In this document: in pieces, positions 1-47,911 of the stretch | Position numbering within the stretch: position 1 is the first letter of the stretch | Layout of the letters: every line of letters begins with the position of its first letter | Assembly: GCA_012031975.1 (NCBI GenBank) | Contig: JAAUSA010000010.1 | Span: 1-47,911, forward strand | Reading direction: 5' to 3' | Source of the DNA: Alkalinema sp. RU_4_3 | GTDB taxonomy: Bacteria > Cyanobacteriota > Cyanobacteriia > Leptolyngbyales > Leptolyngbyaceae | DNA: 47,911 bases | Notes under the pieces: generated by a model | The model's input: the letters and a program-made list of their open reading frames with translations, nothing else | What the model was told of the DNA's origin: nothing | Database searches by the model: none | Translations under genes and position numbers: made by a program

Positions 1-234
1 GGTCCAGCGGTTTTCAGCGATCGGCTCCCCCGCCAAATTCACCACACCATCGCAGCCCGAGAGCACGCTGTTTAGCTCGTTGTAGGCCACAAACTCAATG
101 CCGTCGCCGCCGAGTTTGGTCTTTGCCGCCTGGGGATCGCGCGTCAAAACCACGACGCTGTGACCGAGCGATCGCAGTTTGGCCACCACCGCACCGCCGA
201 CAAATCCCGTTCCCCCAGCCACAGCAACTTTCAT
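1..234 (-). CDS. TIGR01777-type NAD(P)-binding epimerase, N-terminal part
   Basis: Only the first 78 codons are in the window; the rest runs off the left edge. The N-terminus reads MKVAVAGGTGFVGGAVV, a Rossmann-fold dinucleotide-binding glycine motif (GGTGFVG), followed further on by VVNLAGEPIAENRW, the conserved segment of TIGR01777 family epimerases (YfcH-like, extended short-chain dehydrogenase/reductase superfamily). The start ATG lies at 232-234. The substrate is not known for this family; in cyanobacteria and plastids members have been linked to thylakoid or cell-division functions, which cannot be judged from a fragment. It is transcribed leftwards, divergently from the phytol-kinase-like gene. 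The family call is fairly sure; the function is unknown. Confidence 0.8.
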   Translation of the reverse strand, partial: MKVAVAGGTGFVGGAVVAKLRSLGHSVVVLTRDPQAAKTKLGGDGIEFVAYNELNSVLSGCDGVVNLAGEPIAENRWT

Positions 235-362
235 AGATCCCAAACCCCACGGTTGAATAATTTCTTGTAACGCTTTCGTTACTTCTTTCACCATACGCCG
301 AGAGCGACGCAAACCCCAAGGCGATCCCCACCCCAATTTGTGATAGAAACCAAGAACTCCAA

Positions 363-399
363 CTTCTTCTCTCTTCTCTCTTCCTTCTTCTCTTCTCCC
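363..399 (+). repeat. polypyrimidine (CT-rich) tract before a start codon
   Basis: This stretch consists only of C and T, in TTCTCT-like units, and ends directly at the ATG of the next gene. A GTG at 340 could in principle extend the gene through it, giving a Ser/Phe-rich leader, but that leader looks like translated low-complexity spacer. A similar tract lies on the other strand near 25708-25740, before the DUF1822 gene. Confidence 0.6.
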
Positions 400-1092
400 A
401 TGCCGATCGACACCCTCTGGCTCAATGTTGTGATCGCCGCGCTCTGGCTAGTGCTGGTGGGTGGCCTAGCGTTTGTGGTCGATCGGGCCACGCCCCCCGG
501 CACGGAATGGACCCGTAAGGTGTTGCACATCGGCACAGGCAATATTATTTTGATCGCCTGGTGGCTGAATATTCCGGCCTGGGTTGGGATTGGTTCGGCG
601 GTGATGTTTACGGGGGTGTCGATCGCCAGCTATGCCCTGCCGCTGTTGCCGAGTGTGAATAATATCGGGCGGCGTAGCTGGGGTACTTGTTTCTATGCGA
701 TCAGCATTGGGGTGTTGGTGGCTTGGTTTTGGCCCCTACAGATGCCGAGTTTGGCGGCCCTGGGTATTTTGGTGATGACCTGGGGGGACGGGCTGGCGGG
801 CCTGATCGGTAAACGTTTTGGCAAGCATCGCTACCAGGTGATGGGCATGACGAAAAGCTGGGAAGGCACGGCGACCATGGGGATCGTCAGTTTCATCGTG
901 AGTCTGGCAATGCTTTGGCCCGGTTGCGCAAACCCCTTCGTGGCGAGCGCCATCGCCCTCACCGTGGCCCTGTTCGCCACCTTGCTCGAATCCTTTTCTA
1001 AGCTGGGCATCGATAACTTGACGGTGCCGATCGGCAGCAGTGCCCTGGCCTATGGCCTGATTCGCCTGTTTTGTCTAAACCTCCTCCCTTAG
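400..1092 (+). CDS. phytol/dolichol kinase-like integral membrane protein
   Basis: A 230-residue polytopic membrane protein of the CTP-dependent lipid kinase family that includes plant VTE5 (phytol kinase) and dolichol kinase. Family features visible are the early membrane helix, the RKVLHIGTGN segment, and the central acidic motif WGDGLAGLIGKRFGKH followed by KSWEGTATM, which in this family contributes to CTP binding. In cyanobacteria the best-studied relative recycles phytol from chlorophyll breakdown to phytyl phosphate, feeding tocopherol and phylloquinone synthesis; substrate identity here is inferred only. The ATG at 400 was chosen because the protein then starts at the first hydrophobic helix and the upstream codons lie in a low-complexity CT tract. 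The next gene starts about 120 bases downstream. Family assignment is strong; phytol versus another prenol is uncertain. Confidence 0.82.
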   Translation: MPIDTLWLNVVIAALWLVLVGGLAFVVDRATPPGTEWTRKVLHIGTGNIILIAWWLNIPAWVGIGSAVMFTGVSIASYALPLLPSVNNIGRRSWGTCFYAISIGVLVAWFWPLQMPSLAALGILVMTWGDGLAGLIGKRFGKHRYQVMGMTKSWEGTATMGIVSFIVSLAMLWPGCANPFVASAIALTVALFATLLESFSKLGIDNLTVPIGSSALAYGLIRLFCLNLLP

Positions 1093-1209
1093 AGGGGTTT
1101 GGAACCAGACCAGGCTGCGGTAAAGTGGGGCCATCCCCCGTGAAACTTTTTTCTCCTAATTCCAGTCAACTGGATCGATCGGCTTCCACCTGTTCGTATT
1201 TAACTTCCT

Positions 1210-1817
1210 ATGACAGTCACTGCCCTGCCCTACGCCCAACTTTCGGAGCTGACGATGCCCCCCCAGGTGGCCGATAATCCGGAGCAGTTGGATAACATCA
1301 AAGCTCAGATCGATCTGACGCTGATGGCCCTGGAATGTCTGGCGAATATCGGCTCCGAGGCCATGCTCCAGGCGGCCACGACCCTGAATTTGGAGTCCGT
1401 GGTCAGCGATCGCGTCGCCCTCTGGCGGCTGCGGCAGTCCAGTCCCCTACGGAAGGGCAGCGGCGGGCGTAAAAATTAGATGTCGAAGAAGCCCGCGCCA
1501 TGGTGTTGATCGGTGCCCACCTGGCCAAGCAGCACAGCGAACTGATCCGCCGCGCCGTGGCCCTCCTCGAACAATTCACCGAACAAAATCGCCCGCCCCA
1601 CCAGGCAGAACTGCTTGGCGACTACCTCGATCGCTTCCAGAACACCTACCAGGAGCGCATGGAGGAGCCGATGGTCACCCACAATGACCAACTCATCCAC
1701 CTAGGGTTAAAGCTGCTGATCGATCTGCTTTTCTACAGCCAAAACCAAGGGGCAAAGCGGCTTTGGGGGGCCTTGCTCGATCGCACCCTCCAGGGCACAG
1801 GTCCCACGGCCTTCTGA
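1210..1817 (+). CDS. DUF3038 family protein, interrupted by a frameshift
   Basis: Two reading frames make one DUF3038 protein of about 202 residues, the usual family size. The first frame (1210-1479) ends ...GSGGRKN; the second carries on KLDVEEARAMVLIGAHLAKQ and reaches a stop at 1817. They join if the A5 run at 1471-1475 had six A's, giving ...GGRKKLDVEEARA. DUF3038 is a soluble, mostly helical family found in cyanobacteria with no assigned function. It typically sits next to a DUF4335 gene, as here, so the two products probably act together. The frameshift is most simply a base-calling error in the homopolymer; a real loss of function cannot be excluded. Confidence 0.8.
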
Positions 1818-1901
1818 ACAAAGGATCCGGCCAAGGGCGATCGCAGCCTGTAAAATAGATTGTCACCCCACCGATACTTACGCTACTAGAACGCTAATCC
1901 C

Positions 1902-3233
1902 ATGGCCTCCGAACCCACTGTTTTACGTCGCTACACCCCACCCACCTGCACCCTGGAGATCGCTGCCCAGCAGTCTCCCCTGTCGCGTTGGATGGGTAAG
2001 CTGGCCCTGAAGGACCTGCGGTTTAAGCTAAAACTTGATGATCCGCGTCTGGCGGACAAGGATTGGGTCGTATTGCGGGGCGACCAGGGGCAGCTCGAAT
2101 CCCTCGTCGGGGTGGTGGGCGACTATGTGCAGAATTTCCTCAGCCAGTCCCAGGATTCCTACAGCGGCACGGCAGTTGCGCCTAAGACCTTCATTGCCAA
2201 CGCCGCAGGAATTGCCCTCGAACCCTTTGGCCTGCTCTCCCACCAACTCCAGCTCGGGACCTTGGCCACGGCGGATTCCGGGGACAGCATTACGCTTAGC
2301 TCCACTCAACTGGCCGATCTAGCCTCGGCCCTCGATGACTACAATGCCGAGGCTACAGCCATTCCTAGCCTGGCCCGTCCCAACCTCAAGGCACTGAACT
2401 GGGGGGCTATAGCCGCTGGGGGCATCCTCACGGTGGGCCTAAGCACCGCTTTGTTGCAGGGACTCGATCCCAGCCGTCGCAATCAGCCGACCCAGGAAGC
2501 CAGCAGCGGCGATCAGCGGGTGGCGCTCCAGCCTTCGACGCCGCCTAGCCCAACGCCCTCCCCAGGCCTGACGCCCTTGCCCCTGGGCAGCATGTCTCCG
2601 CCGCCCCCCACGGGCATCACCATCACCCCCAACAATTCCGCCACGGCTTCCACCACCCCGCCCACCAGCACCACCACGACAACGACGACGACCACCACCC
2701 CGTCCGAAGCGCCGCCGATCGTCCCTGTCCCCGAGAAGGCCGATGGAAAACCCGTCATCAATCCGATTCCCACGGCTAGTAACAAGCCCGAAAGTGCTGG
2801 CGCTGCTACCAAGCAACAGTCATCAGATAACATTGCAAAAGACCTTCCTAAGCTAGAGGGTGCAAACGGCGACGCGATTACACCGAATGGCTCTACTGCC
2901 TCACGGAATGCTGCTCCGATCGCCCCCACTGCCCCCGCCTCTGTCCCTGTCCTGGCGAGTAATGCTCAATCCCAGGAGGTCCAGAGTTTCTTGGAGAGCA
3001 AGTGGCGAAAACCCGACACCATGATAGGAGATGCTGAATACCGGATCCAGATTGCCGCCGATGGGACCTGTCAGGCCATCGAAGCGACCAACGAAGCCGC
3101 TCGCCTGTACCTTGATCGCACGGGGTTTCCTCTAGAGGGCGAAAAATTTGTATCCCCCAACCCCGACGGTCGCCCATCTAATGTGCGGGTGGTAATCGAC
3201 AAAACGGGAAAAATCCAGGTGTTTCTGGAGTAA
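1902..3233 (+). CDS. DUF4335 domain protein with single membrane span
   Basis: A 443-residue protein. The N-terminal region (about 1-160) matches the cyanobacterial DUF4335 type (LRRYTPPTCTLEI start, KLDDPRL, WVVLRGD). A hydrophobic segment at about 168-186 (GAIAAGGILTVGLSTALL) is a likely single membrane anchor. It is followed by a Pro/Thr/Ser-rich linker (about 195-340) containing a run of ten or more threonines, then a small C-terminal domain (about 350-443) with FLESKWRKP and a RVVIDKTGKIQVFLE end. The layout suggests a cytoplasmic head, a flexible linker and a folded domain on the other side of the membrane. It follows the DUF3038 gene by 84 bases in the same direction. Function is unknown. 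Confidence 0.82.
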   Translation: MASEPTVLRRYTPPTCTLEIAAQQSPLSRWMGKLALKDLRFKLKLDDPRLADKDWVVLRGDQGQLESLVGVVGDYVQNFLSQSQDSYSGTAVAPKTFIANAAGIALEPFGLLSHQLQLGTLATADSGDSITLSSTQLADLASALDDYNAEATAIPSLARPNLKALNWGAIAAGGILTVGLSTALLQGLDPSRRNQPTQEASSGDQRVALQPSTPPSPTPSPGLTPLPLGSMSPPPPTGITITPNNSATASTTPPTSTTTTTTTTTTPSEAPPIVPVPEKADGKPVINPIPTASNKPESAGAATKQQSSDNIAKDLPKLEGANGDAITPNGSTASRNAAPIAPTAPASVPVLASNAQSQEVQSFLESKWRKPDTMIGDAEYRIQIAADGTCQAIEATNEAARLYLDRTGFPLEGEKFVSPNPDGRPSNVRVVIDKTGKIQVFLE

Positions 3234-3246
3234 TAACACAAAAACA

Positions 3247-3270
3247 GCGGACCCGAATCTTTGGGTCCGC
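3247..3270 (+). terminator. hairpin after the DUF4335 gene
   Basis: Perfect 8-bp inverted repeat GCGGACCC / GGGTCCGC around an 8-base loop, starting 14 bases after the DUF4335 stop. There is no U-tract on either side, so it may be a weak or bidirectional terminator between this gene and the convergent kinase gene. Confidence 0.55.
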
Positions 3271-3321
3271 CATACGGTGATATAGAGCTAGAGGAAGTTT
3301 GAAACCATCTGAACACCAGCG

Positions 3322-4934
3322 CTAAGACTGCTTCGGGACAGTTTTAGCCTGCTTTGTCGCCGTTTTGGGCGCCGTCTTCGATCGCTGCGGCGAAATCACC
3401 AGATCCAGGGAATAATGGCCCGACCCCGTCACCTGTATTTCATAGACCTCACTTGCGGGCATCTGCCCCGTCCAGCGACGCGTCTGCTCCGCTGACTTAT
3501 CGATCGAGCCCCCCGCCTCTCGCAACAGCGTCATCCGCGCATTCCCATCGAGCACCGCCGTCATCACCTGGCTCTCAAAGGCCCGCAGGCGATAGACCTG
3601 AGGTTGGTTCTCCTGAAGCACCCCCGTCATCACCTGGGAAATCTCCCCCGGCGCAAACTCAATCAGCTTCGGCCCATTCGACTTCTGCCCCTCACTCGGA
3701 CGAAACGCCGCTGCCGCCGTCTCACCGCCTAGCACCTGATGACTGCTAGGTAACGGTTGGCGGATTGCCCAAGTTCCCACCCCACAGGTGACGAGCAACC
3801 CCGCCAGCATCAAGCGCTGGGGCGTCATCTTCGCCTGCCGAATCAGCGGCTGCCGCTGCTGATTCGGCTTGGTTGAGTGGCCACAGATGGTGTGGGCAAC
3901 GCATCCCTCGGCATTTGCGTTTCCGCCACCGCCGCATTGTGGACGCGCCCGGCTATCCAATTCGACACCTGGGATCTCGCCAAGCTTTCCCCCGGTTCCA
4001 GCCCCTCCAAATCATCCAGCACCGCCTGGGCCGACGGATAGCGATCGCCCGGATGCAGGGCCAGCATGCGCTCTAGCACCAGGGCCAAGCGATCGCTGAT
4101 TCTGGCATAGGGCTGCCAACACCAATCCAGCGTCAGCCCATCCAATAATTGCTGGGGCTCCCGGCCCGTCAGCAGCACCAAACAGGAGGCCGCCAGGGCA
4201 TAGAGATCGCTATGGGGCTGCACCGTCCCAGTCTGCAACTGCTCGGGGGGCGCATAGCCCACCTTGCCCACCCGCGTCATCGTCGAAAGGCTGGTCAATC
4301 CCCCCGTTGCCTCCTTCACGGCCCCAAAATCCAACAGCACAGGCAAGCCTAGACAATAGTCGTTCGAGCCCCCCGCACCGACACCCTGATGATCTGCGCC
4401 CTGATGACCTGCACCCTGATTGTTAACACCCTGATGATCCGCACCCTGATGAATCGATCGACCCGGCACCCCGAGACTTTGCAACACCAAATTATCCGGC
4501 GAAATATCGCGGTGGACGATTTGGCGATCGTGGAGATAACTCAATACGGGCAGTAGATGTCTAAGTAGATGCAACACCTCGGCCTCAGAAAATGTCCGAC
4601 GCATCGCCGATCGAGCCTTCAACAGCTCCCGATAGGTCCGCCCCGGCACATAGTCCTGGACCAAAAATAACCGCTCCTCCCATTCAAACGCCGCCCAAAA
4701 CCTAGGAATCTGGGGATGCTGAATCTGGTGGAGTATGCTCGCTTCTCGTTGGAAGAGAGCCTTCGCCTTTTCGACCACCATCGCATCTTGGTAGGACACT
4801 GTGAACTCCTTGACAACGCAAGGCTCATCAAAGCGCTCCTGATCCAACGCGAGGTAGGTCCGACCAAAGCCCCCCTGCCCGAGAAGATGTTTTATTCGAT
4901 ACCGCTCCCGGAGGAGAACATCGGATTCAATCAC
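3322..4934 (-). CDS. Ser/Thr protein kinase with C-terminal extracytoplasmic domain (frameshifted)
   Basis: A Hanks-type kinase. Visible elements, counted from the GTG at 4934, are the glycine loop GQGGFGRTY (about 17-25), VVKEF lysine (about 40), HRDISPDN catalytic loop (about 140), LLDFGAVKE (about 200) and GYAPPEQ. Between HRD and DFG lies an unusual insert of five pentapeptide repeats encoded by a 15-bp minisatellite. After the kinase fold the frame stops at 3843, but the overlapping frame continues with a membrane segment (MLAGLLVTCGVGTWAI) and a C-terminal domain of about 150 residues (IEFAPGEISQVMTGVL..., ending KTVPKQS). Cyanobacterial kinases often carry such a tail, so one gene of about 537 residues with a one-base deletion near 3860-3880 is favoured over two overlapping genes. 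A second GTG at 4991 would add 19 residues. Targets are unknown. Confidence 0.75.
4382..4456 (-). repeat. 15-bp minisatellite, five units, inside the kinase gene
   Basis: Five consecutive 15-bp units (4382-4396, 4397-4411, 4412-4426, 4427-4441, 4442-4456) share the core CACCCTGATGATC with a few changes. In the kinase frame each encodes a pentapeptide of type HQGAD/HQGVN/NQGAG. The period is a multiple of three, so unit gain or loss keeps the kinase frame. Confidence 0.9.
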
Positions 4935-5253
4935 GGAACTTACCTGAATGGTCCGGAGGCCCACGGACAGCCAACGGATGAGTAGATGCACTAACCTGAT
5001 GTATTAATTTTGACCTAGAAAAACCTAAGTGCCCACGGGGTCTGACCCCCACGGGCCAGAACCTTCATCAGCCCTTGATGGTCCCTTCATGAATCCTTGT
5101 TAAGCGATCCCAGCCTGGGCGGAACTAGGCTTGACTGGCTTAGAAAGTTAAGCGACACTTACAAGTAGCGGAATTCAGTCTTCAATTCTTAAGAAGTTCT
5201 GTGACGTTTCGCATCTGTTTCGATTGAATTGTTTCAATAGGTTCAGGTCTGGT

Positions 5254-5463
5254 ATGGAAACCTTGGAGTTCATCATCTATCCCGATGGGCGTGTGCAGGA
5301 AACAGTCACGGGTATTACCGGGACCTCCTGTGCTGATGTGACGGCGAAGATTGAAGCGGCGCTTGGTCGAGTCATCACCCAAGAGAAAACCTCTGAGTTT
5401 TTTGCCCAGACGATCGAGTCGGAAAACCTGGCCACCACCCAGACCACCTTCAGTGAGTGGTAG
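5254..5463 (+). CDS. DUF2997 family small protein
   Basis: A 69-residue protein beginning METLEFIIYPDGRVQETVTG, the characteristic DUF2997 start, with the conserved C (SCADVTAKIEAALG). The ATG at 5254 matches the family N-terminus; the frame is open ten codons further up but without support. It lies 50 bases before ycf35 and in the same direction as the ferredoxin gene, a cyanobacterial arrangement that suggests a shared but uncharacterised role, perhaps in redox or photosynthetic housekeeping. No catalytic motif is visible. Confidence 0.8.
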   Translation: METLEFIIYPDGRVQETVTGITGTSCADVTAKIEAALGRVITQEKTSEFFAQTIESENLATTQTTFSEW

Positions 5464-5513
5464 GTCCTCCGCCCTTGCCCGATTTGTTAAACATTTTGAA
5501 TTTAGGTACTGTC

Positions 5514-5897
5514 ATGTCTCACTTTAGCCAGATTAAGACCCAGATTCGTAACCTGAAGCCCCTCTACGCGGCCCTTGCTGATCTGGGCCTAACCTGGAAG
5601 TCCGGTCCCTCCTCGGTACGCGGATACCAGGGCCAGACCCAGACGGCTGAAGTGGTGATCGAGCAGGCCAATGGTTATGATGTGGGGTTTGCCTGGAATG
5701 GTCAGGCCTACGAACTGGTGGCGGACATGCAGTTCTGGCAGTTGAATCACTCGGTCGATCGCTTCCTTAGCCAAGTCACCCAGCGCTACGCCTACCATAC
5801 GATCGTCGAAGAAACGGCGGCCCAAGGGTTCCAGGTGGCGGAAGAGCGTAGCCAGCAGGACGGTTCGATTCGGTTGGTGCTCCAGCGCTGGAGCTAG
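5514..5897 (+). CDS. ycf35: Ycf35 (DUF1257) protein
   Basis: A 127-residue protein that starts MSHFSQIKTQIRNLKPLYAA and ends VEERSQQDGSIRLVLQRW-like, the hallmark of Ycf35/DUF1257, a family shared by cyanobacteria and algal plastid genomes. The ATG at 5514 gives the family N-terminus; the longer open frame from 5457 overlaps the preceding gene and is not supported. Its function is not established. It is sandwiched between DUF2997 and a 4Fe-4S ferredoxin, which suggests co-transcription. Confidence 0.88.
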   Translation: MSHFSQIKTQIRNLKPLYAALADLGLTWKSGPSSVRGYQGQTQTAEVVIEQANGYDVGFAWNGQAYELVADMQFWQLNHSVDRFLSQVTQRYAYHTIVEETAAQGFQVAEERSQQDGSIRLVLQRWS

Positions 5898-5947
5898 TCG
5901 AGCTTTGTTGAAGCCAGTTTTGTTGAAGCCATCCTCTGGAGTTTGCC

Positions 5948-6344
5948 ATGGATGAACGGTCTGGATTTGAGCCGGAACTGGGGGGGCGCGGTGTTCGGAT
6001 CCGATCGCTCTGGGTTCGAGCCGGAATTGGGGGGCATGGTGCGGCAGCGGGGGGTCTACGTCGATGAGCCCACCTGCATTGGATGTCTCCACTGTGCCCA
6101 TGTGGCCCGCAATACCTTTTATATTGAGCCCGACTATGGGCGCTCGCGGGTGATTCGTCAGGATGGGGACTCGGAGGAGCTGGTTCAGGAGGCCATAGAC
6201 ACCTGTCCGGTCAACTGTATCCATTGGGTGGAATATCGGGAAATCAAGATCCTTGAGGCGGAGCGGAAGGACCAGATTTTGGCGCCCGTTGGGTTTCCTG
6301 TGGAGCGGGTTTCGGCTCGGAATCGATCGCAACGTCCCTCCTAA
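5948..6344 (+). CDS. 4Fe-4S ferredoxin, N-terminal repeat, frameshift in a G7 run
   Basis: A bacterial-type ferredoxin of about 131 residues with one 4Fe-4S site: CIGCLHCAHVA for three ligands and CPVNC downstream. The best start is ATG 5948, six bases after GGAG, reading MDERSGFEPELGG; this frame must shift into the ferredoxin frame, which happens if the G7 run at 5980-5986 has one G too many. The corrected N-terminus then contains RSGFEPELGG twice, 48 bp apart, a doubled motif also known in other cyanobacterial members. Without correction, the TTG at 5943 or ATG 5952 could start a shorter variant. The gene ends overlapping the convergent hypothetical gene by four bases. The electron partner is unknown. 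Confidence 0.82.
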
Positions 6345-6946
6345 GCTTCATCATGGGCCACTTCCGGCTCCGGCATTGACGACAGCGTACCTTCCGAAAC
6401 CTCGTTATATCGGGGCTGAGTCTTGACGATCGTCTGGATCACAAAGGGTAAATTGGCCCCCTTCAGGCCGCGACGGACTCGTTCCGGGGTTTCTTCAAAC
6501 AGCACAAACAGTGGATAGCGCTTCTCCGCCCCTTCGTTGAGGAAATGCTGATACTTGGGCGGCAGCATCCAGTCGTATTCCTGGCCCAGCAGCAACTGCG
6601 TTTTACGCCAGCGGCCCAATAGGTCCGAGAAATCCTCCTCCGGGCGATGGACAAACACAAACACCTCATGGCCCGTCTTAATCTTCCACTCCGGATCGCA
6701 CATCAAAACCACCACCTCACAGGGCAGTAAAGTAGGCTCATAGGTTTTGAGCTGGGCATGGGCTAGGTGCTCAATCTTGCGCAAACGCACGATCGGCATC
6801 GGAATCGTAATCAAACTCTCGGTAGGCCGCCTCATGCTAGGCATCAGCTCTAGGTAGGGCCGATGCTGCTTGAGGAGCTCGATCGCTTCGCTGGACTGGC
6901 TATAGGTCGCCAACAGCTCTTCATAGTGGTCCCGTTCGATCGTCAT
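6341..6946 (-). CDS. conserved-looking hypothetical protein next to pilC
   Basis: A 201-residue protein (MTIERDHYEELLATYSQ...) that I do not recognise. It appears soluble, with no signal peptide or membrane span, rich in charged residues, with a central DPEWKIKTGHEVFVFVHRPEEDF segment and an acidic tail ending EVAHDEA. It begins only 12 bases after the pilC stop on the same strand, so it is probably transcribed with the pilus genes and may have an accessory role, but nothing in the sequence proves that. Its 3' end overlaps the ferredoxin gene by four bases. Confidence 0.65.
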   Translation of the reverse strand: MTIERDHYEELLATYSQSSEAIELLKQHRPYLELMPSMRRPTESLITIPMPIVRLRKIEHLAHAQLKTYEPTLLPCEVVVLMCDPEWKIKTGHEVFVFVHRPEEDFSDLLGRWRKTQLLLGQEYDWMLPPKYQHFLNEGAEKRYPLFVLFEETPERVRRGLKGANLPFVIQTIVKTQPRYNEVSEGTLSSMPEPEVAHDEA

Positions 6947-6958
6947 AGTCGAAGAACC

Positions 6959-8174
6959 TTAACCCAGTGCCTCGAAGACCTTAAACATCGGCAAATACAT
7001 GGCCAGCAAGATCGAAGCCACCATACCCCCCAGGAACAGAATCATGATCGGCTCCATGATACTGGTCAGGGCCTTCACGGCCTGCTCCACTTCATCTTCG
7101 TAGAAGTCGGCCACCTTCATCAGCATCTGGTCCACTTCCCCAGTCTCTTCCCCAATGCTGATCATCTGGATCGCCATGGGTGGGAAGACCTGCTCGCGCT
7201 GGAGAGCAAGGCTAATCATGCCGCCCGTCTGAATCTCCTTGCGGGCCTCATCCACGGCGTTGGCGATCACCTGGTTGCCTGCGGTATCGCGGACAATCTC
7301 CAGGGAGGTCAAAATCGGCACCCCAGAGCGAGTCAACGCCCCAAAGGTCCGGCAGAAGCGAGCCGTGGCGGTTTTCTGAATCAAATCCCCGAACAAGGGC
7401 ATTTTTAGGGAGAAGCGATCGATCGTCTCCCGGCCCACGCGGGTGCTGTAGTACTTCTTGTAGGCAAAGATCACCACGGGAATCATCACAATTAGGATCA
7501 AGACCCTGGGACTGCGTAGAAATTCACTAATTGCCAACATGGCCAGCGTGAACCCCGGCAGTTCGATCCCGATTTCTTTAAAGATGTTCGCAAAGATCGG
7601 AATTAGGAAAATACTCATCCCCAGGAAGATGATCGTTGCGATAATCCCCACCACCACTGGGTAGGCCATGGCCGACTTGATCTGGTTCTGCAAGCGGGCC
7701 GTATCTTCGAGCAGTTTGGCCAGACGGTTGAGCACTTCGTCGAGGACACCACCGACCTCGCCCGCTTGGACCATGCTGGTGTAAAGGTTGTCAAAACAAG
7801 CGGGGTGCTTGCGCATGGCGTCGGAGAGGTTGGTCCCCTGCTGGACGTCGCTGCTGATATCCATCAGTGCCTGCTTCAGGCGGGGGTTGGGGCATTGCTC
7901 GGACAGCACACCCAGGCCCCGCACCATGGCCACCCCCCGCATTCACCAGCGTCGCAAACTGACGGGAGAACACCGCCTTATCCTTGACGCTGACCCCGCT
8001 AAACGAATTAGCGAACTTCTTAAAATCAAAGCCCTCGCCCCCCTTCTTGAGGTCCTGCACGAACATGCCCTGCTGGCGCAGCGCGGTGCGGGCCTCATTG
8101 ATGGAACTGGCAGTAATGGTTTCGCGCTTCGTTTTTCCCTGGGAATCTCGGACGCGGGCGACAAAGGTAGGCAT
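6959..8174 (-). CDS. pilC: type IV pilus inner-membrane platform protein PilC (frameshifted)
   Basis: A GspF/PilC family platform protein, about 404 residues after repair. The N-terminal frame reads MPTFVARVRDSQGK and ends FATLVNAGG; the second continues VAMVRGLGVLSEQCPNP to the stop at 6959. They fuse as LVNAGVAMVRGL if the C6 run at 7933-7938 (G6 in the gene) had one base fewer. Three membrane segments are visible: VVVGIIATIIFLGMSIFLI, VLILIVMIPVVIFAY and MILFLGGMVASILLAMYL. The two cytoplasmic F domains carry FDNLYTSMVQAGE- and VFPPMAIQMISIGEETG-type motifs. PilC couples the PilB/PilT ATPases to pilin movement. It is encoded downstream of pilT and pilB in one direction. Confidence 0.93.
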
Positions 8175-8363
8175 GGTGGTGAGTCAAAAGCAAGAACGAT
8201 GAAGCATTGACCGATCGCGAATCAGAGCAAACAATAGCGATCCAAACAAGACTTATATGGTCTCAATCATAGTCGAGTTATCAGAGGATGAACCCCGTGA
8301 TTGCCGAATTTTGAGAACCGATGTTCCTGCGTTCAGGGGCATCGGTTCCCAAGTAGAGCCAAT

Positions 8364-9469
8364 CTATCGATTAGCCCCGGCCCCGGCCGCATTGGGCGCC
8401 CCCCCCATCAAGCGCTGGAGTTCGTCGGGGCGGGAGGTTTTCGACATGGCGGCGTCAAAGGAGATCAGGCCCTGCTTATAGTAGTCAGAGAGGACCTTCT
8501 CCAGGGTCTGCATGCCGAGCTTACCGCCCGTCTGGATGGCTGAGTAGATCTGCGCCGTCTTCCCTTCCCGAATCAGGTTGGAGATAGCGGGGGTAATCAC
8601 CATTAGCTCCTGGGCCATGATCCGGCCATACTCACCGGGTTTGGGGTTCTTCTTGGACACCAGGGTTTGGCTGAAGACGGCGATCAGGGAGTTGGACAAC
8701 TGCACCCGCACCTGGGTTTGGCGCTCCGAGGGGAATACGTCGATGATCCGGTCAACGGTCTGGGCGGCGGAGCTGGTGTGCAGGGTGCCCATGACCAAGT
8801 GGCCCGTTTCAGCGGCGGTGATCGCCAGGGAAATCGTCTCCAAATCCCGCATCTCGCCCACCAGAATGATGTCGGGATCTTCGCGCAGGGCGGCCCGCAG
8901 CGCGTTGGCAAAGCTCTTGGTGTCCTCGCCCAACTGACGCTGGTGGACCAGGCATTTCTTGGGTTCGTAGACAAATTCGATCGGATCTTCCACCGTCAGA
9001 ATATGCTCGGCCCGCGTCCGGTTGATCAAGTCCAGCATGGCGGCGAGCGTCGTGGTTTGCCAGATCCTGTGGGACCTGTCACTAGGATCAAACCACGGGG
9101 CTTCTCAGCCATTTCCCGGACCACATCCGGCAGACCCAATTTCTCAAAACTAGGAATCTTGGAACTCAAGGCCCTCAGACAGGCCGCATAGGTGCCCCGG
9201 TCCTTATAGACATTCACCCGGAAACGGGCCAAACCCCGCACGCCGTAGGAGCAGTCCAGTTCCCAGTTCTGCTCTAGGTTTTTGCGCTGGGTGTTATTGA
9301 GCATGCTGAAGATCAGGCGCTGGCATTCTTCGGCACTGAGGGAGCGATCGCCGATCGGCTGCAAATGGCCGCTAATCCGAAAATAGGGCGGCAAACCTGC
9401 GGTCAGATGGAGGTCAGAACCACCCATTTCGACCAGCTGTTCCATCAAATCTTCAATCATCAACTCCAT
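8364..9469 (-). CDS. pilT: pilus retraction ATPase PilT (frameshifted in Walker A)
   Basis: A PilT-type hexameric retraction ATPase, about 368 residues after repair. The N-terminal frame (MELMIEDLMEQLVEMGGSDLH) reaches GPTGSGK and then derails; the other frame continues LDLINRTRAEHILTVEDPIEF, the Asp box, the Walker B region ILVGEMRDLETIS and HLVMGTLHTSSA, and AIRAGGK-like C-terminal elements. Restoring one A in the AAA (TTT at 9056-9058 on the plus strand) gives GKTTTLAAMLD, the expected Walker A. PilT powers twitching motility by depolymerising the pilus. It sits between pilB and pilC. The spacer to pilC is 189 bases, so an internal promoter is possible. Confidence 0.93.
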
Positions 9470-9572
9470 GCTGAGTCTCTCCTTGGTGCGATGCGAGTAG
9501 TGGGTTTGTACAGGCTAAAACGTCAAATCCTGGATCGGCCCCAACGGGACAGCTCCAGGATACTCACGAAAT

Positions 9573-11570
9573 CTATTCTTCGAAACGCGATGTCAAACAA
9601 TAGGGGCAATCCAGCCATTCTTGCTTCAGTTCCGCCGCACAGGTGCGACAGCTCAACACACTCTTACGCTTGGTCTTGAGTTCGGACTCTAGACCGGTAT
9701 CGGTGAAGGTAACGCGTTCCACTTCCTCCAAGGTGGTCAATCCTTCGCGGACCAGATTCAGACTGTAGGCCAGGAGCGTAATCATGCCCTCTTCGATCGC
9801 CACTTCCTTAATCTGTTCCGTAGGAGCCCCCTTGGTGATCAAAACCTGGAGACGCTCAGAAACGCGCATCACCTCATAGACCCCGCAGCGACCTTTGTAG
9901 CCACCACCGGAACATTTGGGGCAGAGCGTACCGCGTTCCTTGGCCGAGTGAATCTCAGGATTTGAGAGGGTGTTGGCCTTGTAGAGGGTCATATTGGATG
10001 ACCCCGCCCCGGTGAAGCCAAACCGGGCCAGCTCCTCCGCTGAGGGCTTATAGGGCACGCGGCATTCATCGCAGACCCGGCGGACCAGGCGCTGGGCGAC
10101 GACCCCGATCAAGGCGCCGGAGACCATGAAGGGCTCGACGCCCATTTCATCGAGGCGGGCGATCGCCCCCGCTGCATCGTTGGTATGGAGTGTGGTTAAG
10201 ACCAAGTGACCCGTCAGGGCCGCTTCAATAGCGGTCTTGGCCGTTTCCTTATCTCGGGTCTCACCCACCAGAATCACATCCGGATCTTGGCGGAGGAAGG
10301 CCCGCAGGATGGCGGCGAAGTCCATGCCCTTTTCGCGGATCACCTGGACCTGGGTGAGGCCGGGGAGGGAGTACTCGATCGGATCTTCAGCCGTACTGAT
10401 GTTGACGCCGGGTTCGTTCCGTTCCGCCAAGGCCGAGTAAAGCGTCGTGGTTTTACCAGAGCCCGTGGGGCCTGTCACGAGGATCAGACCAAAGGGACGG
10501 CGAACCATTTCCTGGACGATCGACAGGGCGTTGGGCTCCTGAATCAACTTATCGAGACCGAGCTGGGTGACAGAGTTGTCCAGAATCCGCAGTACGACCT
10601 TTTCGCCATGTTTGCTGGGCAGGGTATTGACCCGGAAGTCAATTTTGCGGCCTTCGTAGATTCGACGAATCCGGCCATCCTGGGGCGCGCGACGCTCGGC
10701 GATATCCAACTGGGAAATAATCTTGAATCGGGCCGTCACCGCTGGAATGATCTTCTTCGGCAGCGCCTCAAAGGCTTCCTGCAAGACGCCATCCTTACGG
10801 AAGCGCACCCGCAGAAACTCCTCTTGGGGCTCCACGTGGATATCCGAAACCCCATTTTGCAAGGCTTTAATCAGAATCTTGTTGACCAGCGTAATAATCG
10901 GCGCGGCATCGGCTTCGGCGGAGTCGAGGTCCATTTCAGCGGCATCAAGCTCATTGACCTCTTCCAGGCCCTCTAGGCCTTCGAGATCCGATCGCACATC
11001 CACTTTTTGCTGCTGATCAAGCTGCTGTTGCTTATTGACCTGCTCGTCGAGGTAACCCGAAATCAGACGGTTGTAATCTTCAAGGGTGATCACCAGGCGT
11101 TGGAGACTATAGCCCTTGGCTCGCAAAATGCGGTTCAGGTCATCCTGGGCATCAAGATTGTCGGGATCGACCATCGCCACCAGGACAAAGGCGGGTTCCG
11201 CGTCACTCTTCGAAAGGGGGATCAGGCGATAGCGGCGGCAGAGATCAACGGGGATCAGTGCCTCAATTAGCTGGCCGACTTGATTGGCCGAGACCTGGTT
11301 GATCTCAGGATCAAGGGATTCGACCCCATAGAGAATTTTGAGCTCAAACAGTTGCTGCTTCTTATACTGGCGCAGGAGTTCTGGCGAAAGCTGTTGACCG
11401 GTGATCAGCTCCAACGCTTCTGTCAGAGGCTTACCAGTCCGGCGGCTGTCCATTAGAGCTTTCTGAACTTGCTCTTGATTGGCAAACCCAGACTGAACTA
11501 GCTTGTTGCCGAAGGGCGAGAGATTGTTCTGGACAACAAGGGCGCGCCGCTGAGAGGGGGAGTTAGTCAT
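9573..11570 (-). CDS. pilB: pilus extension ATPase PilB with extra C-terminal zinc ribbon
   Basis: A 665-residue GspE/PilB assembly ATPase. An N-terminal MshEN/GspE_N region (about 20-150, with LVQSGFANQEQVQKAL) is followed by the ATPase core: GPTGSGKTTT Walker A near 368, ILVGETRD Walker B region and LTTLHTNDA His box. A four-cysteine zinc site (CDEC near 498, CPKC near 548) is typical of PilB. Beyond this is a further short C-terminal CRTC...CPYC ribbon (about 638-658), seen in cyanobacterial PilB proteins and absent from many others. The ATG at 11570 is preferred over one five codons earlier. It is divergent from grpE and followed by pilT after about 100 bases. Confidence 0.95.
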   Translation of the reverse strand: MTNSPSQRRALVVQNNLSPFGNKLVQSGFANQEQVQKALMDSRRTGKPLTEALELITGQQLSPELLRQYKKQQLFELKILYGVESLDPEINQVSANQVGQLIEALIPVDLCRRYRLIPLSKSDAEPAFVLVAMVDPDNLDAQDDLNRILRAKGYSLQRLVITLEDYNRLISGYLDEQVNKQQQLDQQQKVDVRSDLEGLEGLEEVNELDAAEMDLDSAEADAAPIITLVNKILIKALQNGVSDIHVEPQEEFLRVRFRKDGVLQEAFEALPKKIIPAVTARFKIISQLDIAERRAPQDGRIRRIYEGRKIDFRVNTLPSKHGEKVVLRILDNSVTQLGLDKLIQEPNALSIVQEMVRRPFGLILVTGPTGSGKTTTLYSALAERNEPGVNISTAEDPIEYSLPGLTQVQVIREKGMDFAAILRAFLRQDPDVILVGETRDKETAKTAIEAALTGHLVLTTLHTNDAAGAIARLDEMGVEPFMVSGALIGVVAQRLVRRVCDECRVPYKPSAEELARFGFTGAGSSNMTLYKANTLSNPEIHSAKERGTLCPKCSGGGYKGRCGVYEVMRVSERLQVLITKGAPTEQIKEVAIEEGMITLLAYSLNLVREGLTTLEEVERVTFTDTGLESELKTKRKSVLSCRTCAAELKQEWLDCPYCLTSRFEE

Positions 11571-11847
11571 AGCTGTGATACACAAGGGTCGCTTCTATAC
11601 AATATGCCCCAAAAAACCAGAAGGGCACGCTGAGAATCCAAAATTGATGGGAAATCTCTCCGGACAAACCTGCGGCCAACCTGAATCAGGCTGAATCGAA
11701 CAAAGGTGGAACGAGGCGCAACTGACAAGCTATCCTAGAAAGGATTGTCTGATATATCTAGAATTCAGACCCCACGTGGGAGCCCTCCCCACCAGGTTGG
11801 ATTGTCAGACAGCAAGCCATATGTTTTAAAGGGAACAAAACGCGCTC
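11571..11847. promoter_or_regulatory. divergent intergenic region between pilB and grpE
   Basis: 277 bases separate the pilB and grpE starts and must carry promoters for both directions. Visible elements are an inverted repeat GTCTGA...TCAGAC in the 11745-11770 area and a second GGATTGTCAGACA some 50 bases later. I did not find the CIRCE repeat (TTAGCACTC-N9-GAGTGCTAA) that HrcA binds, so heat control by HrcA is not supported here. Confidence 0.4.
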
Positions 11848-12549
11848 ATGATCGAGGAAACCAATCCCCTAGAGGAAGCGGCGGCGACTCAAGCCCCACC
11901 CTCCTCTGAGTCAAATGCCGAAAATATCGAGGAACTGCTTGAGGACAATGGGGAGATTCCAGAACTCATTGACCCTGAGGCATCCCCCTCCGAGGCAGCG
12001 CCTCCCTCGGCTAGCAGCGATGAAGACGAAACAGACTATGAAGCGGCTTTTCTTGAGCTGCGCGGCAGCTATGCCGCCAAGGAGCGGGAATGTGAAGCCC
12101 TGAAGACCCAGAGTGACGATCGCCAAAATCAATATCTGCGCCTGGCTGCTGATTTCGAAAATTTCCGCCGCCGTACCCAGAAGGAAAAGGAAGATCTTGA
12201 GGTGCAGATCAAGATCAATTCCCTGGGAGAACTGCTCTCGGTGGTCGATAACTTTGAGCGGGCCAGATCCCACCTCAAACCCCAAACCGATTCAGAGCTG
12301 ACCATGCACAAGAGCTACCAAGGGGTATACAAGGACATGGTCGATCGCCTGAAGAAGCTAGGGGTCTCGCCCATGCGATCGGAGGGTCAGATGTTTGACC
12401 CGAATCTCCACGAGGCGGTCATGCGCGAGCCGACGGACCAGCATCCGGAGGGAACGGTTGTGGAGGAGCTGGTGGCGGGTTACATGATTGGGGAGCGGGT
12501 GCTGCGTCACGCCATGGTGAAGGTGGCGGCGGCCCCAGAGGACGGTTAA
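11848..12549 (+). CDS. grpE: nucleotide exchange factor GrpE
   Basis: A 233-residue GrpE, the nucleotide exchange factor for DnaK. A long acidic Pro/Glu/Ser-rich leader (about 1-65) precedes the helical coiled-coil (YEAAFLELRGSYAAKERECEAL..., FENFRRRTQKEKEDL) and the C-terminal beta domain (GQMFDPNLHEAVMREP, EELVAGYMIGERVLRHAMVKV), all diagnostic. The ATG at 11848 follows a purine-rich GGGAACAAAA stretch. It is followed in the same direction by dnaK and dnaJ after a long 358-base gap, so dnaK may also have its own promoter. Confidence 0.96.
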   Translation: MIEETNPLEEAAATQAPPSSESNAENIEELLEDNGEIPELIDPEASPSEAAPPSASSDEDETDYEAAFLELRGSYAAKERECEALKTQSDDRQNQYLRLAADFENFRRRTQKEKEDLEVQIKINSLGELLSVVDNFERARSHLKPQTDSELTMHKSYQGVYKDMVDRLKKLGVSPMRSEGQMFDPNLHEAVMREPTDQHPEGTVVEELVAGYMIGERVLRHAMVKVAAAPEDG

Positions 12550-12907
12550 CTCAAGGGACCTAGCGTTTTGTTGTTAGGTAGAAACATCAAGGCAGGTCAG
12601 GGAATTCTTGCCTTGAATGTTTCCGGATTTCTCGTTGATGAAAGCGAGAAATGTATCAAGATTTGGGCATGATTGTGAGAGGGTGCATAGACTAGACTGT
12701 GGGAGTTTTGGCTAAACGTGCTGATACTCGGCTGTTTGCCAGGTTTCTTCGGTTCCACTGCTGCGGTGACACAAGATCGCGCAGTACAAACCTTTGCATA
12801 AAAAAGTTTGCGAAATCTGAAGGAATAGGACATAACCATAGAGTGTGCGACTATTTAGCCGCTCTAGACCAAATCAAGCATCTTACGTACCGTTACCGCC
12901 GCGAGTT
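12550..12907 (+). other. 358-base grpE-dnaK spacer with an 8-bp inverted repeat
   Basis: No convincing gene is present. A perfect 8-bp inverted repeat ATTTCTCG / CGAGAAAT (12627-12634 and 12645-12652, 10-base loop) lies about 80 bases after the grpE stop. It could be a transcript hairpin or an operator for dnaK. It is not CIRCE. The remaining sequence shows no strong promoter match that I can defend. The short open frames here overlap the dnaK start and look accidental. Confidence 0.4.
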
Positions 12908-14981
12908 ATGGGAAAAGTTATTGGGATTGACCTGGGTACCACGAATAGTTGCGTCTCTGTTCTAGAGGGCGATCAGTCTGTCGTGATTCCAAATACTGAG
13001 GGCGGACGGACCACCCCCAGTATTGTGGGATTTGGCAAGGCCGGTGAGCGCCTAGTTGGCCAACTGGCCAAGCGCCAAGCCGTCACGAACGCAGAGAATA
13101 CGGTTTACAGCATTAAGCGCTTCATTGGTCGCCGCTGGGATGACACCCAGGAGGAGCGATCGCGCGTCCCCTACAATTGCGCCCAGGGCAAGGATTCAAC
13201 GGTCAACGTTGAAATTCGCGGCCAAGCCTACACGCCCCAAGAGGTGTCGGCCATGATTCTGCAGCGCCTCAAGCAGGATGCGGAAGCCTACTTGGGTGAG
13301 CCCGTCACGGAGGCTGTGATTACTGTCCCGGCCTACTTTAGTGATGCCCAGCGTCAGGCGACGAAGGATGCGGGGACGATCGCGGGCCTCGAAGTCCTGC
13401 GGATCATCAACGAGCCCACGGCGGCGGCCCTGGCCTACGGCGTGGACAAGCAGGACCAGGAGCAGCAGGTTCTGGTCTTTGACCTCGGCGGCGGCACCTT
13501 TGACGTCTCGATCCTGCAATTGGGCGATGGCGTCTTCGAAGTGAAGGCCACCTCGGGCAACAACCACCTCGGCGGCGATGACTTCGATGCGGTGATCATG
13601 TCCTGGCTGATTGATGCTTTCAAACAGCAGGAAGGGATCGACCTTTCCACGGACAAGATGGCGATTCAGCGCCTGCGGGAAGCGGCAGAACGGGCCAAGA
13701 TTGATCTCTCTGGCACCATGACCAGCACGATCAACCTGCCGTTCATCACCGCCAATGAGTCCGGGCCAAAACACCTGGAAGCTGAATTGAGCCGGGCTAA
13801 ATTTGAAGAGCTGGCCAGACTTGATCCAGGGCACGATCGAGCCCATGGAGCAGGCCCTCAAGGATGCCGATATGAAGGTCGAGGATATCGATCGGATTCT
13901 GTTGGTGGGCGGGTCCACTCGGATTCCAGCGGTGCAGGAGGCTCTGAAGGCCTTCTTTAATGGGAAGACCCCCGATCGATCGATCAACCCTGACGAAGCC
14001 GTTGCCCTTGGCGCAGCAGTTCAGGCAGGGGTACTCGGTGGGGAAATCAAGGATCTGCTGCTGCTGGATGTGACACCGCTGTCGCTTGGGATCGAAACCC
14101 TGGGCGAAATGTTCACCAAAATCATCGAGCGCAACACGACCATTCCTTCGAGCCGCGCCCAGGTCTTCTCTACTGCCACCGATGGTCAAACTTCCGTGGA
14201 GGTCCATGCCCTCCAGGGTGAGCGGGCCATGGCGAGGGATAACAAGAGTTTGGGTAAGTTCCAACTCACAGGCATCCCACCTGCCCCCCGAGGTGTGCCT
14301 CAAATTGAGGTGACCTTTGAGATCGATGCCAACGGAATTTTGAAGGTTTCGGCGAAGGACTTGGGGACTGGTCGTGCCCAGGGCGTTGAGATCAGCAACA
14401 CGGGCGGTCTGAGCGGTAGCGAAATCGAGCGGATGCGCCAGGAATCTGAACTCTTTGCGGAGGATGATGCTAAGCGCAAGGAAATGGTGGAGCTGAAGAA
14501 CAAGGCCGACAACCTCTTCTACACCTACGAAACCACCCTTCGCGACAACAGCGAACTGATCGGCGACAGTCTCAAAACTGAAGCGGCGGAGAAGCTGGCG
14601 GCGCTCAAGGCGGCCATGAATAGTTCTGCCACCTCCGTGGCGGATATGTCCGGGCGGATTGAGGCCTTGCAGCAGGTTCTGTTTGCGATCGGGGCGGCGG
14701 TCTATAGCGGCGGTGATAGTGGTGGTGGTAGTGGTGGTGGTAGTGCAGCGGCCACTCCAACTCCAACCCCAACCCCTGCAGCTAATTTTGATGCAGCGGC
14801 GACGGTACAGGCACCGACGCCCAGTGCCGATCCCTTCGGAGAGGATCCCTTTGCGGCTCCGACGGTGGCAGCCCCGAGTGATGATCCCTTTGCGGCAATG
14901 CCCACCAGTGGCGGCGGTGTGAGCGATGATCCCTTCGATCTCGATGCTACGATTACGGCGGATTACGAAGCCGTGGATTAG
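12908..14981 (+). CDS. dnaK: chaperone DnaK (Hsp70), frameshifted, with DPF-repeat tail
   Basis: An Hsp70 of about 690 residues after repair. The ATPase domain starts [21 protein letters not shown] and shows [32 protein letters not shown] and [12 protein letters not shown]. The first frame derails near 13815-13830 (ELARLDPG instead of an [13 protein letters not shown] run); the second continues [18 protein letters not shown] and [13 protein letters not shown], through the substrate-binding domain ([17 protein letters not shown]). Repair needs two extra bases or one fewer. The lid is followed by a Gly/Ser-rich and Pro/Thr-rich linker and four DPF motifs before ITADYEAVD. Cyanobacteria carry several dnaK paralogues; which one this is cannot be settled here. 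It pairs with grpE upstream and dnaJ downstream. Confidence 0.94.
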
Positions 14982-15006
14982 CACTAGAACTCAAGATGCT
15001 CGATTC

Positions 15007-15042
15007 AGGGGTCAGTTCCGCTTAAGGGCAGAACTGACCCCT
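15007..15042 (+). terminator. strong 12-bp inverted repeat between dnaK and dnaJ
   Basis: Perfect 12-bp arms AGGGGTCAGTTC (15007-15018) and GAACTGACCCCT (15031-15042) flank a 12-base loop, 25 bases after the dnaK stop. It is followed by AGTACTTTTA rather than a long U-run. It may terminate or attenuate dnaK transcripts, or protect the dnaK mRNA 3' end, which would uncouple dnaJ expression from dnaK. Confidence 0.6.
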
Positions 15043-15212
15043 AGTACTTTTAAATACAGAGGCGCTATTTGGGGGGTATGGATCGGTAATCCGAGTGTTG
15101 TATCCGTATGTCAAGGGGCGTAATAGAGTATTACAATTGGAGGCTGAACTGGCCTTGTTCAGGTCAAGTTTCTGGTGTCTTTCATCCCCCCCGCAAGAGC
15201 GAAGCAGTACCT

Positions 15213-16358
15213 ATGGCGCGTGACTATTACGAACTTCTTGGCGTTTCTCGAAGTGCCGACAAAGAGGAAATTAAGAAATCCTTTCGGCGTCTCGCACGTA
15301 AGTACCATCCCGATGTGAACAAAGATCCGGGGGCGGAGGATACGTTTAAGGAGATCAACCGGGCCTATGAGGTGCTGTCGGAACCTGAGATGCGCGAGCG
15401 CTACGATCGCTTCGGCGAGGCAGGCGTCAGCGGGGGCGGCGGCGCTGGCGGCTTCCAGGACTTTGGCGACATGGGTGGCTTTGCCGATATTTTTGAGAGT
15501 TTCTTTGGGGGCTTTGCGGGGGGCGGTCCCCAGGCCCAGGGCGGTGGTGGACAGCGGCGGCGCAATGGACCTATGCGGGGGGATGACCTGCGTCTTGACC
15601 TGAAGCTGGACTTCCGAGAAGCGATCTTCGGCGGCGAGAAGGAAATTCGCATCAGCCACCTAGAAAGCTGTACAACTTGCAGCGGCTCCGGGGCCAAGTC
15701 CGGCAGTCGGCCCAAGACCTGTGGGACCTGTAATGGTCAAGGTCAGGTGCGTCGGGCCACCCGCACGCCCTTTGGCAGTTTTACCCAAGTGGCGGCTTGT
15801 CCGACCTGTGATGGCTCGGGCCAGGTGATCGAGGACAAATGCGAGGTTTGCGCGGGCAAGGGCCAGCGTCAGGAAACCAAGAAGCTGAAGATCAGTATTC
15901 CAGGGGGTGTGGACAACGGCACTCGTTTGCGGGTTTCAGGGGAGGGCGATGCAGGCATGCGCAGCGGTCCCCCTGGCGATCTGTACGTTTACCTCTTCGT
16001 CAATGAAGATGCGCTGTTCCAGCGTGATGGGTTGAACATTCTGTCTAACTTCAAGATCAGCTACCTCCAGGCGATTCTTGGTGCGAAGGTGGCTGTTGAG
16101 ACGGTGGACGGTCCAGAGGAAGTGACGATTCTCCCTGGCACCCAGCCCAATACGGTGATTAACCTCGAAGGCAAGGGTGTGCCGCGTCTGGGCAATCCCG
16201 TCAACCGTGGCAACCACCTCTTGACCGTGGCGATCGAGATTCCCAAGACCGTCAGCGCCGAGGAACGGGAGCTGCTGGAAAAACTCGCGACACTGCGGGG
16301 CGATCGCGTCGGTAAGGGCGGCATTGAAGGCTTCTTCGGCAAGGTGTTTGGCCAATGA
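15213..16358 (+). CDS. dnaJ: chaperone DnaJ (Hsp40, type I)
   Basis: A 381-residue class A J-protein. The J domain ([16 protein letters not shown]..., HPD inside KYHPDVNKD near 33) stimulates DnaK ATPase. It is followed by a Gly/Phe-rich region (about 75-125), four zinc-binding CxxCxGxG repeats ([32 protein letters not shown], about 150-220) and the client-binding C-terminal domains. The ATG at 15213 is chosen because it gives the invariant [10 protein letters not shown] start. The 3' end overlaps the TusA-like gene by four bases (ATGA), so translation is probably coupled. Confidence 0.97.
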
Positions 16359-16588
16359 TTACTCCGGACCTACAGATCGATCTGCGGGGCACTCCCTGCC
16401 CGATCAACTTTGTCAAAACCAAGCTCAAGCTGGAAAAGATGGAATCTGGCCAGGTTTTGGAAGTCTGGCTCGATCCGGGGGAGCCCGTGGAGCAGGTGCC
16501 GGATAGCCTGCGTATGGAGGGCTACACCATTGAGGCGATTGACGATCGATCGGGGTTCTTTGCCCTGCTGATTCGCAATACGCAATGA
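16355..16588 (+). CDS. TusA/SirA-like sulfur carrier family protein
   Basis: A 77-residue protein with the TusA-fold signature [14 protein letters not shown]; the Cys in CPxN is the expected persulfide site. TusA proteins accept sulfur from cysteine desulfurases and pass it on, for example for tRNA thiolation, although many relatives have unknown partners. It begins with ATGA overlapping the dnaJ stop and ends with ATGA overlapping the rsgA start, so it is translationally coupled to both. That position between a chaperone and a ribosome-maturation GTPase hints at a role in translation or protein quality control, by inference only. Confidence 0.85.
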
Positions 16589-17625
16589 GCCAGCCTTTAC
16601 TCGGGACGGTCGTCGCGGCCCAGGCCAACTACTACTTCGTCCGATTGACCTCTGGGGAGCAGTTGCTCTGCGTCAAGCGAGCGCTGCTGCGCAAACTGGG
16701 CCATCGGGTGATGGTGGGGGACCAAGTGGAGGTCGAGGAGCCGGACTGGCAGGGGATGCGGGGAGCGATCTGTGGGGTTTTGCCGCGTCGGAGTCTGCTC
16801 GATCGACCTCCCGTGGCCAATGCCAGCCAGGTATTGCTGGTTTTTGCTATGGCCCAGCCTGCCCTCGATGAGATTCAGTTGAGTCGTTTTTTGGTGACGG
16901 CGGAGTCCACGGGGATTGAAGTATTGCTTTGTTTGAGTAAGGCGGATTTGATTGAGCCGGAGGAGCAGGCGGATTGGCGGCAGCGTCTGACGGATTGGGG
17001 CTATCCACCGCTGTTGATTAGTGCTCAGTCAGGTTGGGGGCGCGATGCTCTGCTGGGGAGGTTGGCCGATGGCATCACGGTGGTTTCGGGGCCTTCTGGG
17101 GTAGGGAAGTCTAGCTTAATCAACTGGCTGATTCCGGATCTCGAAATCCGGGTGTCGGCGGTATCGGGCAAGCTGGAGCGCGGTCGCCATACGACCCGCC
17201 ATGTGGAATTGTTTGAATTGCCCCAGGGAGGATTGCTGGCGGATACGCCGGGGTTTAATCAGCCGGATCTGCTGGGAAGTCCGGAGGAGATTGGCCAGTA
17301 TTTTCCGGAGGTGCGATCGCGCCAGGGCCATTGTCAGTTCAGCGACTGTCTGCACCGCGAGGAGCCGGGCTGCGGGGTGCGGGGGGATTGGGATCGCTAT
17401 GATTTCTACCTGTTGGTGCTGGAGGAGGCGATCGCGCGGGCGGCCATAGAGGCCAAGCAGGCCAACCGCAAAACCAACCTCAAGCAAAAAAATAAGGGCC
17501 AGGGCCAGGTCACCTATGAGCCGATTTTGGACACAAAGTACCGCAAGAAGGGCCGCAATACGGAGCAGCAGACCATGAAGCTCCTCAAGGGCAAGCCAGA
17601 GGATCTGCCAGAGGAACCTGATTAG
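16585..17625 (+). CDS. rsgA: ribosome small subunit-dependent GTPase RsgA
   Basis: A 346-residue circularly permuted GTPase that helps mature the 30S subunit. An N-terminal OB-fold (about 1-75) is followed by the permuted G domain, with the G4-like LCLSKADL preceding the P-loop GPSGVGKSS (near 170) and DTPGF, then a zinc-binding region with CQFSDCLHREEPGC (about 248-263). The C-terminal tail is basic and lysine-rich (KKNKGQGQ...). The start overlaps the TusA-like gene by four bases. The 3' end overlaps the convergent Uma2 gene by four bases. Confidence 0.96.
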   Translation: MSQPLLGTVVAAQANYYFVRLTSGEQLLCVKRALLRKLGHRVMVGDQVEVEEPDWQGMRGAICGVLPRRSLLDRPPVANASQVLLVFAMAQPALDEIQLSRFLVTAESTGIEVLLCLSKADLIEPEEQADWRQRLTDWGYPPLLISAQSGWGRDALLGRLADGITVVSGPSGVGKSSLINWLIPDLEIRVSAVSGKLERGRHTTRHVELFELPQGGLLADTPGFNQPDLLGSPEEIGQYFPEVRSRQGHCQFSDCLHREEPGCGVRGDWDRYDFYLLVLEEAIARAAIEAKQANRKTNLKQKNKGQGQVTYEPILDTKYRKKGRNTEQQTMKLLKGKPEDLPEEPD

Positions 17626-18386
17626 TCCTCCGGGTCGAGACCGAGCGATCGCAGCCGTTCGGCCAGCTGGTCGGCTCGCTGTCGTTGGCGATCGGTTTCT
17701 TGGGTTTGCTGGTCGATGATTTGGCGTTGGCGATCGACTTCCTGTTTTTGTTGCTCCATGAACTGCAAATGCTGCTGAACTAGGACGCGCTGTTGGAGAG
17801 CCTCTTCGCTGGGGGTCGGAACCAGATCGCCATTGGGGAGGAAGTAGCGCAACTGGCTGTCGGAGATGCCGAGATAGAGGTTGAGTACCTCACTCCAGCG
17901 GTGCCCCTTGGCGTCCGTGGGTATGGGCTGATAACGGCGGTTGACCAGGCGAAACCCCTGAAACTCCATGGTTTCGGGGGAGAACCAGAAATACTCGTAG
18001 GTATGGAAACTGTTTTGGTAGAGCTCTTTTTTGAGGCTGCGATCGACTTCGGCGGTTGAATCCGACAGCAGCTCAATAATCAGATCAGGATACTTGCCGT
18101 CTTCTTCCCAAACCACCCAAGACTTACGCGGTTTACGTTCGGTATCTTGGACGAGAAACAGGTCAGGCCCTCGGAAGTCGCGGTTCTTCAACTGCTGGCG
18201 ACTGAAGTAGACGGTCAGGTTCGCACCTAGGAAGAAGTCTGTGCGATTATGCCACAGCAGCTCTAGGGAGGCCACCAAGACCATTAACTGGATGTAATGC
18301 AGTGAACTTTCCATTTCAGGCTCATCACTTTCAAACCGACGGGCGTCGGGCATTTCATCGGCTAACTTCTGGATGATCGAGACCAT
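17622..18386 (-). CDS. Uma2 (DUF820) family putative nuclease
   Basis: A 254-residue Uma2 family protein. The PD-(D/E)xK-type core is visible as FRGPDLFLV and KYPDLIIELLSDST, followed by KELYQNSFHTYEYFWF. Residues about 205-254 form a Gln/Arg/Asp-rich coiled coil (RQRQIIDQQTQETDRQRQRADQL) ending RLRSLGLDPED, a tail common in cyanobacterial members. The family is hugely expanded in cyanobacteria; a nuclease activity is predicted from fold but the physiological target is unknown. It is convergent with rsgA, with a four-base overlap. A fragment with a similar tail lies at 24496-24567. Confidence 0.88.
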   Translation of the reverse strand: MVSIIQKLADEMPDARRFESDEPEMESSLHYIQLMVLVASLELLWHNRTDFFLGANLTVYFSRQQLKNRDFRGPDLFLVQDTERKPRKSWVVWEEDGKYPDLIIELLSDSTAEVDRSLKKELYQNSFHTYEYFWFSPETMEFQGFRLVNRRYQPIPTDAKGHRWSEVLNLYLGISDSQLRYFLPNGDLVPTPSEEALQQRVLVQQHLQFMEQQKQEVDRQRQIIDQQTQETDRQRQRADQLAERLRSLGLDPED

Positions 18387-18496
18387 AGAACCTCTGCCTC
18401 AAACTGGAATACCCTCCAGGATAATGCATGGGTTTGGGGGATTCACGCATCGACCCTAGGAGGTTGTGACAGCTCTACCCTAAGGCAGAGATTGAC

Positions 18497-19726
18497 TCAG
18501 CGCCACAGCAACGAAAGGGACTGCAAAACGCCGATCACGACACCCAAAACGCCGCCGAGGTTGACGATCGCCTGGAGTTCCGTTTGAACCAGATCGTTCA
18601 ACCCCGCTTCTAGCTCTGAGGGGGGCGTGGCGATGATGCGATCGACGATCACCTGCTCTAACTGAAGAATCGGCAGCACCTCGGCCACGATGGATTCGAG
18701 ATCGCGCTCCAGGTAACGCTCTAGAATGCGGGCCAAATCGGCGCTGATTAGGTCCAGGGAGGTGTCCATGACGTCGGACTTGCGGAGGCGATCGAGCAGC
18801 AACCTGGACACCTTGGGCCAGTCCATGGAGCCACTGAGTCCTGTGAGCAGCTCTACGCCTTGATCCTGAAGGAAGTGCCGTACGGTGTTGCCAAAGGTTT
18901 TGCGCAGTTGGCGGACGGTGGTGACGGGCAGGTTTTGGAGGGAGAGGTTTTGGAGGCTTTCTTTGAGGCGGCGGGCGATATTGAGGGACTGGACTAGATC
19001 CGTCAAGATGGCATTGCTGGCCTCGCGCTCCTCCAGGCAAAAACTCCGTAGGCGAATCAGGGAATTGCGCACCCCGAAGAGATTGGCCACCACCCAGTAG
19101 GTGCCGCTGGTTTTCTCGCGGAAGCGATCGTCGATGGTGGCGATGGTGCGATCGGTCAGAAAATCAATCAACAGCAGCCGCATCACATCGGGCGGCAGCA
19201 CCGTCTCCAAAATCCACCGGGCCAACTGGTCCGCCTGCTGGTCGGTCAACTGGAATTCTAGGAGGACGCGATCGAAGATTTGATCCAACTGGGCCTGGAG
19301 GAAATTCTCTCGCTCGGCTAAGACGGACAGGAGTTTGGGCAGGGACTCGCTAAAGAGGTCTTCCAGGATATGGGCGAGGATCTCGCTAGTCTTCTGCTGT
19401 TTGTTCGACTGGACTTGATCTAGAGCCAGACGCAGCAGCCAGAGGATCGCCTGCTGTACCCGATCGAAGCGCAGCAGACGCCGAGCGATGTTTTCGATCT
19501 CATCGGGGGTGAGGAGCGAGCCTGTGATGGAATCGGCGATCCGCTGGCCGAGGCGAGCCTGGTTGCGGGGAATCACGCCCGGTGTGAAGGGGATCTGCCA
19601 ACTGCCTAGGAACTTCGGTTCGTAGGGCCGAAACAGCATGCGGATCGCGATGTCATTGGTGAAGTAGCCAATCACACCGCCGATCACGGGGGGTGCAACG
19701 TATAACCAGACTGTGGGGAGATCCAA
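18497..19726 (-). CDS. DUF445 family membrane protein
   Basis: A 409-residue protein with the DUF445/YheB architecture. An N-terminal hydrophobic segment with VIGYFTNDIAIRMLFRP (about 13-30) is followed by TPGVIPRNQARLG, a long amphipathic helical region rich in Leu, Gln and Arg, and a C-terminal hydrophobic anchor (IVNLGGVLGVVIGVLQSLSLL). It is thus membrane-attached at both ends. In Bacillus YheB-type proteins have been reported around sporulation and biofilm, but no function is known in cyanobacteria. It lies 30 bases downstream of menG on the same strand. Confidence 0.85.
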   Translation of the reverse strand: MDLPTVWLYVAPPVIGGVIGYFTNDIAIRMLFRPYEPKFLGSWQIPFTPGVIPRNQARLGQRIADSITGSLLTPDEIENIARRLLRFDRVQQAILWLLRLALDQVQSNKQQKTSEILAHILEDLFSESLPKLLSVLAERENFLQAQLDQIFDRVLLEFQLTDQQADQLARWILETVLPPDVMRLLLIDFLTDRTIATIDDRFREKTSGTYWVVANLFGVRNSLIRLRSFCLEEREASNAILTDLVQSLNIARRLKESLQNLSLQNLPVTTVRQLRKTFGNTVRHFLQDQGVELLTGLSGSMDWPKVSRLLLDRLRKSDVMDTSLDLISADLARILERYLERDLESIVAEVLPILQLEQVIVDRIIATPPSELEAGLNDLVQTELQAIVNLGGVLGVVIGVLQSLSLLWR

Positions 19727-19756
19727 GGGGATTGACCGTAGCGAATAGGGCCATTT

Positions 19757-20452
19757 CTATTTTGTGCCAACGAGGACCCCCATGGTGCCCTCGGCAATGG
19801 GGTAATGTACGACCTGGCTAAAGCCCGCTGCCTGTGCTAGCTGGACCTGCTCCTTGCCCGTGGGAAAGCGATCGAGGCTGGGTGCAATGTAGGCATACTC
19901 CTCAGTAAAACCCATCTGCTTGGCCGCTGGCACCACCAGATTATCCAGGTACCACTGCTGAAACCCCCGCACCAGTGGATTCGAGGGGCGATGCATATCG
20001 AGGATCGCAAACGTAGAGCCCGGTTTGAGTACCCGGTAGAGTTCCGCCAAACTTTGCGGGATGTCAGTGACGTTGCGCAGGCCGTAGCTCATGGTGGCGC
20101 AGTCCATGCTGCTGTCGTCAAAGGGCAAGGCTAGAACATCGGCTTGGATCCATTGAACGCGATCGCCGTTTTTCGCCTTTGCCGCCCGTTCCCTGGCAAT
20201 ATCCAACAGGTCAAAGGAGAAATCCACACCGTAGACTGTCCCGAAGGGGCCGACGCGATCGGCCAGCATCAGGGCCACATCCCCACTGCCACAGCAGAGA
20301 TCCAGCGCTTGGGATCCGGGCTTGGGATCGGCCCATTTGACGGCCATCTGCTTCCAGATTTTGTGCTGGCCTAAGCTGAGGACTTGATTGAGGCGATCGT
20401 ATACGGGCGCAATGGTATTAAAGAGGCTTTGAACGGAGGTGGCGTTTGTCAT
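19757..20452 (-). CDS. menG: MenG/UbiE quinone C-methyltransferase
   Basis: A 231-residue class I SAM methyltransferase of the UbiE/MenG family. The start TSVQSLFNTIAPVYDRLN, the SAM-binding ALDLCCGSGDVALML and the two family signatures around DCATMSYGLRNVTD and YRVLKPG are visible. In cyanobacteria the enzyme performs the last methylation, from demethylphylloquinone (2-phytyl-1,4-naphthoquinone) to phylloquinone, the A1 electron carrier of photosystem I. Plastoquinone synthesis uses a different enzyme. It is followed by the DUF445 gene after 30 bases, probably in one transcript. Confidence 0.93.
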   Translation of the reverse strand: MTNATSVQSLFNTIAPVYDRLNQVLSLGQHKIWKQMAVKWADPKPGSQALDLCCGSGDVALMLADRVGPFGTVYGVDFSFDLLDIARERAAKAKNGDRVQWIQADVLALPFDDSSMDCATMSYGLRNVTDIPQSLAELYRVLKPGSTFAILDMHRPSNPLVRGFQQWYLDNLVVPAAKQMGFTEEYAYIAPSLDRFPTGKEQVQLAQAAGFSQVVHYPIAEGTMGVLVGTK

Positions 20453-20542
20453 TATGGTTGTCTTAAAACCGTCAAACCCATATTCCCACGAGAGAAAGCC
20501 CCAAAAACATCTGTTTCAGGGCCACAAGGAGAACGCTTAAGG

Positions 20543-21496
20543 CTAGGCCGCAACCAGGGGACGGTAATGACGGCTGCAGGTGATGGAAAGGGCCACCTGC
20601 TGGGCTGCCAGATGCATCAACACCAGCTCATCTTCCCGGAGGGAGAAGGGCGACTTCCACTGCAGGGATAATAGACCCATCACCTCATCGCGCAGGGCCA
20701 CGGGCATCACCACATGGGACTGCACACCCGAGGCTCCGTAGTGGCCCTGGGCCGAGAGCCCAGCATCGGTGGGCACGTTGAAGCAAGCCTGCATTTGACC
20801 ACTCCGAATTGCGGCTTGGGCCAGCGGGTCCTGGGCCAACCAGTTTTGACCTTCGCCCCAACTGCCCTGGGCTTCCACCAGCTTGCCCGCTTCCACCACC
20901 TGAATCAGACAGTGATCGGCGCTGAAGCTGTCACCAAAGGCGAGGGCGATCGGATCCAGGCTGCTGCCCAGGGTTTCCGACTGCTGGGCCACACCCACGA
21001 GGCGAGCGAGGAGCGCCATTTGGGCCTGGGATCGGCGCAGCTCTTCGGTCCGCTGCTTGAGGACTTCGTAGGTTTCTGCGGCCCGGTGGACGACGGCCTT
21101 CAGTTCCTCTGGATCCCAGGGCTTGGTGATGTACTTGTAAACCTGTCCTGAGTTGATTGCTTCGACTAGGTCTTCCACATCGGTGAAGCCTGTCAAGATG
21201 ATCCGGACTGTGTCTGGAAACTCTGGCACCGTGCGGCTGAGGAACTCCGTCCCCTTCATTTCAGGCATCCGCTGGTCGGAGATAATCACCGCCACTTCGC
21301 CCTCGGCCTGCAAAATTTCTAGGGCGCGCACACCACTTTCGGCCTTCAAAACCTGAAAGTCCCGGCGGAAGGTGCGGTATAGCAGATCTAAGTTGTCGGG
21401 CTCGTCGTCCACAACCAGCATTTTGGCTTTCTTGGGGCGATCGAGACTAGTCAGTTGGCGACTAATCGCTTCTAGACCTGGAACAGTGTATTCCAT
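20543..21496 (-). CDS. response regulator: REC domain plus GAF domain
   Basis: A 317-residue two-domain protein. The receiver domain (about 22-140) shows MLVVDDEPDNLDLL, the phosphoacceptor Asp in VIISDQRMPEMKG, the Thr in ILTGFTD and the Lys in YITKPWD. A short helical linker (about 140-165) leads to a GAF-like domain (about 170-310) with HCLIQVVEAGK and HVVMPVALRDEVMGLLSLQW. There is no HTH, kinase or GGDEF output, so it probably works by protein-protein contact or as a ligand-dependent adaptor. The GAF part has no obvious bilin-binding Cys motif. Its histidine kinase is not in the window. The gene lies 90 bases before menG, in the same direction. Confidence 0.85.
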   Translation of the reverse strand: MEYTVPGLEAISRQLTSLDRPKKAKMLVVDDEPDNLDLLYRTFRRDFQVLKAESGVRALEILQAEGEVAVIISDQRMPEMKGTEFLSRTVPEFPDTVRIILTGFTDVEDLVEAINSGQVYKYITKPWDPEELKAVVHRAAETYEVLKQRTEELRRSQAQMALLARLVGVAQQSETLGSSLDPIALAFGDSFSADHCLIQVVEAGKLVEAQGSWGEGQNWLAQDPLAQAAIRSGQMQACFNVPTDAGLSAQGHYGASGVQSHVVMPVALRDEVMGLLSLQWKSPFSLREDELVLMHLAAQQVALSITCSRHYRPLVAA

Positions 21497-21750
21497 AGGG
21501 GATGTAAGGTTTCTCCTTGGGCAGTGGGAGCAAGGGAACGGACGGGTGCGTCAGGTCTTGCTGCATATCTCAAAGAATTCCCCTGACTCGGGCGATCGCT
21601 AACAATTTCGTCGAATTTTCCCTGCCTGCAACAGGTGACAGCTCAATCTTGGGTCCATTTGCGATTTTCCCAGGTGCGTTCACCATCTGTGCTACCATAT
21701 GAGGCTGTATTTCTCCTAAAAGCTTGGGACTCGTGCTGGAGGCAAAAGTT

Positions 21751-22050
21751 TTGTCGAAGTTTATTTTGAAAGTGCTTTGGTTGGATGAGAACGTGGCGCT
21801 GGCTGTGGATCAGGTGGTTGGTAAAGGCACAAGCCCGTTAACCAAGTACTTCTTCTGGCCCCGTAGCGACGCTTGGGAAGAGCTGAAGTCTGAGATGGAA
21901 GCGAAACACTGGATCACGGAGGTCGATCGCGTTGAGTTGCTTAACAAGGCGACTGAGGTGATCAACTATTGGCAGGAAGAAGGGAAGAGTCGGCCTGTGG
22001 CGGAGGCCCAGACGAAGTTCCCGGAGGTTGCGTTTACTGGTAGTGCTTAA
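21751..22050 (+). CDS. 30S ribosomal protein PSRP-3 / Ycf65
   Basis: A 99-residue protein matching plastid-specific ribosomal protein 3 (Ycf65): [40 protein letters not shown] and [16 protein letters not shown]. It is a stoichiometric component of the small ribosomal subunit in cyanobacteria and chloroplasts. The start is a TTG at 21751, giving the standard M-S-K-F-I-L-K N-terminus with GGAGG about nine bases upstream; no ATG fits. The gene is divergent from the response regulator and is followed by a good terminator hairpin. Confidence 0.93.
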
Positions 22051-22099
22051 TGGGGATCTGGGTTTTTGACTCAGATGTTTGAATTTTTCACTCAGTTGT

Positions 22100-22129
22100 A
22101 AATCCTGACGCCTTCGGGGGTCAGGATTT
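22100..22129 (+). terminator. rho-independent-type terminator after PSRP-3
   Basis: AAATCCTGAC (22100-22109) pairs with GTCAGGATTT (22120-22129); the stem extends inward across GCC/GGG around a TTCG tetraloop. It begins 50 bases after the PSRP-3 stop. The A-run before and T-run after make it plausible in both directions. Confidence 0.75.
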
Positions 22130-22203
22130 ATGGCATTTTAGGGATACGCTTATGGGCAGGGTTTTAGTATTTTCTTAGCGAAAGGCATTTCGAGGATGAT
22201 GGC

Positions 22204-24499
22204 ATGACAACGATGATTAGCCCTGAGCAAATTGACCGCATTGTCTGGAACCAGCACCATAATCCTTTTGAGGTCCTGGGTCCCCATCCCTTGGATGTCG
22301 ATGGTAAGACGGGCTGGGTGGTGCGGACCTATCAGCCGGACGTGGAGGCAGTGAGTCTACTGCTGCCGGAATCACGGGCGGAAATTCCCATGAAACCCAC
22401 ACATAATCCTCACTTCTTCGAATGTTGGGTGGAGCAGGGGGACCTCGGGACCTATCAGTTCAAGCTGAAGTCAGGGGACCATGAGCGGGTGGTCTATGAT
22501 GCCTATGCGTTTTCTTCTCCTGCGCTGACGGACTACGATCTCCACCTGTTTGCCGAGGGCAATCACCATCGGATCTACGAAAAGATGGGTGCCCATGTCA
22601 TGGAGATGGGTGGGGTGATGGGTGTCTACTTTTCCCTTTGGGCTCCGGAGGCCCGCAATGGTCTCGCTGCTGGGGGACTTTAACAGCTGGGATGGCCGTG
22701 CCCACCAGATGCGCAAGGGCCACACGGGCGTATGGGATCTGTTCATCCCTGGCCTCGGCGTCGCGCGCCCTATAAGTTTGAGGTGAAAAACCGCGACGGT
22801 CATATCTACGAGAAGTCCGATCCTTATGGTTTCCAGCAGGAAGTGCGGCCTAAGACGGCTTCGATCGTCACCGACCTAAACACCTATACCTGGAAGGACG
22901 ATGCCTGGATGGAGCAGCGTCGTAGCCAGGATCCGCTGGCTAAGCCTGTGTCGGTCTATGAGCTGCATATGGGTTCCTGGATGCATGCATCGAGCGATCA
23001 TCCGGCGATCCGCCCCGATGGCAGTCAAGAGCCCGTGGTTGAGGTTTCGGAGATCAAGCCCGGTGCGCGTTTTCTGACCTATCGGGAGCTGGCGGACAAG
23101 CTAATCCCCTACGTGAAAGAACTGGGCTTCACCCATATTGAAGTGCTGCCCGTGGCAGAGCATCCCTTCGACGGATCCTGGGGCTACCAGGTGATCGGCC
23201 ACTATGCCTGCACCTCCGCGCTACGGCACGCCCCAGGACTTCATGTATTTTGTCGATCAGTGCCATGCCCAGGGCATTGGGGTGCTGGTGGATTGGGTGC
23301 CGGGGCATTTTCCAAAGGATGGCCATGGTTTGGCGTTCTTTGATGGGACGCACCTCTATGAGCATGCGGATCCGCGTAAGGGTGAGCATAAGGAGTGGGG
23401 CACCCTGGTGTTCAACTATGGCCGCAATGAGGTCCGCAATTACCTAGTTTCCAACGCCCTATTTTGGTTTGAGAAGTTCCACATTGATGGGATTCGGGTG
23501 GATGCGGTGGCGTCGATGCTGTACCTGGACTATTGCCGCGAGCCGGGCGAATGGGTGACCAACCAGTATGGCGGACGGGAAAACATCGAGGCGGCGGACT
23601 TCCTGCGCCAGATGAACCATGTGGTGTTTAGCTATTTCCCTGGGGTGCTGTCGATCGCGGAGGAATCCACTTCCTGGCCGATGGTGTCCTGGCCGACCTA
23701 TATGGGGGGCCTGGGCTTTAACCTGAAGTGGAATATGGGCTGGATGCATGACATGTTGGATTATTTCCACATGGATCCTTGGTTCCGCCAGTTCCACCAG
23801 AACAATCTCACCTTCAGTATGTGGTACCACCACAGTGAAAATTTCATGCTGGCGCTGTCCCACGATGAGGTGGTCCATGGCAAGAGCAATATGATCGGCA
23901 AGATGCCGGGGGATGAGTGGCAGAAGTTTGCGAACCTACGCTGTCTGTATACCTACATGTTTGGCCATTCAGGGAAGAAGACCCTGTTTATGAGCATGGA
24001 GTTTGGGCAGTGGAGTGAGTGGAATGTTTGGGGGGATCTTGAATGGCAGTTGTTGCAGTTTGAGCCGCACCAGCAGTTGAAGACGTTTATGGGGGCGTTG
24101 AATCATCTGTACCAGAGTGAGCCAGCGCTCTATACCCAGGATTTTGATGAGCCGGGGTTTGAGTGGGTGGATTGTGCGGATAATCGCCATAGTGTGGTGG
24201 CATTTATTCGACGCGATAAGCTGTCGGATGACTTCATTTTGGTGGTCTGTAACTTTACGCCGCAGCCCCATAGTCATTATCGGGTGGGTGTGCCGGAGTC
24301 GGGGTTCTATCGCGAGTTGTTTAATAGCGATGCGAAGGATTTTGGTGGGAGCAATATGGGGAATATGGGTGGGAAGTGGTCCGATGACTGGAGTTTCCAC
24401 GATCGCCCCTATTCCCTAGATCTCTGTTTGCCGCCCCTGGGTACGGTGATGTTTAAGCTCGATCGAGAGCATACGGCACAGCTGCGATCGGGGACTTAG
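22204..24499 (+). CDS. glgB: 1,4-alpha-glucan branching enzyme GlgB (three frameshifts)
   Basis: A GH13 branching enzyme of about 764 residues after repair. It makes alpha-1,6 branches in glycogen. An N-terminal CBM48-type region ([22 protein letters not shown]) is followed by the barrel with [15 protein letters not shown] (nucleophile Asp near 432), AEESTSWP (acid Glu near 485) and [10 protein letters not shown] (near 552), and a C-terminal beta domain. The frame breaks at three places: an extra G at 22660-22661 ([13 protein letters not shown] restored), a missing base near 22760-22765 ([11 protein letters not shown] restored), and an extra base near 23216 ([13 protein letters not shown] restored). 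All conserved residues survive, so errors are likelier than decay. It lies 150 bases after PSRP-3. Confidence 0.93.
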
Positions 24500-24567
24500 G
24501 GTTCCTCGGGGTCGATGCCTAGGGCGCGCAGTTGTGCGGCTAGGCGATCGGCCCCTTTGCCCGTGAT
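24496..24567 (-). pseudogene. C-terminal remnant of a Uma2 family gene
   Basis: Reading leftwards, the last 23 codons give [18 protein letters not shown] and a TAA overlapping the glgB stop. This matches the typical tail of cyanobacterial Uma2 proteins, compare ADQLAERLRSLGLDPED at 17622. The frame is closed immediately upstream by a TAA at 24568-24570, so only a stub of the gene is left. Confidence 0.6.
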
Positions 24568-24687
24568 TTAGTCAGTCAAAGTGAATTGCTACCCAAGTTA
24601 AACCTGCGCCTGCTGGAATTTTGCTCCCGCATGGCAGACCAGTATGACACTGTGACGACCTTTCTCGATCGCACTAAACCACCGTAA
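24565..24687 (+). pseudogene. orphan 40-codon gene fragment
   Basis: An open stretch without a start codon encodes DLVSQSELLPKLNLRLLEFC and then SRMADQYDTVTTFLDRTKPP before a TAA. It looks like the natural C-terminal end of a protein (good codon use, helical) rather than random sequence, but I do not recognise the family. It abuts the Uma2 stub head to head, so this spacer looks like debris from rearrangement. Confidence 0.35.
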
Positions 24688-24696
24688 AAAGCTCCA

Positions 24697-25686
24697 TCAT
24701 GCCGTAAAATGCTCCGTAATACTGCAATCTCCCAACATTACCTGCACCGAAAACTTTTCCCCTAGATTTGCTTGAAATTTCAACTGAATTAAGTTATCTG
24801 ATTCCCTTGCCTGTACCCGAGCAAAGGCATTCCCATCAGGGTAAAGCCCCGCCAAGGTCAGTCCCTGGGGCAGATAAACCTGCTGCAAGGGCGCAATCCG
24901 CAGCAGTACCGCCACCTCTCCATCATCTTCCTTCGGCAATACACCGACTACCAGGGCGATCCCATTCCCCTCCAAGGCGAGACCCAGATCCAAAACCCGC
25001 CGTACGCCAGCCTGGGGATGCTCCGGGGCAATCTGCCAGAGGCGATCGCTCTCTGACCACAAAGCCTCATCATCCTGGGCCTGATTAATTGCCGTGACGA
25101 TCTGCTCCACGGGACGTTCCACCACAGGTGTATGACAAAATGCAGCCAAGGGATTCCCTTGGGGTTTCCACTGCTTGAGATCTATCCAGCGATCCCTTGC
25201 GTTGCCCACCAGCCAGTCGGACAGCGAATTCTCCTTCACCACCAGCGCCTCAAATAGATTCGTCAAGGGCTCAAAGCGATCGAGCAAGACCTGCTGCGCC
25301 TGCACCTCGGGTAAAAACCCCAGTAAGGTTGCCTGGGTTTCCTCGATCGCCACCGCCACATAGCCCAGGCGATCGTTCCAGGTTTCCATAGGGACATCAC
25401 AATGGACCGCCTTTGGATTGACTGGACGACATTCCAATCGCCCCACCCCCAAAATCTCCAAATCCGCCACATCCAGGGACAACTGCGCCGCCAAATCGTA
25501 GCTATCGCTCCCTCGTCCAGTCTTCACGCCCATGCGAATTAAAAACGTCTCGACCGCCTGCACAGCCAGCAAATTCCGAAACACCTCGCCCTGTTTTTCC
25601 CGCGATGGATGCCGCCGGGCCGATCGCCAGGCGACATCGCGCATTACGTTTGTGAGTGCAATTGAAATGGAAGAAGAGCCCAACAT
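24697..25686 (-). CDS. DUF1822 family protein
   Basis: A 329-residue soluble protein of the cyanobacterial DUF1822 type. Visible segments are SYDLAAQLSLDVADLEILGVGRLECRPV, ETWNDRLGYVAVAIEE and, at the C-terminus, LPQGLTLAGLYPDG and FSVQVMLGDCSITEHFT. The function is unknown. The ATG at 25686 (MLGSSSISIALTNV) is chosen; a longer frame upstream would translate a purine/pyrimidine tract into a Phe/Ser leader. It lies 55 bases downstream of the sigma-like gene on the same strand, a pairing common in cyanobacteria and suggesting a shared regulatory role. Confidence 0.8.
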   Translation of the reverse strand: MLGSSSISIALTNVMRDVAWRSARRHPSREKQGEVFRNLLAVQAVETFLIRMGVKTGRGSDSYDLAAQLSLDVADLEILGVGRLECRPVNPKAVHCDVPMETWNDRLGYVAVAIEETQATLLGFLPEVQAQQVLLDRFEPLTNLFEALVVKENSLSDWLVGNARDRWIDLKQWKPQGNPLAAFCHTPVVERPVEQIVTAINQAQDDEALWSESDRLWQIAPEHPQAGVRRVLDLGLALEGNGIALVVGVLPKEDDGEVAVLLRIAPLQQVYLPQGLTLAGLYPDGNAFARVQARESDNLIQLKFQANLGEKFSVQVMLGDCSITEHFTA

Positions 25687-25707
25687 GAAATACCTCGCTA
25701 ATAAGAT

Positions 25708-25740
25708 CGAAAAAAGAAAAGAGAAAAGAGAAAATGAAAA
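25708..25740 (-). repeat. purine-rich tract before the DUF1822 start
   Basis: On the plus strand this segment is nearly all A and G in AAAAGAG-like units. Seen from the DUF1822 gene it is a TTTTCTC tract just upstream of its ATG. It mirrors the CT tract at 363-399. Confidence 0.55.
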
Positions 25741-25741
25741 A

Positions 25742-26401
25742 TTACCCAAAGCCCTTCGACTGTAAAAACGATCGCAACTTGGGCAGGCATCGATTGTGAT
25801 AAAAATTCGTTAGGGTGTCGGGTTTCGCATTTAGCTCTAGGGCCAGTTCTTTCCATTTTTTAGGCGGCGGTAGGCGATTGCCAATGACTACGGCACCGTT
25901 GATATCAGGCCTGTCGAGCACATGCATTCGTCTCAAGCTGCGATCGGACCTTAGCCATAGATTGATAACATCCAAGAGATTTTCCCTGGGCGGTTCGCTG
26001 TTATCTTCAACAGTAGCCCAAGGATTGCTGTGGGGATCGGGCAGGGTTTCCCAGGGATTCAATCCTACTTCGTCGCCCCAATCAATCTTGCGATCCAAGC
26101 TCTTTTGACGAGCCATTTGAACATCCTTCAGTCGGTTCTTTAAATAGAAATTAATCCAAGTCATCACCGCCCCGCGCCCTGGATCATAGGTCTCAATCCG
26201 CTGTAGCAAATAGAGCCAATTTTCATTCAGAGCCTCGGCATAGAGATCCCGGTCGGCCCCGGCGCCCCGCCAAAGTTTCCCAGAATTCTCCACCACAGCG
26301 ACAAACTGGGTTAACGCCTTCTGGCGAGCGATACTCTCTGCCGGATAAGCGCAAGCCTCAGCTAACAGGGCCTGCAACTGCCGATCGAGGGAATCAGTCA
26401 T
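25742..26401 (-). CDS. sigma-70-like RNA polymerase sigma factor
   Basis: A 219-residue protein resembling the sigma-70-like proteins found beside DUF1822 genes in cyanobacteria. A region-2-like part (ALNENWLYLLQRIETYDPGRG and AVMTWINFYLKNRLKDVQ) and a C-terminal region-4-like helix-turn-helix (KKWKELALELNAKPDTLTNF, YHNRCLPKLRSFLQ) are seen; the middle (DWGDEVGLNPWETLPDP) is divergent. It may direct a small regulon or be a degenerate, non-promoter-binding member. The ATG at 26401 (MTDSLDRQLQALL) is chosen over upstream codons. It lies 100 bases downstream of the polysaccharide island's last gene, and may be read through from it. Confidence 0.7.
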   Translation of the reverse strand: MTDSLDRQLQALLAEACAYPAESIARQKALTQFVAVVENSGKLWRGAGADRDLYAEALNENWLYLLQRIETYDPGRGAVMTWINFYLKNRLKDVQMARQKSLDRKIDWGDEVGLNPWETLPDPHSNPWATVEDNSEPPRENLLDVINLWLRSDRSLRRMHVLDRPDINGAVVIGNRLPPPKKWKELALELNAKPDTLTNFYHNRCLPKLRSFLQSKGFG

Positions 26402-26501
26402 AGTATGGGGGGTAAAACGAGGGACAGCAACCATTATCCATGACCTGGGGGAGACGCCATAGGGGGCTATCACGCCTGGACGGACAGGTTAGGACGGTCT
26501 G

Positions 26502-28148
26502 TTACATATCGTTACAAGCGACCTGGGCATTCTGTCCCAAGGCCGCCCGTAACTCGGGCCTTTGCTGGAGATAGACCCAGCAGCCATAGGCTTCCTCGGG
26601 GGTCGCATAGAAGAGACCGCAGCTGTTCTCACGGCAGATCGTCACTAGGTCCGATCGCGCCTCGGGCACAATCAGGGGTTTACCCAAGGCCATGGCAGTG
26701 CGTACCATCGCCCCATCGAGGTCCCCTACTACCCAGAAAATATCCACCATGGCCCAATCGGGCTCATCTAACCAGCCTGCTCGCACAAACCGAGGTCGAT
26801 CGCCCCCCTGGGGCCAACAGTCCAAGGCAGCTAGGGCTATTTCTGAGAAAACTTCGCCGCCGCAGGCAATGATTCGATCGCGCTCAATGGGTTCTGGTTT
26901 GGGCTGATCATAGAGCTGGTGGATGGTCTGTACGTAGCGATCGCGCGTATTTTCCCTTATGCTTTCGTAGGCTGCCTTGCCCCACAATTGCAGGCGTGCG
27001 GGTTGGGAGGCCACTTCAATCAGTGCCTCTGTTAAGGCCTCAACGCTAGCCGGTTCGTACAATAAACCCGTTTCCCCATCCCGCACCAAATCCAGATTAC
27101 CCCCGAGGGCCGAGGCCATGACTGGAATCCCCGCAGACATCGCCTCCATAATCGTCACGGGCTGATTCTCGGGCCAGACAGAACAATTGAGCAGAATGTC
27201 CGTCTGACCATAGATCTGCTCGACTTCATGGTGGCCGACCTTGCCCCAGAGCTTAATCTCCTCCGTGAGCTGGTGACGACCTACAAAGTTTTGGATCTTG
27301 ACACCCCAGTCTCCTTCACCCACGATATTAAACTGAAAAAGCTTGCCGAGTAGACCGCGCCCATGCAGTATTTCTAGGGCTTCTAGCAAAATGGGAATGC
27401 CCTTATGAAACCCCAAATAGCCAATGAATGTAAATCGTACAGGCCCCTCTACGGGGCTATTTGGGCGGGCCTGTTGGACAGCGGTGAAGCGATCGACATC
27501 CATGCCCTGGGAAATCACGCTGGCCTGCTCCTCTGGAATCCCGGCTGTGGCGTAGGCTGAGGCCAGATAGCGACTGGGATAAATAATCCGATGGAGCTTG
27601 CTAAACTGCAGGGCCAGATAGTCATTGCGCAGCCAGACATGGTCGAATAGGCCCTCTCGCCCCGTTAGACTGTCTGCGCAATCATTGCACTGCGAAAAAT
27701 TTTGACAGACCTCAAATTCAGTCTTCAATCGGGTGTTCTTGAAGCAAAATCCCCAGTGGTCTTGAAACGTCAAATAGGCTGGAATGCCACGGTTTGCGGC
27801 CATACTCACAATGCCGAGGGAAAGGCCCATAATATTATGGAAATGCACAATATCGGGTTGCAGGCGATCGAGCACCGCCGCAAACTGAGCATCAATCTGG
27901 GGATTATGGAAATTTTTCCCTAGGGCAAAGTTATCGGGTCTGAGGTAGAGCCGCACCACAGGCACATCTTCATAGATTTCCTCAGACATGGAGTAATGTT
28001 CATAGGCCCCATCATCTCGCCCACAGAATACCGTCACCCGATCGCCCGCCTGAATCATCTTACGGGCCTGGGCATGGACAATCAATTCAGCCCCACCAAT
28101 AAAAAAGGGAGGATAGAAATTGCAGCACATGAGAATGTGACGGGCCAT
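26502..28148 (-). CDS. GT4-family glycosyltransferase with extra C-terminal domain
   Basis: A 548-residue GT-B enzyme. The N-terminal half has the donor/acceptor glycine loop (FYPPFFIGGAELIVHAQA); the C-terminal half has FTFIGYLGFHKGIPILLEAL and the nucleotide-sugar E-x7-E-type region (IMEAMSAGIPVMASALGGNLDLV), typical of GT4 retaining transferases. Residues about 415-548 add a second small domain (IACGGEVFSEIALAALDCWP...KPLIVPEARSDLV) of unclear role. It is the promoter-distal gene of the minus-strand polysaccharide island, only six bases after the triple-domain glycosyltransferase. The sugar and acceptor are unknown. Confidence 0.88.
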   Translation of the reverse strand: MARHILMCCNFYPPFFIGGAELIVHAQARKMIQAGDRVTVFCGRDDGAYEHYSMSEEIYEDVPVVRLYLRPDNFALGKNFHNPQIDAQFAAVLDRLQPDIVHFHNIMGLSLGIVSMAANRGIPAYLTFQDHWGFCFKNTRLKTEFEVCQNFSQCNDCADSLTGREGLFDHVWLRNDYLALQFSKLHRIIYPSRYLASAYATAGIPEEQASVISQGMDVDRFTAVQQARPNSPVEGPVRFTFIGYLGFHKGIPILLEALEILHGRGLLGKLFQFNIVGEGDWGVKIQNFVGRHQLTEEIKLWGKVGHHEVEQIYGQTDILLNCSVWPENQPVTIMEAMSAGIPVMASALGGNLDLVRDGETGLLYEPASVEALTEALIEVASQPARLQLWGKAAYESIRENTRDRYVQTIHQLYDQPKPEPIERDRIIACGGEVFSEIALAALDCWPQGGDRPRFVRAGWLDEPDWAMVDIFWVVGDLDGAMVRTAMALGKPLIVPEARSDLVTICRENSCGLFYATPEEAYGCWVYLQQRPELRAALGQNAQVACNDM

Positions 28149-28154
28149 AGCAGT

Positions 28155-31100
28155 CTAGGATCTCGTATTAAGCGCAAGGTCAAAGGAAGTCCGGGCCGAT
28201 TGCAGCACAGTTAGATCCTGCGATCGAGACTCGGGCGAGAGAATCGCTAGGGCAAGGCCCCCCCACATCTCTCCGCCAAAGGGATTATCGTTGGTCGATT
28301 CGATGACTCGACCCGGCACAAAGTCCAGATCCACCCATAACACATGGGGACAGTTGACCCAATCAGCCTCCAGCATGCCCTGACGACAGCCTGGATTAAA
28401 GGAATCATGCATCACCAGCAAGGTTGTCTTCTTGGGCACATAGCTCAACACCAGATTAATATCCCGGCGTACCCCCTCGGAGGAGTGATCGCCATCGATC
28501 AAAATAAAATCCACCGCCACATCTTCCTCGGCAAGTGTCGCCATCAATTGCGGGAGGACCGCCGTGGACGGCCCGGTAAACAGGCTGACATTATCGGGTT
28601 TGGGAAAGCGCGACCCGACTTCTGGATCAATGTCTATGGAAAAAACCATCTCGGAATGTTCTGCAATCAAGGTTAGACTGCCGCCATAGTAAGTGCCAAT
28701 CTCAATGCTACAGCCCGGCTGATGGCGAGCTAGAAGACCTGTCAGGGCCATGCGCTCCGAATCATGCATCTGCCAATTGGGCATGTCGCAGATCGGATAG
28801 AGAATCTCCTGCCAGTTGTGGGGTTTGGTGGCTAGAGCATTGTTCATGGCAGGGATCTCCTTAAGATCGAGCAGATGGAATATCTCATCGACATAATTAT
28901 TCCAGGTTTTGAGGGAAGCGTGACAGGCAGCTTCTGTTAAGTTTGCGATCGCCTCGGGATTTTGGGCTAAATATACTATTTGATTGGCAATGGCCGCCGG
29001 GTCAGTCATATCCACTGAGACGCAACCCGGCGTCTGCTGGGCTAGTTCCGCCATGACGCCAGCTTGGTGACAGAGACAGGGACGACCATGCCAAACACTC
29101 TCTAGAATCGGCATGCCAAAGCCTTCGACGAGTGAGCTATAGACCGTGATATGGGTTTCGTGGTAGAGCTGATGGAGGGTTGCATCATCGACGATCCCCA
29201 GCCACTGTACCCGCGCATCTTGGGCGACCAGGGTTTCGATCTGCCGCTTGATCTCGGGAGCCCCTGTGTAGCTATTGCCGACTAGGGTCAGTTCCCATTT
29301 CACCTCAGGATATTGCTGACTCAGGATTGCACAGGCCTCTATTAGCGATCGATGGTTTTTTCTCGGCTCCAGGGTAGAGACACAAAGCAATTTTAGGCAA
29401 CGCAGATCGGGATTGGGTTTTGTATTGCGCTGATGTTTGCCAAATTCGCCCGGTAGCATGATGGCGCTGACAGCACCTGAGGTGAGGGCGTTCTTGTCGC
29501 AATAGTCGCGAAAACACTGGGCTGAAAATTCTGAAATGCCGATCACATGGTCCACCCTAGCCATTAGTTCCAGGTAGCCTTCAAAAAATGACTTTACCCC
29601 ATTGCTGCAATACTCGGGATAGAGGATCGGGATTAAATCATACAAAATAGCTGCAGATTCCCAACCCCGCTGCTGTACATAGTCCTGGGAAGCCTGGCAC
29701 CTGGCATCTAAAATTGTCTCGGCAAACAGAAATACCTTTGGGCGATCGGCCATTGCTGGCTGCTGGGCGAGAAATAGATCTAAGGTTGGTGGGCTCCCGG
29801 CGGGCAAAGAATTCTGAACGATTGTCGGTATCTGCGGCCCATTAAATTGCTGCAAATATTGATAGCCCGAGGGACTGGGCAGCACATATTCTTCCGATCG
29901 AAATCCCAGACTACAAACAATGGATCAAGCCGCTGCTGAATTTGCCGCGAAAGCTGACGGGTCACCCGGACGACACCGGAATTGGCGGGGTCACGGCAGC
30001 TATTGGTTACATCAATTAGCAATAAAGGCAGCTCTGTACCCATACGCCGACGGGGCGCTGTGGGAAATTTCGCTAATAATTCCTGGAGATATTGCTCATA
30101 CTCATCGACAACGCGCTGCCAATTAAAGAACGATCGCCATCTCTCATAGCCAGGCTGAACGGTAGCTGGAATATTACCATCTAGTACGGCGCGGATTTTC
30201 CCTAGCATTTCTGCTTTGTCCGCACAGAGAAACCAAGGATGGACCACAACCTCTGGGTGGGCTCCGATGTTGAATACCAGGGCAGGTTGCTCGATCCACT
30301 GCATTTCAGCCAGCGGTAAATTGAACCCTTCCCATAGCGAGACGGAGATCCCCAGGGCCACCTTTTGCATAATGGTTTGCAGCTCTTGATCGTCGGGGAA
30401 ACCGATCGCTACCAAGTTATGCCGCACATCCTCGGGCAGCACTAATTTATCTGAGTCTGCTAAGGTAATCAGCACTACATCGGGATAATCCTGATTCAAC
30501 TGTCTAGCCAGTTCAATACAACTTTCAGAATTTTTATAGCAATTATCTTCCCAGCGACCTAGATTGAGAATGAGTCGTTTATTGTTGGACAGTAACCGTT
30601 CGACTCGCCCTAGGGCTGTGGGCGGCTGGGGGCGAAGACGGCGCTGCAGCCAATGCTTGGTTTTTTGTTTTAAGGTCGTGGGTAGGATAGTGGCTTTGAG
30701 GCGCTGGTTGTGCCAGAGGACCTGCTCCATATGGTCGGCTCCTAGGAGAATCGTTTTGATCCGTTCTGGGGCAACGCCATCGATGACTGTCTGGGCCTCG
30801 GCTAGAAATTGACTAATGGGACAGGCCGCCGTGGCCTTGGGCAAGTAGGTGCCTCGATGATCGCGCAAAATCTTTTGGATCGCCAATCCCCCCTCATTCA
30901 GTCCATCCAAGGGCACCGCCCCCGGCTCCACAAAGACCACCGCCGGGCAGACCTCGGCTAGGACTTCGATCGCCGCAAAAAATGGCCAACCACCAATCAG
31001 CACTACGTCAGGCCGGGTTGAGGGCGTGAAGAGATGATCCCACTCCCGGCGCAGCCAATCGGCCACGAACTGATTAAACTGTGAATAATCAGCGGGACCC

Positions 31101-31270
31101 GGCACCGCAATAAAGCGCTCTGTTATGGGTCCAACCACAGCCTCATCCCACTGGGCGCTCATCATATAAATTTCATGGCCCCGGTCAGCTAGACCCTTGG
31201 CGAGCAGGATCAAAACGCGATCAAGGCCAAAACGGAACAAAAACCGTTCATTGCAGATGAGAACTTTCAT
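28155..31270 (-). CDS. triple-domain protein: GT4 + mtfB-type GT4 + SAM methyltransferase (frameshifted)
   Basis: A protein of about 1,038 residues once one base is restored. Domain 1 (about 1-400) is a GT4-like glycosyltransferase starting MKVLICNERFLFRFGLDRVL, with LILNLGRWEDNCYKN and WEGFNLPLAEMQWIE. Domain 2 (about 423-810) is an mtfB-type transferase (LLLIDVTNSCRDPANSGVVR, CVSTLEPRKNHRSLIEAC, EGFGMPILESVWHGRPCLC). Domain 3 (about 820-1038) is a CmcI/Methyltransf_24-like methyltransferase (CSIEIGTYYGGSLTL, FILIDGDHSSEGV, VMHDSFNP). The break near 29894-29895 (CC instead of CCC) lies inside domain 2: WDFDR then EEYVLPSPSGY. So the split is artificial or recent. It suggests one polypeptide adding two sugars and a methyl group to an exported glycan. 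Confidence 0.82.
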
Positions 31271-31299
31271 AGAAAAGTCTAGACATGATTGTCTAACGT

Positions 31300-31722
31300 T
31301 TAGGGTTGAGACTGACGATCGAGGTGGACCTGAATTTGATTAAGCTGGGTCCGGATACTGCTTAATTCCTCAATGATCTGGCGGTTAATTTGATTGCTGT
31401 GACGATTGGCTTCGATCAGACCAGCATTAACTTCCCGCTGGTCACGGAAGGCCAAATTAAAGACCTTCAGCATGAACTTTTTGCCCGCACTCAGGGGAGA
31501 TTTCTGAAACTTATCCGGGAGCTGGGTTCTGACATGGGATCGCGATTCAGCCAAGTTCAAAACGGCTTCAACATGGCCCAAAGCTCCCACCAGATGACGC
31601 AACCCTGCTGCATCGGTGGAACGCTGGACAACAGCCGTGGGCTTTGATTTTCGACGACTGACTTGACGAGCGACTTCCTGGCGGATCTCCACCATTAGCT
31701 GATCCACGTTAATCGTTTCCAT
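31300..31722 (-). CDS. small helical/coiled-coil protein of the polysaccharide island
   Basis: A 140-residue protein with no recognised domain. It starts METINVDQLMVEIRQEVARQ, has a basic middle (SAGKKFMLKVFNLAFRDQRE) and ends in an amphipathic, Asn/Gln-rich coiled coil (about 95-140, NRQIIEELSSIRTQLNQIQV). Such N-terminal modules are otherwise seen fused to cyanobacterial glycan methyltransferases, so this one may act as a partner for the neighbouring enzyme. It lies 29 bases before the triple-domain gene. Confidence 0.65.
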   Translation of the reverse strand: METINVDQLMVEIRQEVARQVSRRKSKPTAVVQRSTDAAGLRHLVGALGHVEAVLNLAESRSHVRTQLPDKFQKSPLSAGKKFMLKVFNLAFRDQREVNAGLIEANRHSNQINRQIIEELSSIRTQLNQIQVHLDRQSQP

Positions 31723-31847
31723 ACAAGGCTCCTAGCATCTATAGCATGACTTCTGGACATAGCCCTAAGATCTGCAATAGCATAGCATTAGTCGGACTTT
31801 TGCGATCCATTCCGGCTTGCCTTGGCCCGTTGAGGGCAAATCGAGAC

Positions 31848-33345
31848 TCAGGCTTTGATCTTTTGTTTGATTCGATGCAGACAGGTGTACCACAAAACTC
31901 CGATTTTCCAAAACTTACTGCGCTCCATCAGGGCGATCCGCTGGGTTTGGTCAGCGACTTGGCACTTGAGATCTTCTATATGCTGGATTCTGGCTTGGAG
32001 CTGACCCAGAATTTCGCCTTGCTGGACCTGGAGATGGCTGTAGTTCTGGGTTGCTTCTGCGATTTGCTGGTTGAGTTGTCGGATTTGCTGAGCTTGGTCT
32101 TCCGCCTGGGCCTGGATGATCGCCAACTGATGGTCGAGGGCACCATAGTCACTCTGTAGGTTGTTCAATTGCTGATCTGTGTCGTTCAATTGCTGATCGC
32201 TCTGGGCCAATTGTGCGCGCGTCTGGGTGAGTTGCGCCTCAGTTTCGGTCAAGGCCCGATGGGTGCGGGCTAGCTCCTGCCCCACGAAGGCAACCTGGGC
32301 GATCGAATTGAGCGCCCGATTTTCAAACCGCTCTGGGTGATGGAAGGGCTGATCCACCTCACATTGGCCGTTGCGCAGGTCATTATAGTACAGGCGTCTT
32401 TGATCATAGGTGATTTCCTGACCATTCCTAAACTGGCCAAAGCCGTAGGGAAGCGTGATTTTTTCCGCATAGCCATTATTGAGCAGCGATCGCGGTATTC
32501 TCGACCATTTTTTCCCAAGCAGGAATATTAGGAGGCTGGCTGTAATGGGGGCTATGGCACGACACCCATTCGGGTTCATCAATGGACCAACCACTAAAGT
32601 GGGTAAACAACAGAGGCTGGCTATCCACGGTGACCGTCCCGTCTAGATGCAGCACCACATCGCGCTCAAAGAGATTCCAATGGGCTAAATTCGCCCCCGG
32701 ATGGCGCAGCAGCTCAACCTCTGGGAAATGAATGGGCACGAAATCGAGCCACAGCTGATCGCCATGCAGAAAACGAACGCCCTCAAACCCAGGATCATCA
32801 AAGGCAAACCGATCCAACCGCGCCTTGAACCAGGCAATGAACTGGGCGGTGGTGGGCGATCGCCTCAGCCCGAGAAATCCTCCATTAAACTTACCTGCCC
32901 GCAGCACCTCCAGTTCGATCCAGCTACCCACTGGTAGGTAGCCTGTTTTCTGAAAATGGGGATTGAGCAAGATAGAACAATGGTCAAGCTGGGCAAAAAT
33001 GGGTTCAAACGATCCACTCACCATCATATCTGAATCTAGAAAGAGCCAGGTATCATAGGCGGTGTGGTTCTGCATATATTCATGCATGAACCCCCGCAGG
33101 GACCAGCAAAATTCAGCGGGGCTATAGTAGAAGCTCATCTGTTCAATCAGGTCGGCTTCCCCTAGCTCTCTCAGGTAAACTAGCTTAAAGCGTGGGCATT
33201 GCTGGGGCTCAAAATCATCGGGCGGATCGACAATCAGCACATAGAGCTGTATCCCCGGATTATGCTGCCCCAGGGTTTCGGCCAGGGTCTCCGCATGGGC
33301 CAGATAGTTGGCTGTAATGATGGTGAAGGCCGCGCGCTGACTCAT
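31848..33345 (-). CDS. nucleotide-diphospho-sugar transferase fused to a long coiled coil (frameshifted)
   Basis: About 498 residues after repair. The N-terminal part (about 1-280) is a GT-A fold transferase (FTIITANYLAHAETLAETL, the metal-binding DSDMM motif, FNGGFLGLRR, HGDQLWLDFVP). The first frame ends at 32476; the overlapping frame continues LLNNGYAEKITLPYGFGQFR, the usual end of such transferases, then a coiled coil of about 120 residues rich in Gln, Ala and Leu (ALTETEAQLTQTRAQLAQSD), and a basic tail with MERSKFWKIG. One base too many between about 32485 and 32515 explains the break. The long coiled coil could be a membrane tether or spacer. Confidence 0.75.
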
Positions 33346-33382
33346 GGGTGGGGCTTCCTAACTGTTCCTAAACCGCTTATTC

Positions 33383-34291
33383 CTATTGTTCCCGGATCAA
33401 GCAAACATACAGCGTATGTCCTCGGCAAAGACGATGGAGTCCTAGGTTGAGGACAGTTTCGTATATTGCGAGACCCCTGCGATCCGTAAGCCACTTTCCA
33501 AAAGGTAGCCGTTTATGCCAGTATTGGGCATAGCCCTCTATAAAGTAGGGAATATGGTATTTTGCCAGGTATTCGTAGGCAAAATGTTCAACTCTGACGG
33601 GCAGCAACGCCGTCAAGGCCTGAAAGGTGCCAGCGCACCAGTGGGTCATATGGTGGGGAGGCATATCCAGAACATTATAGTAATGGCGTAGGAAGCTGTG
33701 TTGATTGGGCACGGCGAGCAGGAGCCTGCCACCGGGTTTGAGGAGGGCGAGAGCCGCCTGTAGAAACCCTAGGGGGTCAACCACATGTTCTAAAACTTGA
33801 AAACTACAGATGGCATCAAATTGCTCGTCGTAGTCATGGCGGAGATCCTGCAAACTTTTGTTTTCCACGCGCAGGCCCTCGGCTTGAGTTGCGGCCACGG
33901 CGGTTTCGCTATATTCAATGCCCATGGCGGAGATACCCCGATCGCGCAGCTGCTTTAAAAAAGCGCCAGACCCTGAACCCACCTCTAGGACCCACTGAGC
34001 CTGCTGCAAGTCCTTCAAGGCCGCAGCATATTCCCACTTATCACCTAGGTAGTACCAAGGCAAAGCCATGAGTTGGCCGTAGAGGTCACTAGAAGCAGCG
34101 GTCTCTAGGGGGAGGAAAAACTCTAATCCGGTGCGATCGCATCGGTAGCGGTCCACCGTTGCATGGCCCCGAAATTCCGAGGCAATATCCAGCCCAATTT
34201 TGACGCGCCAATCTTGAATTAATTGGTCCGTCGAGATCGATTCGAGGAATGTGATCTCAGGGGTTTGGGTCAGGGGGCTGAGTATTGCCAT
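33383..34291 (-). CDS. class I SAM-dependent methyltransferase
   Basis: A 302-residue methyltransferase. An N-terminal 90 residues with DRYRCDRTGLEFFLP resemble the binding module of sugar methyltransferases. The SAM fold shows VLEVGSGSGAFLKQLRDRG, MGIEYSET and the ICSFQVLEHVVDPLGFL motif IV region followed by LLKPGGRLLLAVPN. It lies between two larger polysaccharide genes with eight-base and 37-base spacing, so it is expected to modify sugars or glycans of this island. Confidence 0.87.
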   Translation of the reverse strand: MAILSPLTQTPEITFLESISTDQLIQDWRVKIGLDIASEFRGHATVDRYRCDRTGLEFFLPLETAASSDLYGQLMALPWYYLGDKWEYAAALKDLQQAQWVLEVGSGSGAFLKQLRDRGISAMGIEYSETAVAATQAEGLRVENKSLQDLRHDYDEQFDAICSFQVLEHVVDPLGFLQAALALLKPGGRLLLAVPNQHSFLRHYYNVLDMPPHHMTHWCAGTFQALTALLPVRVEHFAYEYLAKYHIPYFIEGYAQYWHKRLPFGKWLTDRRGLAIYETVLNLGLHRLCRGHTLYVCLIREQ

Positions 34292-34299
34292 AGCTGTGG

Positions 34300-36056
34300 T
34301 TATGAAGTGAGTTTGCGCTTAATTTTCTTGAGAACTTTGTCGATTGTAGAGTCTTGGGGCTGTCTCGACGACGGGTCTGGATTCTGGTCGGCTGCAAGGG
34401 TTTGGTTAAGCCGCTCAATTTCGAACTGGGCCGCTTGCAGTGCAGATTTAAGCTGATCTAGCTCGGCGCTCTGTTGCCGCTGACGGTGCTGGGTTATGTA
34501 TAGTAATGTGCGTGGGAAGTCAATTCCTAGGGGCATTTGGAGGTCCGTGGGGGTTAGGTGATGGCCCATTAAGGTCAACTCGGCTAGGTCCGATCGATCG
34601 ATGCTCATCAGAGCCATGACCTTAGCGCCATAGAACTGGGGCCATTTTTTTTCGTGGGTAAAAGATTTACAATATTCGACCATCTGATCGAGTTCTTCCA
34701 AGCTCTCGACCCCAGGGGTCAGCAAGCTATCCAGGCGATCGATCGGCAGGGCCTGTTTCAGTTGAAAGGCTACTCCCCAGGCATCTGTAATATCTTCTAC
34801 GGGCTGGAAATAATCCCTGAGGCGATACATTAAAATGGGAATCCAGTAGGTGCCGAAGTAGGCAAAGTCTTGGTGGAATACAATCGATTTACCCGGAATT
34901 AGCGCCGTAAAAACTGGCGCACAATATGCTGGCTGAGTTCCCAGGATTTCATCGCATCGACAAATAAAAATTCGATCGGCTCCCCCGACCAAGTCTCCTG
35001 GCATAGATCCCCGGCGTGGACCTGCACCCATTCTTTACAGGACTCAATTTCCCTCAGGTACTGGGGCAGAAAGGAATCGCCCGTTTCCAGGGGATAACTG
35101 AGGGGCTGACCGCCCAGGAAGGCCGTCATGCTATTGTCCCAGATGAAAATATCATAGGCATGAATTAACGGTGTCGGCCTCCGACCTGCGGCCACCAGGC
35201 CCTGGGCCATTGACAGGGTGGCCGAGCCGAGCCAACAGCCGAGCTCAACGATCTTGCCTTGGTTTTCAAAGCGATTTTGGCAGTATTGGGTGATGTAGGT
35301 TTGTTCACTCTTTGCCATCATGCTCAGACGGCGCGGCGGATCGAGGGGGGAGGAGGCTTGATCGTTGGGGTGTTTTGCATTGATAAATTCCTGGACCCAG
35401 GTGTGATCTAAGCCTCGATTGTGGGTTCTACCTTTGATCCAGAAGGCTTGATCTGGGCCAACACGCTCAATTAAGGGCGCAATGCCCCGCTGCTTACAGA
35501 AGTCAAACACCGCCTCGCGGCAACCCTCCCAAAATCCAAAGTCATCAAAAACGATACAGCCGCCTTCGACAATTCGTTCATAGAGGGTTTCTAGGACTTC
35601 AGTGACGGAGACGTACCAATCTGCATCACAGTGGAGTAGGGCAATTGTATCGGGCAATGGTGCTTTGAAGGTGTCGGAAAACCAGCCGGGCCGAATGGTG
35701 TAGCGATCGCCCGGTAGCCCCACTAAGGCCAGGGCGGCTTCGACATCTGCCTGGGCCGCCACACAGCTTCCTACCCAATGGCTGGCATCGACCCCATCTT
35801 TTTCGGTGGTTTCGGGCATCCCTTCAAAGCTATCGTAGAGCCAGAGATGACGCTGGTTGCAGATCAGGGTCGAAGCTAGGGCAGCGGCGGTGCCGCCTTT
35901 ATAGGTGCCACATTCGACAATATCGCCGCTCACTTGGTGAATATCCATATATTGCGCCAGACGCCAGAGGTTATTCAGGCGGTTGGGGGTGCAAAGCGTA
36001 TAGTCGGCCAGGGCTTGGATCAGCTGGGGGGAGAGGGACTGCTGGGAGAGAATCAT
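34300..36056 (-). CDS. double methyltransferase (TylF-type + second domain) with coiled-coil tail (frameshifted)
   Basis: About 585 residues after repair. Domain 1 (about 1-230) is a TylF/MycF-type macrocin O-methyltransferase family enzyme: GDIVECGTYKGGTAAALAS, WLYDSFEGMPETTEKDG and metal-site Asp residues in HCDADWY and VFDDFGF. Domain 2 (about 245-500) is another SAM fold: GKIVELGCWLGSATLSMAQG, IHAYDIFIWD, FLFVDAMKSWELSQ. A short coiled coil follows (RQRQQSAELDQLKSALQAAQ), then a basic tail. The frame breaks at the A5 run 34909-34913; six A's would restore RQFFTALIPGKSIVFHQDF. The start overlaps the wzt stop by four bases, so translation is coupled to the ABC ATPase. Confidence 0.82.
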
Positions 36057-37396
36057 GGCATGGTGGGGGGAGAGACAGGGTGACGATCGTGACTAACCAG
36101 TTTGGCCGAGAGGTTGGCAATGCCCGCCCAATGGGCCTCACCTCGATCGACTAGAACGTTGAGGGAGGCGATGCTCTGGGTGTAGGCCAGGGTTTCTCGG
36201 AAGGAGCCAATGCCGTAGCCCTGATTGGCGACGCCGATGGCAACGGTGTAGGTGGCGGGCTTTAGGTGGGGGGTAAATTGGAAGCAGAGGTCTAGGGTTT
36301 CCCCGGCTTGGACGGGACCCAGCGGTTGACGGAGGGTGTAGGTATTGTTGGAGTAGACTTCGGCGCCGAGGCGATCGCGCAGGCTGAAGCCAATGTGGGG
36401 GTCGTCATAGGCCTTATCAAAGAAGACTTTAACGCGGAGATTGATGGGTTTGCTAACGAGGGCGGTTTCGGTGCGCGAGCCATCGGTGAGGGTTTCGAAT
36501 TGCACGGATTTGACGCTGACTTCCGGGCGCTGAACTGAGATTTGGCCGATTTCTTCGGTGCTGTTGGTGGTTTCGATCAGTTCGATCTCAAATTTCTCTT
36601 CGCTTTCGTCCAGGCTCTCCCAGAGCTTCGCTTCGTAAAGATCGAGCACTGCGCGGGGTGGGCCATCGAGCAGGAGTTTGCCCTGGTTGAGTAGGATGGC
36701 GCGATCGCACAGTTGGTAGACCGCTCCGGCATCGTGGGAAACGAACAAAATTGTGGTGCCCTGGTCCTTGAGGTGGCGGATTTTTTCAAAGCATTTTTGC
36801 TGGAAGTAGATGTCGCCTACGGCTAGGGCCTCATCGACGATCAGAATATCGGGCTCGACCATCACGGCCACGGAGAAGGCCAGGCGCACGAGCATGCCGC
36901 TGGAGTAGGTTTTGACGGGCTGATCGATAAATTCGCCAATTTCGGCAAAGGCTTCAATTTCATCGAACCTTAGACTAATTTCGACTTCACTTAGGCCCAG
37001 AATCTGACCATTGAAAAACACATTATCCCGGCCCGAAAATTCCGGGTTGAACCCACTGCCCAATTCCAGGAGCGCCGAGATGCGACCGTGGGATTCCACA
37101 TGCCCGGAGGTGGGTTGTAAGGTGCGGGCAATTAGCTGGAGTACGGTGCTTTTACCAGAACCATTGCGGCCCACGATGCCGACGGTTTCGCCCTTGCGCA
37201 CCTCAAAGGAGACATCCTGGAGGGCAAAAAACTCCGTGGCCCGCGATTTCCCCGGCAGCAGCATTTCCTTGAGCCGATCGATGGGTCGATCGTAGCGCTT
37301 GAAGGCTTTATAGACCTGCTGAACTGAGATGGCGATCGGGTTACCATCAAGTGCTGCTGTGGGGTTTTCTAAGATTTCTTCTTCGGTGGAGAACAT
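36053..37396 (-). CDS. wzt: ABC transporter ATPase Wzt with C-terminal Wzt_C domain
   Basis: A 447-residue polysaccharide exporter ATPase. The nucleotide-binding domain (about 20-260) shows Walker A GRNGSGKS, the VKTYSSGMLVRLAFS signature, Walker B ILIVDEALAVGD and the His switch in LFVSHDAG. Residues about 290-430 form a beta-rich domain (VSVKSVQFETLTDG, IGFSLRDRLGAEVYSNNTYT) typical of Wzt_C, which in O-antigen exporters binds the finished chain end. Its presence favours a capped-chain (O9a-like) export mode over a capsule type. It is encoded 12 bases after wzm and overlaps the methyltransferase gene by four bases. Confidence 0.93.
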   Translation of the reverse strand: MFSTEEEILENPTAALDGNPIAISVQQVYKAFKRYDRPIDRLKEMLLPGKSRATEFFALQDVSFEVRKGETVGIVGRNGSGKSTVLQLIARTLQPTSGHVESHGRISALLELGSGFNPEFSGRDNVFFNGQILGLSEVEISLRFDEIEAFAEIGEFIDQPVKTYSSGMLVRLAFSVAVMVEPDILIVDEALAVGDIYFQQKCFEKIRHLKDQGTTILFVSHDAGAVYQLCDRAILLNQGKLLLDGPPRAVLDLYEAKLWESLDESEEKFEIELIETTNSTEEIGQISVQRPEVSVKSVQFETLTDGSRTETALVSKPINLRVKVFFDKAYDDPHIGFSLRDRLGAEVYSNNTYTLRQPLGPVQAGETLDLCFQFTPHLKPATYTVAIGVANQGYGIGSFRETLAYTQSIASLNVLVDRGEAHWAGIANLSAKLVSHDRHPVSPPTMP

Positions 37397-37408
37397 GGCA
37401 TTGGGGGT

Positions 37409-38257
37409 TTACAACACGTCGGCAAAGGCAGGACTCAAACGACGATAAATCGATGACCCCAAGGTAAACATGACGAGGGCGATCGCCCAAAGATACCCCA
37501 ATTCAGCCCAATGGGTGAGGCTTCCTTGCAGCACACAGTCGCGATAGAGGGTGATGATGGCTGTGAAAGGGTTGTACCAGGCAATTGAGAAAAACGGCTC
37601 GGGAATCTTCTCCAGGGGATACATGACAGGGGTGAGGTAGAACAGCAGATTCACGGCGATCCCCACGGTCTGGGGAATATCCCGCACAAACACCGCAAAC
37701 CCGGCCATCAAATAACTAATCCCCGCCGTAAACAACAACTGCGGCACCCAGATCATCGGCATCCACAGCAATGCCCAGCTCACCTTCCCAGTTAGCAAGC
37801 CCACCCCCACAATCAGCAACATAAACCCCAACAGACTATCCACAAAGGCTGTCAAAATGGGCACCAACGGCAGCAGCGTCAGGGGAAACACGACTTTCTT
37901 CACAAGGTTAGCCTGGTTAAAGACTGAGACCGTTGCTTGGGAAAAGCCTGAGGTAAAGGCAATCCAAGGAATCAGTCCAGCGAACAGCCAGAGTCCAAAA
38001 AAGAGCGTGTTGTCTGTCACCAACCTATCCATGCCTTTGAGTTCGAGGCGAACCTGAAGAACGATCGAGAAGACGTAGGTATAGACCAAAAGTTGCACGA
38101 GCTGGTTGATCAAGCTCCAGGCATTCCCCAATACGGATCCTTTGTAGCGGGCAGCCACATCTCGCTGGACCAAGGTTTTGAGCAGGTCTAACTTGAACCG
38201 CATTCCCTGGGGCAACGGCAACCTCGGCACAATCTGATTCAGTACTGCGTTGAGCAT
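37409..38257 (-). CDS. wzm: ABC transporter permease Wzm
   Basis: A 282-residue ABC-2 type permease. It has about six membrane spans (LVQLLVYTYVFSIVL, LFFGLWLFAGLIPWIAFTSG, LTLLPLVPILTAFVDSLLGF, LLFYLTPVMYPLEKIPEPF and a C-terminal hydrophobic helix) and the cytoplasmic DLLKTLVQRDVAARYKGSVLG interface motif near 25. Together with Wzt it exports undecaprenyl-linked polysaccharide across the inner membrane. The ATG at 38257 is chosen because it gives a typical short N-terminal arm; longer frames run into repeat DNA upstream. Confidence 0.92.
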   Translation of the reverse strand: MLNAVLNQIVPRLPLPQGMRFKLDLLKTLVQRDVAARYKGSVLGNAWSLINQLVQLLVYTYVFSIVLQVRLELKGMDRLVTDNTLFFGLWLFAGLIPWIAFTSGFSQATVSVFNQANLVKKVVFPLTLLPLVPILTAFVDSLLGFMLLIVGVGLLTGKVSWALLWMPMIWVPQLLFTAGISYLMAGFAVFVRDIPQTVGIAVNLLFYLTPVMYPLEKIPEPFFSIAWYNPFTAIITLYRDCVLQGSLTHWAELGYLWAIALVMFTLGSSIYRRLSPAFADVL

Positions 38258-38306
38258 AGGGGCGATGGGAGCCACTCTTGAGAGGGAACAGAGTTTTGGC
38301 CCATAC

Positions 38307-38341
38307 ACTGTTACCACGAATGGCGCCCCTAGGCAAGGGCC
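38307..38341. repeat. left copy of a ~35-bp direct repeat flanking the AT-rich gene
   Basis: CACTGTTACCACGAATGG is identical to 40179-40196; similarity continues, with mismatches, over a total of about 35 bases (CGCCCCTAGGCAAGG against TGTCTCCAAGCAAGC). The two copies lie just outside the membrane-protein gene 38364-40103. Confidence 0.75.
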
Positions 38342-38371
38342 GTCTAAGCTAGGGCCGTCTAAGCTAGGGCC
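38336..38371. repeat. 15-bp tandem repeat at the 3' end of the membrane-protein gene
   Basis: AGGGCCGTCTAAGCT occurs twice in a row (38336-38350, 38351-38365) followed by a partial third copy AGGGCC. The stop codon of the gene (TAG, 38364-38366) lies in it. Confidence 0.85.
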
Positions 38372-40103
38372 TTTGAGGATAGCGGATCACTTGAACAATA
38401 TAGTGGGTAGATTGGTGGGTTTCTAAGACCTGGATACCCGGTTCTGTCTTGGGTGGATACCGACTGATGAAGCATAGTCGATCGATGGGCTTCGACTTGT
38501 TAGCCGATAACCAGTCAATAATCGGCTGCTTATCCTGCCAAGTTCTCAAAAAGCCCGGTGGACTATAGCCCGAATATCCATTCACCACAGGTACATTAGC
38601 ATTAATACCTGCCCACATCGCATCAACTTGAGCATAAATACCGGATACGAAAGACAGCTCTTCATTCCGTTGGTTGAAGGGGGATATGTAAGCCGCTTGG
38701 CAATACTGTTTTGTCACTTGGCCCAGTTCAGCATCCTTGGCTCTGACTGAAGCGGCATCATAGGTATAGGGTATGGTCCGTTGCTCAAATATGGCCAAGA
38801 CGATGATGCAAGCGATCAAATATTTCGTTGCGGACTGCGAGAGCCTAGAAGTTTTCAGATACTCATTTAAAAATATGATCCCTGCTATGATTAGACAAGG
38901 TAAAAGGGTAAGAAATATCCGAATTGGAGCGCGTATGGCAGAGGCTCCGGGAATGATCTGATAAATCAGCCGCCAGAGGCTCACACCATGGCCGAAATCT
39001 GTGGCACAAAATGCAACAATTAGGCCTGTTATGGTAAAGGCTAATACTAATCTTTTCTGATTTCCAAAGACCGCAGTTTTTTTCCTTAAAAATTTATAAA
39101 CAATCATTCCTGTCAAAATCATTAGGACCGAACCAGGGAAATTATAGTGTATCCATAGAATGGGGGCATTAGGATCGCTAACACCTAAGAGATGATGGAG
39201 CGAGCCGAGGATAGGAGACCAGAGTGAATTGGCCGCTGGTACCATGAATAAAGAAATTGGCTTTAGGAGAAGCTCGGCAACCACATCGTAGGAGTTGCCA
39301 CCCATAATACGCTTCATCTCTAAATAGGGCTGAAGGAATTTATACAAAAGGAATGCCCAGACACCTAGAGATAAAGCAACAAAGCTCCAGCAACGATAGA
39401 GGAACGTTCCTACTTTTTGTCTCGATTCTGGTAATACCGAAATTGTGACAATCGAAAATATCAATGTCACTAGCAGTAAAAACCAGCCGAGATAGATGCC
39501 ACAAAGTATTTGCCAATAAAGTGTAATGAGTATTAGCAGCCACCCCAATTTTGATGGTTTGAGGGCAAACCGCCAAACAAGCCATAGGCATAGGGGGGTA
39601 CAAAACTGTGGAAATAACTGGGCATGGGCATACTGAGCAACACGAGATAGTGGAAAAGCAAATAGAAATCCGCCTAACCCGGCAAGTGCTGGCTGAACGT
39701 TTTCTTTGCGCAATATGAATAGCATCGATAGGAAATTGAGCAGGCTCAATACCATGAGCCAACCCATGGATGCAATATCAGGCATTAAAAAAAATCTGAG
39801 CAACCAATATATAGGAGCTGCGCCAAATAAATTATCAGAAAATGCTAGTGTATTGGGGTAGGGCGTAAACATACTAGGCCCGTAAAGTTTTCCTGTATAA
39901 GTATGATCGCTAACCATTTTCCAGGTATGTTCTAGGAAATACTGATTGAGCCTATAGTCTGATAGCTCACCCGGTAGACGATCGAAGCCAGTCATTAGCG
40001 CCGGATAAAATACGAAGAATAAGCCAACAGTGAATATTAGAACGTAAATCAGTGAGGCCTTGGAGAAGACTTTAGTGATTTGGAGAGGTGATTTTCTGTT
40101 CAT
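38364..40103 (-). CDS. polytopic membrane protein, GT-C-like, AT-rich
   Basis: A 579-residue protein with roughly ten to twelve hydrophobic helices. After a first span (ASLIYVLIFTVGLFFVFYPAL) an acidic extracytoplasmic loop with GELSDYRLNQYFLEHTW follows, as in GT-C glycosyltransferases and YfhO-like proteins, where an early Asp/Glu is catalytic. The C-terminal 130 residues are a soluble domain with NGYSGYSPPGFLRTW. No specific family is certain. The gene is visibly richer in A+T than its neighbours and has few HIP1 sites, so it may have been acquired separately. It precedes wzm and could modify the exported glycan or lipid-linked sugars outside the membrane. The ATG at 40103 is chosen for its N-terminal basic-then-hydrophobic layout. 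Confidence 0.72.
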   Translation of the reverse strand: MNRKSPLQITKVFSKASLIYVLIFTVGLFFVFYPALMTGFDRLPGELSDYRLNQYFLEHTWKMVSDHTYTGKLYGPSMFTPYPNTLAFSDNLFGAAPIYWLLRFFLMPDIASMGWLMVLSLLNFLSMLFILRKENVQPALAGLGGFLFAFPLSRVAQYAHAQLFPQFCTPLCLWLVWRFALKPSKLGWLLILITLYWQILCGIYLGWFLLLVTLIFSIVTISVLPESRQKVGTFLYRCWSFVALSLGVWAFLLYKFLQPYLEMKRIMGGNSYDVVAELLLKPISLFMVPAANSLWSPILGSLHHLLGVSDPNAPILWIHYNFPGSVLMILTGMIVYKFLRKKTAVFGNQKRLVLAFTITGLIVAFCATDFGHGVSLWRLIYQIIPGASAIRAPIRIFLTLLPCLIIAGIIFLNEYLKTSRLSQSATKYLIACIIVLAIFEQRTIPYTYDAASVRAKDAELGQVTKQYCQAAYISPFNQRNEELSFVSGIYAQVDAMWAGINANVPVVNGYSGYSPPGFLRTWQDKQPIIDWLSANKSKPIDRLCFISRYPPKTEPGIQVLETHQSTHYIVQVIRYPQRP

Positions 40104-40178
40104 AACCTGTGGATAGTTCACTAACAGTGCCACTCCCCTCAACTTAGTGAGGGCCAAGAATTAGCTTTTTAGCCCCCC

Positions 40179-40213
40179 ACTGTTACCACGAATGGTGTCT
40201 CCAAGCAAGCCCT
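40179..40213. repeat. right copy of the ~35-bp direct repeat
   Basis: Shares CACTGTTACCACGAATGG exactly with 38307-38324 and weaker similarity over the following 17 bases. It sits between the stop of the flotillin gene and the start of the AT-rich membrane-protein gene. Confidence 0.75.
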
Positions 40214-41438
40214 AGACTTTCTCCTGGGGTAGGAGGCGCCGCAAATCCACTCCGGTGGTCTGGCGCATCTGCTCGATAAAACTGGCCAGTTTGGTGGCTG
40301 CGGCGCCTTCCTGGGCATCGATGACTGTCAGGCTATCGACGGTCACCTCGGGGACACCCTGGGCTAGCAGTTGCAGGAGGGGCTCTAGCTTTTGGAAGAT
40401 GAAGATTTCCCGAGCCGAGTCCCCGGCGGCGGCCCAGGATTGGCCCAGGATTTCGATCCCGTTGGCTTGGGCCTTGCCGGATTCGACGATGGAACTGGCC
40501 TGACCCGTGGCCCTGGCCACGGACTGCTTACAGGTGGCCTCCGCCGGGGCAATGATGTCGGCCTGGAGCTGCTGCTCCACCTGCTTAATCCGTTCAGTCT
40601 GGACGGCGATTTCGGCCTGGGCCTTGGCGACGCGGACCTGGACGACGGACTCGACCTCCGCAACGAGGGCCGTGCGTTTAGTCAGGGCATCGCGGACGCG
40701 GCGATCGGCCTCGGCCTTGGCGATCTGCAGGTCCCGCTCAACCCGACGCAGGGCCGTCAGGCGCAGGTTCGCGGAGTTTTTGATCGTGGATTCGGCGCGG
40801 GCCTGGGCTTCGGCGATCCGGGCGTCACGCTGGAGGTCGGCCTGTTGTTTGCGGCCCAGGGAGTCGAGGTATTGGACTTCGTCGGAGATGTTTTGGACCT
40901 GGAGGGTGTCGAGGACGAGGCCGAGTTTTTCTAGGTCATCTTCAGCTTCTTCGAGCAGGATTTTGGCAAAGGCGATTTTGTCTTCGTTGACCTGTTCCGG
41001 AGTGAGACTAGCGAGCACGCCTCGGAGGTTGCCTTCAAGGGTTTCCTTCGCGAGCTGTTCGATTTCCTGGCGGCTTTTGCCGAGGAGACGCTCGATCGCA
41101 TTGTAAATAATCGGCGCTTCCCCAGCGATCTTAATGTTAGCGACACCTTCGACAGTGAGGGGAATACCATCCTTAGAGTAGGCCTTCACGACACGCAGAT
41201 CGATGATCATATTAGTCAATTCCATCCGGAAAGCACGTTCAATCAGAGGAATCTGAATGGAACTCCCCCCTTTAACAATGCGATAGCCGAGGGTTTGACC
41301 ATCGGGCGTTGGGGTCGAGCTGCCAGCAAAGATCAGAACTTCGCTGGGTTGGCAGATGTGGTAAAGGTTTTTAATCACAAACCAGCCAGCGCTGCCACCG
41401 AGGCCGAGGAGCGCGATCGAAAGCGTAATAGGGTCCAT
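40212..41438 (-). CDS. flotillin/SPFH family protein, paralogue 1
   Basis: A 408-residue SPFH protein. An N-terminal hydrophobic segment (TLSIALLGLGGSAGWFVI) and the start of the SPFH domain (PSEVLIFAGSS, GGSSIQIPLIERAFRMEL) are followed by NIKIAGEAPIIYNAIERLL, a long Ala/Glu/Lys-rich coiled coil (about 220-340) and a C-terminal region. Such proteins organise membrane microdomains. Its sister gene lies 115 bases upstream. The ATG at 41438 is preceded by a 7-bp AATTGTG repeat. Confidence 0.9.
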   Translation of the reverse strand: MDPITLSIALLGLGGSAGWFVIKNLYHICQPSEVLIFAGSSTPTPDGQTLGYRIVKGGSSIQIPLIERAFRMELTNMIIDLRVVKAYSKDGIPLTVEGVANIKIAGEAPIIYNAIERLLGKSRQEIEQLAKETLEGNLRGVLASLTPEQVNEDKIAFAKILLEEAEDDLEKLGLVLDTLQVQNISDEVQYLDSLGRKQQADLQRDARIAEAQARAESTIKNSANLRLTALRRVERDLQIAKAEADRRVRDALTKRTALVAEVESVVQVRVAKAQAEIAVQTERIKQVEQQLQADIIAPAEATCKQSVARATGQASSIVESGKAQANGIEILGQSWAAAGDSAREIFIFQKLEPLLQLLAQGVPEVTVDSLTVIDAQEGAAATKLASFIEQMRQTTGVDLRRLLPQEKV

Positions 41439-41443
41439 AGGAA

Positions 41444-41466
41444 AATTGTGAATTGTGAATTGTGAA
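41444..41466. repeat. AATTGTG tandem repeat upstream of flotillin 1
   Basis: Three perfect tandem 7-bp units (41444-41464) plus AA, six bases upstream of the flotillin ATG. It is a simple repeat in the leader region, possibly length-variable between strains. Confidence 0.8.
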
Positions 41467-41472
41467 TATTCC

Positions 41473-41497
41473 CGTAGGGGCGCGTTGCACACGCCCA
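41473..41497. repeat. palindromic intergenic GTAGGGGCG...CGCCC element
   Basis: GTAGGGGCGCGTTGCACACGCCC folds into a short GC-rich hairpin with one mismatch (GGGCGCGT/ACACGCCC). Elements of this look are scattered through many filamentous cyanobacterial genomes. One copy is seen here, so its repeat nature is from general knowledge. Confidence 0.5.
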
Positions 41498-41553
41498 CCA
41501 ACTGTGCCGCAGTCTTCACGGCCACTGTACGATCGCCATTCTCTGCCAAAACC

Positions 41554-42864
41554 CTAAGGCTTACTGTTCAGTAATTTAACCCCAAGGTTTTCATCAACCT
41601 GTTTCAGAAACGTCGCGATCATCTCGGGATAAACCTTAACCAGACTAGCCGTAGCTTGACCATCACCATTGTCGATCACATTAACCTGATTCAGTTTTAA
41701 GCGTTGTGGAATTTGCGTAGCCTGTTTCAACACCATCTCAATCTGCTGGAGCATAAACAGCTCCGAAGCATCAGCCCCAAGGTTTTGCCAAACCTGGGAA
41801 AGCATGTCGTTGACCAGCGCCGCCGCCTTAGCATTTTCCTCAACAATCGCCGCACTCCCCCGCGATCGCAATTCTGACGCCGCCCGTTCGGCCTCCGCTG
41901 GCAACACCAAATCAGCCTCCAATCGCAGTTGTTCTAGCTGGGTCCGCAGGGCTTGCAGAATTTGCTCAGCCTTCGCCTGACGTTCCGCTGCCGCTGCAAC
42001 GGTGATCGCCTCTTCAGATTTAGCCTTCTGGTCAAGGCGAGCCTTGAGTTTACGCAGTTCATTCTCACCCTCTAGAATTAGAATTTGATCCTGCTTTTCG
42101 GCCACGGATGATTCCTCTTCGTATTTCGCTTCGATCTGCTCTGCTTCAATCAGGGCATTGGATTCAGCCATTTCGGCATCCCGGAGAATCAGGGCAATTT
42201 GTTTTCGGCCCAGCGATCGCAGATAGTCCACATCATCGGACACACTCTGCACCTTGAGAATATCGAGCTGCAATCCCAGCTTGCTCAAATCCCGGCTAAC
42301 ATCACTGGCAATCTGCTCGGCAAATCGGAGGCGATCTTCATTGAGTTCCTCCGGTGTCAGGGTCGCCACCACACCTCTGAGGTAGCCCTCTAGGGTTTCC
42401 TTCGCCACGCGGACCAGCTCCGATTCCTTACAGTCGAGAAACCGCTCAATGGCGTTGCCGACCACCCTGGGATCGCTAGAGATTTTCACGTTAGCGATCG
42501 CCTGAATATTCAGTGGAATCCCGCCCTTGGAATAGGCATTACGCACTTCAACTCGCACGGGCATCGTGGTGACCTTCATCCGTTTCACAGTTTCTAGAAT
42601 CGGAATACGAATGGCTCTCCCCCCGCAGAGCACACGGTAGCCAACCTCTTGCCCCTGTTTATTACGATGTTTTCGCCCGGACAGAATCAGGACTTCGTTG
42701 GGATTACAAATACAGAGAAACGATCGCAAAAACCAAATACTCAAGCCGCTAAGGCCCAATAGACCGAGCAATGGGAAGCCCAAACCTAAAATTTGATCAA
42801 AACTATTGGGTGCATTGGGTTTGGCACCAACTTCTGCGATCAGAACGGGTTTCGTTTGAGTCAT
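41554..42864 (-). CDS. flotillin/SPFH family protein, paralogue 2
   Basis: A 436-residue relative of the preceding flotillin, with the same order of parts: membrane segment (LGLGFPLLGLLGLSGLSIWFL), PNEVLILSGRKHR, GGRAIRIPILETVKRMKV, NVKISSDPRVVGNAIERFLD and a coiled coil (about 220-350). Shared stretches such as AYSKxGIPL and SLGRKQ show that the two genes arose by duplication. They may form mixed oligomers in the membrane. It starts two bases after the NfeD-like stop, so NfeD-like protein and flotillin are translationally linked. Confidence 0.9.
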   Translation of the reverse strand: MTQTKPVLIAEVGAKPNAPNSFDQILGLGFPLLGLLGLSGLSIWFLRSFLCICNPNEVLILSGRKHRNKQGQEVGYRVLCGGRAIRIPILETVKRMKVTTMPVRVEVRNAYSKGGIPLNIQAIANVKISSDPRVVGNAIERFLDCKESELVRVAKETLEGYLRGVVATLTPEELNEDRLRFAEQIASDVSRDLSKLGLQLDILKVQSVSDDVDYLRSLGRKQIALILRDAEMAESNALIEAEQIEAKYEEESSVAEKQDQILILEGENELRKLKARLDQKAKSEEAITVAAAAERQAKAEQILQALRTQLEQLRLEADLVLPAEAERAASELRSRGSAAIVEENAKAAALVNDMLSQVWQNLGADASELFMLQQIEMVLKQATQIPQRLKLNQVNVIDNGDGQATASLVKVYPEMIATFLKQVDENLGVKLLNSKP

Positions 42865-42866
42865 GG

Positions 42867-43217
42867 TTAAAAACCTCTATGGAATTCGGGTTTAATTTCA
42901 GGGGTAATCCAGACACAATTGCGGGCCACGGCCACCACGAGTACCGCTTGGCCGCGATCGGCGGCTTCACCTTCATAGGTAAGGGCAGGCATTTCCACGG
43001 TGCGATCGCCGAGATCAATGCGGACTTTACCCCGTTGGTGGGCGGTGCAGGGCAGTTCTACGGTGGCATGGCGGCCGATCCACTGGTTGGCATTGTTCAT
43101 GCTGTTGTGGCCGGGACTGCGCCAGCGCCCTAGGGCAATCAGAATCACCAGGACGACCGCAGTGACGATACCCAGGGCGATCGCGATCAAGGCGAGCTTG
43201 GCAAGGGTGCTATCCAT
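42867..43217 (-). CDS. NfeD-like OB-fold membrane protein
   Basis: A 116-residue protein with one N-terminal membrane helix (LIAIALGIVTAVVLVILIAL) and a small beta-barrel domain containing WIGRHATVELPCTAHQRGKV and GQAVLVVAVA. This is the short NfeD form, which works with SPFH proteins in membrane microdomains. It is the first gene of the three-gene flotillin unit. The N-terminal protease domain of long NfeD proteins is absent. Confidence 0.85.
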   Translation of the reverse strand: MDSTLAKLALIAIALGIVTAVVLVILIALGRWRSPGHNSMNNANQWIGRHATVELPCTAHQRGKVRIDLGDRTVEMPALTYEGEAADRGQAVLVVAVARNCVWITPEIKPEFHRGF

Positions 43218-43380
43218 GGGGTTTCTATGGGGTTTCTAGGCTATCTGTCTGAGGAGGATGAGCCTATGGGGATTGTTACAAAACTTTGCATCTGACAAGT
43301 CCTTAGATGGGGAAATAGTAGAGGGGTTCCCTTTTATGCAACAACCAACTATCGCCTTGACCCATCTGAAGCACTGCAAT

Positions 43381-43611
43381 CTAGTCATCCAACAAATTAA
43401 TCAGTTCATCTTTTGTTAAATCAGCATCACGCAAAATCTTGAGCAGAAGCCCCTTCCCAACGTTTTTTCCTGAATGCACAGGAATTGTCACAATTCGATC
43501 ATCCTCGTGTTTCATCCTCACATGGCTACCCCGCTGGCGAACCTTAGAGAATCCAACTTTCGTCAACACCGCAATCAATTCCTCTCCTGTCACACTTGGA
43601 AGCTTTGCCAC
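43381..43611 (-). CDS. hicA: HicA mRNA interferase toxin
   Basis: A 76-residue HicA toxin (double-stranded RNA-binding fold). The diagnostic RQRGSHVRMKH region carries the catalytic His, followed by VTIPVHSGKNVGKGLLLKIL. It cleaves mRNA when free of HicB. The start is a GTG sharing one base with the TAG of hicB (TAGTG overlap), so antitoxin and toxin are translationally coupled. Gene order is antitoxin first, as usual in one HicAB class. Confidence 0.93.
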   Translation of the reverse strand: MAKLPSVTGEELIAVLTKVGFSKVRQRGSHVRMKHEDDRIVTIPVHSGKNVGKGLLLKILRDADLTKDELINLLDD

Positions 43612-43820
43612 TAGACCACCACCTTTTGAACACCCACAAATTCAGTCGTAGATTCTTCCACCAAGGACTCCAGACAAAGCTCAATGACCTCACGTATATT
43701 TGTCATCAACTCATCGATCGTGTCGCCCTGGCTATAGCAAGCTCTTAGCTGTGGAACCTCGCCAATATATAACCCATCCTCATCCCGCTCAATCACAACA
43801 TAGAATTCTTTGCTTTGCAT
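43611..43820 (-). CDS. hicB: HicB antitoxin
   Basis: A 69-residue HicB with a partial RNase H-like fold: FYVVIERDEDGLYIGEVPQLRACYSQGDTIDE is typical. It lacks the C-terminal ribbon-helix-helix or HTH that some HicB use to bind DNA, so self-regulation would need another factor. It pairs with hicA through a one-base overlap. The locus lies about 160 bases from the flotillin unit and 100 bases from the peptidase gene. Confidence 0.93.
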   Translation of the reverse strand: MQSKEFYVVIERDEDGLYIGEVPQLRACYSQGDTIDELMTNIREVIELCLESLVEESTTEFVGVQKVVV

Positions 43821-43922
43821 ATATATGACCTATTAAGTTGCCCGAAAGAATGATTCTCTGTACTAGTCCCGTTCGCCTCAGGGTCTGCACATACGATAAT
43901 TCTATCAAAATTTCCCTAGACC

Positions 43923-45651
43923 TTAGGCCAGATTCGCAAGCGTTTCCCCGAGCCAAGCCAAAAAATTCTGTTCCTGGATCGGCGTCGGATTCTCAACAGG
44001 CACGATCGTCCAACTCGTCGCCTGGGGCGGCAACACCATGACGGTACAGGTATAGAGCGTATCGGCGTGGAAAAGAGTGAGCTTCAGATCGCTCCCCGGT
44101 GGGTAGTCCTGGAGCGATCGCCCCACTGAGTCGCCTCTAACCGCAATCCTTCTAAGGCCACCAACTCATCTCCAGGACAGATGCCTGCCTGCTGGGCCGG
44201 GGAATCCGAGGCCACGGATTTAATCAGGGTGCGTCCATGGCTGGTTTTGAAGGTCAGGCCTGTATAGGGAATGGCCTCCTGGGCGTTGTTTTCCAGTCGG
44301 AGGCCGAAGGCGGTGAGGTATTCGTCAAAGGGTAGGTCTTCGAGTCCGTGGAGGTAGCGCGCGAAAAAGGGCTGTAAGTCAAAGCCAGCGATCGATTGAA
44401 TCACCTCTTCTAGCTCTTCGGGCAAGAAACCAATCTCCGCTTGCCCAAACCGCTGCCACATTGTCTGGAGCACCTGGTCGAAGGATTTACTGTTGTTATG
44501 TTTAATCCGAATCGCCAGATCCAGCAGCAGGGTGACCATCTCGCCTTTGAGATAGTAGGACATTTGGGAATTGGGCGTATTGTTATCGGGGCGATAGAGT
44601 TTAATCCAGGCATCGAAGCTGGATTCGCTGAGGGGCTGGACCTTGCGGCCTGGGGTGGTGAGGAAGCGGGTGATTTCTTTGCTGAGGTTTTTCAGGTAGG
44701 TTTTGGCGTTGTAGATTCCGGCGCGGAAGGGGATGGCGAGATCGTAGTAGCTGGTGGTACCTTCGCTAAACCAGAGGGAGGGTGTGTAGTTTTCCTGGGT
44801 GTAGTCGAAGGTTTCGAGGGCCTTGGGGCGGAGGCGCTTGATGTTCCAGAGGTGGAAGAATTCATGGGCGACGAGCTGGAGCAGGTCTTCGTATTTGTCG
44901 CGTTTGTTGAAGCTGAGGCGATCGAATATCAACGAGCAAGAATCCTTATGTTCTAAGCCACCAAAGCCGTTGGGGGTCAAATGGAGTAGGAAAAGATAGC
45001 GATCGTAGGGCAGCCCACCAAACAATTCGGCTTCGACTTCGATGATTTTCTGGGTGTCTTGGACAAGAAGCTCGGGATTGTAGTTGCCTTGGCCCCAAAT
45101 TGCATATTGGTGGGGTTTGCCCAGGACTTCAAACGGGAATACCTGGTGCTGGCCGATCTCGAAGGGGCTATCGACGAGCTGGTCGAAGTTGGCGGCGGTG
45201 AAATGGTTGGGTTTTGAACTGGGCAGGGCCGTGGCCACTTGCCAGCCGTCGGGGGGGGCGATCGCCACCTCACAGGCCTGATTTTCAAAGCCGGGGATGT
45301 AGCAAAAGGTAGCGGCGCCGTTGAAGTAGCCGTGGGTGCGATCGAGGTGGTTGGTGCGAACGGTTAGGTCGTGGGCGAAGATGCGGTAGGTGACGGTCAG
45401 ACTGGCCGCGCCGTTGCTGTCGATCTGCCAGTGGTTTTCGCGAGCTTTTGCCAGGGGAGAGGTTTGCCATCAAGGGTCTGCACCGTGAAGTCTTGGAGGT
45501 GGCGGGAATATTCGCGCACCATGTAGGAGCCTGGGGTCCAGACGGGCATCTTCAGGTCCAGGCGATCGCCCCTCCAGTCCTCCACCAGGATAGTCACCTC
45601 GAACAGGTGATTGGTGGGCTGGGGCATGGTGACTCGGTAGGACAAACGCAT
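43923..45651 (-). CDS. M61 glycyl aminopeptidase-like protease with PDZ domain (two frameshifts)
   Basis: A peptidase of about 576 residues after repair. The N-terminal beta domain (MRLSYRVTMPQPTNHLFEV, VWTPGSYMVREYSRH) leads to the zinc site HEFFHLWNIKRLRP and a GxSxE-like FSEGTTSYY, the M61 hallmark, and ends with a PDZ domain (ESDSPAQQAGICPGDELVAL-like, LRLEATQW). The frame breaks at the T4 run 45435-45438, where five would restore KNHWQIDSNGA, and at the C4 run 44121-44124, where five would restore TQWGRSLQDYPPGSD. The enzyme is probably a metal-dependent peptidase. No signal peptide is obvious. It is divergent from the RNase D gene. Confidence 0.88.
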
Positions 45652-45711
45652 GGGTTTCTCGGGCTAGATTAACTCGTATTGTAGCGGTTTCGGTCCTCGA
45701 TCGCCGTTCGT

Positions 45712-45720
45712 TGCTATACT
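45712..45720 (+). promoter_or_regulatory. extended -10 element upstream of the RNase D gene
   Basis: TGCTATACT matches an extended -10 (TGn-TATAAT-like), 56 bases before the ATG at 45776. No good -35 hexamer is visible at the usual spacing. Confidence 0.35.
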
Positions 45721-45775
45721 CTGAGGCAAAACCACTCTGCCATCGGGCAATCCAGCAATCGGGGATCAAATCAGC

Positions 45776-46951
45776 ATGGCACCATTACTCCAAACCCGCC
45801 CCTCTGACCCCCACCACTATATCGAGACGCCCCAGCAGCTAGCCCAATTTGCCCAGGACAACCAAGCCATCGCCTGGATGGGCTTCGACACGGAATTCAT
45901 CAACGAAAAGCGATTCTATCCCATGCTGTGCCTAATCCAGGTGGTTACGGAGCAGGGCCTCTACATCATCGATCCGCTAAGGCTCGATCGCCTCGATCCC
46001 TTCCTCGCCCTAATCGAAAACCCCCAAATCCTCAAAATCACCCATGCCGGGGACAACGACTACCGTCTACTCAATGCCCTCTACGGCACCTATCCGAAAA
46101 ACCTGTTCGACACCCAGATTGCCACGGGATTCCTGACCCACACCTACCCGATCTCCTTTCAAAACCTGATCGAAAAAGAATTCCGCATTACCCTGAATAA
46201 ATCCTTCGCCGTCACCAACTGGGAAGCCCGCCCCCTCACCTCCGAGCAGCTTAGCTATGCCCTCAATGACGTGATCTACCTGCCAGAACTCTGGGAACGC
46301 ATGACGGCGCAATTGGAGAAACTCGATCGCCTCCCCTGGTTCCAAGAGGAAGTTGCCAAACTGGAAGCTGAGCAATACTATGCCAGCGATACAGTTAAGG
46401 ATATGTTCCGAAGTACGCTCCATACCCAAATGAACCCCCAGGAGCGGATCTTTTTGGTGCGGTTGATGTACTGGTGCCGCGAGGAAGCCAAGGCCCGCAA
46501 TATCACCAAGGACATGGTTTTGCCTAGTAAAACTATGGTGCCGATCGCCAAGGGCATGGGCCAAGGCAAATCTGCCCTCCACCAGAACCGGATGATCTCG
46601 GACAAACTGATCCAAACCCATTGGGGGCTTTGGAGTAAGTTGTTCAAAGATCCCATGACTCCAGAGGAGAAAGCGATGCTGAAGGAGATTCCTAAATGGC
46701 AGGAGGAGACGCCGGAGCAGGCGATGAGTACGGAGTTTTTGTATTTATTGATTCGCGATCGCTGTTTTAAAGCTCAAATTGCGCCGACGATCGTCTGTTC
46801 CAAATCCTCTTTCCGCAGTAAGGATAAGGGGCTTGATTCTGGGTGGCGCAGGACTTTGCTGGGGGAAAGTTTGATCGAATGGATTCATTCGAAGAAGAAG
46901 ATGGCTTTTGATGTGCAGGGCGATCGGTGTGTGGTGAAGTTTGTCGAGTAG
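45776..46951 (+). CDS. rnd: ribonuclease D-like 3'-5' exoribonuclease
   Basis: A 391-residue RNase D type enzyme. The DEDD exonuclease motifs are visible: WMGFDTEFINEKRFYP (ExoI), THAGDNDYRLL (ExoII) and YALNDVIYLPELW (ExoIII). The C-terminal half (about 200-290) has an HRDC-like helical domain (RNITKDMVLPSKTMVPIAKG). A further C-terminal basic piece of about 80 residues follows, so the protein is at the full family length. It trims the 3' ends of tRNA precursors and other structured RNAs. It is divergent from the M61 peptidase gene. Confidence 0.9.
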   Translation: MAPLLQTRPSDPHHYIETPQQLAQFAQDNQAIAWMGFDTEFINEKRFYPMLCLIQVVTEQGLYIIDPLRLDRLDPFLALIENPQILKITHAGDNDYRLLNALYGTYPKNLFDTQIATGFLTHTYPISFQNLIEKEFRITLNKSFAVTNWEARPLTSEQLSYALNDVIYLPELWERMTAQLEKLDRLPWFQEEVAKLEAEQYYASDTVKDMFRSTLHTQMNPQERIFLVRLMYWCREEAKARNITKDMVLPSKTMVPIAKGMGQGKSALHQNRMISDKLIQTHWGLWSKLFKDPMTPEEKAMLKEIPKWQEETPEQAMSTEFLYLLIRDRCFKAQIAPTIVCSKSSFRSKDKGLDSGWRRTLLGESLIEWIHSKKKMAFDVQGDRCVVKFVE

Positions 46952-46966
46952 AGGGGCGTCTTGCTC

Positions 46967-46972
46967 TATAAT
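46967..46972 (+). promoter_or_regulatory. -10 box upstream of hsdM
   Basis: A perfect TATAAT stands 60 bases before the hsdM ATG and 16 bases after the RNase D stop. The upstream TTGTCG is 20 bases away, longer than usual, so the -35 is weak. Confidence 0.45.
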
Positions 46973-47031
46973 ATGGCTTGGGCAATCCCATTTTAGACGT
47001 TTTGTACTACTGCAATGTGATTGGCGGATAG

Positions 47032-47823
47032 ATGTTTGAGCAAACTTTCAAGAATATTGATGACGTGCTCTGGAAGGAGGCTGGCTGTACGACGGAGCTA
47101 GACTATACGGAGCAAACGTCTTGGTTGCTGTTTTTGAAGTATCTGGATGATTTGGAGCAGGACCGGGCTCTGGCGGCGCAGCTAGTTGGCAAGCCCTATG
47201 AGTTTATTATTGATGAGGCGCATCGGTGGGCGGTTTGGGCGGCTCCAAAGTTGGCCAATGGGAAGGTGGATCCGAATCAGTTGGTGGGGCCTGATTTGTT
47301 GGACTATGTGAATAAGCAATTGTTTCCCTATCTTCAGGGGTTTAAGCAGCGGGCGAAGAGTCCGGATACGATCGAGTATAAGATCGGTGAGATTTTTAGT
47401 GAGATTAAGAATCGGTTTCAGAGTGGGTATAGTCTGCGGGATGCTTTGGAGTATGTCGATGAGTTGAAGTTTCGATCGCAGCAGGAGAAGCATGAGCTGT
47501 CGCATCTGTATGAGGCGAAGATCAAGAATATGGGGAATGCGGGGCGGAATGGGGGTGAGTATTATACGCCGCGTCCGTTGATTCGGGCGATGATCGAGGT
47601 GGTGAAGCCGAGGATTGGGGAGCGGATTTATGATCCGGCCTGTGGGAGTGCGGGCTTTTTGTGTGAGAGTTATGATTATTTGCGGCGGGGGAAGCTGACG
47701 ACGAAGCAGTTGGAGCAGCTTCAGAAGAAGACTTTTGTCGGGAAGGAGAAGAAGAGTCTGGCCTATGTGATTGCGATCATGAATAGGCGATGTGCAACTT
47801 TGAAAGTTCCTGCCTTCCCCTAA
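47032..47823 (+). pseudogene. hsdM: type I restriction-modification methylase HsdM, truncated
   Basis: The first 251 codons are a normal HsdM: an N-terminal helical HsdM_N domain (FKNIDDVLWKEAGCTTELDY, WLLFLKYLDDLEQDR), then the N6 adenine methylase domain with YTPRPLIRAMIEVVKPRIG and motif I DPACGSAGFLCESYDYL. After KKSLAYVIAIMN (47784), where MILHG-type sequence and the catalytic NPPY/NPPF motif should follow, the sequence becomes unrelated (RRCATLKVPAFP) and stops at 47823. The protein therefore lacks its catalytic motif IV and cannot methylate DNA alone. The likely cause is an insertion at 47784. hsdS and hsdR are not in the window. Confidence 0.85.
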
Positions 47824-47911
47824 CTCATAAGCCACTTCTAGCGCTGCAAGGGATATGAATCACTCCTTAACCCCTATATTTAGTGATTTGTAATTATCTC
47901 AGGAGAAGAAT
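47785..47911. mobile_element. probable left edge of an inserted element interrupting hsdM
   Basis: Sequence from 47785 shares nothing with hsdM. It is less GC-rich and holds a palindrome AACTTTGAAAGTT (47798-47810). It ends AGGAGAAGAAT at the window edge, a Shine-Dalgarno-like stretch that would be followed by ATG if the next base is G, so a gene of the element may begin just outside. The element type cannot be named. Confidence 0.45.

Follow-up and report, generated by a model that had tools for sequence, protein, structure and literature searches.

The catalytic domain of a Hanks-type Ser/Thr kinase from Alkalinema sp. RU_4_3 contains five in-frame 15-bp tandem repeats, located in the loop between strands beta7 and beta8. 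We consider it highly probable that this array is an in-frame expansion of a loop that was already long, disordered and fast-evolving, that catalysis was probably kept, and that the result is mostly a tolerated length variant. The array is real and rightly located, yet mostly explained, since the loop that houses it is already variable in relatives.

The kinase is encoded on the minus strand (3843-4991; coordinates refer to the window, that is, the whole stretch of 47,911 nucleotides that was analysed) by an open reading frame of 382 residues, whose start is putatively placed among GTG codons and whose catalytic domain is complete. The translation matches PF00069 with an E value of 7e-32 and 111 bits, against a curated cut-off of 31.7. 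The set of Hanks-type motifs is complete and aligned, namely, the Gly-rich loop GQGGFG (4880-4863), the VxK lysine in VVKEF (4817-4803), the alphaC Glu in REA, the catalytic loop HRDISPDN (4514-4491), the DFG (4331-4323) of DFGAV, and the (A)PPE of the APE-type motif APPEQ (4253-4239), all positions being on the minus strand. The matches retrieved with Foldseek from the PDB are ordinary bacterial and eukaryotic kinases.

The array occupies positions 4377-4451 of the minus strand, in reading phase with the kinase frame, and its units are, in order, CATCAGGGTGCGGAT, CATCAGGGTGTTAAC, AATCAGGGTGCAGGT, CATCAGGGCGCAGAT and CATCAGGGTGTCGGT, encoding HQGAD HQGVN NQGAG HQGAD HQGVG. Thus, four of the five units are led by a His residue, with Asn taking its place in the third. 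Using TRF on the window, the array was recovered at 4382-4452 with a period of 15, 4.7 copies and a score of 86, the highest of the whole window. This score is far above chance: when the window was resampled 60 times with an order-1 Markov model, each resampling yielded a best score between 33 and 71. The TRF result, the motif positions and the reading phase confirm what the initial annotation had proposed, namely, a 15-bp minisatellite of five in-frame pentapeptides between HRD and DFG; the coordinates given there, 4382-4456, describe the identical array in a different phase. A peptide and DNA search of the whole 5.25-Mb assembly found the array peptide and DNA unit pair at this single locus.

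The analysis covered 41 other genomes of the family, the genus being represented by the source genome alone. Judged by its sequence, the gene is a membrane-type Hanks Ser/Thr kinase that belongs to an orthologous group present in most of the Leptolyngbyales searched, with 35 of 42 genomes of the order having a match to the full-length orthologue profile at E ≤ 1e-200. The orthologues, for instance that of Myxacorys almedinensis (NZ_WVIE01000009.1), share the kinase core, being 53-71% identical where the kinase regions align. Orthology is supported by a divergently oriented DUF2997-like neighbour (called by sequence motif match only), which is kept beside the kinase in about 22 loci; the window kinase, too, has a divergent DUF2997-like/ferredoxin neighbourhood. 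Two orthologues, L135 and L138 (from G017 and G027), have HRDISLEN instead of HRDISPEN as catalytic loop.

The initial annotation had regarded the region between HRD and DFG as normally short and structurally tight, which is true of most kinases but not of this orthologous group. The spacing from the HRD-Asp to the DFG-Asp is 18-22 residues in 11 paralogues of the same genome, and 19, with no exceptions, in a sister subfamily formed by the next-best matches across the phylum (about 25 loci). The constancy of the sister subfamily led us to reject the idea that cyanobacterial kinases generally carry an insert between beta7 and beta8. In the orthologous group, however, the spacing is 26-42 residues in 41 of the 41 other distinct genes, and it reaches 59 in the window kinase. 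The whole beta7-beta8 loop of the latter, QSLGVPGRSI plus the array plus AGGSNDYCLG, has 45 residues (minus strand, approximate limits 4348-4481), whereas those of the orthologues have 12-28. From the aligned sequences, the loop is long, hypervariable and fast-evolving throughout the group; orthologues L025-L027, for example, have a core identity of 0.92 and a loop identity of 0.41. The 15-bp array itself is absent from all 41 other orthologues compared. Without its 25 array residues, the window loop would have 20 residues; L004, the closest orthologue, has 19, and the array accounts for approximately all of the excess length over it. As the flank is also recognisable in both enzymes ((S)NDYCLG in the window and SSDYTAG in L004), the array appears to have been built within a pre-existing loop, which it expands.

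The structural consequences of the insert were explored with an AlphaFold2 model of the window kinase, built on a 27-sequence alignment. In this model beta7 and beta8 comprise residues 148-150 and 197-199, and residues 155-191 between them have pLDDT values below 50, while the core is mostly above 85; strands are not predicted in the loop. The model of L004 has the same hairpin, with strands at 155-157 and 178-180 and a shorter low-confidence loop. The array is thus predicted to lie in a disordered surface loop outside the well-predicted kinase fold, where it would hang from the turn and could leave the core undisturbed. Since the insert leaves the core at both ends of the hairpin, catalysis is probably retained. 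Eukaryotic precedents exist, as the beta7-beta8 inserts of CLK1/CLK3 and SRPK1 are compatible with catalysis, and the roughly 250 residues inserted at this hairpin in SRPK1 have been reported as dispensable for it (PMC2667211; also PMC3239843). The SRPK1 spacer has the same insertion site as the array, but it is much longer (~250 residues), eukaryotic, and not a short tandem repeat. Literature searches returned no report of tandem repeats in the beta7-beta8 loop of cyanobacterial kinases.

A tolerated insert in a working enzyme has to be weighed against gene decay, as suggested by the region downstream of the kinase domain. The full-length orthologues have about 610-690 residues and consist, in one continuous frame, of kinase, linker, TM helix and a pair of outer repeats. 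In the window gene, the linker, a likely TM helix (LMLAGLLVTCGVGTWAI) and the first extracytoplasmic repeat were recognised by their similarity to orthologue C-termini (e.g. L004 and L017) on the minus strand, from 3322 to about 3900-3960, in a frame other than that of the kinase. The second outer repeat is missing; the gene departs from the one-frame arrangement of kinase, TM helix and both repeats, and fits the orthologous group by its kinase part only. Because Pfam gave no match to the outer domain, neither in two full-length orthologues nor in the window part, we describe it only as a two-repeat outer domain. An inverted repeat with 14-nt arms and a 4-nt loop (3837-3868) lies where the kinase frame stops. 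As read from the sequence, the break is either a genuine frameshift, the gene being in decay or split, or an assembly error. In the former case the gene could be decaying and its loop perhaps free of constraint; the array would then be a neutral insertion in a pseudogene whose frame was broken before the TM helix and which lost its second outer repeat. The break, which is not seen in full-length orthologues, the inverted repeat located at it and the short C-terminus are all consistent with such decay. However, the kinase motifs are all intact, the core is 71-79% identical to that of L004, the outer-domain segment, read in its own frame, retains clear similarity, and a single-base assembly error would give the same picture. 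Taking both sides together, we regard a pseudogene as unlikely.

We find it improbable that the repeat has a function that can be tuned through its length, either as a docking tether or as a His-based metal or pH sensor, with copy number adjusting kinase activity. Its unit is certainly in frame and mostly brings a His every five residues, and the position is suggestive: the beta7/8 hairpin of CLK folds over the alphaD/alphaE groove, blocks MAPK-style docking and controls substrate docking (PMC2667211; the insert is also described in PMC3239843), and the beta7-beta8 loop of MEK1 touches regulatory helix A (PMC12022096). Yet the array is unique to this genome, its loop is predicted to be disordered, and its copies have diverged, giving no indication of recent turnover. 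The position of the insert or loop is the sole feature common to the window kinase and CLK, SRPK1 or MEK1. In the CLK kinases, an unrelated family, the insert forms an ordered and conserved hairpin over the docking groove, whereas the window loop is hypervariable, repetitive and predicted to be disordered. Membership in CLK/LAMMER was rejected, the EHLAMMERILG motif being absent from the open reading frame and an ordered hairpin not being predicted.

The metal- or pH-sensitive loop proposed in the initial annotation found no support among the relatives, most of whose loops have no His and none more than two. A conserved His-rich or metal-binding loop was consequently rejected, as 0 of the orthologues have one, and a conserved sensory role for metal or pH is unlikely. 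The four His residues, at a spacing of five, could together with the nearby Cys bind metal, in which case the affinity would be accidental and specific to this lineage.

It is tempting to speculate that in the whole orthologous group the beta7-beta8 loop, hypervariable and prone to slippage, serves as an evolvable element for docking or specificity, of which this lineage would be an extreme, repeat-built version, but we give this idea little credence. Under the preferred reading of a tolerated expansion, a small effect is likeliest: the insert may shield or extend the surface by helices alphaD/alphaE, much as the CLK hairpin does. A catalytic domain that accepts in-frame repeats at the turn adjoining DFG is a clean natural case. 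It also draws attention to a hypervariable insert shared by a whole subfamily of bacterial kinases, for which we found no description in our literature searches. Should the loop control docking, the evolution of kinase specificity could readily be studied there; if it does not, it would mark a safe insertion site.

An assembly artefact within the repeat is very improbable. The source is a draft of 362 contigs, and the nearby frame break suggests that small errors are possible; however, the copies are distinguishable, a typical read exceeds the 75 bp of the array, which is embedded in a 48-kb contig, and the surrounding loop aligns with the orthologues. Cyanobacteria carry dispersed short repeats, but insertion of such a dispersed or mobile repeat into the kinase gene is refuted for this genome by the single locus found in the assembly.

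Regarding the origin of the array, a 15-bp stretch within the existing loop would have been duplicated in frame several times in this lineage, adding 25 residues, with replication slippage or unequal recombination as the probable mechanism. The length variability anticipated in the initial annotation is borne out, for the loop, between species, as that of orthologue L018 (G034:C133), from another species, contains an exact and independent 12-bp in-frame tandem duplication, GGTTCAGACAAT, which adds four residues, while L017 has one copy. A fast-changing array, on the other hand, is not suggested by the five copies, which are 60-87% identical in pairs. Frequent slippage generally needs longer identical tracts. 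The divergence of the copies and a longest unbroken match of 10 nt between adjacent ones argue against frequent current slippage, and they do not imply that the array is unstable at present. The L018 kinase also has DFA in place of DFG.

In having a unit that is a multiple of three and a flexible location, the array resembles other bacterial in-frame coding mini- and microsatellites; these are typically found in interdomain linkers or surface proteins, whereas here the repeats are inside a catalytic domain. Such arrays are not uncommon in the genome and also occur within reading frames elsewhere: in 371 kb sampled, five arrays had TRF scores of at least 86, with periods of 12, 15 or 18, and the other four at this level that were examined all (4/4) lie within an open reading frame. 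Three repeats besides the kinase array were recorded. First, a 15-bp array of 4.9 copies with 100% matches lies inside an open reading frame at L102:16517-16590 (G000:C227), and is more promising than the window array for length variation between strains. Second, one open reading frame encodes another of this genome's kinases and also contains a 12-bp array of 4.8 copies with 95% matches (L108:18723-18779; G000:C49). Third, a 15-bp repeat of 2.4 perfect copies was found in the window at 38336-38371, at the start of a minus-strand open reading frame resembling an ABC-type export permease (GPSLDGPSLDGP), where it may sit upstream of the true start codon.
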